From: Thermincola carboxydiphila
GTDB lineage: Bacteria; Bacillota; Thermincolia; Thermincolales; UBA2595
Assembly: GCA_016841325.1 (NCBI GenBank)
Contig: JAENZJ010000029.1
Span: forward strand, 1 to 38,826
Length of the DNA: 38,826 nucleotides
Reading direction: 5' to 3'
Numbering within the stretch: the first letter of the stretch is position 1; each line of letters begins with the position of its first letter. Shown one piece after another: positions 1-38,826 of the stretch. The notes under the pieces are model-generated. The model saw nothing but the letters and a program-made list of their open reading frames with translations, was not told where the DNA came from and searched no databases. A program made the translations under genes and the position numbers.

Positions 1-1
1 C

Positions 2-229
2 GGGTATCTGACCCTGTTGGCCAGGTCACTTATCTGGATAGCTGTTTTGCAGCGTTTGCCCTTATCCTTTGCTTATCCGGTGTTGAGCCTCTCGTTTGTA
101 ATTATCCTGTTTGCTTCCAATTACATTTTTCAGGAACCGTTAACATCCTGTAAATTAGTCGGAAGTACACTTATTATTTCAGGAGTTATTGTGATTTCCA
201 TAGGTATGAAAAGAGGAGCAGAAAAATAA
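2..229 (+). CDS. EmrE/DMT-type small membrane protein, 5' partial
   Basis: The reading frame is open to the left edge of the window, so the gene is cut and its start is not visible. The TTG at 17 is only an internal possibility. The visible ~75 residues contain two hydrophobic helices, a short PVLSLSF stretch and a C-terminal helix ending in GMKRGAEK. This matches the last two to three helices of a small multidrug resistance/EamA-like protein (drug/metabolite transporter superfamily). Its TAA overlaps the ATG of the next gene by one base (TAATG), so the two are translationally coupled and probably form a hetero-oligomer, as in paired SMR or ArnE/ArnF proteins. The substrate cannot be told from sequence. 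A lipid-linked sugar flippase role is conceivable because a GT-C glycosyltransferase lies 3 kb downstream, but that is inference. Confidence 0.7.
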   Translation, partial: GYLTLLARSLIWIAVLQRLPLSFAYPVLSLSFVIILFASNYIFQEPLTSCKLVGSTLIISGVIVISIGMKRGAEK

Positions 230-573
230 TGGTTTATGTATATATACTATTTATGGTATTATTCACTGTAGCAGGACAACTGCTGGCCAAGAAGGGGGCC
301 CTGAGTATAAGCTTCAGGGAGAAAGGAAGGGCCGGCATAAAAAAGATAATAAATAAATACATAATTTTGGCAGGGGTTATACTAATTATTACACCGGTTT
401 TTTATTACCTGGCTTTAAAAGAGCTGGACCTTTCAGTGGCATATGCATTTACGGGACTCAATTATGTCCTGGTGAGCATTGGCGGGAAGGCATTTTTTGC
501 CGAAAAACTAAGCAAATATCACTATGTGGGAATGGCGCTGATTTTCCTTGGACTGGTTGTTTTCCCATTATAA
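229..573 (+). CDS. EmrE/DMT-type small membrane protein (second of a pair)
   Basis: This 114-residue protein has four predicted membrane helices, with a basic loop after helix 1 (around residues 27-43, rich in R and K). That is the size and layout of SMR/ArnE-ArnF-type half transporters. The segment LSVAYAFTGLNYVLVSIGGK (about residues 67-86) resembles the conserved helix 3 of the family. The helix-1 glutamate of classical EmrE drug exporters is not obvious (the segment reads AGQLLAKKG), so drug export is not supported and a lipid or sugar substrate is at least as likely. It starts one base inside the stop of the upstream partner and is followed after 20 bases by the ABC transporter genes. 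Confidence 0.75.
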   Translation: MVYVYILFMVLFTVAGQLLAKKGALSISFREKGRAGIKKIINKYIILAGVILIITPVFYYLALKELDLSVAYAFTGLNYVLVSIGGKAFFAEKLSKYHYVGMALIFLGLVVFPL

Positions 574-593
574 ATATTAAGGGAGGGAGATAT

Positions 594-1667
594 GTGAAAA
601 AAAGGATTAATGCTTCTGTAATCAAAACTTTCATCGCATCAGTTATGTTGCTGGCTCTGTTTGTGCCCGCCGGCTGCAGTCCGCAAAAAAGTGATTCCGA
701 AAATACGGGAGTCCAAATTGCTCCGGCTAAAATCAGGATATCACTGCAGTATGGTCTGGGTTACGCCCCGCTTCAGATAATGAAGGAAAAGAAACTGATT
801 GAAAAATACCTGCCCGGTATAGAGGTGGAGTGGATACAATTGGGGACAGGAGGACTGATCAGGGAATCACTTATTGCAGGTGACCTTGATGCCGGTTTTA
901 TGGGAATACCACCTTACCTGATAGCATGGGACAAGGGAGTTGACTGGAAAATAGCAACAGCCCTGGCCAGTTCGCCACAGGGGCTGCAGACCTACAGGGA
1001 TGATATAAATTCTTTAAGTGACTTCAAAAAGGATGATAAAATAGCTGTACCTATCCCGGGCAGTGTGCAGCATATTCTGTTGGCCATGGCGGCTGAAAAA
1101 GAACTGGAGGATCCCAAGGCTCTTGACAGCAACCTGGTTTCCATGGCTCACCCTGATGGGACCAATGCCCTGGTCAGTGAACGGGGCATTACCGCACATT
1201 TTACTTCACCACCCTACTTGTTTGAGGAACTTAATTCAGAGAATATTAAACAGGTAATCAATGCCGAGGAAGCCTTTGGCGGAGAACATACTTTCCTGGT
1301 CGGGGTTGTTACCAAAGATTTTCATGACAAATATCCTGCTGCCTATGCAGCTTTTGTTGCCGCAGTCAATGAGGCTATCTTCTATGTCAACCAGAATCCC
1401 CGGGAAGCGGCCAAAATGCTGGCCCCCCAATTTAAGATGACTGAAGAAGAGACATATGAATACCTGACATGGCCGGGAACAAATTATACCTCTACTCCTT
1501 ATGGCCTGATGGGATTTGCAGAATTCATGAAAATGTCGGGATATATCTCCAAAACACCTACAGATTACAGTGAAATAGCATGGGAGAACGTTGCAGCTGC
1601 TATTGGCAACAAGGCTGGCGGCATGTCACCGGTGGAAGAAGCCCAGCACAGGAAGAGAACCAAATGA
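594..1667 (+). CDS. ABC transporter substrate-binding lipoprotein (NMT1/SsuA-like)
   Basis: The 357-residue protein has a lipoprotein signal peptide: a basic start, a hydrophobic run, and a VPAGC lipobox with the lipidated Cys at about residue 28. The mature part begins with the SLQYGLGYAPLQIMKEKKLI region typical of the NMT1/SsuA/TauA periplasmic-binding fold, followed by a GGLIRESLIAGDLDAGFMG segment. The family binds nitrate, sulfonates, taurine, or thiamine/riboflavin precursors; the ligand here cannot be assigned. The GTG start at 594 is chosen because GGGAGGGAG lies just upstream and the ATG at 592 runs straight into a stop. Its TGA overlaps the permease ATG (ATGA), so the gene is the first of a coupled three-gene importer operon. 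Confidence 0.88.
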   Translation: MKKRINASVIKTFIASVMLLALFVPAGCSPQKSDSENTGVQIAPAKIRISLQYGLGYAPLQIMKEKKLIEKYLPGIEVEWIQLGTGGLIRESLIAGDLDAGFMGIPPYLIAWDKGVDWKIATALASSPQGLQTYRDDINSLSDFKKDDKIAVPIPGSVQHILLAMAAEKELEDPKALDSNLVSMAHPDGTNALVSERGITAHFTSPPYLFEELNSENIKQVINAEEAFGGEHTFLVGVVTKDFHDKYPAAYAAFVAAVNEAIFYVNQNPREAAKMLAPQFKMTEEETYEYLTWPGTNYTSTPYGLMGFAEFMKMSGYISKTPTDYSEIAWENVAAAIGNKAGGMSPVEEAQHRKRTK

Positions 1668-2440
1668 AAAACAAATTTATCAACAGGGTGATTTTTATTA
1701 TTGTCTTATCAGTATTGTGGGAAGGTACTGTCAGGTCAGGATTTTTCCCTAAGGCCGAACGGTTATTTCCTTCCCTGGTAGATATTTTCGGGGCCCTTGC
1801 GGAGGTCACCCTTAGTGGGGAATTATTTGGGTTAATGGGCTATTCGCTTTACCTGATTTGCATAGGGCTGTTGATTGGGCTGGTTTTGGCCCTGGTATTA
1901 TCAATACTTGCCATATCTTCACAGACTTTGGCAAGTTTTGTGGACACTGCTGTTACCATTATGCATCCACTTCCGGGAATAGCCTTGCTGCCCCTGGCGA
2001 TACTTTGGTTCGGTATAGGCAGGGAGCCTATTGTTTTTATCATTGTACATGCAATACTGTGGCCAATGATCCTGAACATCCTGGCCGGTTTCAGGTCCAT
2101 ACCGGCACTTTACAGGGAAGTTGGACAAAACATCGGACTGTCAGGACCGAGACTGGCCATTTCTATTATGGTGCCGGCAGCATTTCCATACCTGCTGGCC
2201 GGGTTTAAGATTGGATGGGCAAGGGCCTGGCGGGCACTGATAGCTGCCGAAATGATTTTTGGAACCTCCGGAACTCAGGGAGGATTGGGTTGGTTCATCT
2301 ACCAGCAGAGGTATTTTATTAATATTTCCGGCGTTTTTGCTGCACTGATTGTAATTATGGTTATCGGTATACTTATCGAAGATATCTTATTTGGATTTAT
2401 AGAAAGGAAAACGGTAAAACGATGGGGAATGACGGCCTGA
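1664..2440 (+). CDS. ABC transporter permease (SsuC/TauC-like)
   Basis: This 258-residue inner-membrane permease has about six helices and the BPD_transp_1 cytoplasmic EAA-type loop (REVGQNIGLSGPRLAISIMVP, about residues 151-171, where the usual EAA...G is relaxed to REVGQNIG). The downstream segment GFKIGWARAWRALIAAEM is characteristic of the SsuC/TauC/NrtB group. The ATG at 1664 overlaps the stop of the binding-protein gene. A longer reading frame from 1580 is open, but it lies inside the upstream gene and adds no recognisable sequence. The 3' end overlaps the ATPase gene by 19 bases. Together the three genes form one importer. Confidence 0.9.
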   Translation: MKNKFINRVIFIIVLSVLWEGTVRSGFFPKAERLFPSLVDIFGALAEVTLSGELFGLMGYSLYLICIGLLIGLVLALVLSILAISSQTLASFVDTAVTIMHPLPGIALLPLAILWFGIGREPIVFIIVHAILWPMILNILAGFRSIPALYREVGQNIGLSGPRLAISIMVPAAFPYLLAGFKIGWARAWRALIAAEMIFGTSGTQGGLGWFIYQQRYFINISGVFAALIVIMVIGILIEDILFGFIERKTVKRWGMTA

Positions 2441-3207
2441 TACACCGGGAAGAATCCGGAAAACTGAGGGTTATTGATGTAAATAAAACATTTACCGGCG
2501 GCAGGCAAAACCTGGCTGTCCTGGCAAATGTCAATATTGAGATAAATAAAGGTGACTTTGTATGCATTTTGGGACCCTCCGGTTGTGGGAAGACAACACT
2601 GTTAAGATGTATTGCCGGTTTGGAAAAACCGGACAGCGGGGAAATTTTGCTGGGCCCAAATTCTGTCAGGGGGCCTGGTCCTGACCGTATCGTGGTCTTT
2701 CAGGATTTTGACCAGTTGCTGCCCTGGAAAACGGTCAAGGAAAATGTGGCTTTCCCCCTGAAGGTTAACCAAAAGGCATCCCGGGACAAAATCAGGGAAA
2801 CCGTAAACCGGAACCTGACTCTTGTCGGACTGGATGAATTTGAAAATTATTATCCACACCAGCTTTCCGGGGGAATGAAGCAGCGGGCTGCCATAGCAAG
2901 GGCCCTGGCAGCAAATCCGGAAGTCCTTTTGATGGATGAACCGTTTGCCAGTGTCGATTCCCAGACCAGGACGTCACTGCAGAATGAACTGATCAGAATA
3001 TGGGAAAAATTTCAGCCGACAATTGTATTTATTACCCACAATATTGAGGAGGCCGTGATACTGGGCAGCAGGATTGCAGTAATGAGCAGCCGGCCCGGCA
3101 CCATCAGAAAAGTTGTCACCAACGGGCTTCCAAGGCCGCGGACCGTGATAACTGCAGGTTTTAGTGAAATATGGAATGAACTGCACAACTTATTGGTTAA
3201 TAACTGA
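2422..3207 (+). CDS. ABC transporter ATP-binding protein (SsuB/TauB-like)
   Basis: The 261-residue ATPase has a Walker A motif GPSGCGKTT (about residues 50-58), a Q-loop in VVFQDFDQLLPW, the signature LSGGMKQR, a Walker B VLLMDEPFASVD and the switch histidine in FITHN. DQLLPWKTVKENVAFPL is the form seen in the nitrate/sulfonate/taurine import branch. It energises uptake through the upstream permease and binding lipoprotein. The start lies inside the permease gene and there is no separate promoter. The last 11 bases overlap the 3' end of the convergent glycosyltransferase gene, and no terminator hairpin is visible between them, so the convergent transcripts may run into each other. Confidence 0.92.
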   Translation: MGNDGLIHREESGKLRVIDVNKTFTGGRQNLAVLANVNIEINKGDFVCILGPSGCGKTTLLRCIAGLEKPDSGEILLGPNSVRGPGPDRIVVFQDFDQLLPWKTVKENVAFPLKVNQKASRDKIRETVNRNLTLVGLDEFENYYPHQLSGGMKQRAAIARALAANPEVLLMDEPFASVDSQTRTSLQNELIRIWEKFQPTIVFITHNIEEAVILGSRIAVMSSRPGTIRKVVTNGLPRPRTVITAGFSEIWNELHNLLVNN

Positions 3208-4471
3208 TCCGGGCCCTTTGTACGGTCCGCCAAATCACCCCGATAAAGTGGGCTGAGCCTATAATCAGTAAGGGCATTAAGTGAAATACATATCTGGGCA
3301 GAGGTAGAAAAATAAGCTGGACCAGGGTCATCACAATGACAGCAGCGGTAAGCACCCTCAGGCTGGGGTGGCCTATCCCGGCTAGAAGGCCCAGCCAGCC
3401 CAGCACCACGACCGGTAGATGGATTATTTTCAACCCCAGGAAAAAATCACCGGTATACCTTTCCCAGGGTTCCCCGAACATAATACTGAATTTGCCGACC
3501 GTAAACCACTTCAGGTATAGCAGGGTTTCATTTCTAAAACCACTGATTATCCGGTTAACGGCGTGTCTTGTCTGGTCTTCGGGAGCAACACCCTCAAAGA
3601 GCTTTTCGACACCCAGCCGATAATAGGGGTCAGCGCCTGCCAGGAGCGGGTTTCCAGTCTGGGTTGCTGTAAGGATCACTTCATTAAATGTGAGATAATT
3701 CCTTACCCACCATGGAGTCATTACCAGGAAAAAGAAGATACTGAAGATGAGGAACATCTTTAAGGTGTTCCTCTTTTCGTACTGCAGCCAGGTCAGGACA
3801 AAAGGGACAAAGAATAACAGCGCCAACTGGGGCTTGGTAAGTACGGCAATTCCGAAAAAGGCGCCGCTGACCCCGCTAAGGGCCAGGGAATTCCGTTCCA
3901 GGGCCAAAATTATTGAATAAATATAAGCCAGGAATAAGAAAGTAAAAAGAGATTCCGTCAGAAACGCACTGGCACTCCAGATTAACGGCGGGTATACAGC
4001 TGCCACCAGGGCTGCGGCAGCTGCTGTGAACCTGCTGCCTGACTTGCGGCCGATCAGGTAAACCAGGCCTACTGCGGCTGTCAGCATTAGGGCCTGGTAG
4101 ATGCGGACAGCGGTGACCGGGCTTTCCGGGTAGTAGCCGTGGAGCTTATATACCAGGGCCAGGAACATGGGGAAGCCCGGGGTAACATAGGCATTGGGTG
4201 ATTCTGAGCGGTAACCGTATACTTTTTTATCAAGGAGCTGCCTGACCATAATGTTATAGTTCTGTCCGTCACTGAACGGACCGGGCTGCTCTATACCTGT
4301 GATGAAGTAGACCCTCAGGGAAAGTGCCAACAGGAGTATCAGTCCTAAAGTTACTATCTCCCTTATGTCCCAACGGGGCCGGGTGGACCACCGGTATGCT
4401 GTCCCTGCCGGTTTCAGGATATTTTGGTTAAATGAATTTGTATTAAAAGTGCTCAGTTTATTAGACAGCAT
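3197..4471 (-). CDS. GT-C family glycosyltransferase (PMT/ArnT-like membrane protein)
   Basis: This 424-residue polytopic membrane protein has roughly ten helices. The first loop after helix 1 carries PFSDGQNYN followed by YVTPGFPMFLALVY. That is the organisation of GT-C transferases of the PMT/ArnT (glycosyltransferase 39/83) type, where an acidic residue in the first external loop is catalytic and the donor is a polyprenyl-phosphate sugar. The likely role is transfer of a lipid-linked sugar to a cell-envelope acceptor; the sugar and acceptor are unknown. The ATG at 4471 has a textbook GGAGGT five bases upstream on the minus strand. It is a single gene, divergent from the MetE-like gene and convergent with the ABC operon. 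Confidence 0.8.
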   Translation of the reverse strand: MLSNKLSTFNTNSFNQNILKPAGTAYRWSTRPRWDIREIVTLGLILLLALSLRVYFITGIEQPGPFSDGQNYNIMVRQLLDKKVYGYRSESPNAYVTPGFPMFLALVYKLHGYYPESPVTAVRIYQALMLTAAVGLVYLIGRKSGSRFTAAAAALVAAVYPPLIWSASAFLTESLFTFLFLAYIYSIILALERNSLALSGVSGAFFGIAVLTKPQLALLFFVPFVLTWLQYEKRNTLKMFLIFSIFFFLVMTPWWVRNYLTFNEVILTATQTGNPLLAGADPYYRLGVEKLFEGVAPEDQTRHAVNRIISGFRNETLLYLKWFTVGKFSIMFGEPWERYTGDFFLGLKIIHLPVVVLGWLGLLAGIGHPSLRVLTAAVIVMTLVQLIFLPLPRYVFHLMPLLIIGSAHFIGVIWRTVQRARISY

Positions 4472-4658
4472 GTTCTACCTCCGCTTGGTTTGCTTTGTTT
4501 ATTGTATTTTCGGATGCTGACTGTATTATTATCTCAATATCATACCAATTTATGACACATATCACAGAAATCATAATCAAATGGCGTTAAAATAAACCCA
4601 GGGGATAGACTATTAAGGCATACAATATGTTCCATAATTGGAATGGGGGTATGATTAA

Positions 4659-5699
4659 ATGAAAAAAAATATTAAACTTCCGGGGAATTGTATGACAACC
4701 GCTATGGGGATATTGCCGCATGAACGGGTAGATGAAGCCATGAAACTGGCACTGGGTGTCGATATACCCTTTTGGCCTCAGCTGCCTCGTGTTGGTTTCT
4801 ATGAAGACATGTATGTCCAGATAACTGATAACTTTCCCGGTATCCGGATAGATGAGAATGAACAGCGAATCCTGTTTGATACAGATACTTTTTACCGGGA
4901 ACTTAACGGTTATGTGGAAAACTTCGATAATGACGATTATTTTCGTATTCAGGGCAGGTATTCGGCTGTTTACCGCAGATTCCTGGAGGACCCTGGGATA
5001 GCCCGATATCCCCTGATCAGGGGTCAGTCCATCGGTCCTGTAAGCTTTGGTCTTAAAATCACTGATGAAAACAGGAAACCCATCATCTATAATGATGAAA
5101 TCAGGTTTTTCCTGTATGAGTTTATGTCAAGGAAGATTAATGTGCAGTACCGGGAGATGACGGCGGTTAATCCCAACAGTTTTGTGTGGATAGATGAACC
5201 CGGGCTGAGCTTCATATTTGGTTCTTTTACAGGATATCCAGCCGAAAAAGCTGGGAAGGACTACCGTGATTTCCTCAGCCTGCTGGAAGGTCCCAAAGGA
5301 ATTCACCTGTGTGGCAACCCTGACTGGTCGTTTCTGCTGGAGACCCTGGACCTTGATATACTCTCAATTGATATTTTCAGCAATGGTGAGATCTTTGTAA
5401 AATATATTGACCAGATCAGGGCGTTCCTTGATAAGGGAGGAATTATTTCCTGGGGTATTGTACCCACCCTGACCGAGGAGTATGTTCAGGAGTCGGTTGA
5501 AACACTGACCCGTCAGCTTGAGCAGTTGTGGACATATCTGGACAACCACGGCATCCCTGTAGAAACCGTAGTCAGGCAGGCATGGCTGGCACCGGCAAGG
5601 TGCTGTCTGGTAAATCTGGATGGAACAGCAACAGTTGACCAGGCCTTTACTGTACTTCGAAAAATTTCCGAAAAACTGAAAGAAAAGTATAATTTATAG
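4659..5699 (+). CDS. Short MetE-like (core methionine synthase / UROD-MetE superfamily) protein
   Basis: At 346 residues this is about half the length of classical cobalamin-independent methionine synthase (~750). It matches only the C-terminal catalytic barrel. Visible features are WIDEPGLSF (about residues 177-185), which corresponds to the DEP motif of MetE, the zinc-site pair H216-x-C218 in GIHLCGNPDW, and C315/C316 in APARCC, which supplies the last zinc ligand. Known stand-alone core MetE proteins accept methyl groups from corrinoid proteins and not from methyl-tetrahydrofolate. By analogy this protein may methylate homocysteine or another thiol from a methyl-corrinoid donor; that is inference. 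It is a single gene with a GGGGGT ribosome binding site, and no methyl-donor partner gene lies beside it. Confidence 0.75.
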   Translation: MKKNIKLPGNCMTTAMGILPHERVDEAMKLALGVDIPFWPQLPRVGFYEDMYVQITDNFPGIRIDENEQRILFDTDTFYRELNGYVENFDNDDYFRIQGRYSAVYRRFLEDPGIARYPLIRGQSIGPVSFGLKITDENRKPIIYNDEIRFFLYEFMSRKINVQYREMTAVNPNSFVWIDEPGLSFIFGSFTGYPAEKAGKDYRDFLSLLEGPKGIHLCGNPDWSFLLETLDLDILSIDIFSNGEIFVKYIDQIRAFLDKGGIISWGIVPTLTEEYVQESVETLTRQLEQLWTYLDNHGIPVETVVRQAWLAPARCCLVNLDGTATVDQAFTVLRKISEKLKEKYNL

Positions 5700-5779
5700 C
5701 AAAAAACACTAAAGTTTTTGTGGATTACACCGATATATACTCGGTAGATAATATTTCTGCTGGGTAGGGAGGAGTTCAG

Positions 5780-5977
5780 GTGCACATTTCTTCTCTGGTT
5801 AATTCAGCTTATTTTAAGCCACTTGTGCTGACAAAGGCCCGTGAGAACAAAAGTGCCGCAGATTACACTCCGGTGAATGTAGAAAACGGCTGTACAGGGG
5901 AGGGCCGGGATTTTGCGGTAATCCTTGAACTGACCCAAAAACAGGACAAAAATACCGACAGGGAGCGCCAGAAATAG
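5780..5977 (+). CDS. Small hypothetical protein, 65 residues
   Basis: A GTG start preceded at good spacing by GGGAGGAG gives a 65-residue soluble, charged protein with no membrane segment, cysteine motif or recognised domain. The strong ribosome binding site and the terminator placed exactly at its end argue that it is expressed. Its stop codon (5975-5977) lies inside the terminator hairpin, straddling loop and stem. It could be a small regulatory protein or an unannotated conserved peptide; no function is claimed. Confidence 0.5.
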   Translation: MHISSLVNSAYFKPLVLTKARENKSAADYTPVNVENGCTGEGRDFAVILELTQKQDKNTDRERQK

Positions 5978-5990
5978 GCGCTCCTGTTTC
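5961..5990 (+). terminator. Intrinsic terminator after the 65-residue ORF
   Basis: A perfect 8-bp stem GGAGCGCC / GGCGCTCC closes a 7-base loop and is followed by TGTTTCTT. The stop codon of the small gene sits in the loop and the start of the 3' arm. Confidence 0.75.
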
Positions 5991-6043
5991 TTCGGTCCTT
6001 TCGGGCAGCATTAATGATGACGGCATTTTTAAACGTGTTATAA

Positions 6044-6072
6044 TTGACTGTGAGTATGATATGTGATAAAAT
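6044..6072 (+). promoter_or_regulatory. Sigma-A type promoter for lysA
   Basis: TTGACT (6044-6049) and TAAAAT (6067-6072) are separated by exactly 17 bases and lie about 35 bases before the lysA GTG start, giving a short leader. A second -10-like TATAAT at 6039-6044 lacks a good -35 box. Confidence 0.55.
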
Positions 6073-6106
6073 TTAATGAAACTTTGCTGGGGAGGGAATT
6101 TGCACT

Positions 6107-7456
6107 GTGAAATTGCACGGGACAATGCGGATTAATGATAAAGGACATCTGGAGATTGGCGGATGTGATATCACTGAACTTGCCGCTGAATTTGGCACTC
6201 CTTTGTATGTTATGGATGAAAAACATTTAAGAGACAACTGCCGCCAGTACTATGAGGCCTTCACCGGAACATACCCCAACTCCCTGGTGATTTATGCAAG
6301 CAAGGCTTTTCTTACTTTAGCTATGTGTAAGCTGGTTGAATCTGAGGGACTGGGGCTTGACGTAGTGTCAGGAGGGGAACTGTATACTGCTCTGAAGGCG
6401 GGATTCCCCCGGGAGCTGATATATTTTCACGGCAACAACAAGTCACCTGAAGAGCTGCACATGGCCCTGGATGCAGGTATAGGGAGAATTGTGGCAGATA
6501 ACATCTACGAACTGGAAATGATCAACGAAATGTCCGGCAAAATGCGCACTAAGACCGATATCCTCATCAGGGTCACCCCTGGGATAGAGGCACATACACA
6601 TGAATACATCCAGACAGGACAGATTGACTCTAAGTTTGGTCTGGTTGTCAGTAATGGTCAGGCACTGGAAGGCATCAAAAAGGCCCTGGAGTGCGAAAAC
6701 CTTAATCTCGTTGGTCTACACTGTCATATAGGCTCACAGATATTCGAGCTGGAATCGTACCAGCACACTGCTGAGGTCATGATGGATTTCCTTGTCAGGG
6801 TATATCGGGAAACAGGACACAGGTTTGCGGAACTGAACCTGGGAGGAGGTTTTGGGATATATTATGCCTCCGGGGATAAACCCGCCAGTATCAGGACCTA
6901 TGCTGCCATGGTAATGGAGACGATCAGCCGGCAGTGTGAGGAGAACGGGTATCCAATGCCCCGGGTTATTGTTGAGCCCGGCCGTTCTATCGCGGGAACC
7001 GCAGGGATTACCCTCTATACGGTAGGGTCAGTAAAAGATATTCCGGGGGTCAGGAAATATGTTGCTGTTGACGGGGGGATGACAGATAATCCCAGGCCGG
7101 CACTTTACCAGGCACGTTATGAGGCCATACTTGCCAACAAGGCTGACAAACAGAAGGTTGAAGAGGTATCAATTGCCGGAAAATGCTGTGAGTCAGGTGA
7201 TATGCTGATTTGGGACCTGCATGTGCCTAAGGTGCAGCCGGGTGATATTCTTGCTGTTTCCAGTACCGGGGCCTATAACTATTCCATGTCCAGTAATTAC
7301 AACAGGCTGGGTAAACCTGCTGTGGTTTTTGTCAGGGACGGCAGGGCTGACCTGGTTGTCAGAAGAGAAACCTTTGATGATATTATCAGAAATGACATTT
7401 TGCCCGAAAGAATGAAAAAAGTCAAAATAAATACAGATTTAAAAGTATCAGGTTAG
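6107..7456 (+). CDS. lysA: Diaminopimelate decarboxylase
   Basis: LysA converts meso-diaminopimelate to L-lysine, the last step of lysine synthesis, using pyridoxal phosphate. The 449-residue length is usual. The PLP lysine is K66 in YASKAFLT; HCHIGSQI is near residue 205, the phosphate-binding GGGFGIYY near 248, EPGRSIAG near 289, and the catalytic cysteine motif CESGD near 360 reaches the active site of the other subunit. The C-terminal SSNYNR segment also fits the family. The GTG at 6107 is taken because GGGGAGGG lies 10 bases upstream; an ATG at 6125 would leave the ribosome binding site too far away. It appears to be monocistronic, bounded by its own promoter and a terminator. Confidence 0.95.
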   Translation: MKLHGTMRINDKGHLEIGGCDITELAAEFGTPLYVMDEKHLRDNCRQYYEAFTGTYPNSLVIYASKAFLTLAMCKLVESEGLGLDVVSGGELYTALKAGFPRELIYFHGNNKSPEELHMALDAGIGRIVADNIYELEMINEMSGKMRTKTDILIRVTPGIEAHTHEYIQTGQIDSKFGLVVSNGQALEGIKKALECENLNLVGLHCHIGSQIFELESYQHTAEVMMDFLVRVYRETGHRFAELNLGGGFGIYYASGDKPASIRTYAAMVMETISRQCEENGYPMPRVIVEPGRSIAGTAGITLYTVGSVKDIPGVRKYVAVDGGMTDNPRPALYQARYEAILANKADKQKVEEVSIAGKCCESGDMLIWDLHVPKVQPGDILAVSSTGAYNYSMSSNYNRLGKPAVVFVRDGRADLVVRRETFDDIIRNDILPERMKKVKINTDLKVSG

Positions 7457-7459
7457 TTT

Positions 7460-7496
7460 AACGGGGTGGGCTCAGGCCTGCCCCGTTGCTTTTACG
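7460..7496 (+). terminator. Intrinsic terminator of lysA
   Basis: The stem AACGGGG / CCCCGTT with an inner GGC / GCC pair lies directly after the lysA stop and is followed by GCTTTTAC. Confidence 0.65.
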
Positions 7497-7573
7497 ACAT
7501 TCCCTGCCTGCGATTCTTTTTTTTAAAGGAAAATTATGATATAATATTCCGGTAACCCACAAGGAGGACAACC

Positions 7574-10219
7574 ATGGAGATTATAGTCAGCCATAACAAT
7601 ACAGATTTTGATGGACTGGCTTCAATGATAGCGGCCAAAAAGCTCTTTCCTGATGCTGAGCTGGTTTACAGCGGAAAATTGCAGCGGAATGTCAGGGAAT
7701 TCATGTCCCTGCATAAGGATACTTTTAATTTCCGCCTGGCACGTGATATTGATTTTAAAGAAGTGAACAGGCTTATTCTGGTTGACACCAAAGGCGTTTC
7801 CAGGATTGGTGAAGTTCGTGAGGTCCTGGAGAATAAGGACCTCGAAGTGCACATATATGACCACCACCCGTCTACTGATGATGATATCAGGGGATCACGG
7901 GAGGTAATTGCTGAGGTGGGTGCGGCGACCACTCTCCTGGTGGAGATAATGAAGGAACAGGACATTGACATTAACCCTTTTGAGGCTACGGTGTTTGCCC
8001 TGGGGATTTATGAAGATACTGACTGCCTGACCTTTACCAGTACAACTTCCAGAGATGCCGAAGCTGTTGCTTACCTGCTGTCCAAAGGGGCCAAGCTGCC
8101 GGTAGTCTCTGAATTTATTGACAGGCCTCTGTCTGAACAGCAAAAAAACTTGTTAAACAAACTCATTGTGGCTTCAGAGTCATATGATATAAATGGGGTG
8201 AAAGTCCTTATTACCAGTGGGGAAATCGGGGAATATGTCGGAGGACTGGCTTTATTGGTGCACAAGATGGTTGATATCTCCAATGCTGATGTGGCTATAG
8301 CGGCTGTCCTTATGGATGACCGGGTCCACATTGTGGGCCGAAGCCAGGACAGGGCGGTGGATGTGTCCCGGATTCTGGCAGGTTTTAACGGCGGCGGGCA
8401 TGCTATGGCGGCATCGGCAACTGTCCGTGACGGGAATGTCAGGAATATCATTAATAAAATAAAAACCCTGCTCCGGGAAAATGTCAGGCCTGAAGTTACC
8501 GCAGAGGACATCATGTCTGCCCCTGTAAAAACAGTTACCCTTGACACTACAATCGAAGAAGCAGGCAAGATATTACTGCGGTATGGTCATACAGGACTTC
8601 CGGTTGTTGACGGCCAGAAAATGGTTGGCATCATTTCCCGGAGGGACATTGATAAAGCTAAGCACCATGGTCTGGGCCATGCACCTGTAAAAGGATTTAT
8701 GTCCCGGAGGGTGATAACGATTTCGGGAAAGACCACTCTGCCGGAGATACAGCACCTGATGATTGACCATAACATTGGCAGGCTTCCGGTAATTGATAAT
8801 GGCCGTATTACGGGGATAGTGTCGCGGACAGATGTATTAAGATCCCTGCACGGGGAACATTACCCGGAAAAATATGAGCGGATATATAATATTACACAGG
8901 TAACCGGGGGCAATGGTTCCGACAACCTGAAAAACCTGATGGCAGCAAACCTCTCCGGTCCTGTCAGGGACCTGCTCGGCCAGATAAGCTACCTGGCTGA
9001 CCGGGAAGGATACCGTGTCTTTGTGGTTGGCGGATTTGTCAGGGACCTTATCCTTGGTGTGGAAAATCTGGATATAGACTTGGTGGTTGAAGGGGACGGG
9101 CCCGGTTTTGCCCGTTTTCTTGCCGGGTTCCTCTGCGGCAGGGTCAGGGTCCATGACAAATTCGGTACTGCTATGGTGATCCTCCATAATAATTTCCGTA
9201 TTGATGTGGCCACTGCCAGGACGGAATATTACGAATACCCGGCAGCGCTGCCAAAAGTAGAGGTATCATCACTGAAACAGGACCTTTACAGGCGTGACTT
9301 CACCATTAATGCCATGGCAGTCACCCTGAGCGTCAGGAATTTCGGTAAACTGGTGGATTATTTTGGGGGCAGGCGTGACCTGGAAGAAGGAATTATCAGG
9401 GTTCTGTATAATCTTAGTTTTGTAGAGGACCCCACCAGGATACTGAGGGCAGTCCGTTTTGAACAGAGGTATGGCTTCAGGATTGAAAATCAGACCCTTT
9501 CCCTGATTAAAAGGGCAATTAAAGCCAAGATGCTGGCAAAACTGTCAGCTGACAGGGTCAGGGAAGAACTGAAACATATCCTTGGAGAAGCCTCACCTGT
9601 AGGGGCAATTCTCAGGATGAGTGAACTGAATATATGGCCTTTTATCCTTCCGGCTGCCAATACGGGTGAGGAGTCCCTGGAAATTTTGCAGAGGCTGCCT
9701 TCGGCAATAGAATTTGTCGATACTGCCTGTGGCGGCCGGAAACTGAATACCTGGATCCTTTACCTGGGGGTTCTGGTAAGGGAGACCGGGTGCCAGGTAC
9801 CCCTTGTAGATGAGAAACTCAGGCTAAGCAAGGAAGAACAGAAGAAAATGACAGAATTGCTGTGCCTGTGTCCTGAAGTTATCAGAAGAATTTCCGGTAA
9901 GAAACCAATGAGGATGAGTGAGATTGCTGCAGTGGTACGGGAATTGTCCGGTGAAGGTTTTGCCTTTATCCTGGCTGTTGCCGGTGAGGAAGTTGTCACT
10001 GAGCGCATTAAAAATTACCTCGCCCGGGCCAGGCACAATAAATTGCTGATAAACGGAGAAGATATAAAGGGGCTGGGATACCGGCCCGGTCCGTATTTTA
10101 AGGAAGCCCTTGATGCTGTCAGGGATGCCCGCCTTGACGGTAAAGTTGCCACCAGGGAGGACGAATTAAGGTTTGTATCTGCATTTCTCGACGGGTTGGG
10201 GGTTACCAGGACCCAATAA
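7574..10219 (+). CDS. DHH-CBS-CBS-tRNA nucleotidyltransferase/poly(A) polymerase fusion
   Basis: This 881-residue protein joins three modules. First, a DHH/DHHA1 phosphodiesterase-type domain: DFDG at residues 11-14, DHH at about 96-98, and GGGHAMAAS near 272. Second, two CBS domains (about 308-365 and 370-425; IMSAPV and FMSRRV begin them). Third, a class II tRNA nucleotidyltransferase: GGFVRD near 485, catalytic DIDLV near 499, RRDFTINAM near 572, EDPTRILRAVRFE near 617, then a helical tail. This architecture is known from A-adding or CCA-adding enzymes in some deep-branching and clostridial bacteria. The nucleotidyltransferase part completes or repairs the CCA end of tRNA; the DHH part may hydrolyse short RNA or a nucleotide; the CBS pair probably senses adenylates (inference). 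A consensus -10 TATAAT lies at 7540-7545. Confidence 0.9.
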   Translation: MEIIVSHNNTDFDGLASMIAAKKLFPDAELVYSGKLQRNVREFMSLHKDTFNFRLARDIDFKEVNRLILVDTKGVSRIGEVREVLENKDLEVHIYDHHPSTDDDIRGSREVIAEVGAATTLLVEIMKEQDIDINPFEATVFALGIYEDTDCLTFTSTTSRDAEAVAYLLSKGAKLPVVSEFIDRPLSEQQKNLLNKLIVASESYDINGVKVLITSGEIGEYVGGLALLVHKMVDISNADVAIAAVLMDDRVHIVGRSQDRAVDVSRILAGFNGGGHAMAASATVRDGNVRNIINKIKTLLRENVRPEVTAEDIMSAPVKTVTLDTTIEEAGKILLRYGHTGLPVVDGQKMVGIISRRDIDKAKHHGLGHAPVKGFMSRRVITISGKTTLPEIQHLMIDHNIGRLPVIDNGRITGIVSRTDVLRSLHGEHYPEKYERIYNITQVTGGNGSDNLKNLMAANLSGPVRDLLGQISYLADREGYRVFVVGGFVRDLILGVENLDIDLVVEGDGPGFARFLAGFLCGRVRVHDKFGTAMVILHNNFRIDVATARTEYYEYPAALPKVEVSSLKQDLYRRDFTINAMAVTLSVRNFGKLVDYFGGRRDLEEGIIRVLYNLSFVEDPTRILRAVRFEQRYGFRIENQTLSLIKRAIKAKMLAKLSADRVREELKHILGEASPVGAILRMSELNIWPFILPAANTGEESLEILQRLPSAIEFVDTACGGRKLNTWILYLGVLVRETGCQVPLVDEKLRLSKEEQKKMTELLCLCPEVIRRISGKKPMRMSEIAAVVRELSGEGFAFILAVAGEEVVTERIKNYLARARHNKLLINGEDIKGLGYRPGPYFKEALDAVRDARLDGKVATREDELRFVSAFLDGLGVTRTQ

Positions 10220-10246
10220 GACAGTTCCCGAAAGGAGTTAATTATT

Positions 10247-10858
10247 TTGCCCAATTTTGATATCCAGACAATGATTTATATCCTGCCGGCCCTGCTGCTG
10301 GGGCTTACCCTGCACGAGTTTGCCCATGCCTGGGTTGCTCACAGGCTGGGGGACCCTACTGCCAGGAACCTGGGCAGGCTTACCATAAACCCATTGAAGC
10401 ACCTGGACCCCCTGGGGACCATATTTCTGCTGTTTTTTCACTTCGGGTGGGCCAAACCGGTACCGGTAAACCCATTCCATTTCAGGGGGGACCGGCAGCG
10501 GGGCATGCTCTGGGTGTCCCTGGCCGGACCGGTTACCAACTTGCTGATAGCGGTGGTTACTGTTTTCCTGTGGAGGATAATGATGCCCCAGGGGGAAGCC
10601 ATCCAGAGGATTTTGTACCTGATAATTTCCATTAATATCGTCTTGGCGGTTTTCAATATCATTCCGGTCCCGCCCCTGGATGGGTCAAAAATCCTGGCCG
10701 GACTCCTGCCGCGAAGATACAGTCACATAGTTTATAATCTGGAAAAATACGGTTTTGTAATCTTAATCCTGATGATGGTTTTTGGGGTGATAGGGGCAGT
10801 ACTTATGCCAATAGTTGGATTCATTGAGACTCTGCTGTTTAGGATAGCAGGTTTCTAA
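10247..10858 (+). CDS. Site-2 protease family (M50) membrane metalloprotease
   Basis: The 203-residue protein has about five membrane helices. The zinc-binding HEFAH is at residues 23-27 in helix 1, the second zinc ligand motif NIIPVPPLDG is near residue 138, and HLDPLGT is typical of the compact YwhC/Rip-like M50 group. It cleaves membrane proteins within the bilayer; its substrate is unknown. A TTG start at 10247 is supported by AAGGAG nine bases upstream; an ATG at 10271 would cut into helix 1. It sits 27 bases after the nucleotidyltransferase fusion and 27 before trpS, so it probably shares their transcript. Confidence 0.88.
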   Translation: MPNFDIQTMIYILPALLLGLTLHEFAHAWVAHRLGDPTARNLGRLTINPLKHLDPLGTIFLLFFHFGWAKPVPVNPFHFRGDRQRGMLWVSLAGPVTNLLIAVVTVFLWRIMMPQGEAIQRILYLIISINIVLAVFNIIPVPPLDGSKILAGLLPRRYSHIVYNLEKYGFVILILMMVFGVIGAVLMPIVGFIETLLFRIAGF

Positions 10859-10885
10859 AATAAGGTTGTCACAGGAGGAGATAAG

Positions 10886-12121
10886 ATGAGCAAAGGCACA
10901 ATATTGAGCGGGATGAGGCCGACGGGAAGGCTCCATATAGGACACCTGAGTGTTCTGGAAAACTGGGCCAGGCTCCAGGATGAATATAGATGTTATTTTA
11001 TGATTGCTGACCTGCATTCCCTGACTACTAAATTTGATGATACTGCAGAACTGCCCAATGACACCAGGCAGATGGTCCTGGATTGGCTGAGTGTGGGTAT
11101 TGACCCTGTGAAGAGCGCTGTTTTTGTGCAGTCAGCGGTAAGGGAACATGCGGAACTGCACCTCTATTTTTCGATGAATACACCACTGTCCTGGCTGGAA
11201 AGGTGCCCAACATACAAGGATCAGCTGGTACAGTTTGAAAAACAGGGTAAAGATATTACCACATATGGTTTCCTGGGGTACCCGCTGCTCCAGGCGGCAG
11301 ACATTCTGATTTACCTTGCAGATACAGTACCCGTAGGGGAAGACCAGCTCCCCCACATTGAATTAACCAGGGAGGTTGCCCGTAGGTTCAATTTCCTTTA
11401 TAAGACAGACCTCTTTCCCGAACCCCAGGCTCTCCTGGGGAGGTTCCCCCTGGTCCCGGGGGTGGACGGCAGGAAAATGAGTAAGAGTTATGGCAATGAT
11501 ATTGCCATTTCAGCAAGTACTGATGAGGTGAAAAAGCGGGTCAATGCCATGATTACAGACCCTGAAAGGGTTCGTCGGGAAGACCCGGGACACCCCGAAG
11601 TCTGTATTGTGCACAAATACCAGGAAATTTACAATAATGAGATGCTGGAATATGTGCAGAAGGCATGCCGTGGCGCAGAACGTGGTTGTGTGGCGTGCAA
11701 AAAGGAACTTTTGGAGATTGTGGAAGAGATGCTGGCCCCTATCCGGGAACGCCGGGCCAGGTATGAAAAAAGTTCCTATGAAGACCTCAGGCAATATATC
11801 CTGAATGCCAGGGAATACCTCTCCGGCCAGGGCAGCCTGCAGTCAGATGATAATGGTACTGAAAGGGTCCCGGAAGCTGTTGTTGACAGGTTTAAGAAGT
11901 TCACCGGGACGCGCCGGGAGAAGAACTATCTCAGGGAGATAGGACAATACATTATAGATGACTATATGGCAGGCGTATTTGATGAAAACGATGTCTGCGA
12001 TGTTGTGGATGCTAAAATGGACCTGGTTAACCTGATCCTGATAAAAGGAAGCCAGAGGGCCCGGCTGACAGCCCGAAATACCATTAAAAAGGTCAGGGAT
12101 GCCATGAACCTTAGATATTAG
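10886..12121 (+). CDS. trpS: Tryptophanyl-tRNA synthetase with a C-terminal-half insertion
   Basis: TrpRS charges tRNA-Trp with tryptophan. The class I signatures are clear: HIGH at residues 17-20 and KMSKS in GRKMSKSYGN near residue 196. GCVACKK near residue 267 is usual for bacterial TrpRS. At 411 residues the protein is about 70-80 longer than common bacterial enzymes (~330). The extra length lies between the ARYEKSSYEDL helix and the family C-terminus GSQRARLTARNTIKKVRDAM, in a charged stretch that includes ERVPEAVVDRFKKF. There is no T-box-like leader in the 27-base gap before the gene, so tryptophan control, if any, must act further upstream. Confidence 0.93.
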   Translation: MSKGTILSGMRPTGRLHIGHLSVLENWARLQDEYRCYFMIADLHSLTTKFDDTAELPNDTRQMVLDWLSVGIDPVKSAVFVQSAVREHAELHLYFSMNTPLSWLERCPTYKDQLVQFEKQGKDITTYGFLGYPLLQAADILIYLADTVPVGEDQLPHIELTREVARRFNFLYKTDLFPEPQALLGRFPLVPGVDGRKMSKSYGNDIAISASTDEVKKRVNAMITDPERVRREDPGHPEVCIVHKYQEIYNNEMLEYVQKACRGAERGCVACKKELLEIVEEMLAPIRERRARYEKSSYEDLRQYILNAREYLSGQGSLQSDDNGTERVPEAVVDRFKKFTGTRREKNYLREIGQYIIDDYMAGVFDENDVCDVVDAKMDLVNLILIKGSQRARLTARNTIKKVRDAMNLRY

Positions 12122-12147
12122 CAAATTTGCCGGAGGGGTGAAGTCTC

Positions 12148-12894
12148 TTGGCCTACCAGATCAGGCTGGAAGTTTTTGAGGGTCCGTTTGACCTGTTGTT
12201 TCACCTGTTAGAAAAAAATGAAGTTGATATATATGATATTCCGATAGCAAAGATTACGGAACAATACCTGGAATACATTAGTGCCATGCAGATGCTGGAC
12301 CTTGAAGTTGCCAGTGAGTTCCTGGTAATGGCGGCAAATCTACTGGCAATCAAGGCCAGGATGCTGCTGCCCAAACCGCCGGCTGAGGATGAGGAGGCCT
12401 TAGAGGACTCTGACCCCAGGGATGAGTTGGTGGAAAAACTTCTGGAATACAAAAAATTCAAGGTGATGGCCGAGTTCTTTCAGGAAAAGGAGACACTAAT
12501 GAACAGGGTTTACACCCGGCCCAATGAGGATGAAATGTTTTACCACCTGTTCCGGGAGGAAAACCCCCTTGAAGGGATAGATATGTCAACCCTCCTGAAA
12601 GCGCTGCAGGAAGTGCTGGAGAGGGCGGTTGACCGGGACCTTACCGGTGAGATACCGAGGGATGAGGTAACCACAAGAGATAAAATGAAGGAAATTATGC
12701 GCAGGTTGTTTTTCCATAACAGGGGAATTGCTTTTAAGGACCTGTTTCACCCCAGGGTAACCAAAGTGGAAGTGATTGTGACCTTTTTGGCTCTTCTGGA
12801 GTTGATTAAGCTTGGCCGGATCAGGGCTTATCAGTCCAGGGCTTTTGGGGAGATTATGATTTACAGCAGAGAGAATGATACTGCCGAAGCCTAA
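12148..12894 (+). CDS. scpA: Segregation and condensation protein A (kleisin)
   Basis: ScpA bridges the SMC dimer heads in the bacterial condensin that organises and segregates the chromosome. The 248-residue protein begins with the family hallmark FEGPFDLLFHLLEKN and DIYDIPIAKITEQYLEY (N-terminal SMC-neck binding), has an acidic linker PPAEDEEALEDSDP, and ends in the winged-helix kleisin C-terminus (VTFLALLELIKLGRIRAYQ). The start is TTG at 12148, with GGAGGGGTG upstream. scpB follows after 14 bases, the usual pair. Confidence 0.95.
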   Translation: MAYQIRLEVFEGPFDLLFHLLEKNEVDIYDIPIAKITEQYLEYISAMQMLDLEVASEFLVMAANLLAIKARMLLPKPPAEDEEALEDSDPRDELVEKLLEYKKFKVMAEFFQEKETLMNRVYTRPNEDEMFYHLFREENPLEGIDMSTLLKALQEVLERAVDRDLTGEIPRDEVTTRDKMKEIMRRLFFHNRGIAFKDLFHPRVTKVEVIVTFLALLELIKLGRIRAYQSRAFGEIMIYSRENDTAEA

Positions 12895-12908
12895 AGGAGT
12901 GACAGACC

Positions 12909-13511
12909 ATGGGCCTGATGTTTCCCCGGGAAACCAAAGCCATAATTGAATGCCTTTTATTTGTGTCAAAGGAACCGCTGACATTAAAGGTTATGTCCCA
13001 GGTACTGGAGATGCCCGAAAATGAAGTTAAGGTCCTGGCGGATGAACTTATGTCAGAATATAACAATGACCGTCGGGGTATCAACATAAATCTTATTGCT
13101 AATGGCTATCAAATGTGCACCAGACCTGAAATGGCCTGTCATATAGAAAAACTTTATAAGCCCCAGGGAACTCACGGACTGTCAAAAGCAGCACTGGAGA
13201 CCCTGGCCATAGTAGCCTACAAGCAGCCGATTACCAGGGCAGAAATTGAGGCCATCAGGGGTGTTAAGGTGGACAGTGCCATTGGCACACTGGTGGAAAA
13301 AAATCTGATCAGGGAAGTCGGCCGAAAAGAAGGACCTGGGAGACCAATGCTGTTTGGCACCACATCAAGCTTTCTCAGGTATTTTGGCCTGCAGGACCTT
13401 TCCCAGCTGCCGGACCCTGATGAATTCACCAGGCGTCATGGGGGAAGTCAGGAAGATAATCCGGGTGAAGAAACAATCAATGGTGAGGAAGGTGAACAGG
13501 ATGGATTTTGA
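12909..13511 (+). CDS. scpB: Segregation and condensation protein B
   Basis: ScpB binds as a dimer to ScpA in the Smc-ScpAB complex. The 200-residue protein has the tandem winged-helix layout: AIIECLLFVSKEPLT at the N-terminus and the conserved SKAALETLAIVAYKQPITRA with EIEAIRGV in the second half. The C-terminal 25 residues are acidic, low-complexity and probably disordered. AAAGGAG precedes the ATG at 12909. The 3' end overlaps the CoA-binding protein gene by 11 bases. Confidence 0.95.
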   Translation: MGLMFPRETKAIIECLLFVSKEPLTLKVMSQVLEMPENEVKVLADELMSEYNNDRRGININLIANGYQMCTRPEMACHIEKLYKPQGTHGLSKAALETLAIVAYKQPITRAEIEAIRGVKVDSAIGTLVEKNLIREVGRKEGPGRPMLFGTTSSFLRYFGLQDLSQLPDPDEFTRRHGGSQEDNPGEETINGEEGEQDGF

Positions 13512-13896
13512 TTCCTTGAAGACAATCGCTGTTGTCGGACTGTCTAATAAGCCCGACAGGTCAAGCTACACTGTGGCCAAATACCTGCAGAACTGCGGGT
13601 ATCGCATTATTCCGGTTAATCCCACAGTTGACAGTGTCCTTGGAGAAAAGGCATATCCTGATATTGACTCAATTCCGGCAGACACTATTATTGATGTGGT
13701 GGATATTTTCCGCAAGCCGGAGGCTGTGATGCCATTTGTAAGGCAGGCGATAAACAGGGGTGATGTCAGGGTCATCTGGATGCAGGAAGGTGTTATCAAT
13801 GAAGGTGCAGCCGAAGCTGCACGCAATGCAGGGCTTGAAGTGGTCATGGACAAATGCATCCTTAAGGAACACCAGAAGTGCAATCTTAACTATTAA
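13501..13896 (+). CDS. CoA-binding domain protein (YccU-like)
   Basis: This 131-residue Rossmann-fold protein has AVVGLSNKPDRSSYTVAKYL near the N-terminus, RIIPVNPT, VIWMQEGV and a C-terminal DKCILKEHQ. These are the conserved segments of the CoA_binding_2 (YccU/YneT) family, which binds coenzyme A or a similar nucleotide; the cellular role is not known. The ATG at 13501 is preferred because GGAAGGTG lies just upstream. The frame stays open to 13354 inside scpB, but that part shows no family similarity. It closes the trpS-scpA-scpB gene run; no clear hairpin terminator follows, only a short tandem repeat. Confidence 0.88.
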   Translation: MDFDSLKTIAVVGLSNKPDRSSYTVAKYLQNCGYRIIPVNPTVDSVLGEKAYPDIDSIPADTIIDVVDIFRKPEAVMPFVRQAINRGDVRVIWMQEGVINEGAAEAARNAGLEVVMDKCILKEHQKCNLNY

Positions 13897-13943
13897 CTGT
13901 CTCCAAAACCACTATTAACTGTCTCCAAAACCACTATTTACTG
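13889..13943. repeat. 22-bp tandem duplication plus a degenerate third copy
   Basis: The unit ACTATTAACTGTCTCCAAAA+CC occurs exactly at 13889-13910 and 13911-13932, with a decayed third copy starting at 13933. The first copy covers the stop codon of the CoA-binding protein gene. The rest of the 277-base gap up to 14173 is AT-rich and holds no gene or RNA that I can support. Confidence 0.85.
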
Positions 13944-14173
13944 CTCCGAAACTCTTCATGCCCACAGCAGCTATGAATTTTCAATTCTCATTTTTCTGTC
14001 CCCTCTGCTGAAAGTCAGAAAAAACAAAGTCACTGTATATTAAACCTTTAACGTGATGTGGAAAAAGCAATATTTTAATACTAAAACAGCAATAATTCGA
14101 AAGCATTACTGTTTCCTTTGGTGGTAAAGTTAAATTGATAATTTATTACATAAAACAGATGGGAGGAAGATGA

Positions 14174-14932
14174 ATGGCTGATGTAATCGATTACAAGGTT
14201 TATGGTGATGACATGCAGATGGTGGAAATTGAACTTGACCCTCAGGAAGGGGTGCGTGCCGAAGCCGGGGTAATGATGTATATGGAGGACGGAATAGCTA
14301 TGCAGACAGGTACCGGAGGCGGGCTGTTCAGTGGTTTTAAGAGAATGGTGACAGGTGAAAGCTTTTTTATAACCACTTTCATGAACAGTGGTTCCCAAAA
14401 GGCAAAGGTTGGCTTTGCCGCCCCATATCCCGGAAAAATTATTCCTCTTGACCTGAGTAAGCTGGGTGGGACATTCCTCTGTCAGAAGGACAGCTTTCTC
14501 TGTGCAGCCAACGGAATTGACATTGAGGTAGCCTTTACCAAGAAGCTCGGTGCCGGACTCTTCGGGGGTGAGGGTTTTATCCTGCAAAAACTGACAGGAA
14601 ACGGATTGGCATTTATACATTCAGGGGGTACTATTGTGGAACGGAACCTGGCAGCGGGGGAATCCTTAAGGGTAGATACCGGTTGCCTGGTTGGTTTTTC
14701 ACCGTCAGTGGACTATGACATCCAGTTTGTCGGCGGTTTCAAAAACGCCCTCTTTGGCGGCGAAGGTGTGTTCCTGGCCCGGGTTACCGGACCGGGACTG
14801 GTTTACCTGCAGACACTGCCTTTCTCCAGGATGGCTGACCGGATTACCGCAGCTGCAGGCGGGGCGCGCAGTGAAGGCGGGTCAACAATAAATGCGGGGA
14901 ATATCATCGGATCGTTCTTTGGCAAAGACTGA
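14174..14932 (+). CDS. AIM24 / TIGR00266 family protein
   Basis: The 252-residue soluble protein shows the beta-rich repeat pattern of the AIM24 (DUF124) family: MVEIELDPQEGVRAEAGVMM at the N-terminus, GGGLFSGFKRMVTGESFF, FVGGFKNALFGGEGVF, and a glycine-rich end. The biochemical role of the family in bacteria is unknown. The ATG at 14174 follows GGGAGGAAG. It is monocistronic, isolated by a repeat-containing gap upstream and a very strong terminator downstream. Confidence 0.9.
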   Translation: MADVIDYKVYGDDMQMVEIELDPQEGVRAEAGVMMYMEDGIAMQTGTGGGLFSGFKRMVTGESFFITTFMNSGSQKAKVGFAAPYPGKIIPLDLSKLGGTFLCQKDSFLCAANGIDIEVAFTKKLGAGLFGGEGFILQKLTGNGLAFIHSGGTIVERNLAAGESLRVDTGCLVGFSPSVDYDIQFVGGFKNALFGGEGVFLARVTGPGLVYLQTLPFSRMADRITAAAGGARSEGGSTINAGNIIGSFFGKD

Positions 14933-14944
14933 TTAATCGGCAGG

Positions 14945-14974
14945 AAAAAGCCGGGGCTTAGGCCCCGGCTTTTT
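14945..14974 (+). terminator. Strong intrinsic terminator
   Basis: A 13-bp perfect stem (AAAAAGCCGGGGC / GCCCCGGCTTTTT) with a TTAG loop lies 13 bases after the AIM24 stop. It is symmetrical and could act on both strands. Confidence 0.9.
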
Positions 14975-15099
14975 GACCTTTCATTACAGCAATAATAGAA
15001 AAATACATCGCAATATTGCGAAAGAATCCCCCTGTGAAAAATGTTAAAATTATTTGGGAAAAGATAAATATCCAAAAATTATGAACGGAGGGAATTTAA

Positions 15100-15912
15100 G
15101 TGAAGAGAAAAGTTGCTTTGATTCTGATGCTTACGGTAGCACTTTTCCTGGTTATTAGTGCTGCAGCCTATGCTGAAACAAAGACGATTGTGCTCAGGAT
15201 AGGGGACCCTAACATGACCGTTAACGGAATGACTCAGGAGATTGATCCGGCGAGGGGCACTAAACCGGTGATCATTAATGGAAGGACCCTGCTTCCCATC
15301 AGGGCCCTGGTGGAGAATATGGGTGCTACAATAGCATGGAACGGTGATACCCGTGAGGTGACAATTACCACAGCAACAAAGACAATTATCATGACTATTG
15401 ACTATAATCAGGCACGTGTCAAAGACATGAACTCAGCTACAGCTGACTGGGTTGTGAAGACACTGGACGTACCCCCGACTATTATCAACAGCAGGACAAT
15501 GATGCCGGTCAGGTTTATCACAGAAGAACTTGGCGCTCAGGTTGCCTGGGAAGCCGCAACCCAGACAGTTACCATTACTTTTACCGGTGGCGCAATTGAC
15601 CCTATGAGTTGGACAGGGACCTGGGATGCCGGTGATAACGGGATGTTTATCTTTAATCAGTCCGGAAACAATGTGGCCACTGTCCAGGATAACGACATGT
15701 ATGGCAGAATTACCGGTACTGTCTCCGGAAATGTGCTCACCGGCAAATGGTTTATCGATGTCGGCAACCAGGGCGATATTGTTTTGAGAATGTCAGATGA
15801 CGGAAAAACATTTGTGGGAGACTGGAAGTATAATTACCCCGGTTATGAAATTGACCCCGAAGATGAGAACCAGGGTTGGTGGAAAAACTATATCATGGGC
15901 CAGAGAAACTAA
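15100..15912 (+). CDS. Secreted copper-amine-oxidase-like stalk-domain protein
   Basis: The 270-residue protein has an N-terminal signal peptide (MKRK, hydrophobic core, AAAYAETK). Two copies of the copper amine oxidase N-terminal-like stalk repeat follow: IINGRTLLPIRALVENMGA with IAWNGDTREVTIT, and IINSRTMMPVRFITEELGA with VAWEAATQTVTIT (about residues 55-165). The stalk module is common in surface proteins of Clostridia. The last ~100 residues are beta-rich, with GTW and TGKW motifs like a lipocalin-type barrel. No catalytic copper-oxidase site is present. The start is GTG at 15100 behind GGAGGG. A cell-surface binding or structural role is likely; the ligand is unknown. Confidence 0.85.
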   Translation: MKRKVALILMLTVALFLVISAAAYAETKTIVLRIGDPNMTVNGMTQEIDPARGTKPVIINGRTLLPIRALVENMGATIAWNGDTREVTITTATKTIIMTIDYNQARVKDMNSATADWVVKTLDVPPTIINSRTMMPVRFITEELGAQVAWEAATQTVTITFTGGAIDPMSWTGTWDAGDNGMFIFNQSGNNVATVQDNDMYGRITGTVSGNVLTGKWFIDVGNQGDIVLRMSDDGKTFVGDWKYNYPGYEIDPEDENQGWWKNYIMGQRN

Positions 15913-16030
15913 TTCACGATTACCACGCGAGATACAGAGGGCAGTAAGATAACAAATATAGCCACAGGAATCGAACCCCTATTAATCAGAAATAAATCAG
16001 ACCCCACAGGAACAAATTTTGAACGAGTTC

Positions 16031-16066
16031 GGGGAGAGACAGGTATCTTCTGCCTCTCCTCTTTTT
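16031..16066 (+). terminator. Intrinsic terminator after the stalk-domain gene
   Basis: The stem GGAGAG-n-CAG / CTG-n-CTCTCC is followed by TCTTTTTG. It lies about 120 bases after the stop codon and just before the AraC-type gene. Confidence 0.65.
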
Positions 16067-16093
16067 GTAATGCCAGTAATGTGAGGAATAGAC

Positions 16094-16966
16094 ATGGGAA
16101 ACAGCATCAAAAGGATAATTAATCAAATACCCGGGGAAATCCTGAATACTATTCAGGTTTGTTACAGTGAAAGGATTCTTTTTGTCATGCCACTCAGGGA
16201 AAAGGGAGGCTGTGACCTGTCCCAGGTGGATGGCGATTACCGGCCGGGAGTCAGGGCAGAGGTAATGGGTCTCCCGCTCCACATATCCAAAAAAAATGCC
16301 CGGGAGTTACTGCTTGACGGAATTTCCGTGGTAAACCGGTATCGTGAAGAGGGCAGTAACACTGTGGTGATTATGGTGGAAGAACGGTTTCTCAGGGATG
16401 TCTGTTTTTTGGTTTATCCGGAATACCGGGTCATGTCTGCAGCAATACCAATAATACTGGATTCAAGTATAATAAGCCAGATAAATATCTTTAATGAAGA
16501 ATACCGCAATCGCCAGTCAGGCAGTGAATATGTATTGAGAAGTCTGGATTACCAGATTCTGGTCAGCCTGCTCCGCAGTATTAATGGCAACCGGGAAGAT
16601 TATCATGTTAAAAATGGGATAAATAAGGCAAAAGATACAGAGAAAGAAAACATTACCAGGGCCATAAAATATCTTAAAAAACATGTGACGGGAGAATTTT
16701 CGTTAAAACAGGTATCTAAGGTGGCCAATCTCAGCCCTTATCACTTTATCCGGGTTTTTAAGGCATATACCGGAAAAACCCCTTATGATTACTTTCTTGA
16801 CATTAAAATACTCAAGGCTAGGGAGTTCCTAAGTCAGCAAAATAAATCGGTCACAGAGGTGTGTTACCTTTGTGGATTTAACAACCTCAGTCATTTTACT
16901 GCATTATTTAAAAAAAGAGTGGGGCTGTCACCCTCTGAGTATAGAAAAAACCTGATAAAAAGATAA
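16094..16966 (+). CDS. AraC family transcriptional regulator
   Basis: The 290-residue protein has an unrecognised ~185-residue N-terminal domain, in the position usually taken by a ligand- or signal-binding domain, and a C-terminal AraC double helix-turn-helix. The first HTH is FSLKQVSKVANLSPYHFIRV and the second is SVTEVCYLCGFNNLSHFTAL, followed by FKKRVGLSPSEYRK. It would bind DNA as an activator or repressor; target and effector are unknown. No strong ribosome binding site is visible (GTGAGGA at good distance). It is the only AraC protein in the window and precedes DUF2953-ytfJ by 74 bases, so it may or may not control them. Confidence 0.88.
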   Translation: MGNSIKRIINQIPGEILNTIQVCYSERILFVMPLREKGGCDLSQVDGDYRPGVRAEVMGLPLHISKKNARELLLDGISVVNRYREEGSNTVVIMVEERFLRDVCFLVYPEYRVMSAAIPIILDSSIISQINIFNEEYRNRQSGSEYVLRSLDYQILVSLLRSINGNREDYHVKNGINKAKDTEKENITRAIKYLKKHVTGEFSLKQVSKVANLSPYHFIRVFKAYTGKTPYDYFLDIKILKAREFLSQQNKSVTEVCYLCGFNNLSHFTALFKKRVGLSPSEYRKNLIKR

Positions 16967-17040
16967 TAAGTATAGTTGCCGGGCAAAAAAGACAAAATAT
17001 CACCTATAGAGAGAAATATTTCCAACAGGGTGATTGATCT

Positions 17041-17688
17041 ATGACCGGCATTATTATTTTTGGGGGGATTCTGCTTATTTCAATAGCAGCTGCGCTTTTT
17101 GTCAAGGTGCGGTTTGATATTCAGTTTGTGCGCAAAGGGAGTGATGACCACCTTAAGGCAGAAATATCTATATTGAGGGGCTTGATCCGGTTCAAGGCAG
17201 AAGTACCGGTCGCAGACATTGATATCAGCCGTTTCAGCCAATTGATGAAGGTGGAGACAAATGCAGAAGGAATTTCCCCTCCTGTGGGTGATAAGGGCTT
17301 CAATTTCAAAGTCCCCCTGGCTGAAATACTGGTTCATCTGCCAAGACACATCAAAATGGGGATTCAATTCCTCAGGCGTTACCGGAAAGCAATTAACAGT
17401 CTTCTTAAATCAGTCAGGTTTCGTCATTTTAGCTGGAAGACGGAAATCGGCCTTGGAGACCCGGCAAATACCGGGATTGCCACGGGGTTTCTATGGGCAG
17501 TCAAAGGAGTTATCTATGGCATCCTCAGCAGGAGTGTCGGGACAGTTGAAAATCGCCCGCAAATTGCAGTGATACCCTGTTATTATAACACCTGCCTGAG
17601 ACTCGAATTTCACTGCATATTTGATTTACGAATAGGCAATATTATTATTGCAGGACTAAATTTTGTAAAATGCAGATTAAGCTCATAA
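17041..17688 (+). CDS. DUF2953 domain protein
   Basis: The 215-residue protein starts with a membrane helix (residues 3-22) followed by the family pattern VRFDIQFVRKG, RGLIRFKAEVP, and later FSWKTEIGLGDPANTGIATG with AVKGVIYGILS. This is the YtfI-like DUF2953 family. It is found next to ytfJ in many spore formers, as here, and is thought to take part in sporulation; its activity is unknown. The ATG at 17041 follows CAGGGTG. ytfJ begins 23 bases after its stop, so the two form an operon. Confidence 0.85.
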   Translation: MTGIIIFGGILLISIAAALFVKVRFDIQFVRKGSDDHLKAEISILRGLIRFKAEVPVADIDISRFSQLMKVETNAEGISPPVGDKGFNFKVPLAEILVHLPRHIKMGIQFLRRYRKAINSLLKSVRFRHFSWKTEIGLGDPANTGIATGFLWAVKGVIYGILSRSVGTVENRPQIAVIPCYYNTCLRLEFHCIFDLRIGNIIIAGLNFVKCRLSS

Positions 17689-17711
17689 ATGCCACAGGGA
17701 GGAAGATACAG

Positions 17712-18158
17712 ATGGCTGATCATCCAATAGAAGGGCTAATGAAAACAGCAATGGAAAGCATTAAGGAAATGGTAGATGTAAATACAATTGTAGGCGATCC
17801 GGTGGAAACTCCTGACGGAAGTGTAATCATTCCGGTATCCAGAGTAGCCTGTGGTTTTGCAGCCGGAGGTGGCGAGTTCGAAGGGACTGCGGGACAACAG
17901 GATAATGCCGGTGGCGGTGGCGGAGGCCAGCAGCAGGCTAATGGTACCGCCATGCCCTTTGGCGGAGGCAGTGGTGCCGGTGTATCGGTGCAGCCGGTTG
18001 GTTTTCTGGTTGTGGGACAGGGGCAGATAAGACTACTGCCGGTAGACGGAAATGCTGTGGTTGACCGGGTAATTGATGTTGCTCCTCAGTTATTGTCACA
18101 ACTGCAGTCAATGTTTAAGAGGGAAAAACGAAATCCTGAAAATTCCGGATATTGTTAA
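17712..18158 (+). CDS. ytfJ: GerW/YtfJ family sporulation protein
   Basis: The 148-residue protein has the conserved core DHPIEGLMKTAMESIKEMVD, GDPVETPDGSVIIPVSRVA and GFAAGGGEF, then a glycine-rich low-complexity linker (about residues 66-95), and a second conserved block PVGFLVVGQGQIRLLPVDGN. This is typical of YtfJ (GerW), needed in Bacillus for germination responses via the lytic enzyme SleB. The ATG at 17712 is chosen because GGGAGGAAG lies eight bases upstream; the longer frame from 17670 lies inside DUF2953 and lacks family similarity. It supports the spore-former assignment. Confidence 0.93.
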   Translation: MADHPIEGLMKTAMESIKEMVDVNTIVGDPVETPDGSVIIPVSRVACGFAAGGGEFEGTAGQQDNAGGGGGGQQQANGTAMPFGGGSGAGVSVQPVGFLVVGQGQIRLLPVDGNAVVDRVIDVAPQLLSQLQSMFKREKRNPENSGYC

Positions 18159-18164
18159 AACTAA

Positions 18165-18194
18165 TTGCAAAACCGGCGCAAATACGCATATAAT
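18165..18194 (+). promoter_or_regulatory. Putative promoter for the FAD oxidoreductase gene
   Basis: TTGCAA (18165-18170) and a consensus TATAAT (18189-18194) are separated by 18 bases, about 53 bases before the GTG start of the next gene. The -10 box is also part of a GCATA word, so a sporulation sigma factor cannot be ruled out. Confidence 0.45.
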
Positions 18195-18247
18195 AACAGG
18201 AACAGTATTTTACTTTTGAGTCAACCGTTGGGAAGGAGGACTCAGAT

Positions 18248-19513
18248 GTGAAGGTTGTTGTGGCCGGAGGAGGCTGGGCCGGGTGTGCCTGTGCCTATTT
18301 TGCATCAAAGGCGGGTGCCGAGGTAGTACTCGTGGAAAAAACAGACCTTTTATTGGGAACAGGTCTGGTAGGAGGAATTATTCGCAACAATGGGCGGTAC
18401 ACAGCGGCAGAGGAAGCCATTGCCCTGGGTGGAGGAGATGTTTTCAGGGTGATCGAAACCGTGGCCAGGCACAGGGACATCGACTTTCCGGGACACCGCC
18501 ATGCAATGCTGTATGATGTTCAGCGGATTGAAAGGGTTATGCGAAAGTGCCTGGAAGAACAGGGAGTGAAAATACTATTCAGGACCCTGGTCAATGGTGC
18601 CTCTGTACATGACCATGCAATAGAGCATGTGGCCACCGCGACAGATGAGGTGATTGCGGGTGATGTCTTTATTGATGCCACGGGGACAGCCGGGCCAATG
18701 AATAACTGCATCAGATACGGGACAGGTTGTGCCATGTGTATCCTGAGATGCCCTTCCTTTGGTTCCCGGGTAAGCCTGACGGCTTTGGCCGGGGTAAAAG
18801 AAATCAGGGCCGGGGAAGGTACCCATCAATTCGAAGCTATGAGCGGTTCCTGCAAGCTTGACAAAAAATCCCTCAAAAAGAGCCTGGTCAAAGAGCTTGA
18901 CCGCAAAGGTGTAATTATTATCCCCCTTCCGGAACATTACCATAAAAAAGATTCCCTGCGTCGAAAAGCCTGCCAGCAGTACGCCATGGAAGAATACGCC
19001 ACAAACCTGATTATCCTTGATACAGGACACGCCAAACTGATGACCCCGTTTTTTCCCATAGAAAGTTTAAGAGAAATTGAAGGTTTCCGGGAAGCAAGGT
19101 ATGCAGACCCGTATTCGGGCGGACAGGGGAATTCTGTCAGGTTTATGGCGATGGCTCCCTGTGATGACCACCTCCGTGTCAGGGGGATAATAAACCTCTT
19201 CTGTGCCGGGGAAAAAACAGGTCCCCTGGTTGGCCATACTGAAGCCATAATTACCGGGATGCTGGCCGGGGACAATGCGATAAGGCTGGCAAGGGGCATG
19301 GCACTGCGTGTTTTGCCACAGGAGTTGGCTGTGGGTGATTTAATTTCTTTTATGCACCGGGAAATGAAAAAAGATGAAGGCCTCCAGCACAAATACACCT
19401 TCTCGGGTTCAGTATATTTTAAACGCATGATTAATAAAGGGATGTACACAACTGACCGTAAGGCTGTCAGGGAAAAAGTAAGGAAGCTGGGGCTTACGGG
19501 CTATTTTCAATAA
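18248..19513 (+). CDS. FAD-dependent oxidoreductase with a CxxCxxxC motif
   Basis: The 421-residue protein has an N-terminal dinucleotide-binding fold, VVVAGGGWAGCACAYFA with the acidic residue in VLVEKTD, and a C-terminal FAD segment NLFCAGEKTGPLVGHTEAI with GMLAGDNAIRLARG. Both resemble GidA/TrmFO-type flavoproteins. Between them lies GTGCAMCILRCPSFG, giving Cys at about 161, 164 and 168, a CxxCxxxC cluster that could hold an iron-sulfur centre or redox thiols. The substrate is unknown. Conventional MnmG is ~630 residues and TrmFO ~435, but the family motifs around the fold do not match closely enough to name it. The GTG start at 18248 follows AAGGAGGAC; the ATG two bases earlier reads into a stop. 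It lies upstream of spmA but is separated by a terminator. Confidence 0.8.
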   Translation: MKVVVAGGGWAGCACAYFASKAGAEVVLVEKTDLLLGTGLVGGIIRNNGRYTAAEEAIALGGGDVFRVIETVARHRDIDFPGHRHAMLYDVQRIERVMRKCLEEQGVKILFRTLVNGASVHDHAIEHVATATDEVIAGDVFIDATGTAGPMNNCIRYGTGCAMCILRCPSFGSRVSLTALAGVKEIRAGEGTHQFEAMSGSCKLDKKSLKKSLVKELDRKGVIIIPLPEHYHKKDSLRRKACQQYAMEEYATNLIILDTGHAKLMTPFFPIESLREIEGFREARYADPYSGGQGNSVRFMAMAPCDDHLRVRGIINLFCAGEKTGPLVGHTEAIITGMLAGDNAIRLARGMALRVLPQELAVGDLISFMHREMKKDEGLQHKYTFSGSVYFKRMINKGMYTTDRKAVREKVRKLGLTGYFQ

Positions 19514-19528
19514 CTCATATGATAAAAC

Positions 19529-19557
19529 AGGAACCGGATTGGTTCTATTTTTTTTTT
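19529..19557 (+). terminator. Intrinsic terminator
   Basis: A short stem GAACC / GGTTC with a GGATT loop is followed by TA and ten consecutive T. It lies 16 bases after the FAD oxidoreductase stop. Confidence 0.7.
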
Positions 19558-19629
19558 AATATACATAATTATCGTATCATAGGGACAAAGTTTAAGCGCT
19601 TAATTCTGTAAAGGCCGTTGGGAGGAGCT

Positions 19630-20226
19630 ATGGTTAATGTCATCTGGGTCGCTATGCTGCTAACCGGAATTGTGGTTGCCGCCATTAACGGCAATATTGA
19701 AGCCGTAACCACGGCGGCTTTGAAGGGGGCACAATGGGCGGTTGATTTTGCCCTTGGCTTGATTGCCATTATGGCATTTTGGCTGGGTATTATGAAGGTT
19801 GCCGAAGAGGCAGGTATGGTCAGGATACTTGCCAATATGGTAAAACCACTCACCGGATTCCTGTTTCCGACAGTACCCAGGGACCATCCGGCCATGGGTG
19901 CCATTATCATGAACCTGAGTGCCAACGTGCTTGGACTGGGTAATGCGGCAACTCCTATGGGATTAATTGCAATGAAGGAACTACAAAAACTGAACAGGTC
20001 TGACCCTAAGTCAGCCAGTGAAGCCATGTGTACCTTTTTGGCCCTGAACACCTCATGTATTACGGTCATACCGGCAACAGTAATCGGGATCAGGATCCAG
20101 GCAGGGTCGGCAAACCCGACTGAGATAGTGGGGACAACCATTTTTGCCACCTCCTGCGCCATGTTTGTTGCTGTGGTTGTTGACAGAATTCTGAGGGGCT
20201 TATTCAGGCGAGGGAGATGGAGGTAG
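19630..20226 (+). CDS. spmA: Spore maturation protein A
   Basis: SpmA and SpmB are membrane proteins of the nucleoside-recognition (Gate) superfamily, needed for full dehydration of the spore core. The 198-residue protein has about five helices and the family segments MAFWLGIMKVAEEAGMV, NLSANVLGLGNAATPMG and FLALNTSCITVIPATVIGIR. The ATG at 19630 is chosen because GGGAGGAG lies 6 bases upstream; a TTG at 19618 would contain the ribosome binding site itself. spmB follows after 6 bases. Confidence 0.95.
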   Translation: MVNVIWVAMLLTGIVVAAINGNIEAVTTAALKGAQWAVDFALGLIAIMAFWLGIMKVAEEAGMVRILANMVKPLTGFLFPTVPRDHPAMGAIIMNLSANVLGLGNAATPMGLIAMKELQKLNRSDPKSASEAMCTFLALNTSCITVIPATVIGIRIQAGSANPTEIVGTTIFATSCAMFVAVVVDRILRGLFRRGRWR

Positions 20227-20232
20227 AAAAAG

Positions 20233-20769
20233 ATGTTCATGGATATGGTTACCATGGCAGCCAAATGGGCTATCCCGGCGGTGCTGTTTGTAATCACCGT
20301 TTTTGCTGTAATCCGGAAGGTTAATGTCTATGAAACTTTCATCCAGGGGGCCCAGGAGGGTTTTTCAACAGCAGTGAAGACAATTCCCTTTTTGGTGGCC
20401 ATGTTTGTGGCCATAAGTGTATTTAGGTCTTCAGGGGCCATGGACCTGTTTGTAAAAGCGGTTTCCCCGGTCACCCAGTTCCTGGGCATACCTGCGGAAG
20501 TCCTGCCGCTGGGGATTATGAGACCCCTCTCAGGAGGCGGGGCCCTCGGTATCACAGCAGAACTTATAAAGACTTATGGCCCGGACAGCTTTATCGGGAG
20601 ACTGGCTTCAACACTACAGGGCAGTACTGACACCACTTTTTTTGTATTGACCCTCTATTTCGGATCAGTTGGAGTAAGCAGGTACAGGTATGCTGTTATT
20701 TCAGGCCTTTCTGCAGATTTAACGGGATTCATTGCTTCAGTGATAGTATGTAATCTTGTGTTCAGATAA
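20233..20769 (+). CDS. spmB: Spore maturation protein B
   Basis: The 178-residue partner of SpmA has about five helices and the conserved GAQEGFSTAVKTIPFLVAMF, MRPLSGGGALGITAELI, and STLQGSTDTTFFVLTLYFGS segments. A glycine-rich GDSFIG-like region and the QGSTDTT motif are diagnostic. It begins 6 bases after spmA with GGAGG upstream, so the two are co-translated and act together in the forespore or mother-cell membrane. No terminator hairpin is evident after it. Confidence 0.95.
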   Translation: MFMDMVTMAAKWAIPAVLFVITVFAVIRKVNVYETFIQGAQEGFSTAVKTIPFLVAMFVAISVFRSSGAMDLFVKAVSPVTQFLGIPAEVLPLGIMRPLSGGGALGITAELIKTYGPDSFIGRLASTLQGSTDTTFFVLTLYFGSVGVSRYRYAVISGLSADLTGFIASVIVCNLVFR

Positions 20770-20905
20770 CATTGTCAGACACCTTCACTTTCATATTTTT
20801 TTGTTGTACGGTATAATGAATGCAACATTGTATAATTATTCAAAAACAGCAGAAATTAATTGATGCGTTTTATTGGACTATTAATGTGAAAAGTAGGTGT
20901 TTGCA

Positions 20906-21622
20906 GTGGAACGGTTGCAGAAGTACCTTGCTCATGCAGGTATTGCCTCCAGGAGGTCGTGTGAGGAACTGATAGCCCAGGGCAGGGTAAAGGTTAATGG
21001 GAAGACGGTCACAGAAATGGGTGTAAAAATTGACCCCGAAAAAGACAGGATTGAGGTAAATGGAAAATTAATTGAAAAACCCGAAGAAAAGGTCTATATA
21101 GTGCTAAACAAGCCTAAGGGATATGTCACCACAGTCAGGGACCCACAGGGGAGGCCTAAGGTTACTGACCTTTTGACAGGTATTGAGCAGAGAGTGTACC
21201 CGGTTGGCAGGCTTGACTTTGATACTGAAGGACTGCTGATCCTGACCAATGACGGTGATGTTACCTATGGGCTGACCCACCCTAAGCATGAACTGGGTAA
21301 GACTTATGTAGCAACAGTGAAGGGTGTTCCCGACAAGGACAAGCTGAAGCGGTTCAGCAAGGGGCTGCGTCTGGCTGATGGCCTGACTGCACCGGCTAAG
21401 GTGCGGCTGCTCAAAAAAAAAGGGAGCAACGGCGTTTTGGAAATTACCATTTATGAGGGCCGGAACAGGCAAATCAGGAGGATGTGTGAAACCATCGGAC
21501 ATCCGGTACTGGAACTGAAGCGGGTTGCGGTGGATTTTCTCAGGCTTGACGGAATGGAAGAGGGGAAATTCCGGCACCTCAGTAAAGAAGAAATCAGGAA
21601 ACTTAAAAAACTGACCGAATAA
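20906..21622 (+). CDS. rluB: 23S rRNA pseudouridine synthase RluB-type
   Basis: The 238-residue protein has an N-terminal S4 RNA-binding domain (LQKYLAHAGIASRRSCEELI, RVKVNGK) and the RsuA/RluB catalytic domain with the active-site Asp in VGRLDFDTEGLLILTNDG (Asp near residue 104) and GRNRQIRRM. It isomerises a uridine of 23S rRNA helix 89-90 (U2605 in E. coli numbering) to pseudouridine. The gene is usually found next to scpAB-spmAB in Firmicutes, as here. The GTG at 20906 is preferred over 20897 because AGTAGGTG then has normal spacing. Confidence 0.92.
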   Translation: MERLQKYLAHAGIASRRSCEELIAQGRVKVNGKTVTEMGVKIDPEKDRIEVNGKLIEKPEEKVYIVLNKPKGYVTTVRDPQGRPKVTDLLTGIEQRVYPVGRLDFDTEGLLILTNDGDVTYGLTHPKHELGKTYVATVKGVPDKDKLKRFSKGLRLADGLTAPAKVRLLKKKGSNGVLEITIYEGRNRQIRRMCETIGHPVLELKRVAVDFLRLDGMEEGKFRHLSKEEIRKLKKLTE

Positions 21623-21757
21623 CGGGAAACATGAAGGTAAACACATCTAACTGTATCATTTGGCAAGCATACTTTGGGCCGGCAAAAATATACTTGTTTT
21701 AGCCGGAATTTATTTTTCCTGACAGCATCCGGTTAAGAAGTAATGGGGGTAACTTGG

Positions 21758-22861
21758 ATGGGCAGGCCCAGGGTACATTACATTGATACCAGAAAGCTTT
21801 TTGTGCAGATAGCCGCCATTGTCCTGGCAGTAATACTTGGTATTTCATATCTGCGCTGGATAAAGGTGACAAAGGTTGAATTCACATCACCGGAATTTAA
21901 GTCATCCTGGGAAATTACTGACCAGGATATGATCAGGAAAATTACCGGGGGACTTAAAGGAGCATCACCGACCAAAGGCCCTGTACCGGAAGAAGTATAC
22001 GCGGTCAAACTGCTGAGCAGAAAGGAGACTAGAGTTTACATTTTTTCGACACCCGGGATTGTTTATGATGTAAAGGGCGGCAGATGTCTGAAACCAACCG
22101 GTGAACTGGCCCGGTTACTACACCAGGCTATAGGGGAACTGCGGCTGCGCAGCCCATATGGTGAATTACTGGGATGGGAGGAAGCCCAACAGCTGTTTTT
22201 ACCGGGTGAGAAGGTACAGATATTTGACATAGACACAGGAAAGAGTTTTATGGCAGTGAGGAAGGGCGGGTATAGCCATGCTGACATAAAGCCGGTAACG
22301 GAAAATGACCGCAATGTTATCAGGGAAATATTTGGCGGAACCTGGAGCTGGAAGAAAAAGGCTGTGGTTGTCCGGGCAGGTGGGACGAAACTTGCTGCTG
22401 CCCTTACGGGAATGCCCCACTTGCAGAACGGGGAAAGTGGTTGTTTTGACCTCAGGCTGCCTTTAACAGGTGACCGCAATAGAGGTAATACTATGGCGTG
22501 CCGCCTGATGTATTATAAGGCATCCGGCAGGCTGGACGAAATGCTCCGGGAAGCAAGTCCCCCGGAGACACTTCTCTTCCTGTTCACTGCAATAGACCAG
22601 AAGGACTGGCAATCAGCCCGGATGATGCTAACAGCCCCTGAAGGGATAGAGCGGTACAAACTTGAAAAACTAATCGGGGTTAGTGTTTTTAATCATAATG
22701 AAATTGAGAATTTGGTATACCGGTTATCCGTGTCGGTATCTTTTACAGACGGTCCGTATAATGACCGCAGGAACCTGGTGGTTCGGATGAAACAGGATCC
22801 GAAGACCGGGGCCTGCCTGGCAGAGCCTGGTTTTTTGGATGCCCTTTTTGCCGGAGAATAA
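21758..22861 (+). CDS. Membrane-anchored protein of unknown function
   Basis: The 367-residue protein has a single N-terminal membrane helix (about residues 15-35) and a large extracytoplasmic part. I recognise no named domain. The stretch GKSFMAVRKGGYSHADIKP with IFGGTWSWKKKAVVVRAGG and ALTGMPH (about residues 160-225) resembles a module I recall from clostridial wall-associated proteins, where a His/Cys-rich segment follows. Here that segment is GESGCFDLRL and lacks most of the histidines, so any catalysis may be lost (recollection, low confidence). An ATG at 21743 is equally open; 21758 is chosen for its GGGGGT. It lies between rluB and nadE without a clear operon link. Confidence 0.75.
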   Translation: MGRPRVHYIDTRKLFVQIAAIVLAVILGISYLRWIKVTKVEFTSPEFKSSWEITDQDMIRKITGGLKGASPTKGPVPEEVYAVKLLSRKETRVYIFSTPGIVYDVKGGRCLKPTGELARLLHQAIGELRLRSPYGELLGWEEAQQLFLPGEKVQIFDIDTGKSFMAVRKGGYSHADIKPVTENDRNVIREIFGGTWSWKKKAVVVRAGGTKLAAALTGMPHLQNGESGCFDLRLPLTGDRNRGNTMACRLMYYKASGRLDEMLREASPPETLLFLFTAIDQKDWQSARMMLTAPEGIERYKLEKLIGVSVFNHNEIENLVYRLSVSVSFTDGPYNDRRNLVVRMKQDPKTGACLAEPGFLDALFAGE

Positions 22862-22977
22862 CAGGGAAGATGTGAAATCTGCAATTTTTTGCCGTTATCT
22901 TCAATTTTTTTACGATTTTTGTTATAATTGAACAGGAAATTAAATATCCTGATAATTTCAGGCAGGAGGGTAAAACG

Positions 22978-24618
22978 ATGAAATTAGCCATAGCACAGGT
23001 GAATCCGGTTGTAGGAGATATTGAAGGAAATATCCGAAAATTAACTGAAACCCTGCTGCATTTTGACAAAGAAAGACCTGACCTGGTCTTATTTCCTGAG
23101 CTTTTCCTGACGGGTTACCCCCCCAGAGACCTTTTGGAACGACAATGGTTCATTGAGAGGACCGGGGAGGCAATAGCCAGGGTAAAGGAGCTGTCAATGG
23201 ATTATCCCGAAACAGGCATTTTACTTGGGGCTCCCACCCGAAACAGCAGGAAATCCGGAAAGGCGCTGTATAACTCAGCCTTACTGATTTGTAACGGAGA
23301 AACCCTGTTCACCCGGCACAAATCCCTGCTTCCAACATACGATGTCTTTGATGAAGCCAGGTATTTTGAACCGGCATCCGGGGTGGAAACAGTACAGTTC
23401 AGGGGAGAGCTCCTGGGAATTTCAGTATGTGAGGATGCCTGGAATGACCAGGGCATGTGGGATAACAGGGATTATGGCTATGACCCGATAGAAGAACTGG
23501 CGAAGCAGGGTGCCACCTTAATGATAAATATTTCCGCATCACCTTTTCAGGTGGGAAAAGATGAACTGAGATTTAAGACAATAAGTAATCATGCCCGTAA
23601 ACATGGGGTTCCTTTTATTTATGTTAATCAGGTAGGGGGCAATGATGAACTGGTTTTTGACGGTAGAAGCATATGTCTTGACAAAAAAGGTGAACCGATG
23701 AAAGTCCTGCCTGCTTTTGAAGAGACACTGGTAACGGTGGATACCGCTGTTCCCGGAAGCCCCGGAAAGTTTACGCCCATGGACAGGACAGGCTCCATAC
23801 ATGGGGCCCTGGTGACCGGGATCAGGGACTATATGAGAAAATGCGGGTTCCAAAAAGCAATCCTGGGTTTATCCGGGGGGATTGATTCCGCTGTTGTCTG
23901 CTGTCTGGCGGTTGAGGCATTGGGGAAGCAAAACGTGGTAGGTGTGACCATGCCTTCACCTTATTCGTCCCCGGGAAGTATTGCTGACTCCCGGAAACTG
24001 GCCGAAAACCTTGGCATTGAGTTCAAGGTGATTCCCATTTCTGATATTTATACAGCATACCTGGGGTCTCTTGCGGAGCATTTTCGCGACAGGGAGACTG
24101 ATATTGCCGAAGAAAACATTCAGGCCCGTATCCGCGGCACTATTGTAATGGCCCTTTCCAATAAGTTTGGGTATCTGCTCCTGTCTACTGGTAATAAGAG
24201 TGAAATGGCCGTAGGTTACTGTACACTTTACGGTGACATGAGTGGTGGCCTGAGTCCCATATCAGATGTGCCCAAAACAGTGGTTTATGACCTGGCACGG
24301 TACTTTAACCGGGAAAGGGAAATAATTCCTGAGGCGACCATTACCAAACCGCCATCGGCTGAATTAAGGCCCGACCAGTTGGACCAGGATACCCTGCCGC
24401 CATACGATGTCCTGGACGGGATCCTGAATTATTATGTAGATGAAGGCTATTCTCCCGAAGATATCATAAAAAAAGGCTATGACGGGGAAACAGTGCGTTG
24501 GGTAATCCGGAATGTAAACCGGAATGAATATAAAAGGAAACAGGCTGCCCCAGGTTTAAAAGTAACCAGTAAGGCATTTGGAATTGGCAGGAGAATGCCC
24601 ATTGCAGCAAAGTATTAA
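22978..24618 (+). CDS. nadE: Glutamine-dependent NAD+ synthetase
   Basis: The 546-residue enzyme amidates deamido-NAD to NAD using ammonia released from glutamine. The N-terminal nitrilase-type glutaminase has the E-K-C triad: E41 in FPELFLTG, K near 115 in RHKSLLPTYD, and C near 151 in SVCEDAW. The C-terminal synthetase has the PP-loop LGLSGGIDSAVV near residue 297 and STGNKSEMAVGY. Both domains are complete. The ATG at 22978 follows GCAGGAGGG. A consensus -10 TATAAT at 22923-22928 has only a weak -35. The gene is followed after 32 bases by cheX. Confidence 0.95.
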   Translation: MKLAIAQVNPVVGDIEGNIRKLTETLLHFDKERPDLVLFPELFLTGYPPRDLLERQWFIERTGEAIARVKELSMDYPETGILLGAPTRNSRKSGKALYNSALLICNGETLFTRHKSLLPTYDVFDEARYFEPASGVETVQFRGELLGISVCEDAWNDQGMWDNRDYGYDPIEELAKQGATLMINISASPFQVGKDELRFKTISNHARKHGVPFIYVNQVGGNDELVFDGRSICLDKKGEPMKVLPAFEETLVTVDTAVPGSPGKFTPMDRTGSIHGALVTGIRDYMRKCGFQKAILGLSGGIDSAVVCCLAVEALGKQNVVGVTMPSPYSSPGSIADSRKLAENLGIEFKVIPISDIYTAYLGSLAEHFRDRETDIAEENIQARIRGTIVMALSNKFGYLLLSTGNKSEMAVGYCTLYGDMSGGLSPISDVPKTVVYDLARYFNREREIIPEATITKPPSAELRPDQLDQDTLPPYDVLDGILNYYVDEGYSPEDIIKKGYDGETVRWVIRNVNRNEYKRKQAAPGLKVTSKAFGIGRRMPIAAKY

Positions 24619-24650
24619 ATGCACCATTGTTACCGGAAGGGGGAAGTTCA

Positions 24651-25109
24651 TTGAAAGCTGAGATTATAAATCCATTTCTGATTGCGGCAAGGGAAATCCT
24701 TGAGATGGAAACGGGTTTGACGGGAACAAGGGGGGAACTTTCCCTGGCTTCTTCCAAATGGACAACACAGGAGATAACTGTAATCATAAACATAATTGGT
24801 GATGTCAAAGGAACTTTCCTGATTGGAATGCCGATTAACACTGCTATGGAGCTTGTAGGGACCATGCTGGGAGAAAAATTTGACAGCTTTAGCAATATGG
24901 TTATCAGCGGAATTGCAGAAATGGCTAACATTATTGCCGGAAGGTCTCTTGCCAGTCTTGAAGAGCTTGGCTATATCTCTGACATTACTCCGCCGATGCT
25001 GATATATGGAAAGAAGGCCAGCATTTCCACACTTGACCGTAAAAGAATCCAGATACCTCTGAAAACCGATATCGGGCTGATCGAACTAAGCCTGGCCCTG
25101 GAGGGCTGA
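24651..25109 (+). CDS. cheX: CheX family phosphatase-like chemotaxis protein
   Basis: The 152-residue protein is of the CheX/CheC type, which dephosphorylates CheY-P. The helical motif ISGIAEMANIIAGRSLASLE carries the E-x2-N catalytic pair (about residues 88-93), and the N-terminal AEIINPFLIAAREILEMETG and the GTFLIGMPINTAMELVG strand-helix also fit the family. It is CheX-like in having one copy of the motif. No other chemotaxis gene is nearby, so the partner receiver is elsewhere. The start is TTG at 24651 behind GGAAGGGGGAAG; the frame from 24627 has no ribosome binding site. Confidence 0.85.
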   Translation: MKAEIINPFLIAAREILEMETGLTGTRGELSLASSKWTTQEITVIINIIGDVKGTFLIGMPINTAMELVGTMLGEKFDSFSNMVISGIAEMANIIAGRSLASLEELGYISDITPPMLIYGKKASISTLDRKRIQIPLKTDIGLIELSLALEG

Positions 25110-25123
25110 CAGAGTTAGCCGGT

Positions 25124-25161
25124 AAGAAAGGGTTACTGACAAAAGTCAGTAACCCTTTCTC
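25124..25161. terminator. Bidirectional terminator between cheX and the UPF0316 gene
   Basis: A 16-bp perfect stem AGAAAGGGTTACTGAC / GTCAGTAACCCTTTCT with an AAAA loop. The stop codon of the minus-strand gene (25146-25148) lies inside the 3' arm. It serves both converging genes. Confidence 0.85.
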
Positions 25162-25688
25162 TTAATGGGAAAAGTACCGCCATGAATATTTTTGGCATCT
25201 GAGACGGTAAAAAACACCTCTGGTGATACTTCATCAAGAATTTTTATGGCCAGCTTCAGGTCTTTCCTCTTAAGGGCTGCAAACAGTATGGTGCGTTTGC
25301 CGTGACGACCCTCACCCTCCACAAGGGTAACTCCAAATCCGCGGCTCCGGAGACTGTCTGCAATGAGGTTGCACTGGCAGTGCTGAGGGAAAATCTGGAG
25401 AGACACGTATCCTATGGCCAGCCTGTGTTCAATAAGGCTGCCGATGTAATTACCGGTGGCGAACCCGCCGGCATATGCGATAACTTTACCAATATCATTT
25501 AATCCTCCGGCCAGTACCTGGTTCAGGGCCAGGACAAAGACAGCGACTTCTACAAAACCGATAAATGATGCCAGGGCACGACGGTCCCGCATAAGCATCA
25601 GGATCCTCAGAACATCCAGGGTCATGTCAAAAACACGTGCAAAAAAAATAAACAGATATGCTCCCAAAGCCGGCAGCATCCATTCCAT
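25146..25688 (-). CDS. UPF0316 / DUF2179-type membrane protein
   Basis: The 180-residue protein has three N-terminal membrane helices (about residues 1-80), with FARVFDMTLDVLRILMLMR, FIGFVEVAVFVLALNQVL and YAGGFATGNYIGSLIE characteristic of UPF0316/DUF5698. A C-terminal soluble DUF2179-like domain follows (GFGVTLVEGEGRHGKRTILF, then DEVSPEVFFTVSDAKNIHGG). The DUF2179 fold resembles ligand-binding ACT/PII-like domains, suggesting a regulated membrane protein, but the function is not established. GGGGAGGG precedes the ATG on the minus strand. Single gene. Confidence 0.88.
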   Translation of the reverse strand: MEWMLPALGAYLFIFFARVFDMTLDVLRILMLMRDRRALASFIGFVEVAVFVLALNQVLAGGLNDIGKVIAYAGGFATGNYIGSLIEHRLAIGYVSLQIFPQHCQCNLIADSLRSRGFGVTLVEGEGRHGKRTILFAALKRKDLKLAIKILDEVSPEVFFTVSDAKNIHGGTFPIKRKGY

Positions 25689-25825
25689 TTTAAAACCCTC
25701 CCCAAAAAGAAAAAAAGATACATAACTACCTGTATATTATAAACGTGTTTCGGGATAATGCAATTTAAACCCTTCATTTTTCTGAAACTTTTTCCTCAAA
25801 AATGACGGTAATATTAACCTGACAG

Positions 25826-25853
25826 GCAAAAAAGAGGCAGACTGCCTCTTCTT
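25826..25853 (-). terminator. Intrinsic terminator of the YflT-like gene
   Basis: On the minus strand AAGAGGCAG / CTGCCTCTT closes a one-base centre and is followed by six T. It begins right at the stop codon of the stress-protein gene. Confidence 0.75.
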
Positions 25854-25854
25854 T

Positions 25855-26352
25855 TTAATTCCATGGATGTATGGGTTTGTCAATTGTCTTGCTCCATTTC
25901 TGGACCATATGGGCTCCGAATTTGTTCAGGAGATTGGCAACTTCACTGGCTTTGCTGTTATTTGTTTCGATAACGGTAAGGAAATAACCCTCATTAACAA
26001 AGTTCTCCATCTGGGCTGCGTACTCACCGGAGACACCGTAATAAGTCAGGGATTCAGCCAGGGACTTGTCCCCCTGAACCAGAGCGCCTGCCAGGGGTCC
26101 TCCGGCAGTAACAGTACCAACTGCCGGGAGGTCAACTGTATCTGCCTGGACCAGAACACTGTTAAAGTCGTGCAATGACCCCGGAGAAGGGTCGATCATG
26201 CTTTCACCGGTATAATTTTCACCTGCATATTCAGAAGTTTTCTTTAAAACAACGGAAATTTGATTATTAGCATATCCCTGTGTTTCAATTTCATCAATGG
26301 CCCGTTCAGCCTGGGTAACTGATTTAAAGACCCCGGTAACAGTCCGGCGCAA
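25855..26352 (-). CDS. General stress protein 17M/YflT-like protein
   Basis: The 165-residue protein starts with VTGVFKSVTQAERAIDEIET and QGYANNQISVVLK, the conserved heat-induced stress protein YflT domain (a short alpha-beta domain). The middle holds GTVTAGGPLAGALVQG, typical of the glycine-rich hinge, and then YAAQMENFVNEGYFLTVIE. Its role in B. subtilis relatives is in general stress under sigma-B, but no sigma-B promoter was recognised here. The TTG at 26352 is chosen because AAAGGGGTGG lies close by; a longer frame from 26442 adds a region without similarity. Confidence 0.82.
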   Translation of the reverse strand: MRRTVTGVFKSVTQAERAIDEIETQGYANNQISVVLKKTSEYAGENYTGESMIDPSPGSLHDFNSVLVQADTVDLPAVGTVTAGGPLAGALVQGDKSLAESLTYYGVSGEYAAQMENFVNEGYFLTVIETNNSKASEVANLLNKFGAHMVQKWSKTIDKPIHPWN

Positions 26353-26496
26353 TGAAACCACCCCTTTAAAAAAGTAATTTTGATAATCTGGTATTTTGAG
26401 TACTGATAGTATTATGTTAATTTTCCTGAAAGATTTATGCATATTAATAATGAGGTTGTTTAAAGATATTGATAAAATGCTTAAGGAGTGGTAGTA

Positions 26497-26739
26497 ATGC
26501 CAAAATGTGCCAGGTGTGGCAATACCTTTAGTTTTGGGAGCTCTGTGGTCCCACCGGCGGCCCCTGCAGCCAACGGACCGGTATCAGGTTTAGTGGCAAA
26601 TTTTGATGAACAGGGATACATTACTGAAATGGATTCCATGGCAAATGACCTGGATATAGTCCAGGAAGCCTGGGAAACCCCTCAGGAATATTTTGATACC
26701 TGTTATGAGTGTGGAAGTAATGAAATTATTTGGGATTAA
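26497..26739 (+). CDS. Small zinc-ribbon protein
   Basis: The 80-residue protein has two CxxC knuckles, CARC near residue 4 and CYEC near residue 70, consistent with one zinc site folded from both ends around an acidic, disordered middle. I recognise no family; such proteins may bind nucleic acid or other proteins. AAGGAG lies eight bases before the ATG. It is followed, 84 bases later, by another unknown gene in the same direction. Confidence 0.7.
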   Translation: MPKCARCGNTFSFGSSVVPPAAPAANGPVSGLVANFDEQGYITEMDSMANDLDIVQEAWETPQEYFDTCYECGSNEIIWD

Positions 26740-26823
26740 AGGGTTTTTGGAAAACAACAGAAGGAATTTTGACAAGATTGGCGAAAAAGTACAGAAACTG
26801 CGGTGTTTGAAAGGGGAGCAACA

Positions 26824-27288
26824 ATGGTCAGGACAAGTATTGGAGATGAAGTTGTTAACAAAGCTGTCAGAGTAAAAATACGACTTGATTATAAAGGTAT
26901 CCAGAAACCGGGTAAGTTTTTTTTCGGGGGAAAAAGCACAGAGGAAGTAGCTGAAGAGGTCAGGGAACAACAGGTCCAGATGCTGCGAAATGTACCCATG
27001 CAGAGCATTGCCATCGAAGAAGTTGATATGAGCAGTGATGTTTATACAGTTTTTGATGAATTTGTTAATGCCCAGATAGCATATGCTCCTGTCATCCTGA
27101 CTGTGATTGCTGATAGTCTTGAAGATATAATCAGGTTTATCGCCAGGGAGGAATTCAGAAAAATTGAGATTATTGAACCTGAGAATGTTGTTTTAACCAA
27201 AGTTGATATTGAAAGGGTGCTATTTAAGGTAAGTGAGGAATTGCGTAATTACCGGATGCTTATTGAGAGAAAGTATAGCTCCAGATAG
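26824..27288 (+). CDS. Hypothetical protein, 154 residues
   Basis: I do not recognise this soluble alpha-beta protein. It has a basic N-terminal half (VRVKIRLDYKGIQKPGKFFF), a glutamate-rich segment EEVAEEVREQQVQMLRNVP, and a C-terminal half with several strand-like runs. No cysteine, signal peptide or membrane helix is seen. AAGGGGAGC precedes the ATG. It lies between the zinc-ribbon and HDOD genes and is likely co-transcribed with them. Confidence 0.65.
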   Translation: MVRTSIGDEVVNKAVRVKIRLDYKGIQKPGKFFFGGKSTEEVAEEVREQQVQMLRNVPMQSIAIEEVDMSSDVYTVFDEFVNAQIAYAPVILTVIADSLEDIIRFIAREEFRKIEIIEPENVVLTKVDIERVLFKVSEELRNYRMLIERKYSSR

Positions 27289-27367
27289 ACAACAGTGCAT
27301 TACGGCATCAGTATTAGAACGGTAACAGTGTCGGGACAGGCAACAGAAATTGAAAGGACTGATATTT

Positions 27368-28219
27368 GTGGGGGGGTTATCTCTAAATGATGTTGTCCAA
27401 AAGGTTGAGGAATTGCCTGCCTTACCGCATGTGACATACAGGGTGCTGGAACTGACCAGCAGGCCGGATACTACCCTGAGCCAGCTCACTGAGGTTATTA
27501 CACAGGACCAGGTGCTGACAGCAAAGGTGCTGCGGATGGCAAACTCGGTTTATTATGGCTATGCGCGACGCATATATGGGATTACTGAAGCGCTTCTTAT
27601 CCTGGGTTTTAGTACGGTAAGGAACCTGGTGATGGCTGCTTCAGTTTACAATGTAATGGACAGGGAGATCCAGGGTTATTTTTTACCCCGGGGGGAATTG
27701 TGGAAACATTCTATGTCAACTGCACTGATTGCCAGGTCACTGGCACAAAAAACGGGATATGAGCTTCCCGACCAGGCTTTTGTGGCCGGACTTCTGCATG
27801 ATATGGGGAAAATTATTCTGAATACATACATGAATGAAAAATTCGAAGATGTTATCTCCAAGGTTACCACTGAAAATATACCGTTTATGGCTGCAGAACA
27901 GGAGATACTCGGCTTTGACCATGCATTGACAGGTGCCCGGGTAGCCGAAAAGTGGAACCTGCCTTCGGAGCTGGTTGAAGCAATCGCCAATCACCACACT
28001 CCCTCACTGGCGAAGCATAATCCCCGGCTGACTTCCGTGGTCCATGTTGCTGATGCTGCCAGCATGTCTATGGGAATAGGGCTTGGCGGTGACGGCCTGC
28101 TGTATCCTTTTGACGGCTTTGCCACTGAACTGCTGGGTCTTACCGGCAAAATAATTGAGGAAACGATTGCAGAAATTGCAGATTCACTGGTAGATTCGGA
28201 AACCATGATCGAGAACTGA
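27368..28219 (+). CDS. HDOD domain signalling protein
   Basis: The 283-residue protein has the HDOD core: VEELPALPHVTYRVLELT at the N-terminus, QDQVLTAKVLRMANSVYYG, GFSTVRNLVMAASVYNV, FVAGLLHDMGKIILNTY with the HD dipeptide, and AIANHHTP. HDOD proteins are related to HD-GYP phosphodiesterases but often lack activity and act as signalling adaptors; the conserved HD pair is retained here. The partner is unknown. A GTG at 27368 with AAAGGA upstream is chosen; a TTG at 27350 is possible. A large hairpin ends the unit. Confidence 0.85.
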   Translation: MGGLSLNDVVQKVEELPALPHVTYRVLELTSRPDTTLSQLTEVITQDQVLTAKVLRMANSVYYGYARRIYGITEALLILGFSTVRNLVMAASVYNVMDREIQGYFLPRGELWKHSMSTALIARSLAQKTGYELPDQAFVAGLLHDMGKIILNTYMNEKFEDVISKVTTENIPFMAAEQEILGFDHALTGARVAEKWNLPSELVEAIANHHTPSLAKHNPRLTSVVHVADAASMSMGIGLGGDGLLYPFDGFATELLGLTGKIIEETIAEIADSLVDSETMIEN

Positions 28220-28256
28220 CAGCCTGACTTTGTACAATACAACATAGCCCAAATAT

Positions 28257-28331
28257 TTAAAAAGGGAGCATGGATACTCCGGTATAAGGCCTGGAACCAT
28301 AAATGCCTGAGTTAATCCATACTCCCTTTTA
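28257..28331. terminator. Bidirectional terminator-like inverted repeat
   Basis: AAAAGGGAG-n-ATGGAT at 28259-28274 is complementary to ATCCAT-n-CTCCCTTTT at about 28315-28330, enclosing ~40 bases with an AGGC / GCCT inner stem. T-runs flank both sides, so it can stop the HDOD transcript and the minus-strand VWA transcript. Confidence 0.6.
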
Positions 28332-28345
28332 TTTCATATTCTCTT

Positions 28346-30115
28346 TCACATCATTGAAAGCTGTTTTTGTCCGTTCTGGTATTCCTTTTTCACCCGGCTG
28401 ACGATGCCAATCAGGTTATTTCTGTCATTGTCATCAACTATATATGTGTTACCTTTTCCAGCTTCGGCCAGGAGGGGAAGGAACTCGTGATTCGGGTCTA
28501 TCCCGATACAGATAAAATGTATTTTTTGTTGGGCAATCATTGCAGCTGCTTTAATTGCATCTTCTATGGGGTTGGTTGTCCACAGGGGATAATTGGGAAT
28601 TCCGTCGGTTATCAGTATCAGCAAGGGATTGCGGGGCCGTTCTCTCTTAAACATTTCGACAGTTGTTTTAATCCCATGGGCCAGTGGGGTTAACCCGCCC
28701 GGGACTATTTTTGACAGTCCGCTGTGCAGCTCGTCATAACTGCGGGTAAAGGGCACCTGGACCTTAGCCTGTCTTTCCTGGAAGGTAACCAGTGCTACCT
28801 TTTCCCGGCTGTTTAAGAGCAGGTACTCGGCAACATTGCCGACCGCCCTGATGCGGTCACCAGCCATACTCCCGCTGCAGTCAACCAGGAGGCAGGTATC
28901 TACGGGTGCATAGGACTTTTTGGCATACACCCTGAGATCATTTACAGTTATTTTTATGGAAGAGCTCCCGGAGAGAAATGTTCTCCTGGCTGCTTCAACA
29001 ACTGTTTCCGGTACTGCTATTTCTCCTTTCCAGGACATGGGCTCTGATGGTGCCACAACTTTACGCCTGTTGGGAAATTGCTTTTCTTTTGACTTCAGGT
29101 GTGAATAACGGAATGACTGAAACCTTGGCTGAGTGTGCCTGAACTGCCTGATACATTTTCGTATCTCCGCGGCCAGTTCTTTCTTATGTTTCTTTAAAAA
29201 CTCCTGCATTTCATGACCAGTATCTGTAAGGGTATATCCAAAGAGTGTCTGTTTGACTATGTCGTTTTTTAAAAGTTGGACCATAATTTCATCTAGTTCT
29301 TTTTTATTTTGGTGCGGTCCACCCAGTTTAAAATTCCTGACCGGGGAAAGATACTTAAAGAAATCCACCACTGCTTCAATGCTGCCGAGGCGCATGGCCA
29401 GGCTGTTGAACACCTGAAGCATGTTCTGGTATCTCAATGACTCCGAAAGGCTTTTGGAGACAGGGGGAAGGTATAAAGTGGCCTCACTATTGGCTGCCCC
29501 TTCGTCGAACCGGCCATAGTGGATAATCTTTATCACCTTGCGGAGCTGGGCGCCCTGGTAAAGAATGGCCCGTTCAATTTCATCAATTATGCAGTAAACG
29601 AGGCTGTAATAGCGGGGCTTTAGTTTTGCCAGCAGGTGAACGTGGTTCAGGTATTTATCATCAGTGCCCCTGACGGCCTTTTGGTCAGGGTCGATGGCTG
29701 AACCGAATCCCAGGGCAGTCTGGAGGTGGATTCCCCTGGAGATGCTGGCAGCTGCCAGGTCCTGTTCTTCGGGACTCCAGTCCTGATTACGGTCAACGGT
29801 GTTCAGGTAGGCGGGGATTATCTGCCTGATGCGGTTGGCCACATCGACCTGGTTTATTTCCGCGGTATTATGAAGGACATCTACGTGAACAACCTTTCCT
29901 GGTTCTTCAAGGTTGAAGTAGTGCTGACCGGCATCCCTGTCCCTGGAAATACCGATTTTTCCCAATGACCCGGTGGACTCCTGATGTACCTTTTGACTTA
30001 CAACTGCCGTCGTTCCCATAATTACACCCTGGTTCATATTAAAGTATCCTGCCAGGTTTTGGGAGATTATTTTAAGTTTTTGATAGTTATACGGGGCTCT
30101 CTGATAGGCTGACAT
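28346..30115 (-). CDS. VWA domain protein, copy 1
   Basis: The 589-residue protein has a C-terminal von Willebrand factor A domain with a complete MIDAS metal site: D412-x-S-x-S in VDCSGSMAG, T476 in GGLTPLAHG, and D504 in LITDGIPN. The N-terminal ~400 residues contain a domain shared with copy 2 (SRDRDAGQHYFN, VVHVDVLHNTAEIN) and a winged-helix-like segment near residues 270-315 (LKNDIVKQTLFGYTLTDTGH). The VWA part resembles ChlD/BchD and CoxE-type adaptors that work with AAA+ ATPases. The first domain is not a known fold to me. It is the third gene of the cluster, preceded by an 11-base duplicated ribosome binding site and its own leader element, so it may be separately regulated. Confidence 0.85.
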   Translation of the reverse strand: MSAYQRAPYNYQKLKIISQNLAGYFNMNQGVIMGTTAVVSQKVHQESTGSLGKIGISRDRDAGQHYFNLEEPGKVVHVDVLHNTAEINQVDVANRIRQIIPAYLNTVDRNQDWSPEEQDLAAASISRGIHLQTALGFGSAIDPDQKAVRGTDDKYLNHVHLLAKLKPRYYSLVYCIIDEIERAILYQGAQLRKVIKIIHYGRFDEGAANSEATLYLPPVSKSLSESLRYQNMLQVFNSLAMRLGSIEAVVDFFKYLSPVRNFKLGGPHQNKKELDEIMVQLLKNDIVKQTLFGYTLTDTGHEMQEFLKKHKKELAAEIRKCIRQFRHTQPRFQSFRYSHLKSKEKQFPNRRKVVAPSEPMSWKGEIAVPETVVEAARRTFLSGSSSIKITVNDLRVYAKKSYAPVDTCLLVDCSGSMAGDRIRAVGNVAEYLLLNSREKVALVTFQERQAKVQVPFTRSYDELHSGLSKIVPGGLTPLAHGIKTTVEMFKRERPRNPLLILITDGIPNYPLWTTNPIEDAIKAAAMIAQQKIHFICIGIDPNHEFLPLLAEAGKGNTYIVDDNDRNNLIGIVSRVKKEYQNGQKQLSMM

Positions 30116-30137
30116 GACCTTTCACCGACCTTTCACC
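30116..30137 (-). repeat. Tandemly duplicated 11-base ribosome binding site
   Basis: On the minus strand GGTGAAAGGTC occurs twice in a row immediately before the ATG of VWA copy 1. Each unit carries the AAAGG ribosome binding site, giving two possible docking sites 11 bases apart. Confidence 0.85.
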
Positions 30138-30170
30138 ATATGTATTTGATACAAGACTTAGCAGTTAAAC

Positions 30171-30221
30171 AAAAAGGCCAGCGCAGCTGCTGGCCTCCGG
30201 ACTGTACGTCTCAGGACTTTT
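30171..30221 (-). promoter_or_regulatory. Conserved leader element / attenuator, copy A
   Basis: Reading on the minus strand: AAAGTCCTGAGACGT (30220-30206), a short spacer, GTCCGGAGGCCAGC, a six-base loop, GCTGGCCTTTTT. The 8-bp AGGCCAGC / GCTGGCCT stem with T-run is terminator-like. The upstream GTCC-n-GAGACGT and GTCC-n-GAG blocks also occur in copy B at 33381-33432. The element overlaps the stop codon of VWA copy 2 and lies 55 bases before VWA copy 1. Confidence 0.65.
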
Positions 30222-31959
30222 GTTTGGATATTGCCTGTCGTTCATTATGCATAATATTTATCAGGCTGCTGCGGTCAATATCTTCCACCAGGTAGTAAGT
30301 TCCCTTGCCGGCCCTGGCCAGGTCGGGAATAAACTCTCCCAGGGGGTCAATTCCAATAGCACTGAATCTTATCTTATGTCTGGGAAAGCTGTGGCATACG
30401 TTTACTGCATCGGCCACAGGGTCCAGGCTGACCAGTGGTGTATTTGGCCTGCCGTCTGTGATTAGAACCAGGAGTGGGTTTTTTGGTTTTGAATGTCTGA
30501 TGAGCTGCAGACCTGTCTCCAGGCCTTTGGCCAGGGGTGTAAGCCCATAGGGTACCAGTCTGTTAAGACCGGAGTGTATATATGAATAATTCCTGGTAAA
30601 AGCGGTTTTTACCTCGGCATCCCTTTCCTGAAACGAGACCAGGGCAACCTTATCCCGTGTGGTCAGCAGTAGGTGTTCGACAACCCACCTTACTGCGGAA
30701 ATCCTGGCACCCTTCATGCTTCCGCTGCAGTCAGCCACAATACATATATCTACAGGAGCGCGGGATTTTTTCGGGCAGACCATGATGTCACTGTCATTGA
30801 CGCACAGCGCCCCATTATTTTCAAGGTAACTGTGTTTGGCTGCATTGATTACTGTTTCCGGAACTGCAATAGGATTAGTGCTGTTAGATATATTGCGATG
30901 GACCGTTTTTTTGTAGTCATAGTTTATAATTTTCTTAACCGGGCAGTGAGCCGGGAATCCTGAAGGGGTTAATCCGGATTTTACAGGAACCTGCCTGATA
31001 GCTTTTCGGAGTTGTACAGAGAGTTCTTTTTCGTGACGGTGCAGGAACTGTTTTAGTTCATGGCCGCTTGCTGTAAAGGAGTAACCCGGCTTTTTTTTGG
31101 TGACCAAACCCAGTTTTTCCATGTCATGGAGCAGGGACTCCATGGAGGGATTAGTCTTGGTCAAAACCTTCAGGGTTATGAATTTTAAAGGTGAGACCGC
31201 CTGAAAAAAAATTGATAGTGTTTCCAGACTGCCAACCTTAAGTGCAGCCGAGAAAAGTGCCTGGAAATGATTCTGAAACCTAACTTCGGGAGGGGTACCG
31301 GGTTCACTGAAGGTAACCGGCACCCCTAAGGGAAAATTTTCGAATTCAGTCCTTTCTGCGGGACGGTGAATAATGTTTGAAACCGGTCTTAGCCTGATGC
31401 CTTGATAGATTATAGTCTTTTCGGTCTGGTCAACAATGGAATATATCAGCCCCAGGTGTTTTTGGGGGAGCCTGGCAAGAATGTGGACATGACTCATGAT
31501 AATGCCTCCGGAGAGCCCTGGCGTTTTAAATGGTTTGAGGACTGTACCTTCACCTGTGGCTGTTTTCAGGTGGATCCTCTGGGCCAGGTTGAGAGTAAAT
31601 GCTTCGCGTTCGATGCTGAGTCTTTCTTCTTTACCCTCAACAAGGTCAAGGTACTCGGCAATAGATACCAGGATGCGGTTTGCCAGGTCAAAGATATTGA
31701 TTTCTGCAGGTTTGTGAAAAACATCAATATGGACTACCTGATTATCTTCAACCATGTTCAGGAATACCTTGCCGGCATCCCGGTCAGAATACACCAGGAC
31801 AGTGCCTTCGGCATCCCTGGGTTCAAAATGGAAATTATGACTGACAACTGAACAGCTTCCCAGGACCAGTCCCTGGTTTGCCTCAAGATGGTCAGCAAGC
31901 GCTCTTCCCAGTGTAATCACCCGGGAACGCTGATAGGTATTTTCAAGGTCCTTTTTCAT
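30211..31959 (-). CDS. VWA domain protein, copy 2
   Basis: The 582-residue paralogue of copy 1 shares the same layout: an N-terminal domain (SDRDAGKVFLN, VVHIDVFHKPAEIN at about 58-90), a middle helical region, a winged-helix-like segment near 275-312 (MEKLGLVTKKKPGYSFTASGH), and a C-terminal VWA domain with intact MIDAS (D410-C-S-G-S, T474, D502). Similar motifs over the whole length show gene duplication, yet the two have diverged strongly in the first 50 residues and the linker before the VWA domain. It starts 29 bases after the AAA+ gene and so is co-transcribed with it. A role as substrate adaptor of the ATPase is inferred from ChlI/ChlD and MoxR/VWA precedents. Confidence 0.85.
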   Translation of the reverse strand: MKKDLENTYQRSRVITLGRALADHLEANQGLVLGSCSVVSHNFHFEPRDAEGTVLVYSDRDAGKVFLNMVEDNQVVHIDVFHKPAEINIFDLANRILVSIAEYLDLVEGKEERLSIEREAFTLNLAQRIHLKTATGEGTVLKPFKTPGLSGGIIMSHVHILARLPQKHLGLIYSIVDQTEKTIIYQGIRLRPVSNIIHRPAERTEFENFPLGVPVTFSEPGTPPEVRFQNHFQALFSAALKVGSLETLSIFFQAVSPLKFITLKVLTKTNPSMESLLHDMEKLGLVTKKKPGYSFTASGHELKQFLHRHEKELSVQLRKAIRQVPVKSGLTPSGFPAHCPVKKIINYDYKKTVHRNISNSTNPIAVPETVINAAKHSYLENNGALCVNDSDIMVCPKKSRAPVDICIVADCSGSMKGARISAVRWVVEHLLLTTRDKVALVSFQERDAEVKTAFTRNYSYIHSGLNRLVPYGLTPLAKGLETGLQLIRHSKPKNPLLVLITDGRPNTPLVSLDPVADAVNVCHSFPRHKIRFSAIGIDPLGEFIPDLARAGKGTYYLVEDIDRSSLINIMHNERQAISKQKS

Positions 31960-31988
31960 AAAGACACCTTCTTTTTAATTTAACTCTC

Positions 31989-33338
31989 TCAGGGATTAAG
32001 GTTCTTGTCAGTCCTGATAAGCTCATTTAAATTGATTTCACTTATCCTTTTGAGATCCGTATTCTTGCCGGAGGCCTCGGTAGCTGCCGGGGATTCCGTC
32101 TGGCTGTTGGCGGCTGAGCTTATTTCATCCTGCTCCTTCTTCAGTCCAAGGGAATTTAGCATCCGGTCAACAAATGACCTGCTGTCAGCAGGGTGTTTTT
32201 CACCAGCATCCAGGGGTTCAGGATCAGGGGTGACCGCAAGGGTTTCATCTTCCCGGACCGGTTGTCTGGATACCGTGCCTGCCGGAGATGAGGAATGTCC
32301 GGGAGATGAATTCATTATCCTTGTCAGTGTTTCCATGTCTACCCGGTGACGCAGGGCCAGGGGCAGGACTTTGATAACATCACTTACCAGGACGGTATCC
32401 CGCTGCCTGAGGGCACAGTTTAGCAGGGCGGCATGCTGAATGGCTTCAATAGCCCGGAAACTTTCAATATCATACTTGATATACATTCTGGCAATATAAT
32501 TCCTGAGGAAGTCAGGCAGGTCCAGGCCGGCGTGTTTTTTGGCAATACCCTCAAGTTCTCTGCGTGCCCGGATATTGCGTGCCTGAATGTCCAGCGGGTT
32601 CCCCTTCTCATGACTGCGCACGTGGCTGGCTTGTTTCAGGATACTGGCAATTGCGTCAGGGTCATCGGTCCTTTTCATATCAATTACCAGGTCAAAACGG
32701 TCGGCCAGCTGACGCCTTATTTCCTGCAGCGGACCGGGTTCCTCGTCAGGGTTGGAAGCAGCCCATACAGAAACCTGGACAGGAATTTCCACAACCGGCA
32801 GTCCTGTTTCCTCGATCTGGACACGGCCCGGTTTGGTTCCCATAACATCAAGGAGGACATCGGTGAGTTCCGGTGAGGTATCAGCGAGCCTGTTGATTTC
32901 ATCAACAAAAATGATACCCCGGTGTGCCTGGGGGATGATACCCGGTAGAATTGCTGCGGTAGGATTGGTCCTGTCGGTGATCCTGGCCAGGTCAATACTT
33001 CCGACAATGGTCCCTATCTTGGCAGAATGGGAAATTTCCAAAAAGGGCATTGGAATTTCTTCAGTTTCCAGGAGGGCAATCTCTTCAGGGGAAAGGTCCC
33101 TGTGTGCGGGGCAGTGTGGCTTTTGTGGGTCACAATTATACAGGCAGCCCTTTATTCTGGTTATCCGGGGGAATATATCCCTGGCTGCACGCATAATAGT
33201 GGTTTTTCCTGTTCCCCTGAGCCCTTCTGCATGGAGGTGGAGGGGAACCCCCCATCTAGAAGAGATGATGGTCATTTCGACAACGTCAAAAAGGGTGCTG
33301 TTGCCCTCATGACGGGCTAACTGCAGGTAATTTTTCAC
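31989..33338 (-). CDS. AAA+ ATPase, ChlI/MoxR-like
   Basis: The 449-residue protein has Walker A GLRGTGKTT (residues 39-47), Walker B GIIFVDEIN (DE at 146-147), sensor-type SVWAASNPDEEPG, and GSIDLARIT, close to the magnesium-chelatase I subunit (BchI). The N-terminal cysteine cluster GCLYNCDPQKPHCP (Cys 65, 69, 76) also has its counterpart in that family. The last ~110 residues are an acidic, low-complexity tail ending in SEINLNELIRTDKN, absent from BchI and possibly the contact for the VWA partners. No BchH-type chelatase is encoded in the window, so chlorophyll metabolism is not supported; remodelling of a protein or metal-enzyme complex is more likely. The GTG at 33338 follows AGAGGAGG. 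Confidence 0.87.
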   Translation of the reverse strand: MKNYLQLARHEGNSTLFDVVEMTIISSRWGVPLHLHAEGLRGTGKTTIMRAARDIFPRITRIKGCLYNCDPQKPHCPAHRDLSPEEIALLETEEIPMPFLEISHSAKIGTIVGSIDLARITDRTNPTAAILPGIIPQAHRGIIFVDEINRLADTSPELTDVLLDVMGTKPGRVQIEETGLPVVEIPVQVSVWAASNPDEEPGPLQEIRRQLADRFDLVIDMKRTDDPDAIASILKQASHVRSHEKGNPLDIQARNIRARRELEGIAKKHAGLDLPDFLRNYIARMYIKYDIESFRAIEAIQHAALLNCALRQRDTVLVSDVIKVLPLALRHRVDMETLTRIMNSSPGHSSSPAGTVSRQPVREDETLAVTPDPEPLDAGEKHPADSRSFVDRMLNSLGLKKEQDEISSAANSQTESPAATEASGKNTDLKRISEINLNELIRTDKNLNP

Positions 33339-33355
33339 CAAGAATCCTCCTCTCG

Positions 33356-33432
33356 GGAGACGTCTGCATGCTGCCAAAAGAAAAGGCCAGCAATAAGCTG
33401 GCCTCTGGACTCAATAAACGTCTCCGGACTTT
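33356..33432 (-). promoter_or_regulatory. Conserved leader element / attenuator, copy B, with pairing to the RBS region
   Basis: On the minus strand: AAAGTCCGGAGACGT (33432-33418), then GTCCAGAGGCCAGC, a five-base loop, GCTGGCCTTTT (33397-33381). It matches copy A nearly base for base outside the loops. GGAGACGT at 33425-33418 is exactly complementary to ACGTCTCC at 33363-33356, just upstream of the AGGAGG of the AAA+ gene, so two exclusive folds can be drawn: terminator, or long-range pairing. A third GTCC-n-GAG word lies at 33448-33441. Confidence 0.6.
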
Positions 33433-33526
33433 GAAAATACTCTGGACGATAAAATATATTTACTTTTATTTTTTGTATTCGTCGCAGATCATATTTTTCC
33501 TTCCTGTGATTGTAAAATAAATCAGG

Positions 33527-33745
33527 AGTTAGGAGACAGAAGTCAGGCGACAGGAGACAGAAGTCAGGAGATATAAGACAGGGGAGTGGACAAGAGCTGG
33601 TGCTCAATACGGCATTGATTTTATCCCGGAACTTCTCTATAATTTTCATTATAACGTTACCTATTGACTATTTTTGTACGTACTGTAATTGCAAACGGAG
33701 CCTTAATCTTACTGACTTCTGACTCCTGAATTCTGACTACTCCCT
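33527..33745. repeat. GGAGACAGAAGTCAGG repeats in inverted arrangement
   Basis: The 409-base gap between the AAA+ gene leader and lrgA holds no gene I can support. AGGAGACAGAAGTCAGG occurs exactly at 33531-33547 and 33552-33568 (21-base period, with degenerate neighbours), and CTGACTTCTGACTCCTGA at 33712-33729 with TTCTGACTACTCC at 33731-33743 is the inverted form. The ~140 bases between them are AT-rich. The arrangement looks like a non-coding interspersed repeat with inverted ends. Confidence 0.7.
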
Positions 33746-33786
33746 AAATCCACTCCCGATATAGACAAAGGAGGTATTACGGGATA

Positions 33787-34179
33787 ATGGCCGCATACTC
33801 AAAAAAAAGGGGAATTAAACTGTTTGAGGGATTTGCGATTTTACTATTGATGCAGAGTACCGGGACATTTTTGTCCAATTATTTCAACCTTATCCTGCCC
33901 GGCAATCTGGTGGGGCTGCTGCTGCTGTTCCTGGCCCTGGTTCTGAAGATAATAAAACTGGACCAGGTTGAAGAGACGGCCGGTCTGCTGCTGGACAACA
34001 TGATGGCCCTGTTTATCCCTCTCAATGTGGGGCTGATCACCATCCTCCCCAGGATCAGGCAGGAATGGCTGGCTGTCATGGTGAGCCTCCTGGCAAGTAC
34101 TGTGATTGTGATGGTGGTAACCGCCAAGGTTGTTGAGTTCAGTGAAAGGGGGCGGAAAAATGCTAAACAGCCTTCTTAG
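33787..34179 (+). CDS. lrgA: LrgA/CidA family holin-like protein
   Basis: This 130-residue membrane protein has four helices and the LrgA motifs FEGFAILLLMQSTGTFLS, LPGNLVGLLLLFLALVLKII, VEETAGLLLDNMMALFIPLNVGLI. LrgA/CidA proteins with LrgB modulate murein hydrolase activity, cell lysis or export of small carboxylates such as pyruvate. AAAGGAGGT lies about 11 bases before the ATG. lrgB overlaps its 3' end by 20 bases. A TTGACT at 33664 followed by a poor -10 may be its promoter. No LytSR-type regulator is present nearby. Confidence 0.88.
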   Translation: MAAYSKKRGIKLFEGFAILLLMQSTGTFLSNYFNLILPGNLVGLLLLFLALVLKIIKLDQVEETAGLLLDNMMALFIPLNVGLITILPRIRQEWLAVMVSLLASTVIVMVVTAKVVEFSERGRKNAKQPS

Positions 34180-34855
34180 GGAACCGTTATTCCAGATAAC
34201 CCTTACTCTTGTTGTTTACATCCTGGTCAACAGGTTATACGGGAGATTCCGTTTTTTCCTGTTTAACCCGCTGATACTGGCAACAGCAATTGTTATGTAT
34301 ATTCTATGGTTTGCCGGGATTGATTACGCCGTTTATGCCAAAGGAGGGGATATGATCACATTTCTCCTGGGACCGGCAACGGTGGCCCTGGGAGTCCCCC
34401 TGTATAAACAACTGCCTAATATAAGGGCAAACCTGAAGTCTATATCTGTTGGGGTGGTTACAGGAAGTATTACTGCAATTGTAAGTACAGTTTTCATTGC
34501 CAAAGCGCTGGGTGCGGGTAAAGAAACCCTGCTTTCCATTGCAGCCAAATCGACGACCATGCCTATTGCACTCGGTATAACCGGAATTTTAGGTGGGAAC
34601 GATAAGATAATAGTAATGGCGGTGGCCGTTACCGGGATTTTTGGGGGTGCTATCGGGGCTGAAGTTATGAAATTAGCGGGTATAAAGAGCAGGATAGCAG
34701 TTGGTATCGGAATCGGTACTGCATCACACGCCGGAGGGACCTCCAGAGCCGTCAGGATTGGTGAAACAGAGGGATCAATGAGTGGTGCTGCTATAGTGCT
34801 GACTGGGCTGGTAACGGCCCTGTTGGCCCCATACATTGTCAAATGGTTAATCTGA
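34160..34855 (+). CDS. lrgB: LrgB/CidB family membrane protein
   Basis: The 231-residue membrane protein has about six to seven helices and the signature FLLGPATVALGVPLYKQ, SIAAKSTTMPIALGIT, IGIGTASHAGGTSRAVRIGE of the LrgB family. It acts with LrgA in the cell membrane. The ATG at 34160 follows AAAGGGGGCGG inside the lrgA 3' end (20-base overlap), so the two are translationally coupled. The longer frame from 34130 adds only lrgA-internal sequence. Confidence 0.92.
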   Translation: MLNSLLREPLFQITLTLVVYILVNRLYGRFRFFLFNPLILATAIVMYILWFAGIDYAVYAKGGDMITFLLGPATVALGVPLYKQLPNIRANLKSISVGVVTGSITAIVSTVFIAKALGAGKETLLSIAAKSTTMPIALGITGILGGNDKIIVMAVAVTGIFGGAIGAEVMKLAGIKSRIAVGIGIGTASHAGGTSRAVRIGETEGSMSGAAIVLTGLVTALLAPYIVKWLI

Positions 34856-34910
34856 CCATGCCAAAAAATATTATTGCCGGCACAGGCAGCCGGCAGCTGG
34901 ATGGTGAGTC

Positions 34911-36155
34911 ATGAAGGTAACAGTTATCGGGGCCGGAGCTGCCGGTCTGATGGCAGCAGGTCAGGCTGCCGCAAACGGGGCCGAAGTTACTGTCCTGGAA
35001 AAGAACGACAGGCCGGGCAGGAAATTGCTGATAACGGGAAAAGGGCGTTGTAATATTACAAATACTGATGATATCAGGGAATTCATCAAAAACATTCCGG
35101 GAAACGGGCCTTTCCTTTACAGTGCTTTAACCAGGTTCAGCAATTGGGACTTGATATCATTTTTCAACGAAAATGGGCTGCCAACAAAAGAGGAACGGGG
35201 AGGACGGGTGTTTCCTGTTTCCGACAGGGCTAAGGATGTAGTGGAGACACTAGTCAGGTTCTGTACCTCCAAAGGGGTAAAATTCAGGTATACTGCTGCT
35301 GTTGACCGCATTATCACCGAGAATCAGCAGGTAACCTCGGTCCGTTTAAATGATGGTACACTGCTGTCCTGTGATGCGGTTATCCTGGCAGCAGGAGGGG
35401 CATCCTATCCGGGTACCGGTTCTACCGGTGACAGCTACAGGATGGCCGCGGCACTCGGTCACGCGATAGTACCACTAAAGCCATCACTGGTACCCCTGGA
35501 AACGGAGGAGGAATGGGTTAAATCAGTTCAGGGCCTTGCTTTGAAAAACGTAGAGGCCGCCGTTTTTTATGAGGGGGAAAGAGCTGGCACAGAATTTGGT
35601 GAGATGCTGTTTACCCATTTTGGTGTCTCGGGACCTGTGATCCTGACCCTAAGCCGTACCGTTGCCGGTTTACTGGAAAAAGGAGGACAGGTTCGGCTCA
35701 GGATAAACCTTAAACCGGCCCTGTCTCCGGAGCAGCTTGACTCCAGAATACAGCGGGATTTTAGCGAACTTTTACGAAAGCAGTTCAAGAACTCCCTTGG
35801 AGAACTGCTGCCAAAGTCACTGATTCCAATTGTTATAAAACTGTCAGGAATCCCGGAAGAAAAACCCGTCAACCAGATTACCCGTGAAGAGAGACAGGGA
35901 CTGGTCCGACTCTTGCAGTCAATGACCCTGAATATCAGGAGACTGCGCCCCCTTACCGAAGCTATTGTAACAGCGGGCGGTATTTCTGTTAAGGAAATTA
36001 ACCCCCGGACAATGGAGTCCAAAATAGTTAAAGGACTTTTCCCGGCCGGGGAAGTTGTTGATGTGGACGGTTATACCGGTGGTTACAACCTGCAGGCTGC
36101 CTTTAGCATGGGCTGGCTGGCGGGAATAAACGCGGCGGGAGAAAGCCTAATGTGA
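34911..36155 (+). CDS. HI0933/BaiN-type NAD(P)/FAD-dependent oxidoreductase
   Basis: The 414-residue flavoprotein has an N-terminal GAGAAGLMAAGQAAANGAEV with acidic VLEKND (residues 7-31), the family hallmark GKGRCNITNT near residue 44, AAGGASYPGTGSTGDSY in the middle and GLFPAGEVVDVDGYTGGYNL near the C-terminus. This is the HI0933 (YhiN/BaiN) family. Its substrate is generally unknown; members called BaiN in gut clostridia are linked with bile-acid dehydroxylation, but such context is absent here. GGATGGTGAG lies before the ATG. Single gene. Confidence 0.92.
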   Translation: MKVTVIGAGAAGLMAAGQAAANGAEVTVLEKNDRPGRKLLITGKGRCNITNTDDIREFIKNIPGNGPFLYSALTRFSNWDLISFFNENGLPTKEERGGRVFPVSDRAKDVVETLVRFCTSKGVKFRYTAAVDRIITENQQVTSVRLNDGTLLSCDAVILAAGGASYPGTGSTGDSYRMAAALGHAIVPLKPSLVPLETEEEWVKSVQGLALKNVEAAVFYEGERAGTEFGEMLFTHFGVSGPVILTLSRTVAGLLEKGGQVRLRINLKPALSPEQLDSRIQRDFSELLRKQFKNSLGELLPKSLIPIVIKLSGIPEEKPVNQITREERQGLVRLLQSMTLNIRRLRPLTEAIVTAGGISVKEINPRTMESKIVKGLFPAGEVVDVDGYTGGYNLQAAFSMGWLAGINAAGESLM

Positions 36156-36176
36156 TGGTATCACCGGGTGAACAGT

Positions 36177-36250
36177 ACCTGACGGCATTGGCGTTCAGGT
36201 TGGCAAATACCTGGTCCGCTTTTTAGCCAAGCAGGAAAACCGGACCAGGT
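36177..36250. other. Inverted repeats in the gap after the flavoprotein gene
   Basis: ACCTGGTCCG (36209-36218) and CGGACCAGGT (36241-36250) form a perfect 10-bp stem with a 22-base loop, preceded by a second imperfect stem CCTGACG / CGTTCAGG at about 36178-36200. There is no T-run after the second stem, so it is not a clear terminator. The rest of the 242-base gap to 36397 is AT-rich without a gene. Confidence 0.65.
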
Positions 36251-36397
36251 GTGGAATAAACCATATATTGTCTTTTGAGCCGCTGCTGTACTGAATAATG
36301 GTTAAATATGTCAGTGCAAAGGTATACTTTATAACAAGACATATCTTATAACATGGTAAATCCATTGGGAAAGTTATCGCGGGAGAAGGGGGTCAAT

Positions 36398-36631
36398 ATG
36401 ATTTTGGGATTAGGTTCTCTTGAGGTGCTGTTCATGTTCTGGCTGCTAATACTGACAGCAGCACATTTTGCGTTAAGTATTATTGTCTACAAAGACGCCA
36501 GGACTCTGAAAAGGCCGGCCCTGGGACTTACCCCCGTGATATGGGCGGCAGTATCCTTTTCGCTGCCTGTAATCGGAATGTTTATATATTGGTTAATGAA
36601 CTATTCATCCCTGAAACAGGGTTCAAATTAG
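36398..36631 (+). CDS. Small membrane protein, PLD-N-terminal-like
   Basis: The 77-residue protein has two membrane helices (about residues 8-28 and 44-65) linked by a short basic loop with KDARTLKRP. The second half LPVIGMFIYWLMNY resembles the phospholipase D-nuclease N-terminal (PLDc_N) two-helix module found in many small membrane proteins. The function is unknown. The ATG at 36398 is chosen because GGGAGAAGGGGG is just upstream; the longer frame from 36353 gives a non-hydrophobic extension. Confidence 0.65.
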   Translation: MILGLGSLEVLFMFWLLILTAAHFALSIIVYKDARTLKRPALGLTPVIWAAVSFSLPVIGMFIYWLMNYSSLKQGSN

Positions 36632-36679
36632 TATTAGTATGAGGTTTCAGATTAGTTGATATGTTTGGAGGCAGAGGTT

Positions 36680-37165
36680 ATGAACGAAAAAGCGGGAACA
36701 GGTGTTGAGAAAGTAAAAAAAGCGCTGCAGGAACTGGGAATCCCAGACAGGATCAGGATATTTACACAGACCACCAGGACTTCTCAGGATGCCGCTGAGG
36801 CCATTGGCTGCGAGGTTGCACAGATTGCCAAGTCCCTGGTTTTCAGGGGCAGGGAATCGGGGAAACCGGTCCTGGTAATTGCCAGCGGCGCCAACCGGGT
36901 TAATGAAAAAAAGCTGGCAGAGCATACCGGTGAACCAGTACAGAAACCTGACGCCGACTTTGTCAGGGAACACACCGGATATGTCATCGGAGGGGTTCCG
37001 CCTGTTGGCCATATAAACGAAATAACCTCATTTATTGATGAAGACCTGATGCACGTGGCAGAAATATGGGGGGCAGCCGGAAGCCCGAATGCCGTTTTCC
37101 CCCTGACCCCTGATGAATTGGTTAAAATAACCGGGGGTACTGTAGTCAGTATCAAAAAGGGTTAA
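36680..37165 (+). CDS. YbaK/EbsC-type aminoacyl-tRNA deacylase-like protein
   Basis: The 161-residue protein belongs to the YbaK/ProX family that hydrolyses mischarged tRNA such as Cys-tRNA-Pro or Ala-tRNA-Pro. Visible segments are EAIGCEVAQIAKSLVFR (the conserved lysine), VLVIASGANRVNEKKLAE, and HTGYVIGGVPPVGH near residue 105. It is of the short, stand-alone type (YbaK ~160). The ATG at 36680 follows GGAGG at usual distance. The gene runs with DUF502 (20 bases after). Confidence 0.9.
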   Translation: MNEKAGTGVEKVKKALQELGIPDRIRIFTQTTRTSQDAAEAIGCEVAQIAKSLVFRGRESGKPVLVIASGANRVNEKKLAEHTGEPVQKPDADFVREHTGYVIGGVPPVGHINEITSFIDEDLMHVAEIWGAAGSPNAVFPLTPDELVKITGGTVVSIKKG

Positions 37166-37185
37166 GAGATTGGGGCTGATGTAGA

Positions 37186-37737
37186 ATGAAACGAATTGCC
37201 AAGTATTTCTTTGAAGGTCTGATTATCCTGGTACCGGTGGCGCTGTCGCTCTACATACTTTTTATCCTGTTTAAAAAGATTGACGGCCTGTTGAGGATTC
37301 CTGTTCCGGGACTGGGTTTTTTGGTCACTGTTGTGGCAATAACCCTAATCGGTTTCCTGGCCTCCAACATCTTCACCAAAAAACTCTTTGAGCTGGTGGA
37401 ACGACTGTTCACCAGGCTGCCGCTGGTAAAACTGCTCTACGGCTCCATTAAGGACCTTATAGGGGCTTTTGTCGGTGACAAAAAGAGCTTTGACAGACCT
37501 GTTGCAGTAAAGATTACCGGTGACGGGGCCGTGAAGGTTATCGGATTTATAACCAAAGACAGTCTGGATAACCTGGGGCTTAACGACCATGTGGCCGTTT
37601 ACCTGCCCCAGTCATATAACTTTGCCGGCAACCTGCTGGTCCTGCCCAGGGAACGGATTATACCCATAAATGCAGACAGTGCCGATGTGATGGCATTTCT
37701 TGTTTCCGGCGGGGTATCAGGTGGCAAAAAGGCCTGA
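37186..37737 (+). CDS. DUF502 family membrane protein
   Basis: The 183-residue protein has two N-terminal helices (about residues 8-30 and 43-62) with the family start FFEGLIILVPVALSLYILF, then PLVKLLYGSIKDLIGAFVGD, VIGFITKDSL and VAVYLPQSYNFAGNLLVLPR. DUF502 is conserved in bacteria and plants, where relatives are called COV-like; its biochemical role is unknown. It starts 20 bases after the YbaK gene. The next 130 bases contain the promoter and leader of the HutP-family gene. Confidence 0.92.
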   Translation: MKRIAKYFFEGLIILVPVALSLYILFILFKKIDGLLRIPVPGLGFLVTVVAITLIGFLASNIFTKKLFELVERLFTRLPLVKLLYGSIKDLIGAFVGDKKSFDRPVAVKITGDGAVKVIGFITKDSLDNLGLNDHVAVYLPQSYNFAGNLLVLPRERIIPINADSADVMAFLVSGGVSGGKKA

Positions 37738-37741
37738 TTGA

Positions 37742-37770
37742 TTGCATTTTGGGACCCCATATATTATAAT
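37742..37770 (+). promoter_or_regulatory. Promoter of the HutP-family gene
   Basis: TTGCAT (37742-37747) and consensus TATAAT (37765-37770) are spaced by exactly 17 bases. Transcription would start near 37777, giving a ~93-base leader before the GTG start. Confidence 0.6.
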
Positions 37771-37819
37771 TAATTTAAAAAATAAACAGGCAGTAAGGCA
37801 GTTCGGGAATCAAGGGAAA

Positions 37820-37847
37820 AAAATGCTCCCCTTCCGGGGAGTATTTT
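37820..37847 (+). terminator. Terminator-like hairpin in the leader of the HutP-family gene
   Basis: AAAATGCTCCCC / GGGGAGTATTTT with a TTCC loop forms a 12-bp stem (one G-T pair) whose 3' arm ends in TTTT. It is followed directly by a TAG-n5-TAG stretch and the AGGAGG ribosome binding site. Upstream lies CAG-n-CAG-n5-CAG (37790-37804). Confidence 0.6.
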
Positions 37848-37869
37848 AGTTAATTAGGAGGAATCATCA

Positions 37870-38289
37870 GTGACAAACCATACCGGGAGCAGAAAAACTG
37901 CGGGAGTAGCCATAAAAATGGCCCTCACGGAAAGCAGGGAGGAAGAAAAAGCCCTGCAGAAAAGATATGCAGCAGAAGGGATAAAGACTGCTGCCGTTGA
38001 TTATGGCGGGGAATTTATCACTTCTGTCAAGAAAATTGTCGAGCGCGCAGTAGTTGCTGCCAAGAGGGAAGGAGTTATTAAAGATACCCATACCGAGGAA
38101 GGTGCGGTGGCCGGGGCCACCAGGGAGGCGCTGAGCCAGATTATGCCAAAGGCAGTCGGGTTGAATGTCGGCGGAAAAATAGGGATTGCCCACCAGGATG
38201 ACCATATAACTGTAGCCGTGTTTTTTGGTATCGGGCTGCTGCATTTAGACGAGGTCTCTATCGGACTGGGACATCGCGCCGTATCGTAG
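37870..38289 (+). CDS. HutP-family RNA-binding antiterminator-like protein
   Basis: The 139-residue protein aligns with B. subtilis HutP over its length: REEEKALQKRYAAEGIKTA at the front, VVAAKREGVIKDTHTEEGAV with GATREAL in the middle, and the C-terminal HITVAVFFGIGLLHLDEVSI with GLGHRAVS (HutP: WIAVSLYGTIGAPIKG). HutP binds UAG-type triplets when loaded with L-histidine and Mg2+, breaking a terminator. No histidine-use genes lie here, so it may respond to another ligand and target other leaders. GTG start at 37870; AGGAGG lies eight bases upstream. It is followed after 37 bases by aroH. Confidence 0.85.
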   Translation: MTNHTGSRKTAGVAIKMALTESREEEKALQKRYAAEGIKTAAVDYGGEFITSVKKIVERAVVAAKREGVIKDTHTEEGAVAGATREALSQIMPKAVGLNVGGKIGIAHQDDHITVAVFFGIGLLHLDEVSIGLGHRAVS

Positions 38290-38326
38290 CAACTGACATA
38301 TCAAAGCAGCAAGGGAGGATGGTATT

Positions 38327-38701
38327 GTGGGAGAGAAAGTAGTTCGCGGCATCAGGGGAGCGATTGCGGTCAGGGAGAATACGGCAGAAGAAATATTCAG
38401 GGGGACCGAGGAAGTCCTGAGGAAAATTGTAGAAGTAAATGAAATAGACATTGGGGATATTGCCAGTGTTTTTTTAACAACCACTCCGGACCTCAATGCT
38501 GAGTTTCCGGCTACTGCGGCCAGGAGAATGGGGTGGAATATGGTGCCTCTGCTGTGTGCCCGGGAAATTGATGTGCCCGGCAGGATGCCACGTCTGATAA
38601 GGGTACTTATGCATGTAAATACGACCAAGACCCAGCAGGAGATCAAACACCAGTACCTTGGTGAGGCGGCAGTCCTGAGACCTGACCTGGTAAATGAATA
38701 A
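38327..38701 (+). CDS. aroH: Chorismate mutase, AroH type
   Basis: The 124-residue protein is the trimeric B. subtilis-type enzyme that converts chorismate to prephenate for phenylalanine and tyrosine. It matches AroH along its length: VVRGIRGAIAV with the active-site Arg near residue 10, FLTTTPDLNAEFPA, LLCAREIDVPGRMPRLIRVLMH with the Cys-x2-Glu and Arg catalytic residues, and YLGEAAVLRPDL at the end. The GTG at 38327 follows AAGGGAGG. It closes the HutP-aroH pair; the next gene lies outside the window, behind a promoter. Confidence 0.93.
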   Translation: MGEKVVRGIRGAIAVRENTAEEIFRGTEEVLRKIVEVNEIDIGDIASVFLTTTPDLNAEFPATAARRMGWNMVPLLCAREIDVPGRMPRLIRVLMHVNTTKTQQEIKHQYLGEAAVLRPDLVNE

Positions 38702-38707
38702 AATCAT

Positions 38708-38746
38708 TGACATGATAAATTTGTCCGTGATATATTGTATACAATA
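38708..38746 (+). promoter_or_regulatory. Promoter with an overlapping palindromic operator
   Basis: TTGACA (38708-38713) and TATATT (38732-38737) are spaced by 18 bases. The perfect 12-bp palindrome ATTGTATACAAT (38735-38746) overlaps the -10 box and would block RNA polymerase if a repressor bound it. GntR-type regulators often use TGTATACA-like sites. The promoter reads out of the window to the right; the 80 bases after it contain no gene. Confidence 0.55.
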
Positions 38747-38826
38747 ACAATTTCCGGGTTTAGAGCAGAGTTTTTGTAAGGAAAATCTTTGGGCTGCAGA
38801 TAGTTTGAAGTTTAGTTTAGCAGAGC

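Follow-up and report, generated by a model that had tools for sequence, protein, structure and literature searches.

ChlI-type AAA+ ATPases have been placed within the wider MoxR clade (PMC7159879), and the general AAA+/VWA design recurs in BchI/BchD, NorQ/NorD, RavA/ViaA, and CoxD/CoxE. In NorQ/NorD, the VWA protein comprises an N-terminal domain, a linker, and a C-terminal VWA domain whose MIDAS grips an acidic site of the client (PMC9976466), and RavA-ViaA is reported to act on respiratory complexes. In the D subunit of the chelatases, an AAA domain and an acidic linker precede the VWA domain, while the ternary MoxR-vWA conflict systems include a third component (VMAP, iSTAND, FtsH, or a beta-propeller). 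Here, we describe an operon of three minus-strand genes on a 38,826-nucleotide stretch of the Thermincola carboxydiphila genome (the window), which encodes one ChlI-like AAA+ ATPase and two VWA paralogues. The AAA+ and VWA genes are adjacent and their Walker and MIDAS motifs are intact, as in a MoxR AAA+/VWA pair. Our literature search found no paper on this particular pair, and the module is both conserved among bacteria and previously unstudied. At about even odds (roughly 0.5), we favor the reading that the operon encodes an ATP-driven machine for client remodeling, which is co-expressed with a respiratory module in the host's taxonomic family.

The ATPase gene (31989..33338, minus strand; 449 residues) was assigned from its family scores and its best PDB match, ChlI (8osf), which is the closest solved relative. 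Its start is a GTG at 33338 preceded by a GAGGAGG ribosome site, an arrangement kept in relatives, and the TTG at 33377 given in the list of open reading frames is a less likely second choice. The protein scores above the cut-offs of the Pfam families AAA_lid_2 and Mg_chelatase, does not match AAA_3, the MoxR-type AAA domain of Pfam, at E values up to 1, and reaches 157.9 bits against TIGR02442 (cut-off 779) and 114.1 bits against TIGR02030 (cut-off 467). In alignment, the AAA half of the module corresponds to one end of TIGR02442 and the VWA half to the other, except that the module is split over two genes. Across the family, the Walker A (GLRGTGKTT) and Walker B (IIFVDE) motifs and the Asn of sensor 1 hardly vary, whereas the aligned ChlI types carry GD(K/R)GTxKST and DEVNLL in place of GLRGTGKTT and DEINRL. 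Walker A is followed by a Cys-rich insert as in the TIGR02442/BchI-type ATPases, although its Cys/His motif (C-x3-C-x5-H-C-x2-H, residues 65-79; 33102..33146, minus strand), a putative zinc knuckle, differs from that of the ChlI types. Within this motif, C65, C69, C76, and H79 are conserved in 56/56 sequences and H75 in 55/56. The protein ends in a low-complexity tail of 104 residues (18 D/E, 12 K/R) that terminates in a recurring short motif, P..AR.L..L...E.

The two VWA genes encode VWA-A (30211..31959, 582 residues) and VWA-B (28346..30115, 589 residues), both on the minus strand, which are 39% identical and share an architecture of N-terminal domain, winged-helix-like segment, and VWA domain with MIDAS. 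The VWA domain of VWA-B (residues 408-564; 28424..28894, minus strand) matches PF13519 (1.6e-12) and PF00092 (1.7e-11), its closest solved relative is BchD (2x31), and its MIDAS residues D412-S414-S416, T476, and D504 are invariant in 60/60 full-length VWA proteins. Against VWA_CoxE (PF05762) the two proteins reach only 22.1 and 14.3 bits, under the cut-off of 26.4, and in further distinction from CoxD/CoxE there is no decarboxylase or CO dehydrogenase partner. Residues 245-323 give weak PDB profile matches to S19e, Sso10a, and other wHTH proteins, and this winged-helix-like segment is the best-modeled part of the AF2 model. An earlier note, drawn from the DNA alone, had described three minus-strand genes for an ATPase with a long acidic tail and two VWA paralogues of ~585 residues, with intact Walker and MIDAS motifs, a winged-helix-like segment, and an unrecognized N-terminal domain; all of this held, with the tail proving mildly acidic (pI 4.8). 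Its further proposal that the paralogues might form a hetero-complex has been weakened. The A/B duplication is restricted to the host's taxonomic family and most other families have a single VWA gene, while within the family one genome (G004) has only VWA-A and another (G006) only VWA-B at loci that are otherwise syntenic. The distribution of the paralogues therefore speaks against an obligate VWA-A/VWA-B heterocomplex.

The N-terminal domains (VWA-B, residues 1-215, 29471..30115; VWA-A, approximately 31315..31959; both minus strand) belong to no known family. Unlike the chelatase D subunit, the module VWA proteins give no match to an AAA domain, and an N-terminal part of ~320 residues stands in its place. 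The N-domain had no match in Pfam, NCBIfam, or PDB sequences; a Pfam scan of 49 N-domains found no family common to more than three members, and the N-domain profile, run against PDB sequences, returned a single chance match (E 2.2). These profile searches likewise revealed no relationship of the region to a known chelatase or maturation family. The domain does carry S40, D61-A62-G63, H77, D79, and H82 (VWA-B numbering) as invariant residues, a set as strict as the MIDAS itself, together with the near-invariant T133, G136, G138, H158, H160, and E181. From this pattern of conservation, the set resembles an active site or a metal site. The earlier description, an adaptor with an unrecognized domain, was an understated one that overlooked these His and Asp residues.

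One explanation of this set is a self-contained metal insertase, in which a metal site formed by D61, H77, D79, H82, H158, and H160 replaces CobN/BchH, and the AAA protein powers the insertion of a metal or cofactor, with a protein or a small molecule as the target. The invariant residues, the ChlI/ChlD ancestry without a CobN, and the Cys/His knuckle of the ATPase all speak for it. Yet metal binding by the N-domain is putative, no tetrapyrrole or metalloenzyme neighbors were seen in the contexts surveyed, and one lineage (G213/G237) retains the AAA protein with a short VWA protein from which the whole N-domain is missing, and we consider an insertase rather unlikely. A machine linked to nucleic acids, in which an HUH- or RNase-like N-domain and the winged helix bring the motor to DNA or RNA, is distinctly unlikely. 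It would account for the wHTH-like segment and for the His-hydrophobic-His motif (HVH, each His in 59/60), and Cas6 and 2xma, an HUH transposase, are among the weak fold matches. In a low-confidence model the domain is ferredoxin-like, and strand 1 carries HxDxxH while strand 3 carries HxH. However, no Tyr is conserved at 85% or more after HVH within the N-domain, there is no Pfam nuclease match, and the top fold matches are unrelated proteins. The AlphaFold models, built here from four sequences, are poor (pLDDT 39 and 45, the N-domain model 45), the ferredoxin-like arrangement is very common, and its matches reach a Z of 7 or less; we make no claim of fold.

We examined the distribution of the module in 299 genomes of the host's phylum. 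The AAA protein was found in 91, the VWA N-domain in 91, and both in 87 (Fisher 6e-65, relatedness not controlled). The pair is thus a stable module, and the conservation of the cluster, its family scores, and its intact motifs support the active ATPase-adaptor machine of the earlier note, for which ChlI/ChlD, MoxR, and CoxD/CoxE were named as precedents. Gene neighbors vary between families and consist of assorted housekeeping genes, none of which names a client, and no third gene recurs beside the module in about 55 loci. A contig search with one protein recovered a single close relative. A viral collection yielded two VWA-only matches unrelated to the AAA+VWA module, and a plasmid collection only BchI/cobaltochelatase-type AAA matches and unrelated VWA matches. 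In Haloterrigena, one locus (L214) likewise has separate AAA and VWA genes, no adjoining CobN, and mycofactocin-coupled oxidoreductases beside it, except that the VWA gene comes first, the similarity (31% identity) is confined to the AAA protein, and the N-domain was not detected at the E cut-off used. Spo0A is present in 89/91 AAA genomes compared to 167/208 others, and one context includes a GerM-domain gene, both of which would suit a sporulation-stage or dormancy machine. This is improbable, however, given that Spo0A is common in the phylum, that the comparison did not control for relatedness, and that no sporulation gene recurs beside the module. Even less can be said for a MoxR-vWA conflict or defense system; the core pair is that of the ternary systems (PMC7159879), but the module lacks a third component or effector, has no PADLOC match, sits in housekeeping contexts, and is inherited largely by family, and we regard such a role as very improbable. 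A true class I chelatase (ChlI/ChlD) with its catalytic subunit encoded elsewhere is scarcely credible despite the family resemblance, and is already refuted for most carriers by the absence of CobN/BchH from 86/95 module genomes. A partner elsewhere in the host genome was rejected, as a search with PF02514 (E 1e-30) found no CobN/BchH in it (G000) and gave the expected results in control genomes; the lack of a chelatase target noted earlier beside the operon thereby extends genome-wide. CobN occurs in 9/95 module genomes and 22/204 others (p 0.84, relatedness not controlled) and is therefore independent of the module, and most of the ChlI-type ATPases compared adjoin cobN or bchD. Because CobN/BchH is absent, the equivalog cut-offs are missed widely, and CobN is distributed independently, the system is not a chelatase.

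Ahead of the operon lies a 5' leader (33339..33504, minus strand) that is conserved in seven genomes of the host's family, the seven sequences of our alignment. Its conserved blocks are GGAAGGAAAAAU / ACGAAUA, three GUCC[AG]GAG boxes, a terminator, and a CGUCUCC segment that has two possible pairing partners, GGAGACG and the ribosome site. The boxes and terminator (33380..33448) lie some 40 bases upstream of the AAA start, with the boxes at 33448-33440 (CGTCCAGAG), 33430-33420 (AGTCCGGAGAC), and 33411-33397 (AGTCCAGAGGCCAGC), the last of which runs into the terminator hairpin GGCCAGC-TTATT-GCTGGCC-TTTTC (33403-33380), all on the minus strand. The arrangement of tandem GUCCNGAG boxes abutting a terminator is repeated in the gap between VWA-A and VWA-B (AGTCCTGAGACGTACAGTCCGGAGGCCAGC-AGCTGC-GCTGGCCTTTTT; 30171..30218, minus strand), where it is kept in the three species of the genus and missing from the 12-base gap of G003. 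Neither the leader, nor the inter-VWA element, nor the invariant His/Asp set figured in the earlier note. The predicted leader RNA fold has a z of -3.95, with 0/200 shuffles as stable. ANTAR, PyrR, and riboswitch leaders likewise place conserved boxes in tandem just ahead of an intrinsic terminator. The operon leader has no Rfam match at gathering score and only chance-level eukaryotic, viral, and sRNA matches in a relaxed search. Its box sequence breaks the ANTAR loop rule. The element looks like an uncatalogued attenuator, and the leader would act by attenuation.

In the host genome, the box-pair pattern occurs at nine sites, three at the operon and six at one other locus, compared to none for a reversed control pattern. 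The other locus encodes a small CxC/CxxC protein, small membrane proteins, and b/c-type cytochromes. The element, which is close to unique within genomes, was found in 26/299 genomes (control, 0) that span 12 bacterial families, with the CxC/CxxC gene beside it in 24/26, and in 16/16 of the genomes examined from outside the host's family it lies at the cytochrome locus. The CxC/CxxC protein, which may resemble phage Mu Com, a likeness not confirmed by Pfam, is a candidate trans-acting factor for the element. The element is present in 9/95 module genomes and 17/204 others (p 0.83, relatedness not controlled), and in the host's family G005 has both element and cytochromes but no module. Therefore, the link between module and cytochromes is limited to the host's family, and it may be mere co-regulation. 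The earlier view that nothing nearby hints at a target stands for the neighbors in the window (HDOD and lrgAB), with no client gene found within or adjoining the operon, but not for the leader, through which the operon is linked to the cytochrome locus.

Under the client-remodeling reading, a ChlI/MoxR-type AAA+ plus VWA machine has departed from tetrapyrrole metallation and would remodel, or mature, a client. The AAA+ protein would form the ring motor, and a VWA protein would dock on the ring and grip an acidic client site with its MIDAS, as in NorQ/NorD (PMC9976466). We propose this parallel for its anaerobic respiratory setting, although the module AAA protein is closer to ChlI, its N-domain is a different one, and no client gene adjoins it. 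The His/Asp site of the N-domain, a domain that the known systems lack, would provide client specificity, or metal binding or delivery, and VWA-A and VWA-B would be alternative adaptors for one ring rather than halves of one complex. In the host's family, expression would be conditional, through one tandem-box terminator leader ahead of the ATPase gene and another ahead of VWA-B, placing the operon in one regulon with the locus for the CxC/CxxC protein, the small membrane proteins, and the cytochromes. In this lineage, the likeliest client would be either a respiratory complex of the membrane or some other protein whose synthesis follows the same cue, although its identity is a guess and a doubtful one.

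Overall, the ATPase-VWA pair occurs in ~30% of the genomes sampled from this phylum, and sequence searches of Pfam, NCBIfam, and PDB do not recognize its N-domain with the invariant His/Asp set. It is conceivable, if unlikely, that the N-domain is of a new kind, either metal-binding or catalytic, and makes the machine a self-contained insertase or processing enzyme, and that the leader is a new RNA attenuator read in trans by the CxC/CxxC protein; if true, such an attenuator would bring the respiratory cytochromes and the machine for their maturation under coordinated control. The shared leader is the first clue to the role of the module. It names a regulon consisting of the cytochrome locus, the CxC/CxxC protein, and the AAA/VWA operon, which makes the question of the targets of orphan MoxR/ChlI machines a testable one.

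Open reading frame (ORF) coordinates confirmed the placement, in the earlier note, of three minus-strand genes, which encode a ChlI-like AAA+ ATPase (AAA, 33338-31989) and two paralogous VWA proteins (VWA-A, 31959-30211, and VWA-B, 30115-28346). VWA-A is 78% identical to its counterpart in a same-genus MAG titled Thermincola ferriacetica (L026). The nearest solved structures to AAA and the VWA proteins are ChlI and BchD, respectively; both VWA proteins correspond to the VWA half of TIGR02442, and AAA is picked up by the cobaltochelatase and ChlI models, but far below the cut-offs of TIGR02442 (157.9 bits, cut-off 779) and TIGR02030 (114.1 bits, cut-off 467). The Walker motifs and the MIDAS (the VWA metal-site motif) are intact as previously noted and are also invariant across the family. 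AAA has its own invariant Cys/His motif located after Walker A. The shared N-terminal domain of the VWA proteins had been described as unrecognised, which held up, as a Pfam scan of these domains yielded no recurring family and a PDB search returned one match only, at chance level. When conservation was scored over 60 full-length homologues, S40, D61-A62-G63, H77, D79, and H82 (VWA-B numbering) did not vary and H44, G136, G138, H158, H160, and E181 each varied in one sequence, which is as strict as the MIDAS of the same proteins. AlphaFold models used an input of four sequences only; the full-length VWA model failed (pLDDT 39), and the domain model reached pLDDT 45, with helices and some strands at 60-75. 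At this confidence, the modelled domain has a ferredoxin-like topology of strand (HxDxxH), helix, helix, strand, strand, strand (HVH), helix, and strand, with fold matches of Z 7 or less, and in this topology HxD and HxH would sit on neighbouring strands. From the conservation and the model, we infer that the His/Asp set is a putative metal or active site. The His-hydrophobic-His motif of HUH nucleases is formally present in the domain, but their Tyr is absent.

Among 299 sampled genomes of the phylum, AAA and the N-terminal domain were each found in 91, with both in 87, and the exceptions were mostly located at the ends of contigs or on short ones. Matches to the domain were confined to VWA-length ORFs, apart from truncated matches or very long open frames. 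Neighbouring genes include secDF before and lapA-recJ-apt-relA-dtd after the module in one family, PHP and RapZ genes or GerM and a LytTR regulator in others, and FtsK and MiaB-like, MnmG, or pantothenate kinase and Dus genes in further families. Thus, the neighbour survey proposed earlier found AAA and the domain staying together in varying surroundings, from which we conclude that the pair is self-contained. Two of the exceptions (G213 and G237) encode a short VWA protein of 259-290 aa beside AAA (L097, 8879-11055; L107, 9208-11345), which lacks the N-terminal and winged-helix parts. Since AAA of this lineage also lacks the C-terminal PxxARxLxxL motif, this motif may dock on the lost VWA part. 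Extra AAA copies with no adjoining VWA gene occur at four loci (L082, L084, L087, and L088), and some of these genomes hold a complete pair elsewhere. The A/B duplication is limited to the window's family, with the A and B clades fully supported in a quick tree. One relative (G004) kept VWA-A as its sole paralogue and another (G006) kept VWA-B, both with the same flanking genes, which argues against an obligate A-B complex, one form of the hetero-complex raised in the earlier note.

The module was judged not to be a chelatase, as the T. carboxydiphila genome has no CobN/BchH homologue and CobN is equally frequent with or without the module (9/95 module genomes vs 22/204 others, p 0.84). ChlI-type ATPases from annotated records mostly adjoin cobN or bchD. 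A VWA and ChlI-like AAA gene pair on a Haloterrigena plasmid (L214, 1259-4433), which lacks CobN and adjoins three mycofactocin-coupled dehydrogenases, is possibly another chelatase-free pair. AAA+ with VWA is an already known kind of system; the present family is novel as a variant, because of its N-terminal domain, its ChlI-like chelatase-free AAA, and its leader. General reviews and papers on NorQD, RavA, and conflict systems exist, and a literature search, with subscription journals mostly outside its scope, found nothing on this family.

The leader upstream of AAA (~165 bases) is common to seven genomes of the window's family and consists of a 5' block (GGAAGGAAAAAU...ACGAAUA), three boxes (GUCC[AUG]GAG), and a terminator hairpin with a U-run ending ~40 bases 5' of the AAA start codon. 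In most of the seven, CGUCUCC located 3' of the terminator is able to pair with an upstream GGAGACG or with the ribosome site. The leader fold is more stable than shuffles (z -3.95), and an Rfam search of the leader matched no family. Between VWA-A and VWA-B, the three species of the genus carry a second, shorter version, which has a terminator as well. The T. carboxydiphila genome also contains a second cluster of one AAA and three VWA genes in a row (L027, contig C45, 8090-15004), which has neither upstream boxes nor a leader. The lrgA-AAA intergenic region contains about three imperfect 21-base repeats (TCAGGAGATAGGAGACAGAAG) at 33522-33582, which in L151, from a related genome, is occupied by a longer series of CTCCTGAC-type repeats; elsewhere in the window, a 22-base tandem repeat (ACTATTAACTGTCTCCAAAACC) is present in three copies at 13889-13952.

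Searching the T. carboxydiphila genome with GTCCNGAG-N5..15-GTCCNGAG identified nine matches, three at the AAA-VWA operon and six within 1.7 kb elsewhere, whereas the reversed pattern gave zero. The six are located after gyrA on the minus strand of contig C35 (L184, 7048-11408), between genes for small CxC/CxxC proteins, small membrane proteins, and b/c-type cytochromes. A stricter pattern matched 26/299 genomes (control, zero), nearly all with this arrangement. In 16 genomes examined outside the family (11 family codes), the element was always at the same kind of locus, whose genes encode a CxC..CxxC protein (50-70 aa), membrane proteins (64-70 aa), a multiheme c-type cytochrome (~295 aa), a Ni-hydrogenase/formate dehydrogenase gamma-type cytochrome b, and, in most genomes, a NapC/NrfH-like cytochrome. 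Of 86 element copies, 78 run directly into a hairpin and T-run, and in all copies the variable base in the arm of box 1 forms a pair with the second, likewise variable, base of box 2 (A-U 71, G-U 8, G-C 7, A-C 0). Together, these loci look like an uncatalogued attenuator regulon. In G007, G008, and G006, the element, in box variants (GCCC..GGC) that preserve the pairing, lies 5' of a gene for an MFS transporter similar to oxalate/formate antiporters (L192, 8648-8913; L194, 8483-8713; L195, minus strand, near a box at 8348 in reversed coordinates).

The small CxC/CxxC proteins (L184, 10308-10481 and 10746-10931, minus strand; alignment A5) share the signature [RK]CxCxK..CRxCK, and Pfam gave no clear family for them. 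They are encoded in 24/26 element genomes vs 16/273 others (Fisher 1e-22, relatedness not controlled), and the two element genomes lacking them are 61-63% complete. G004 has no cytochromes beside gyrA, yet it keeps the small protein and the AAA-operon leader, and therefore this protein is a candidate trans-acting factor; it is also a candidate RNA-binding (anti)terminator.

We propose that the module would be a NorQ/NorD-like remodelling machine (likened to PMC9976466), with the new N-terminal domain giving specificity or handling metal and with VWA-A and VWA-B serving as interchangeable adaptors. The module and the element are otherwise independent (p 0.83) and the cytochrome link is limited to the window's family, so it is only hypothesized that the respiratory cytochrome module supplies the client of the machine. 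The near restriction of AAA to Spo0A-bearing genomes (Spo0A in 89/91 AAA genomes vs 167/208 others) is a weak alternative lead. We further propose that, in the window's family, read-through of the tandem-box terminators would switch on the AAA-VWA module together with the cytochrome respiratory module.
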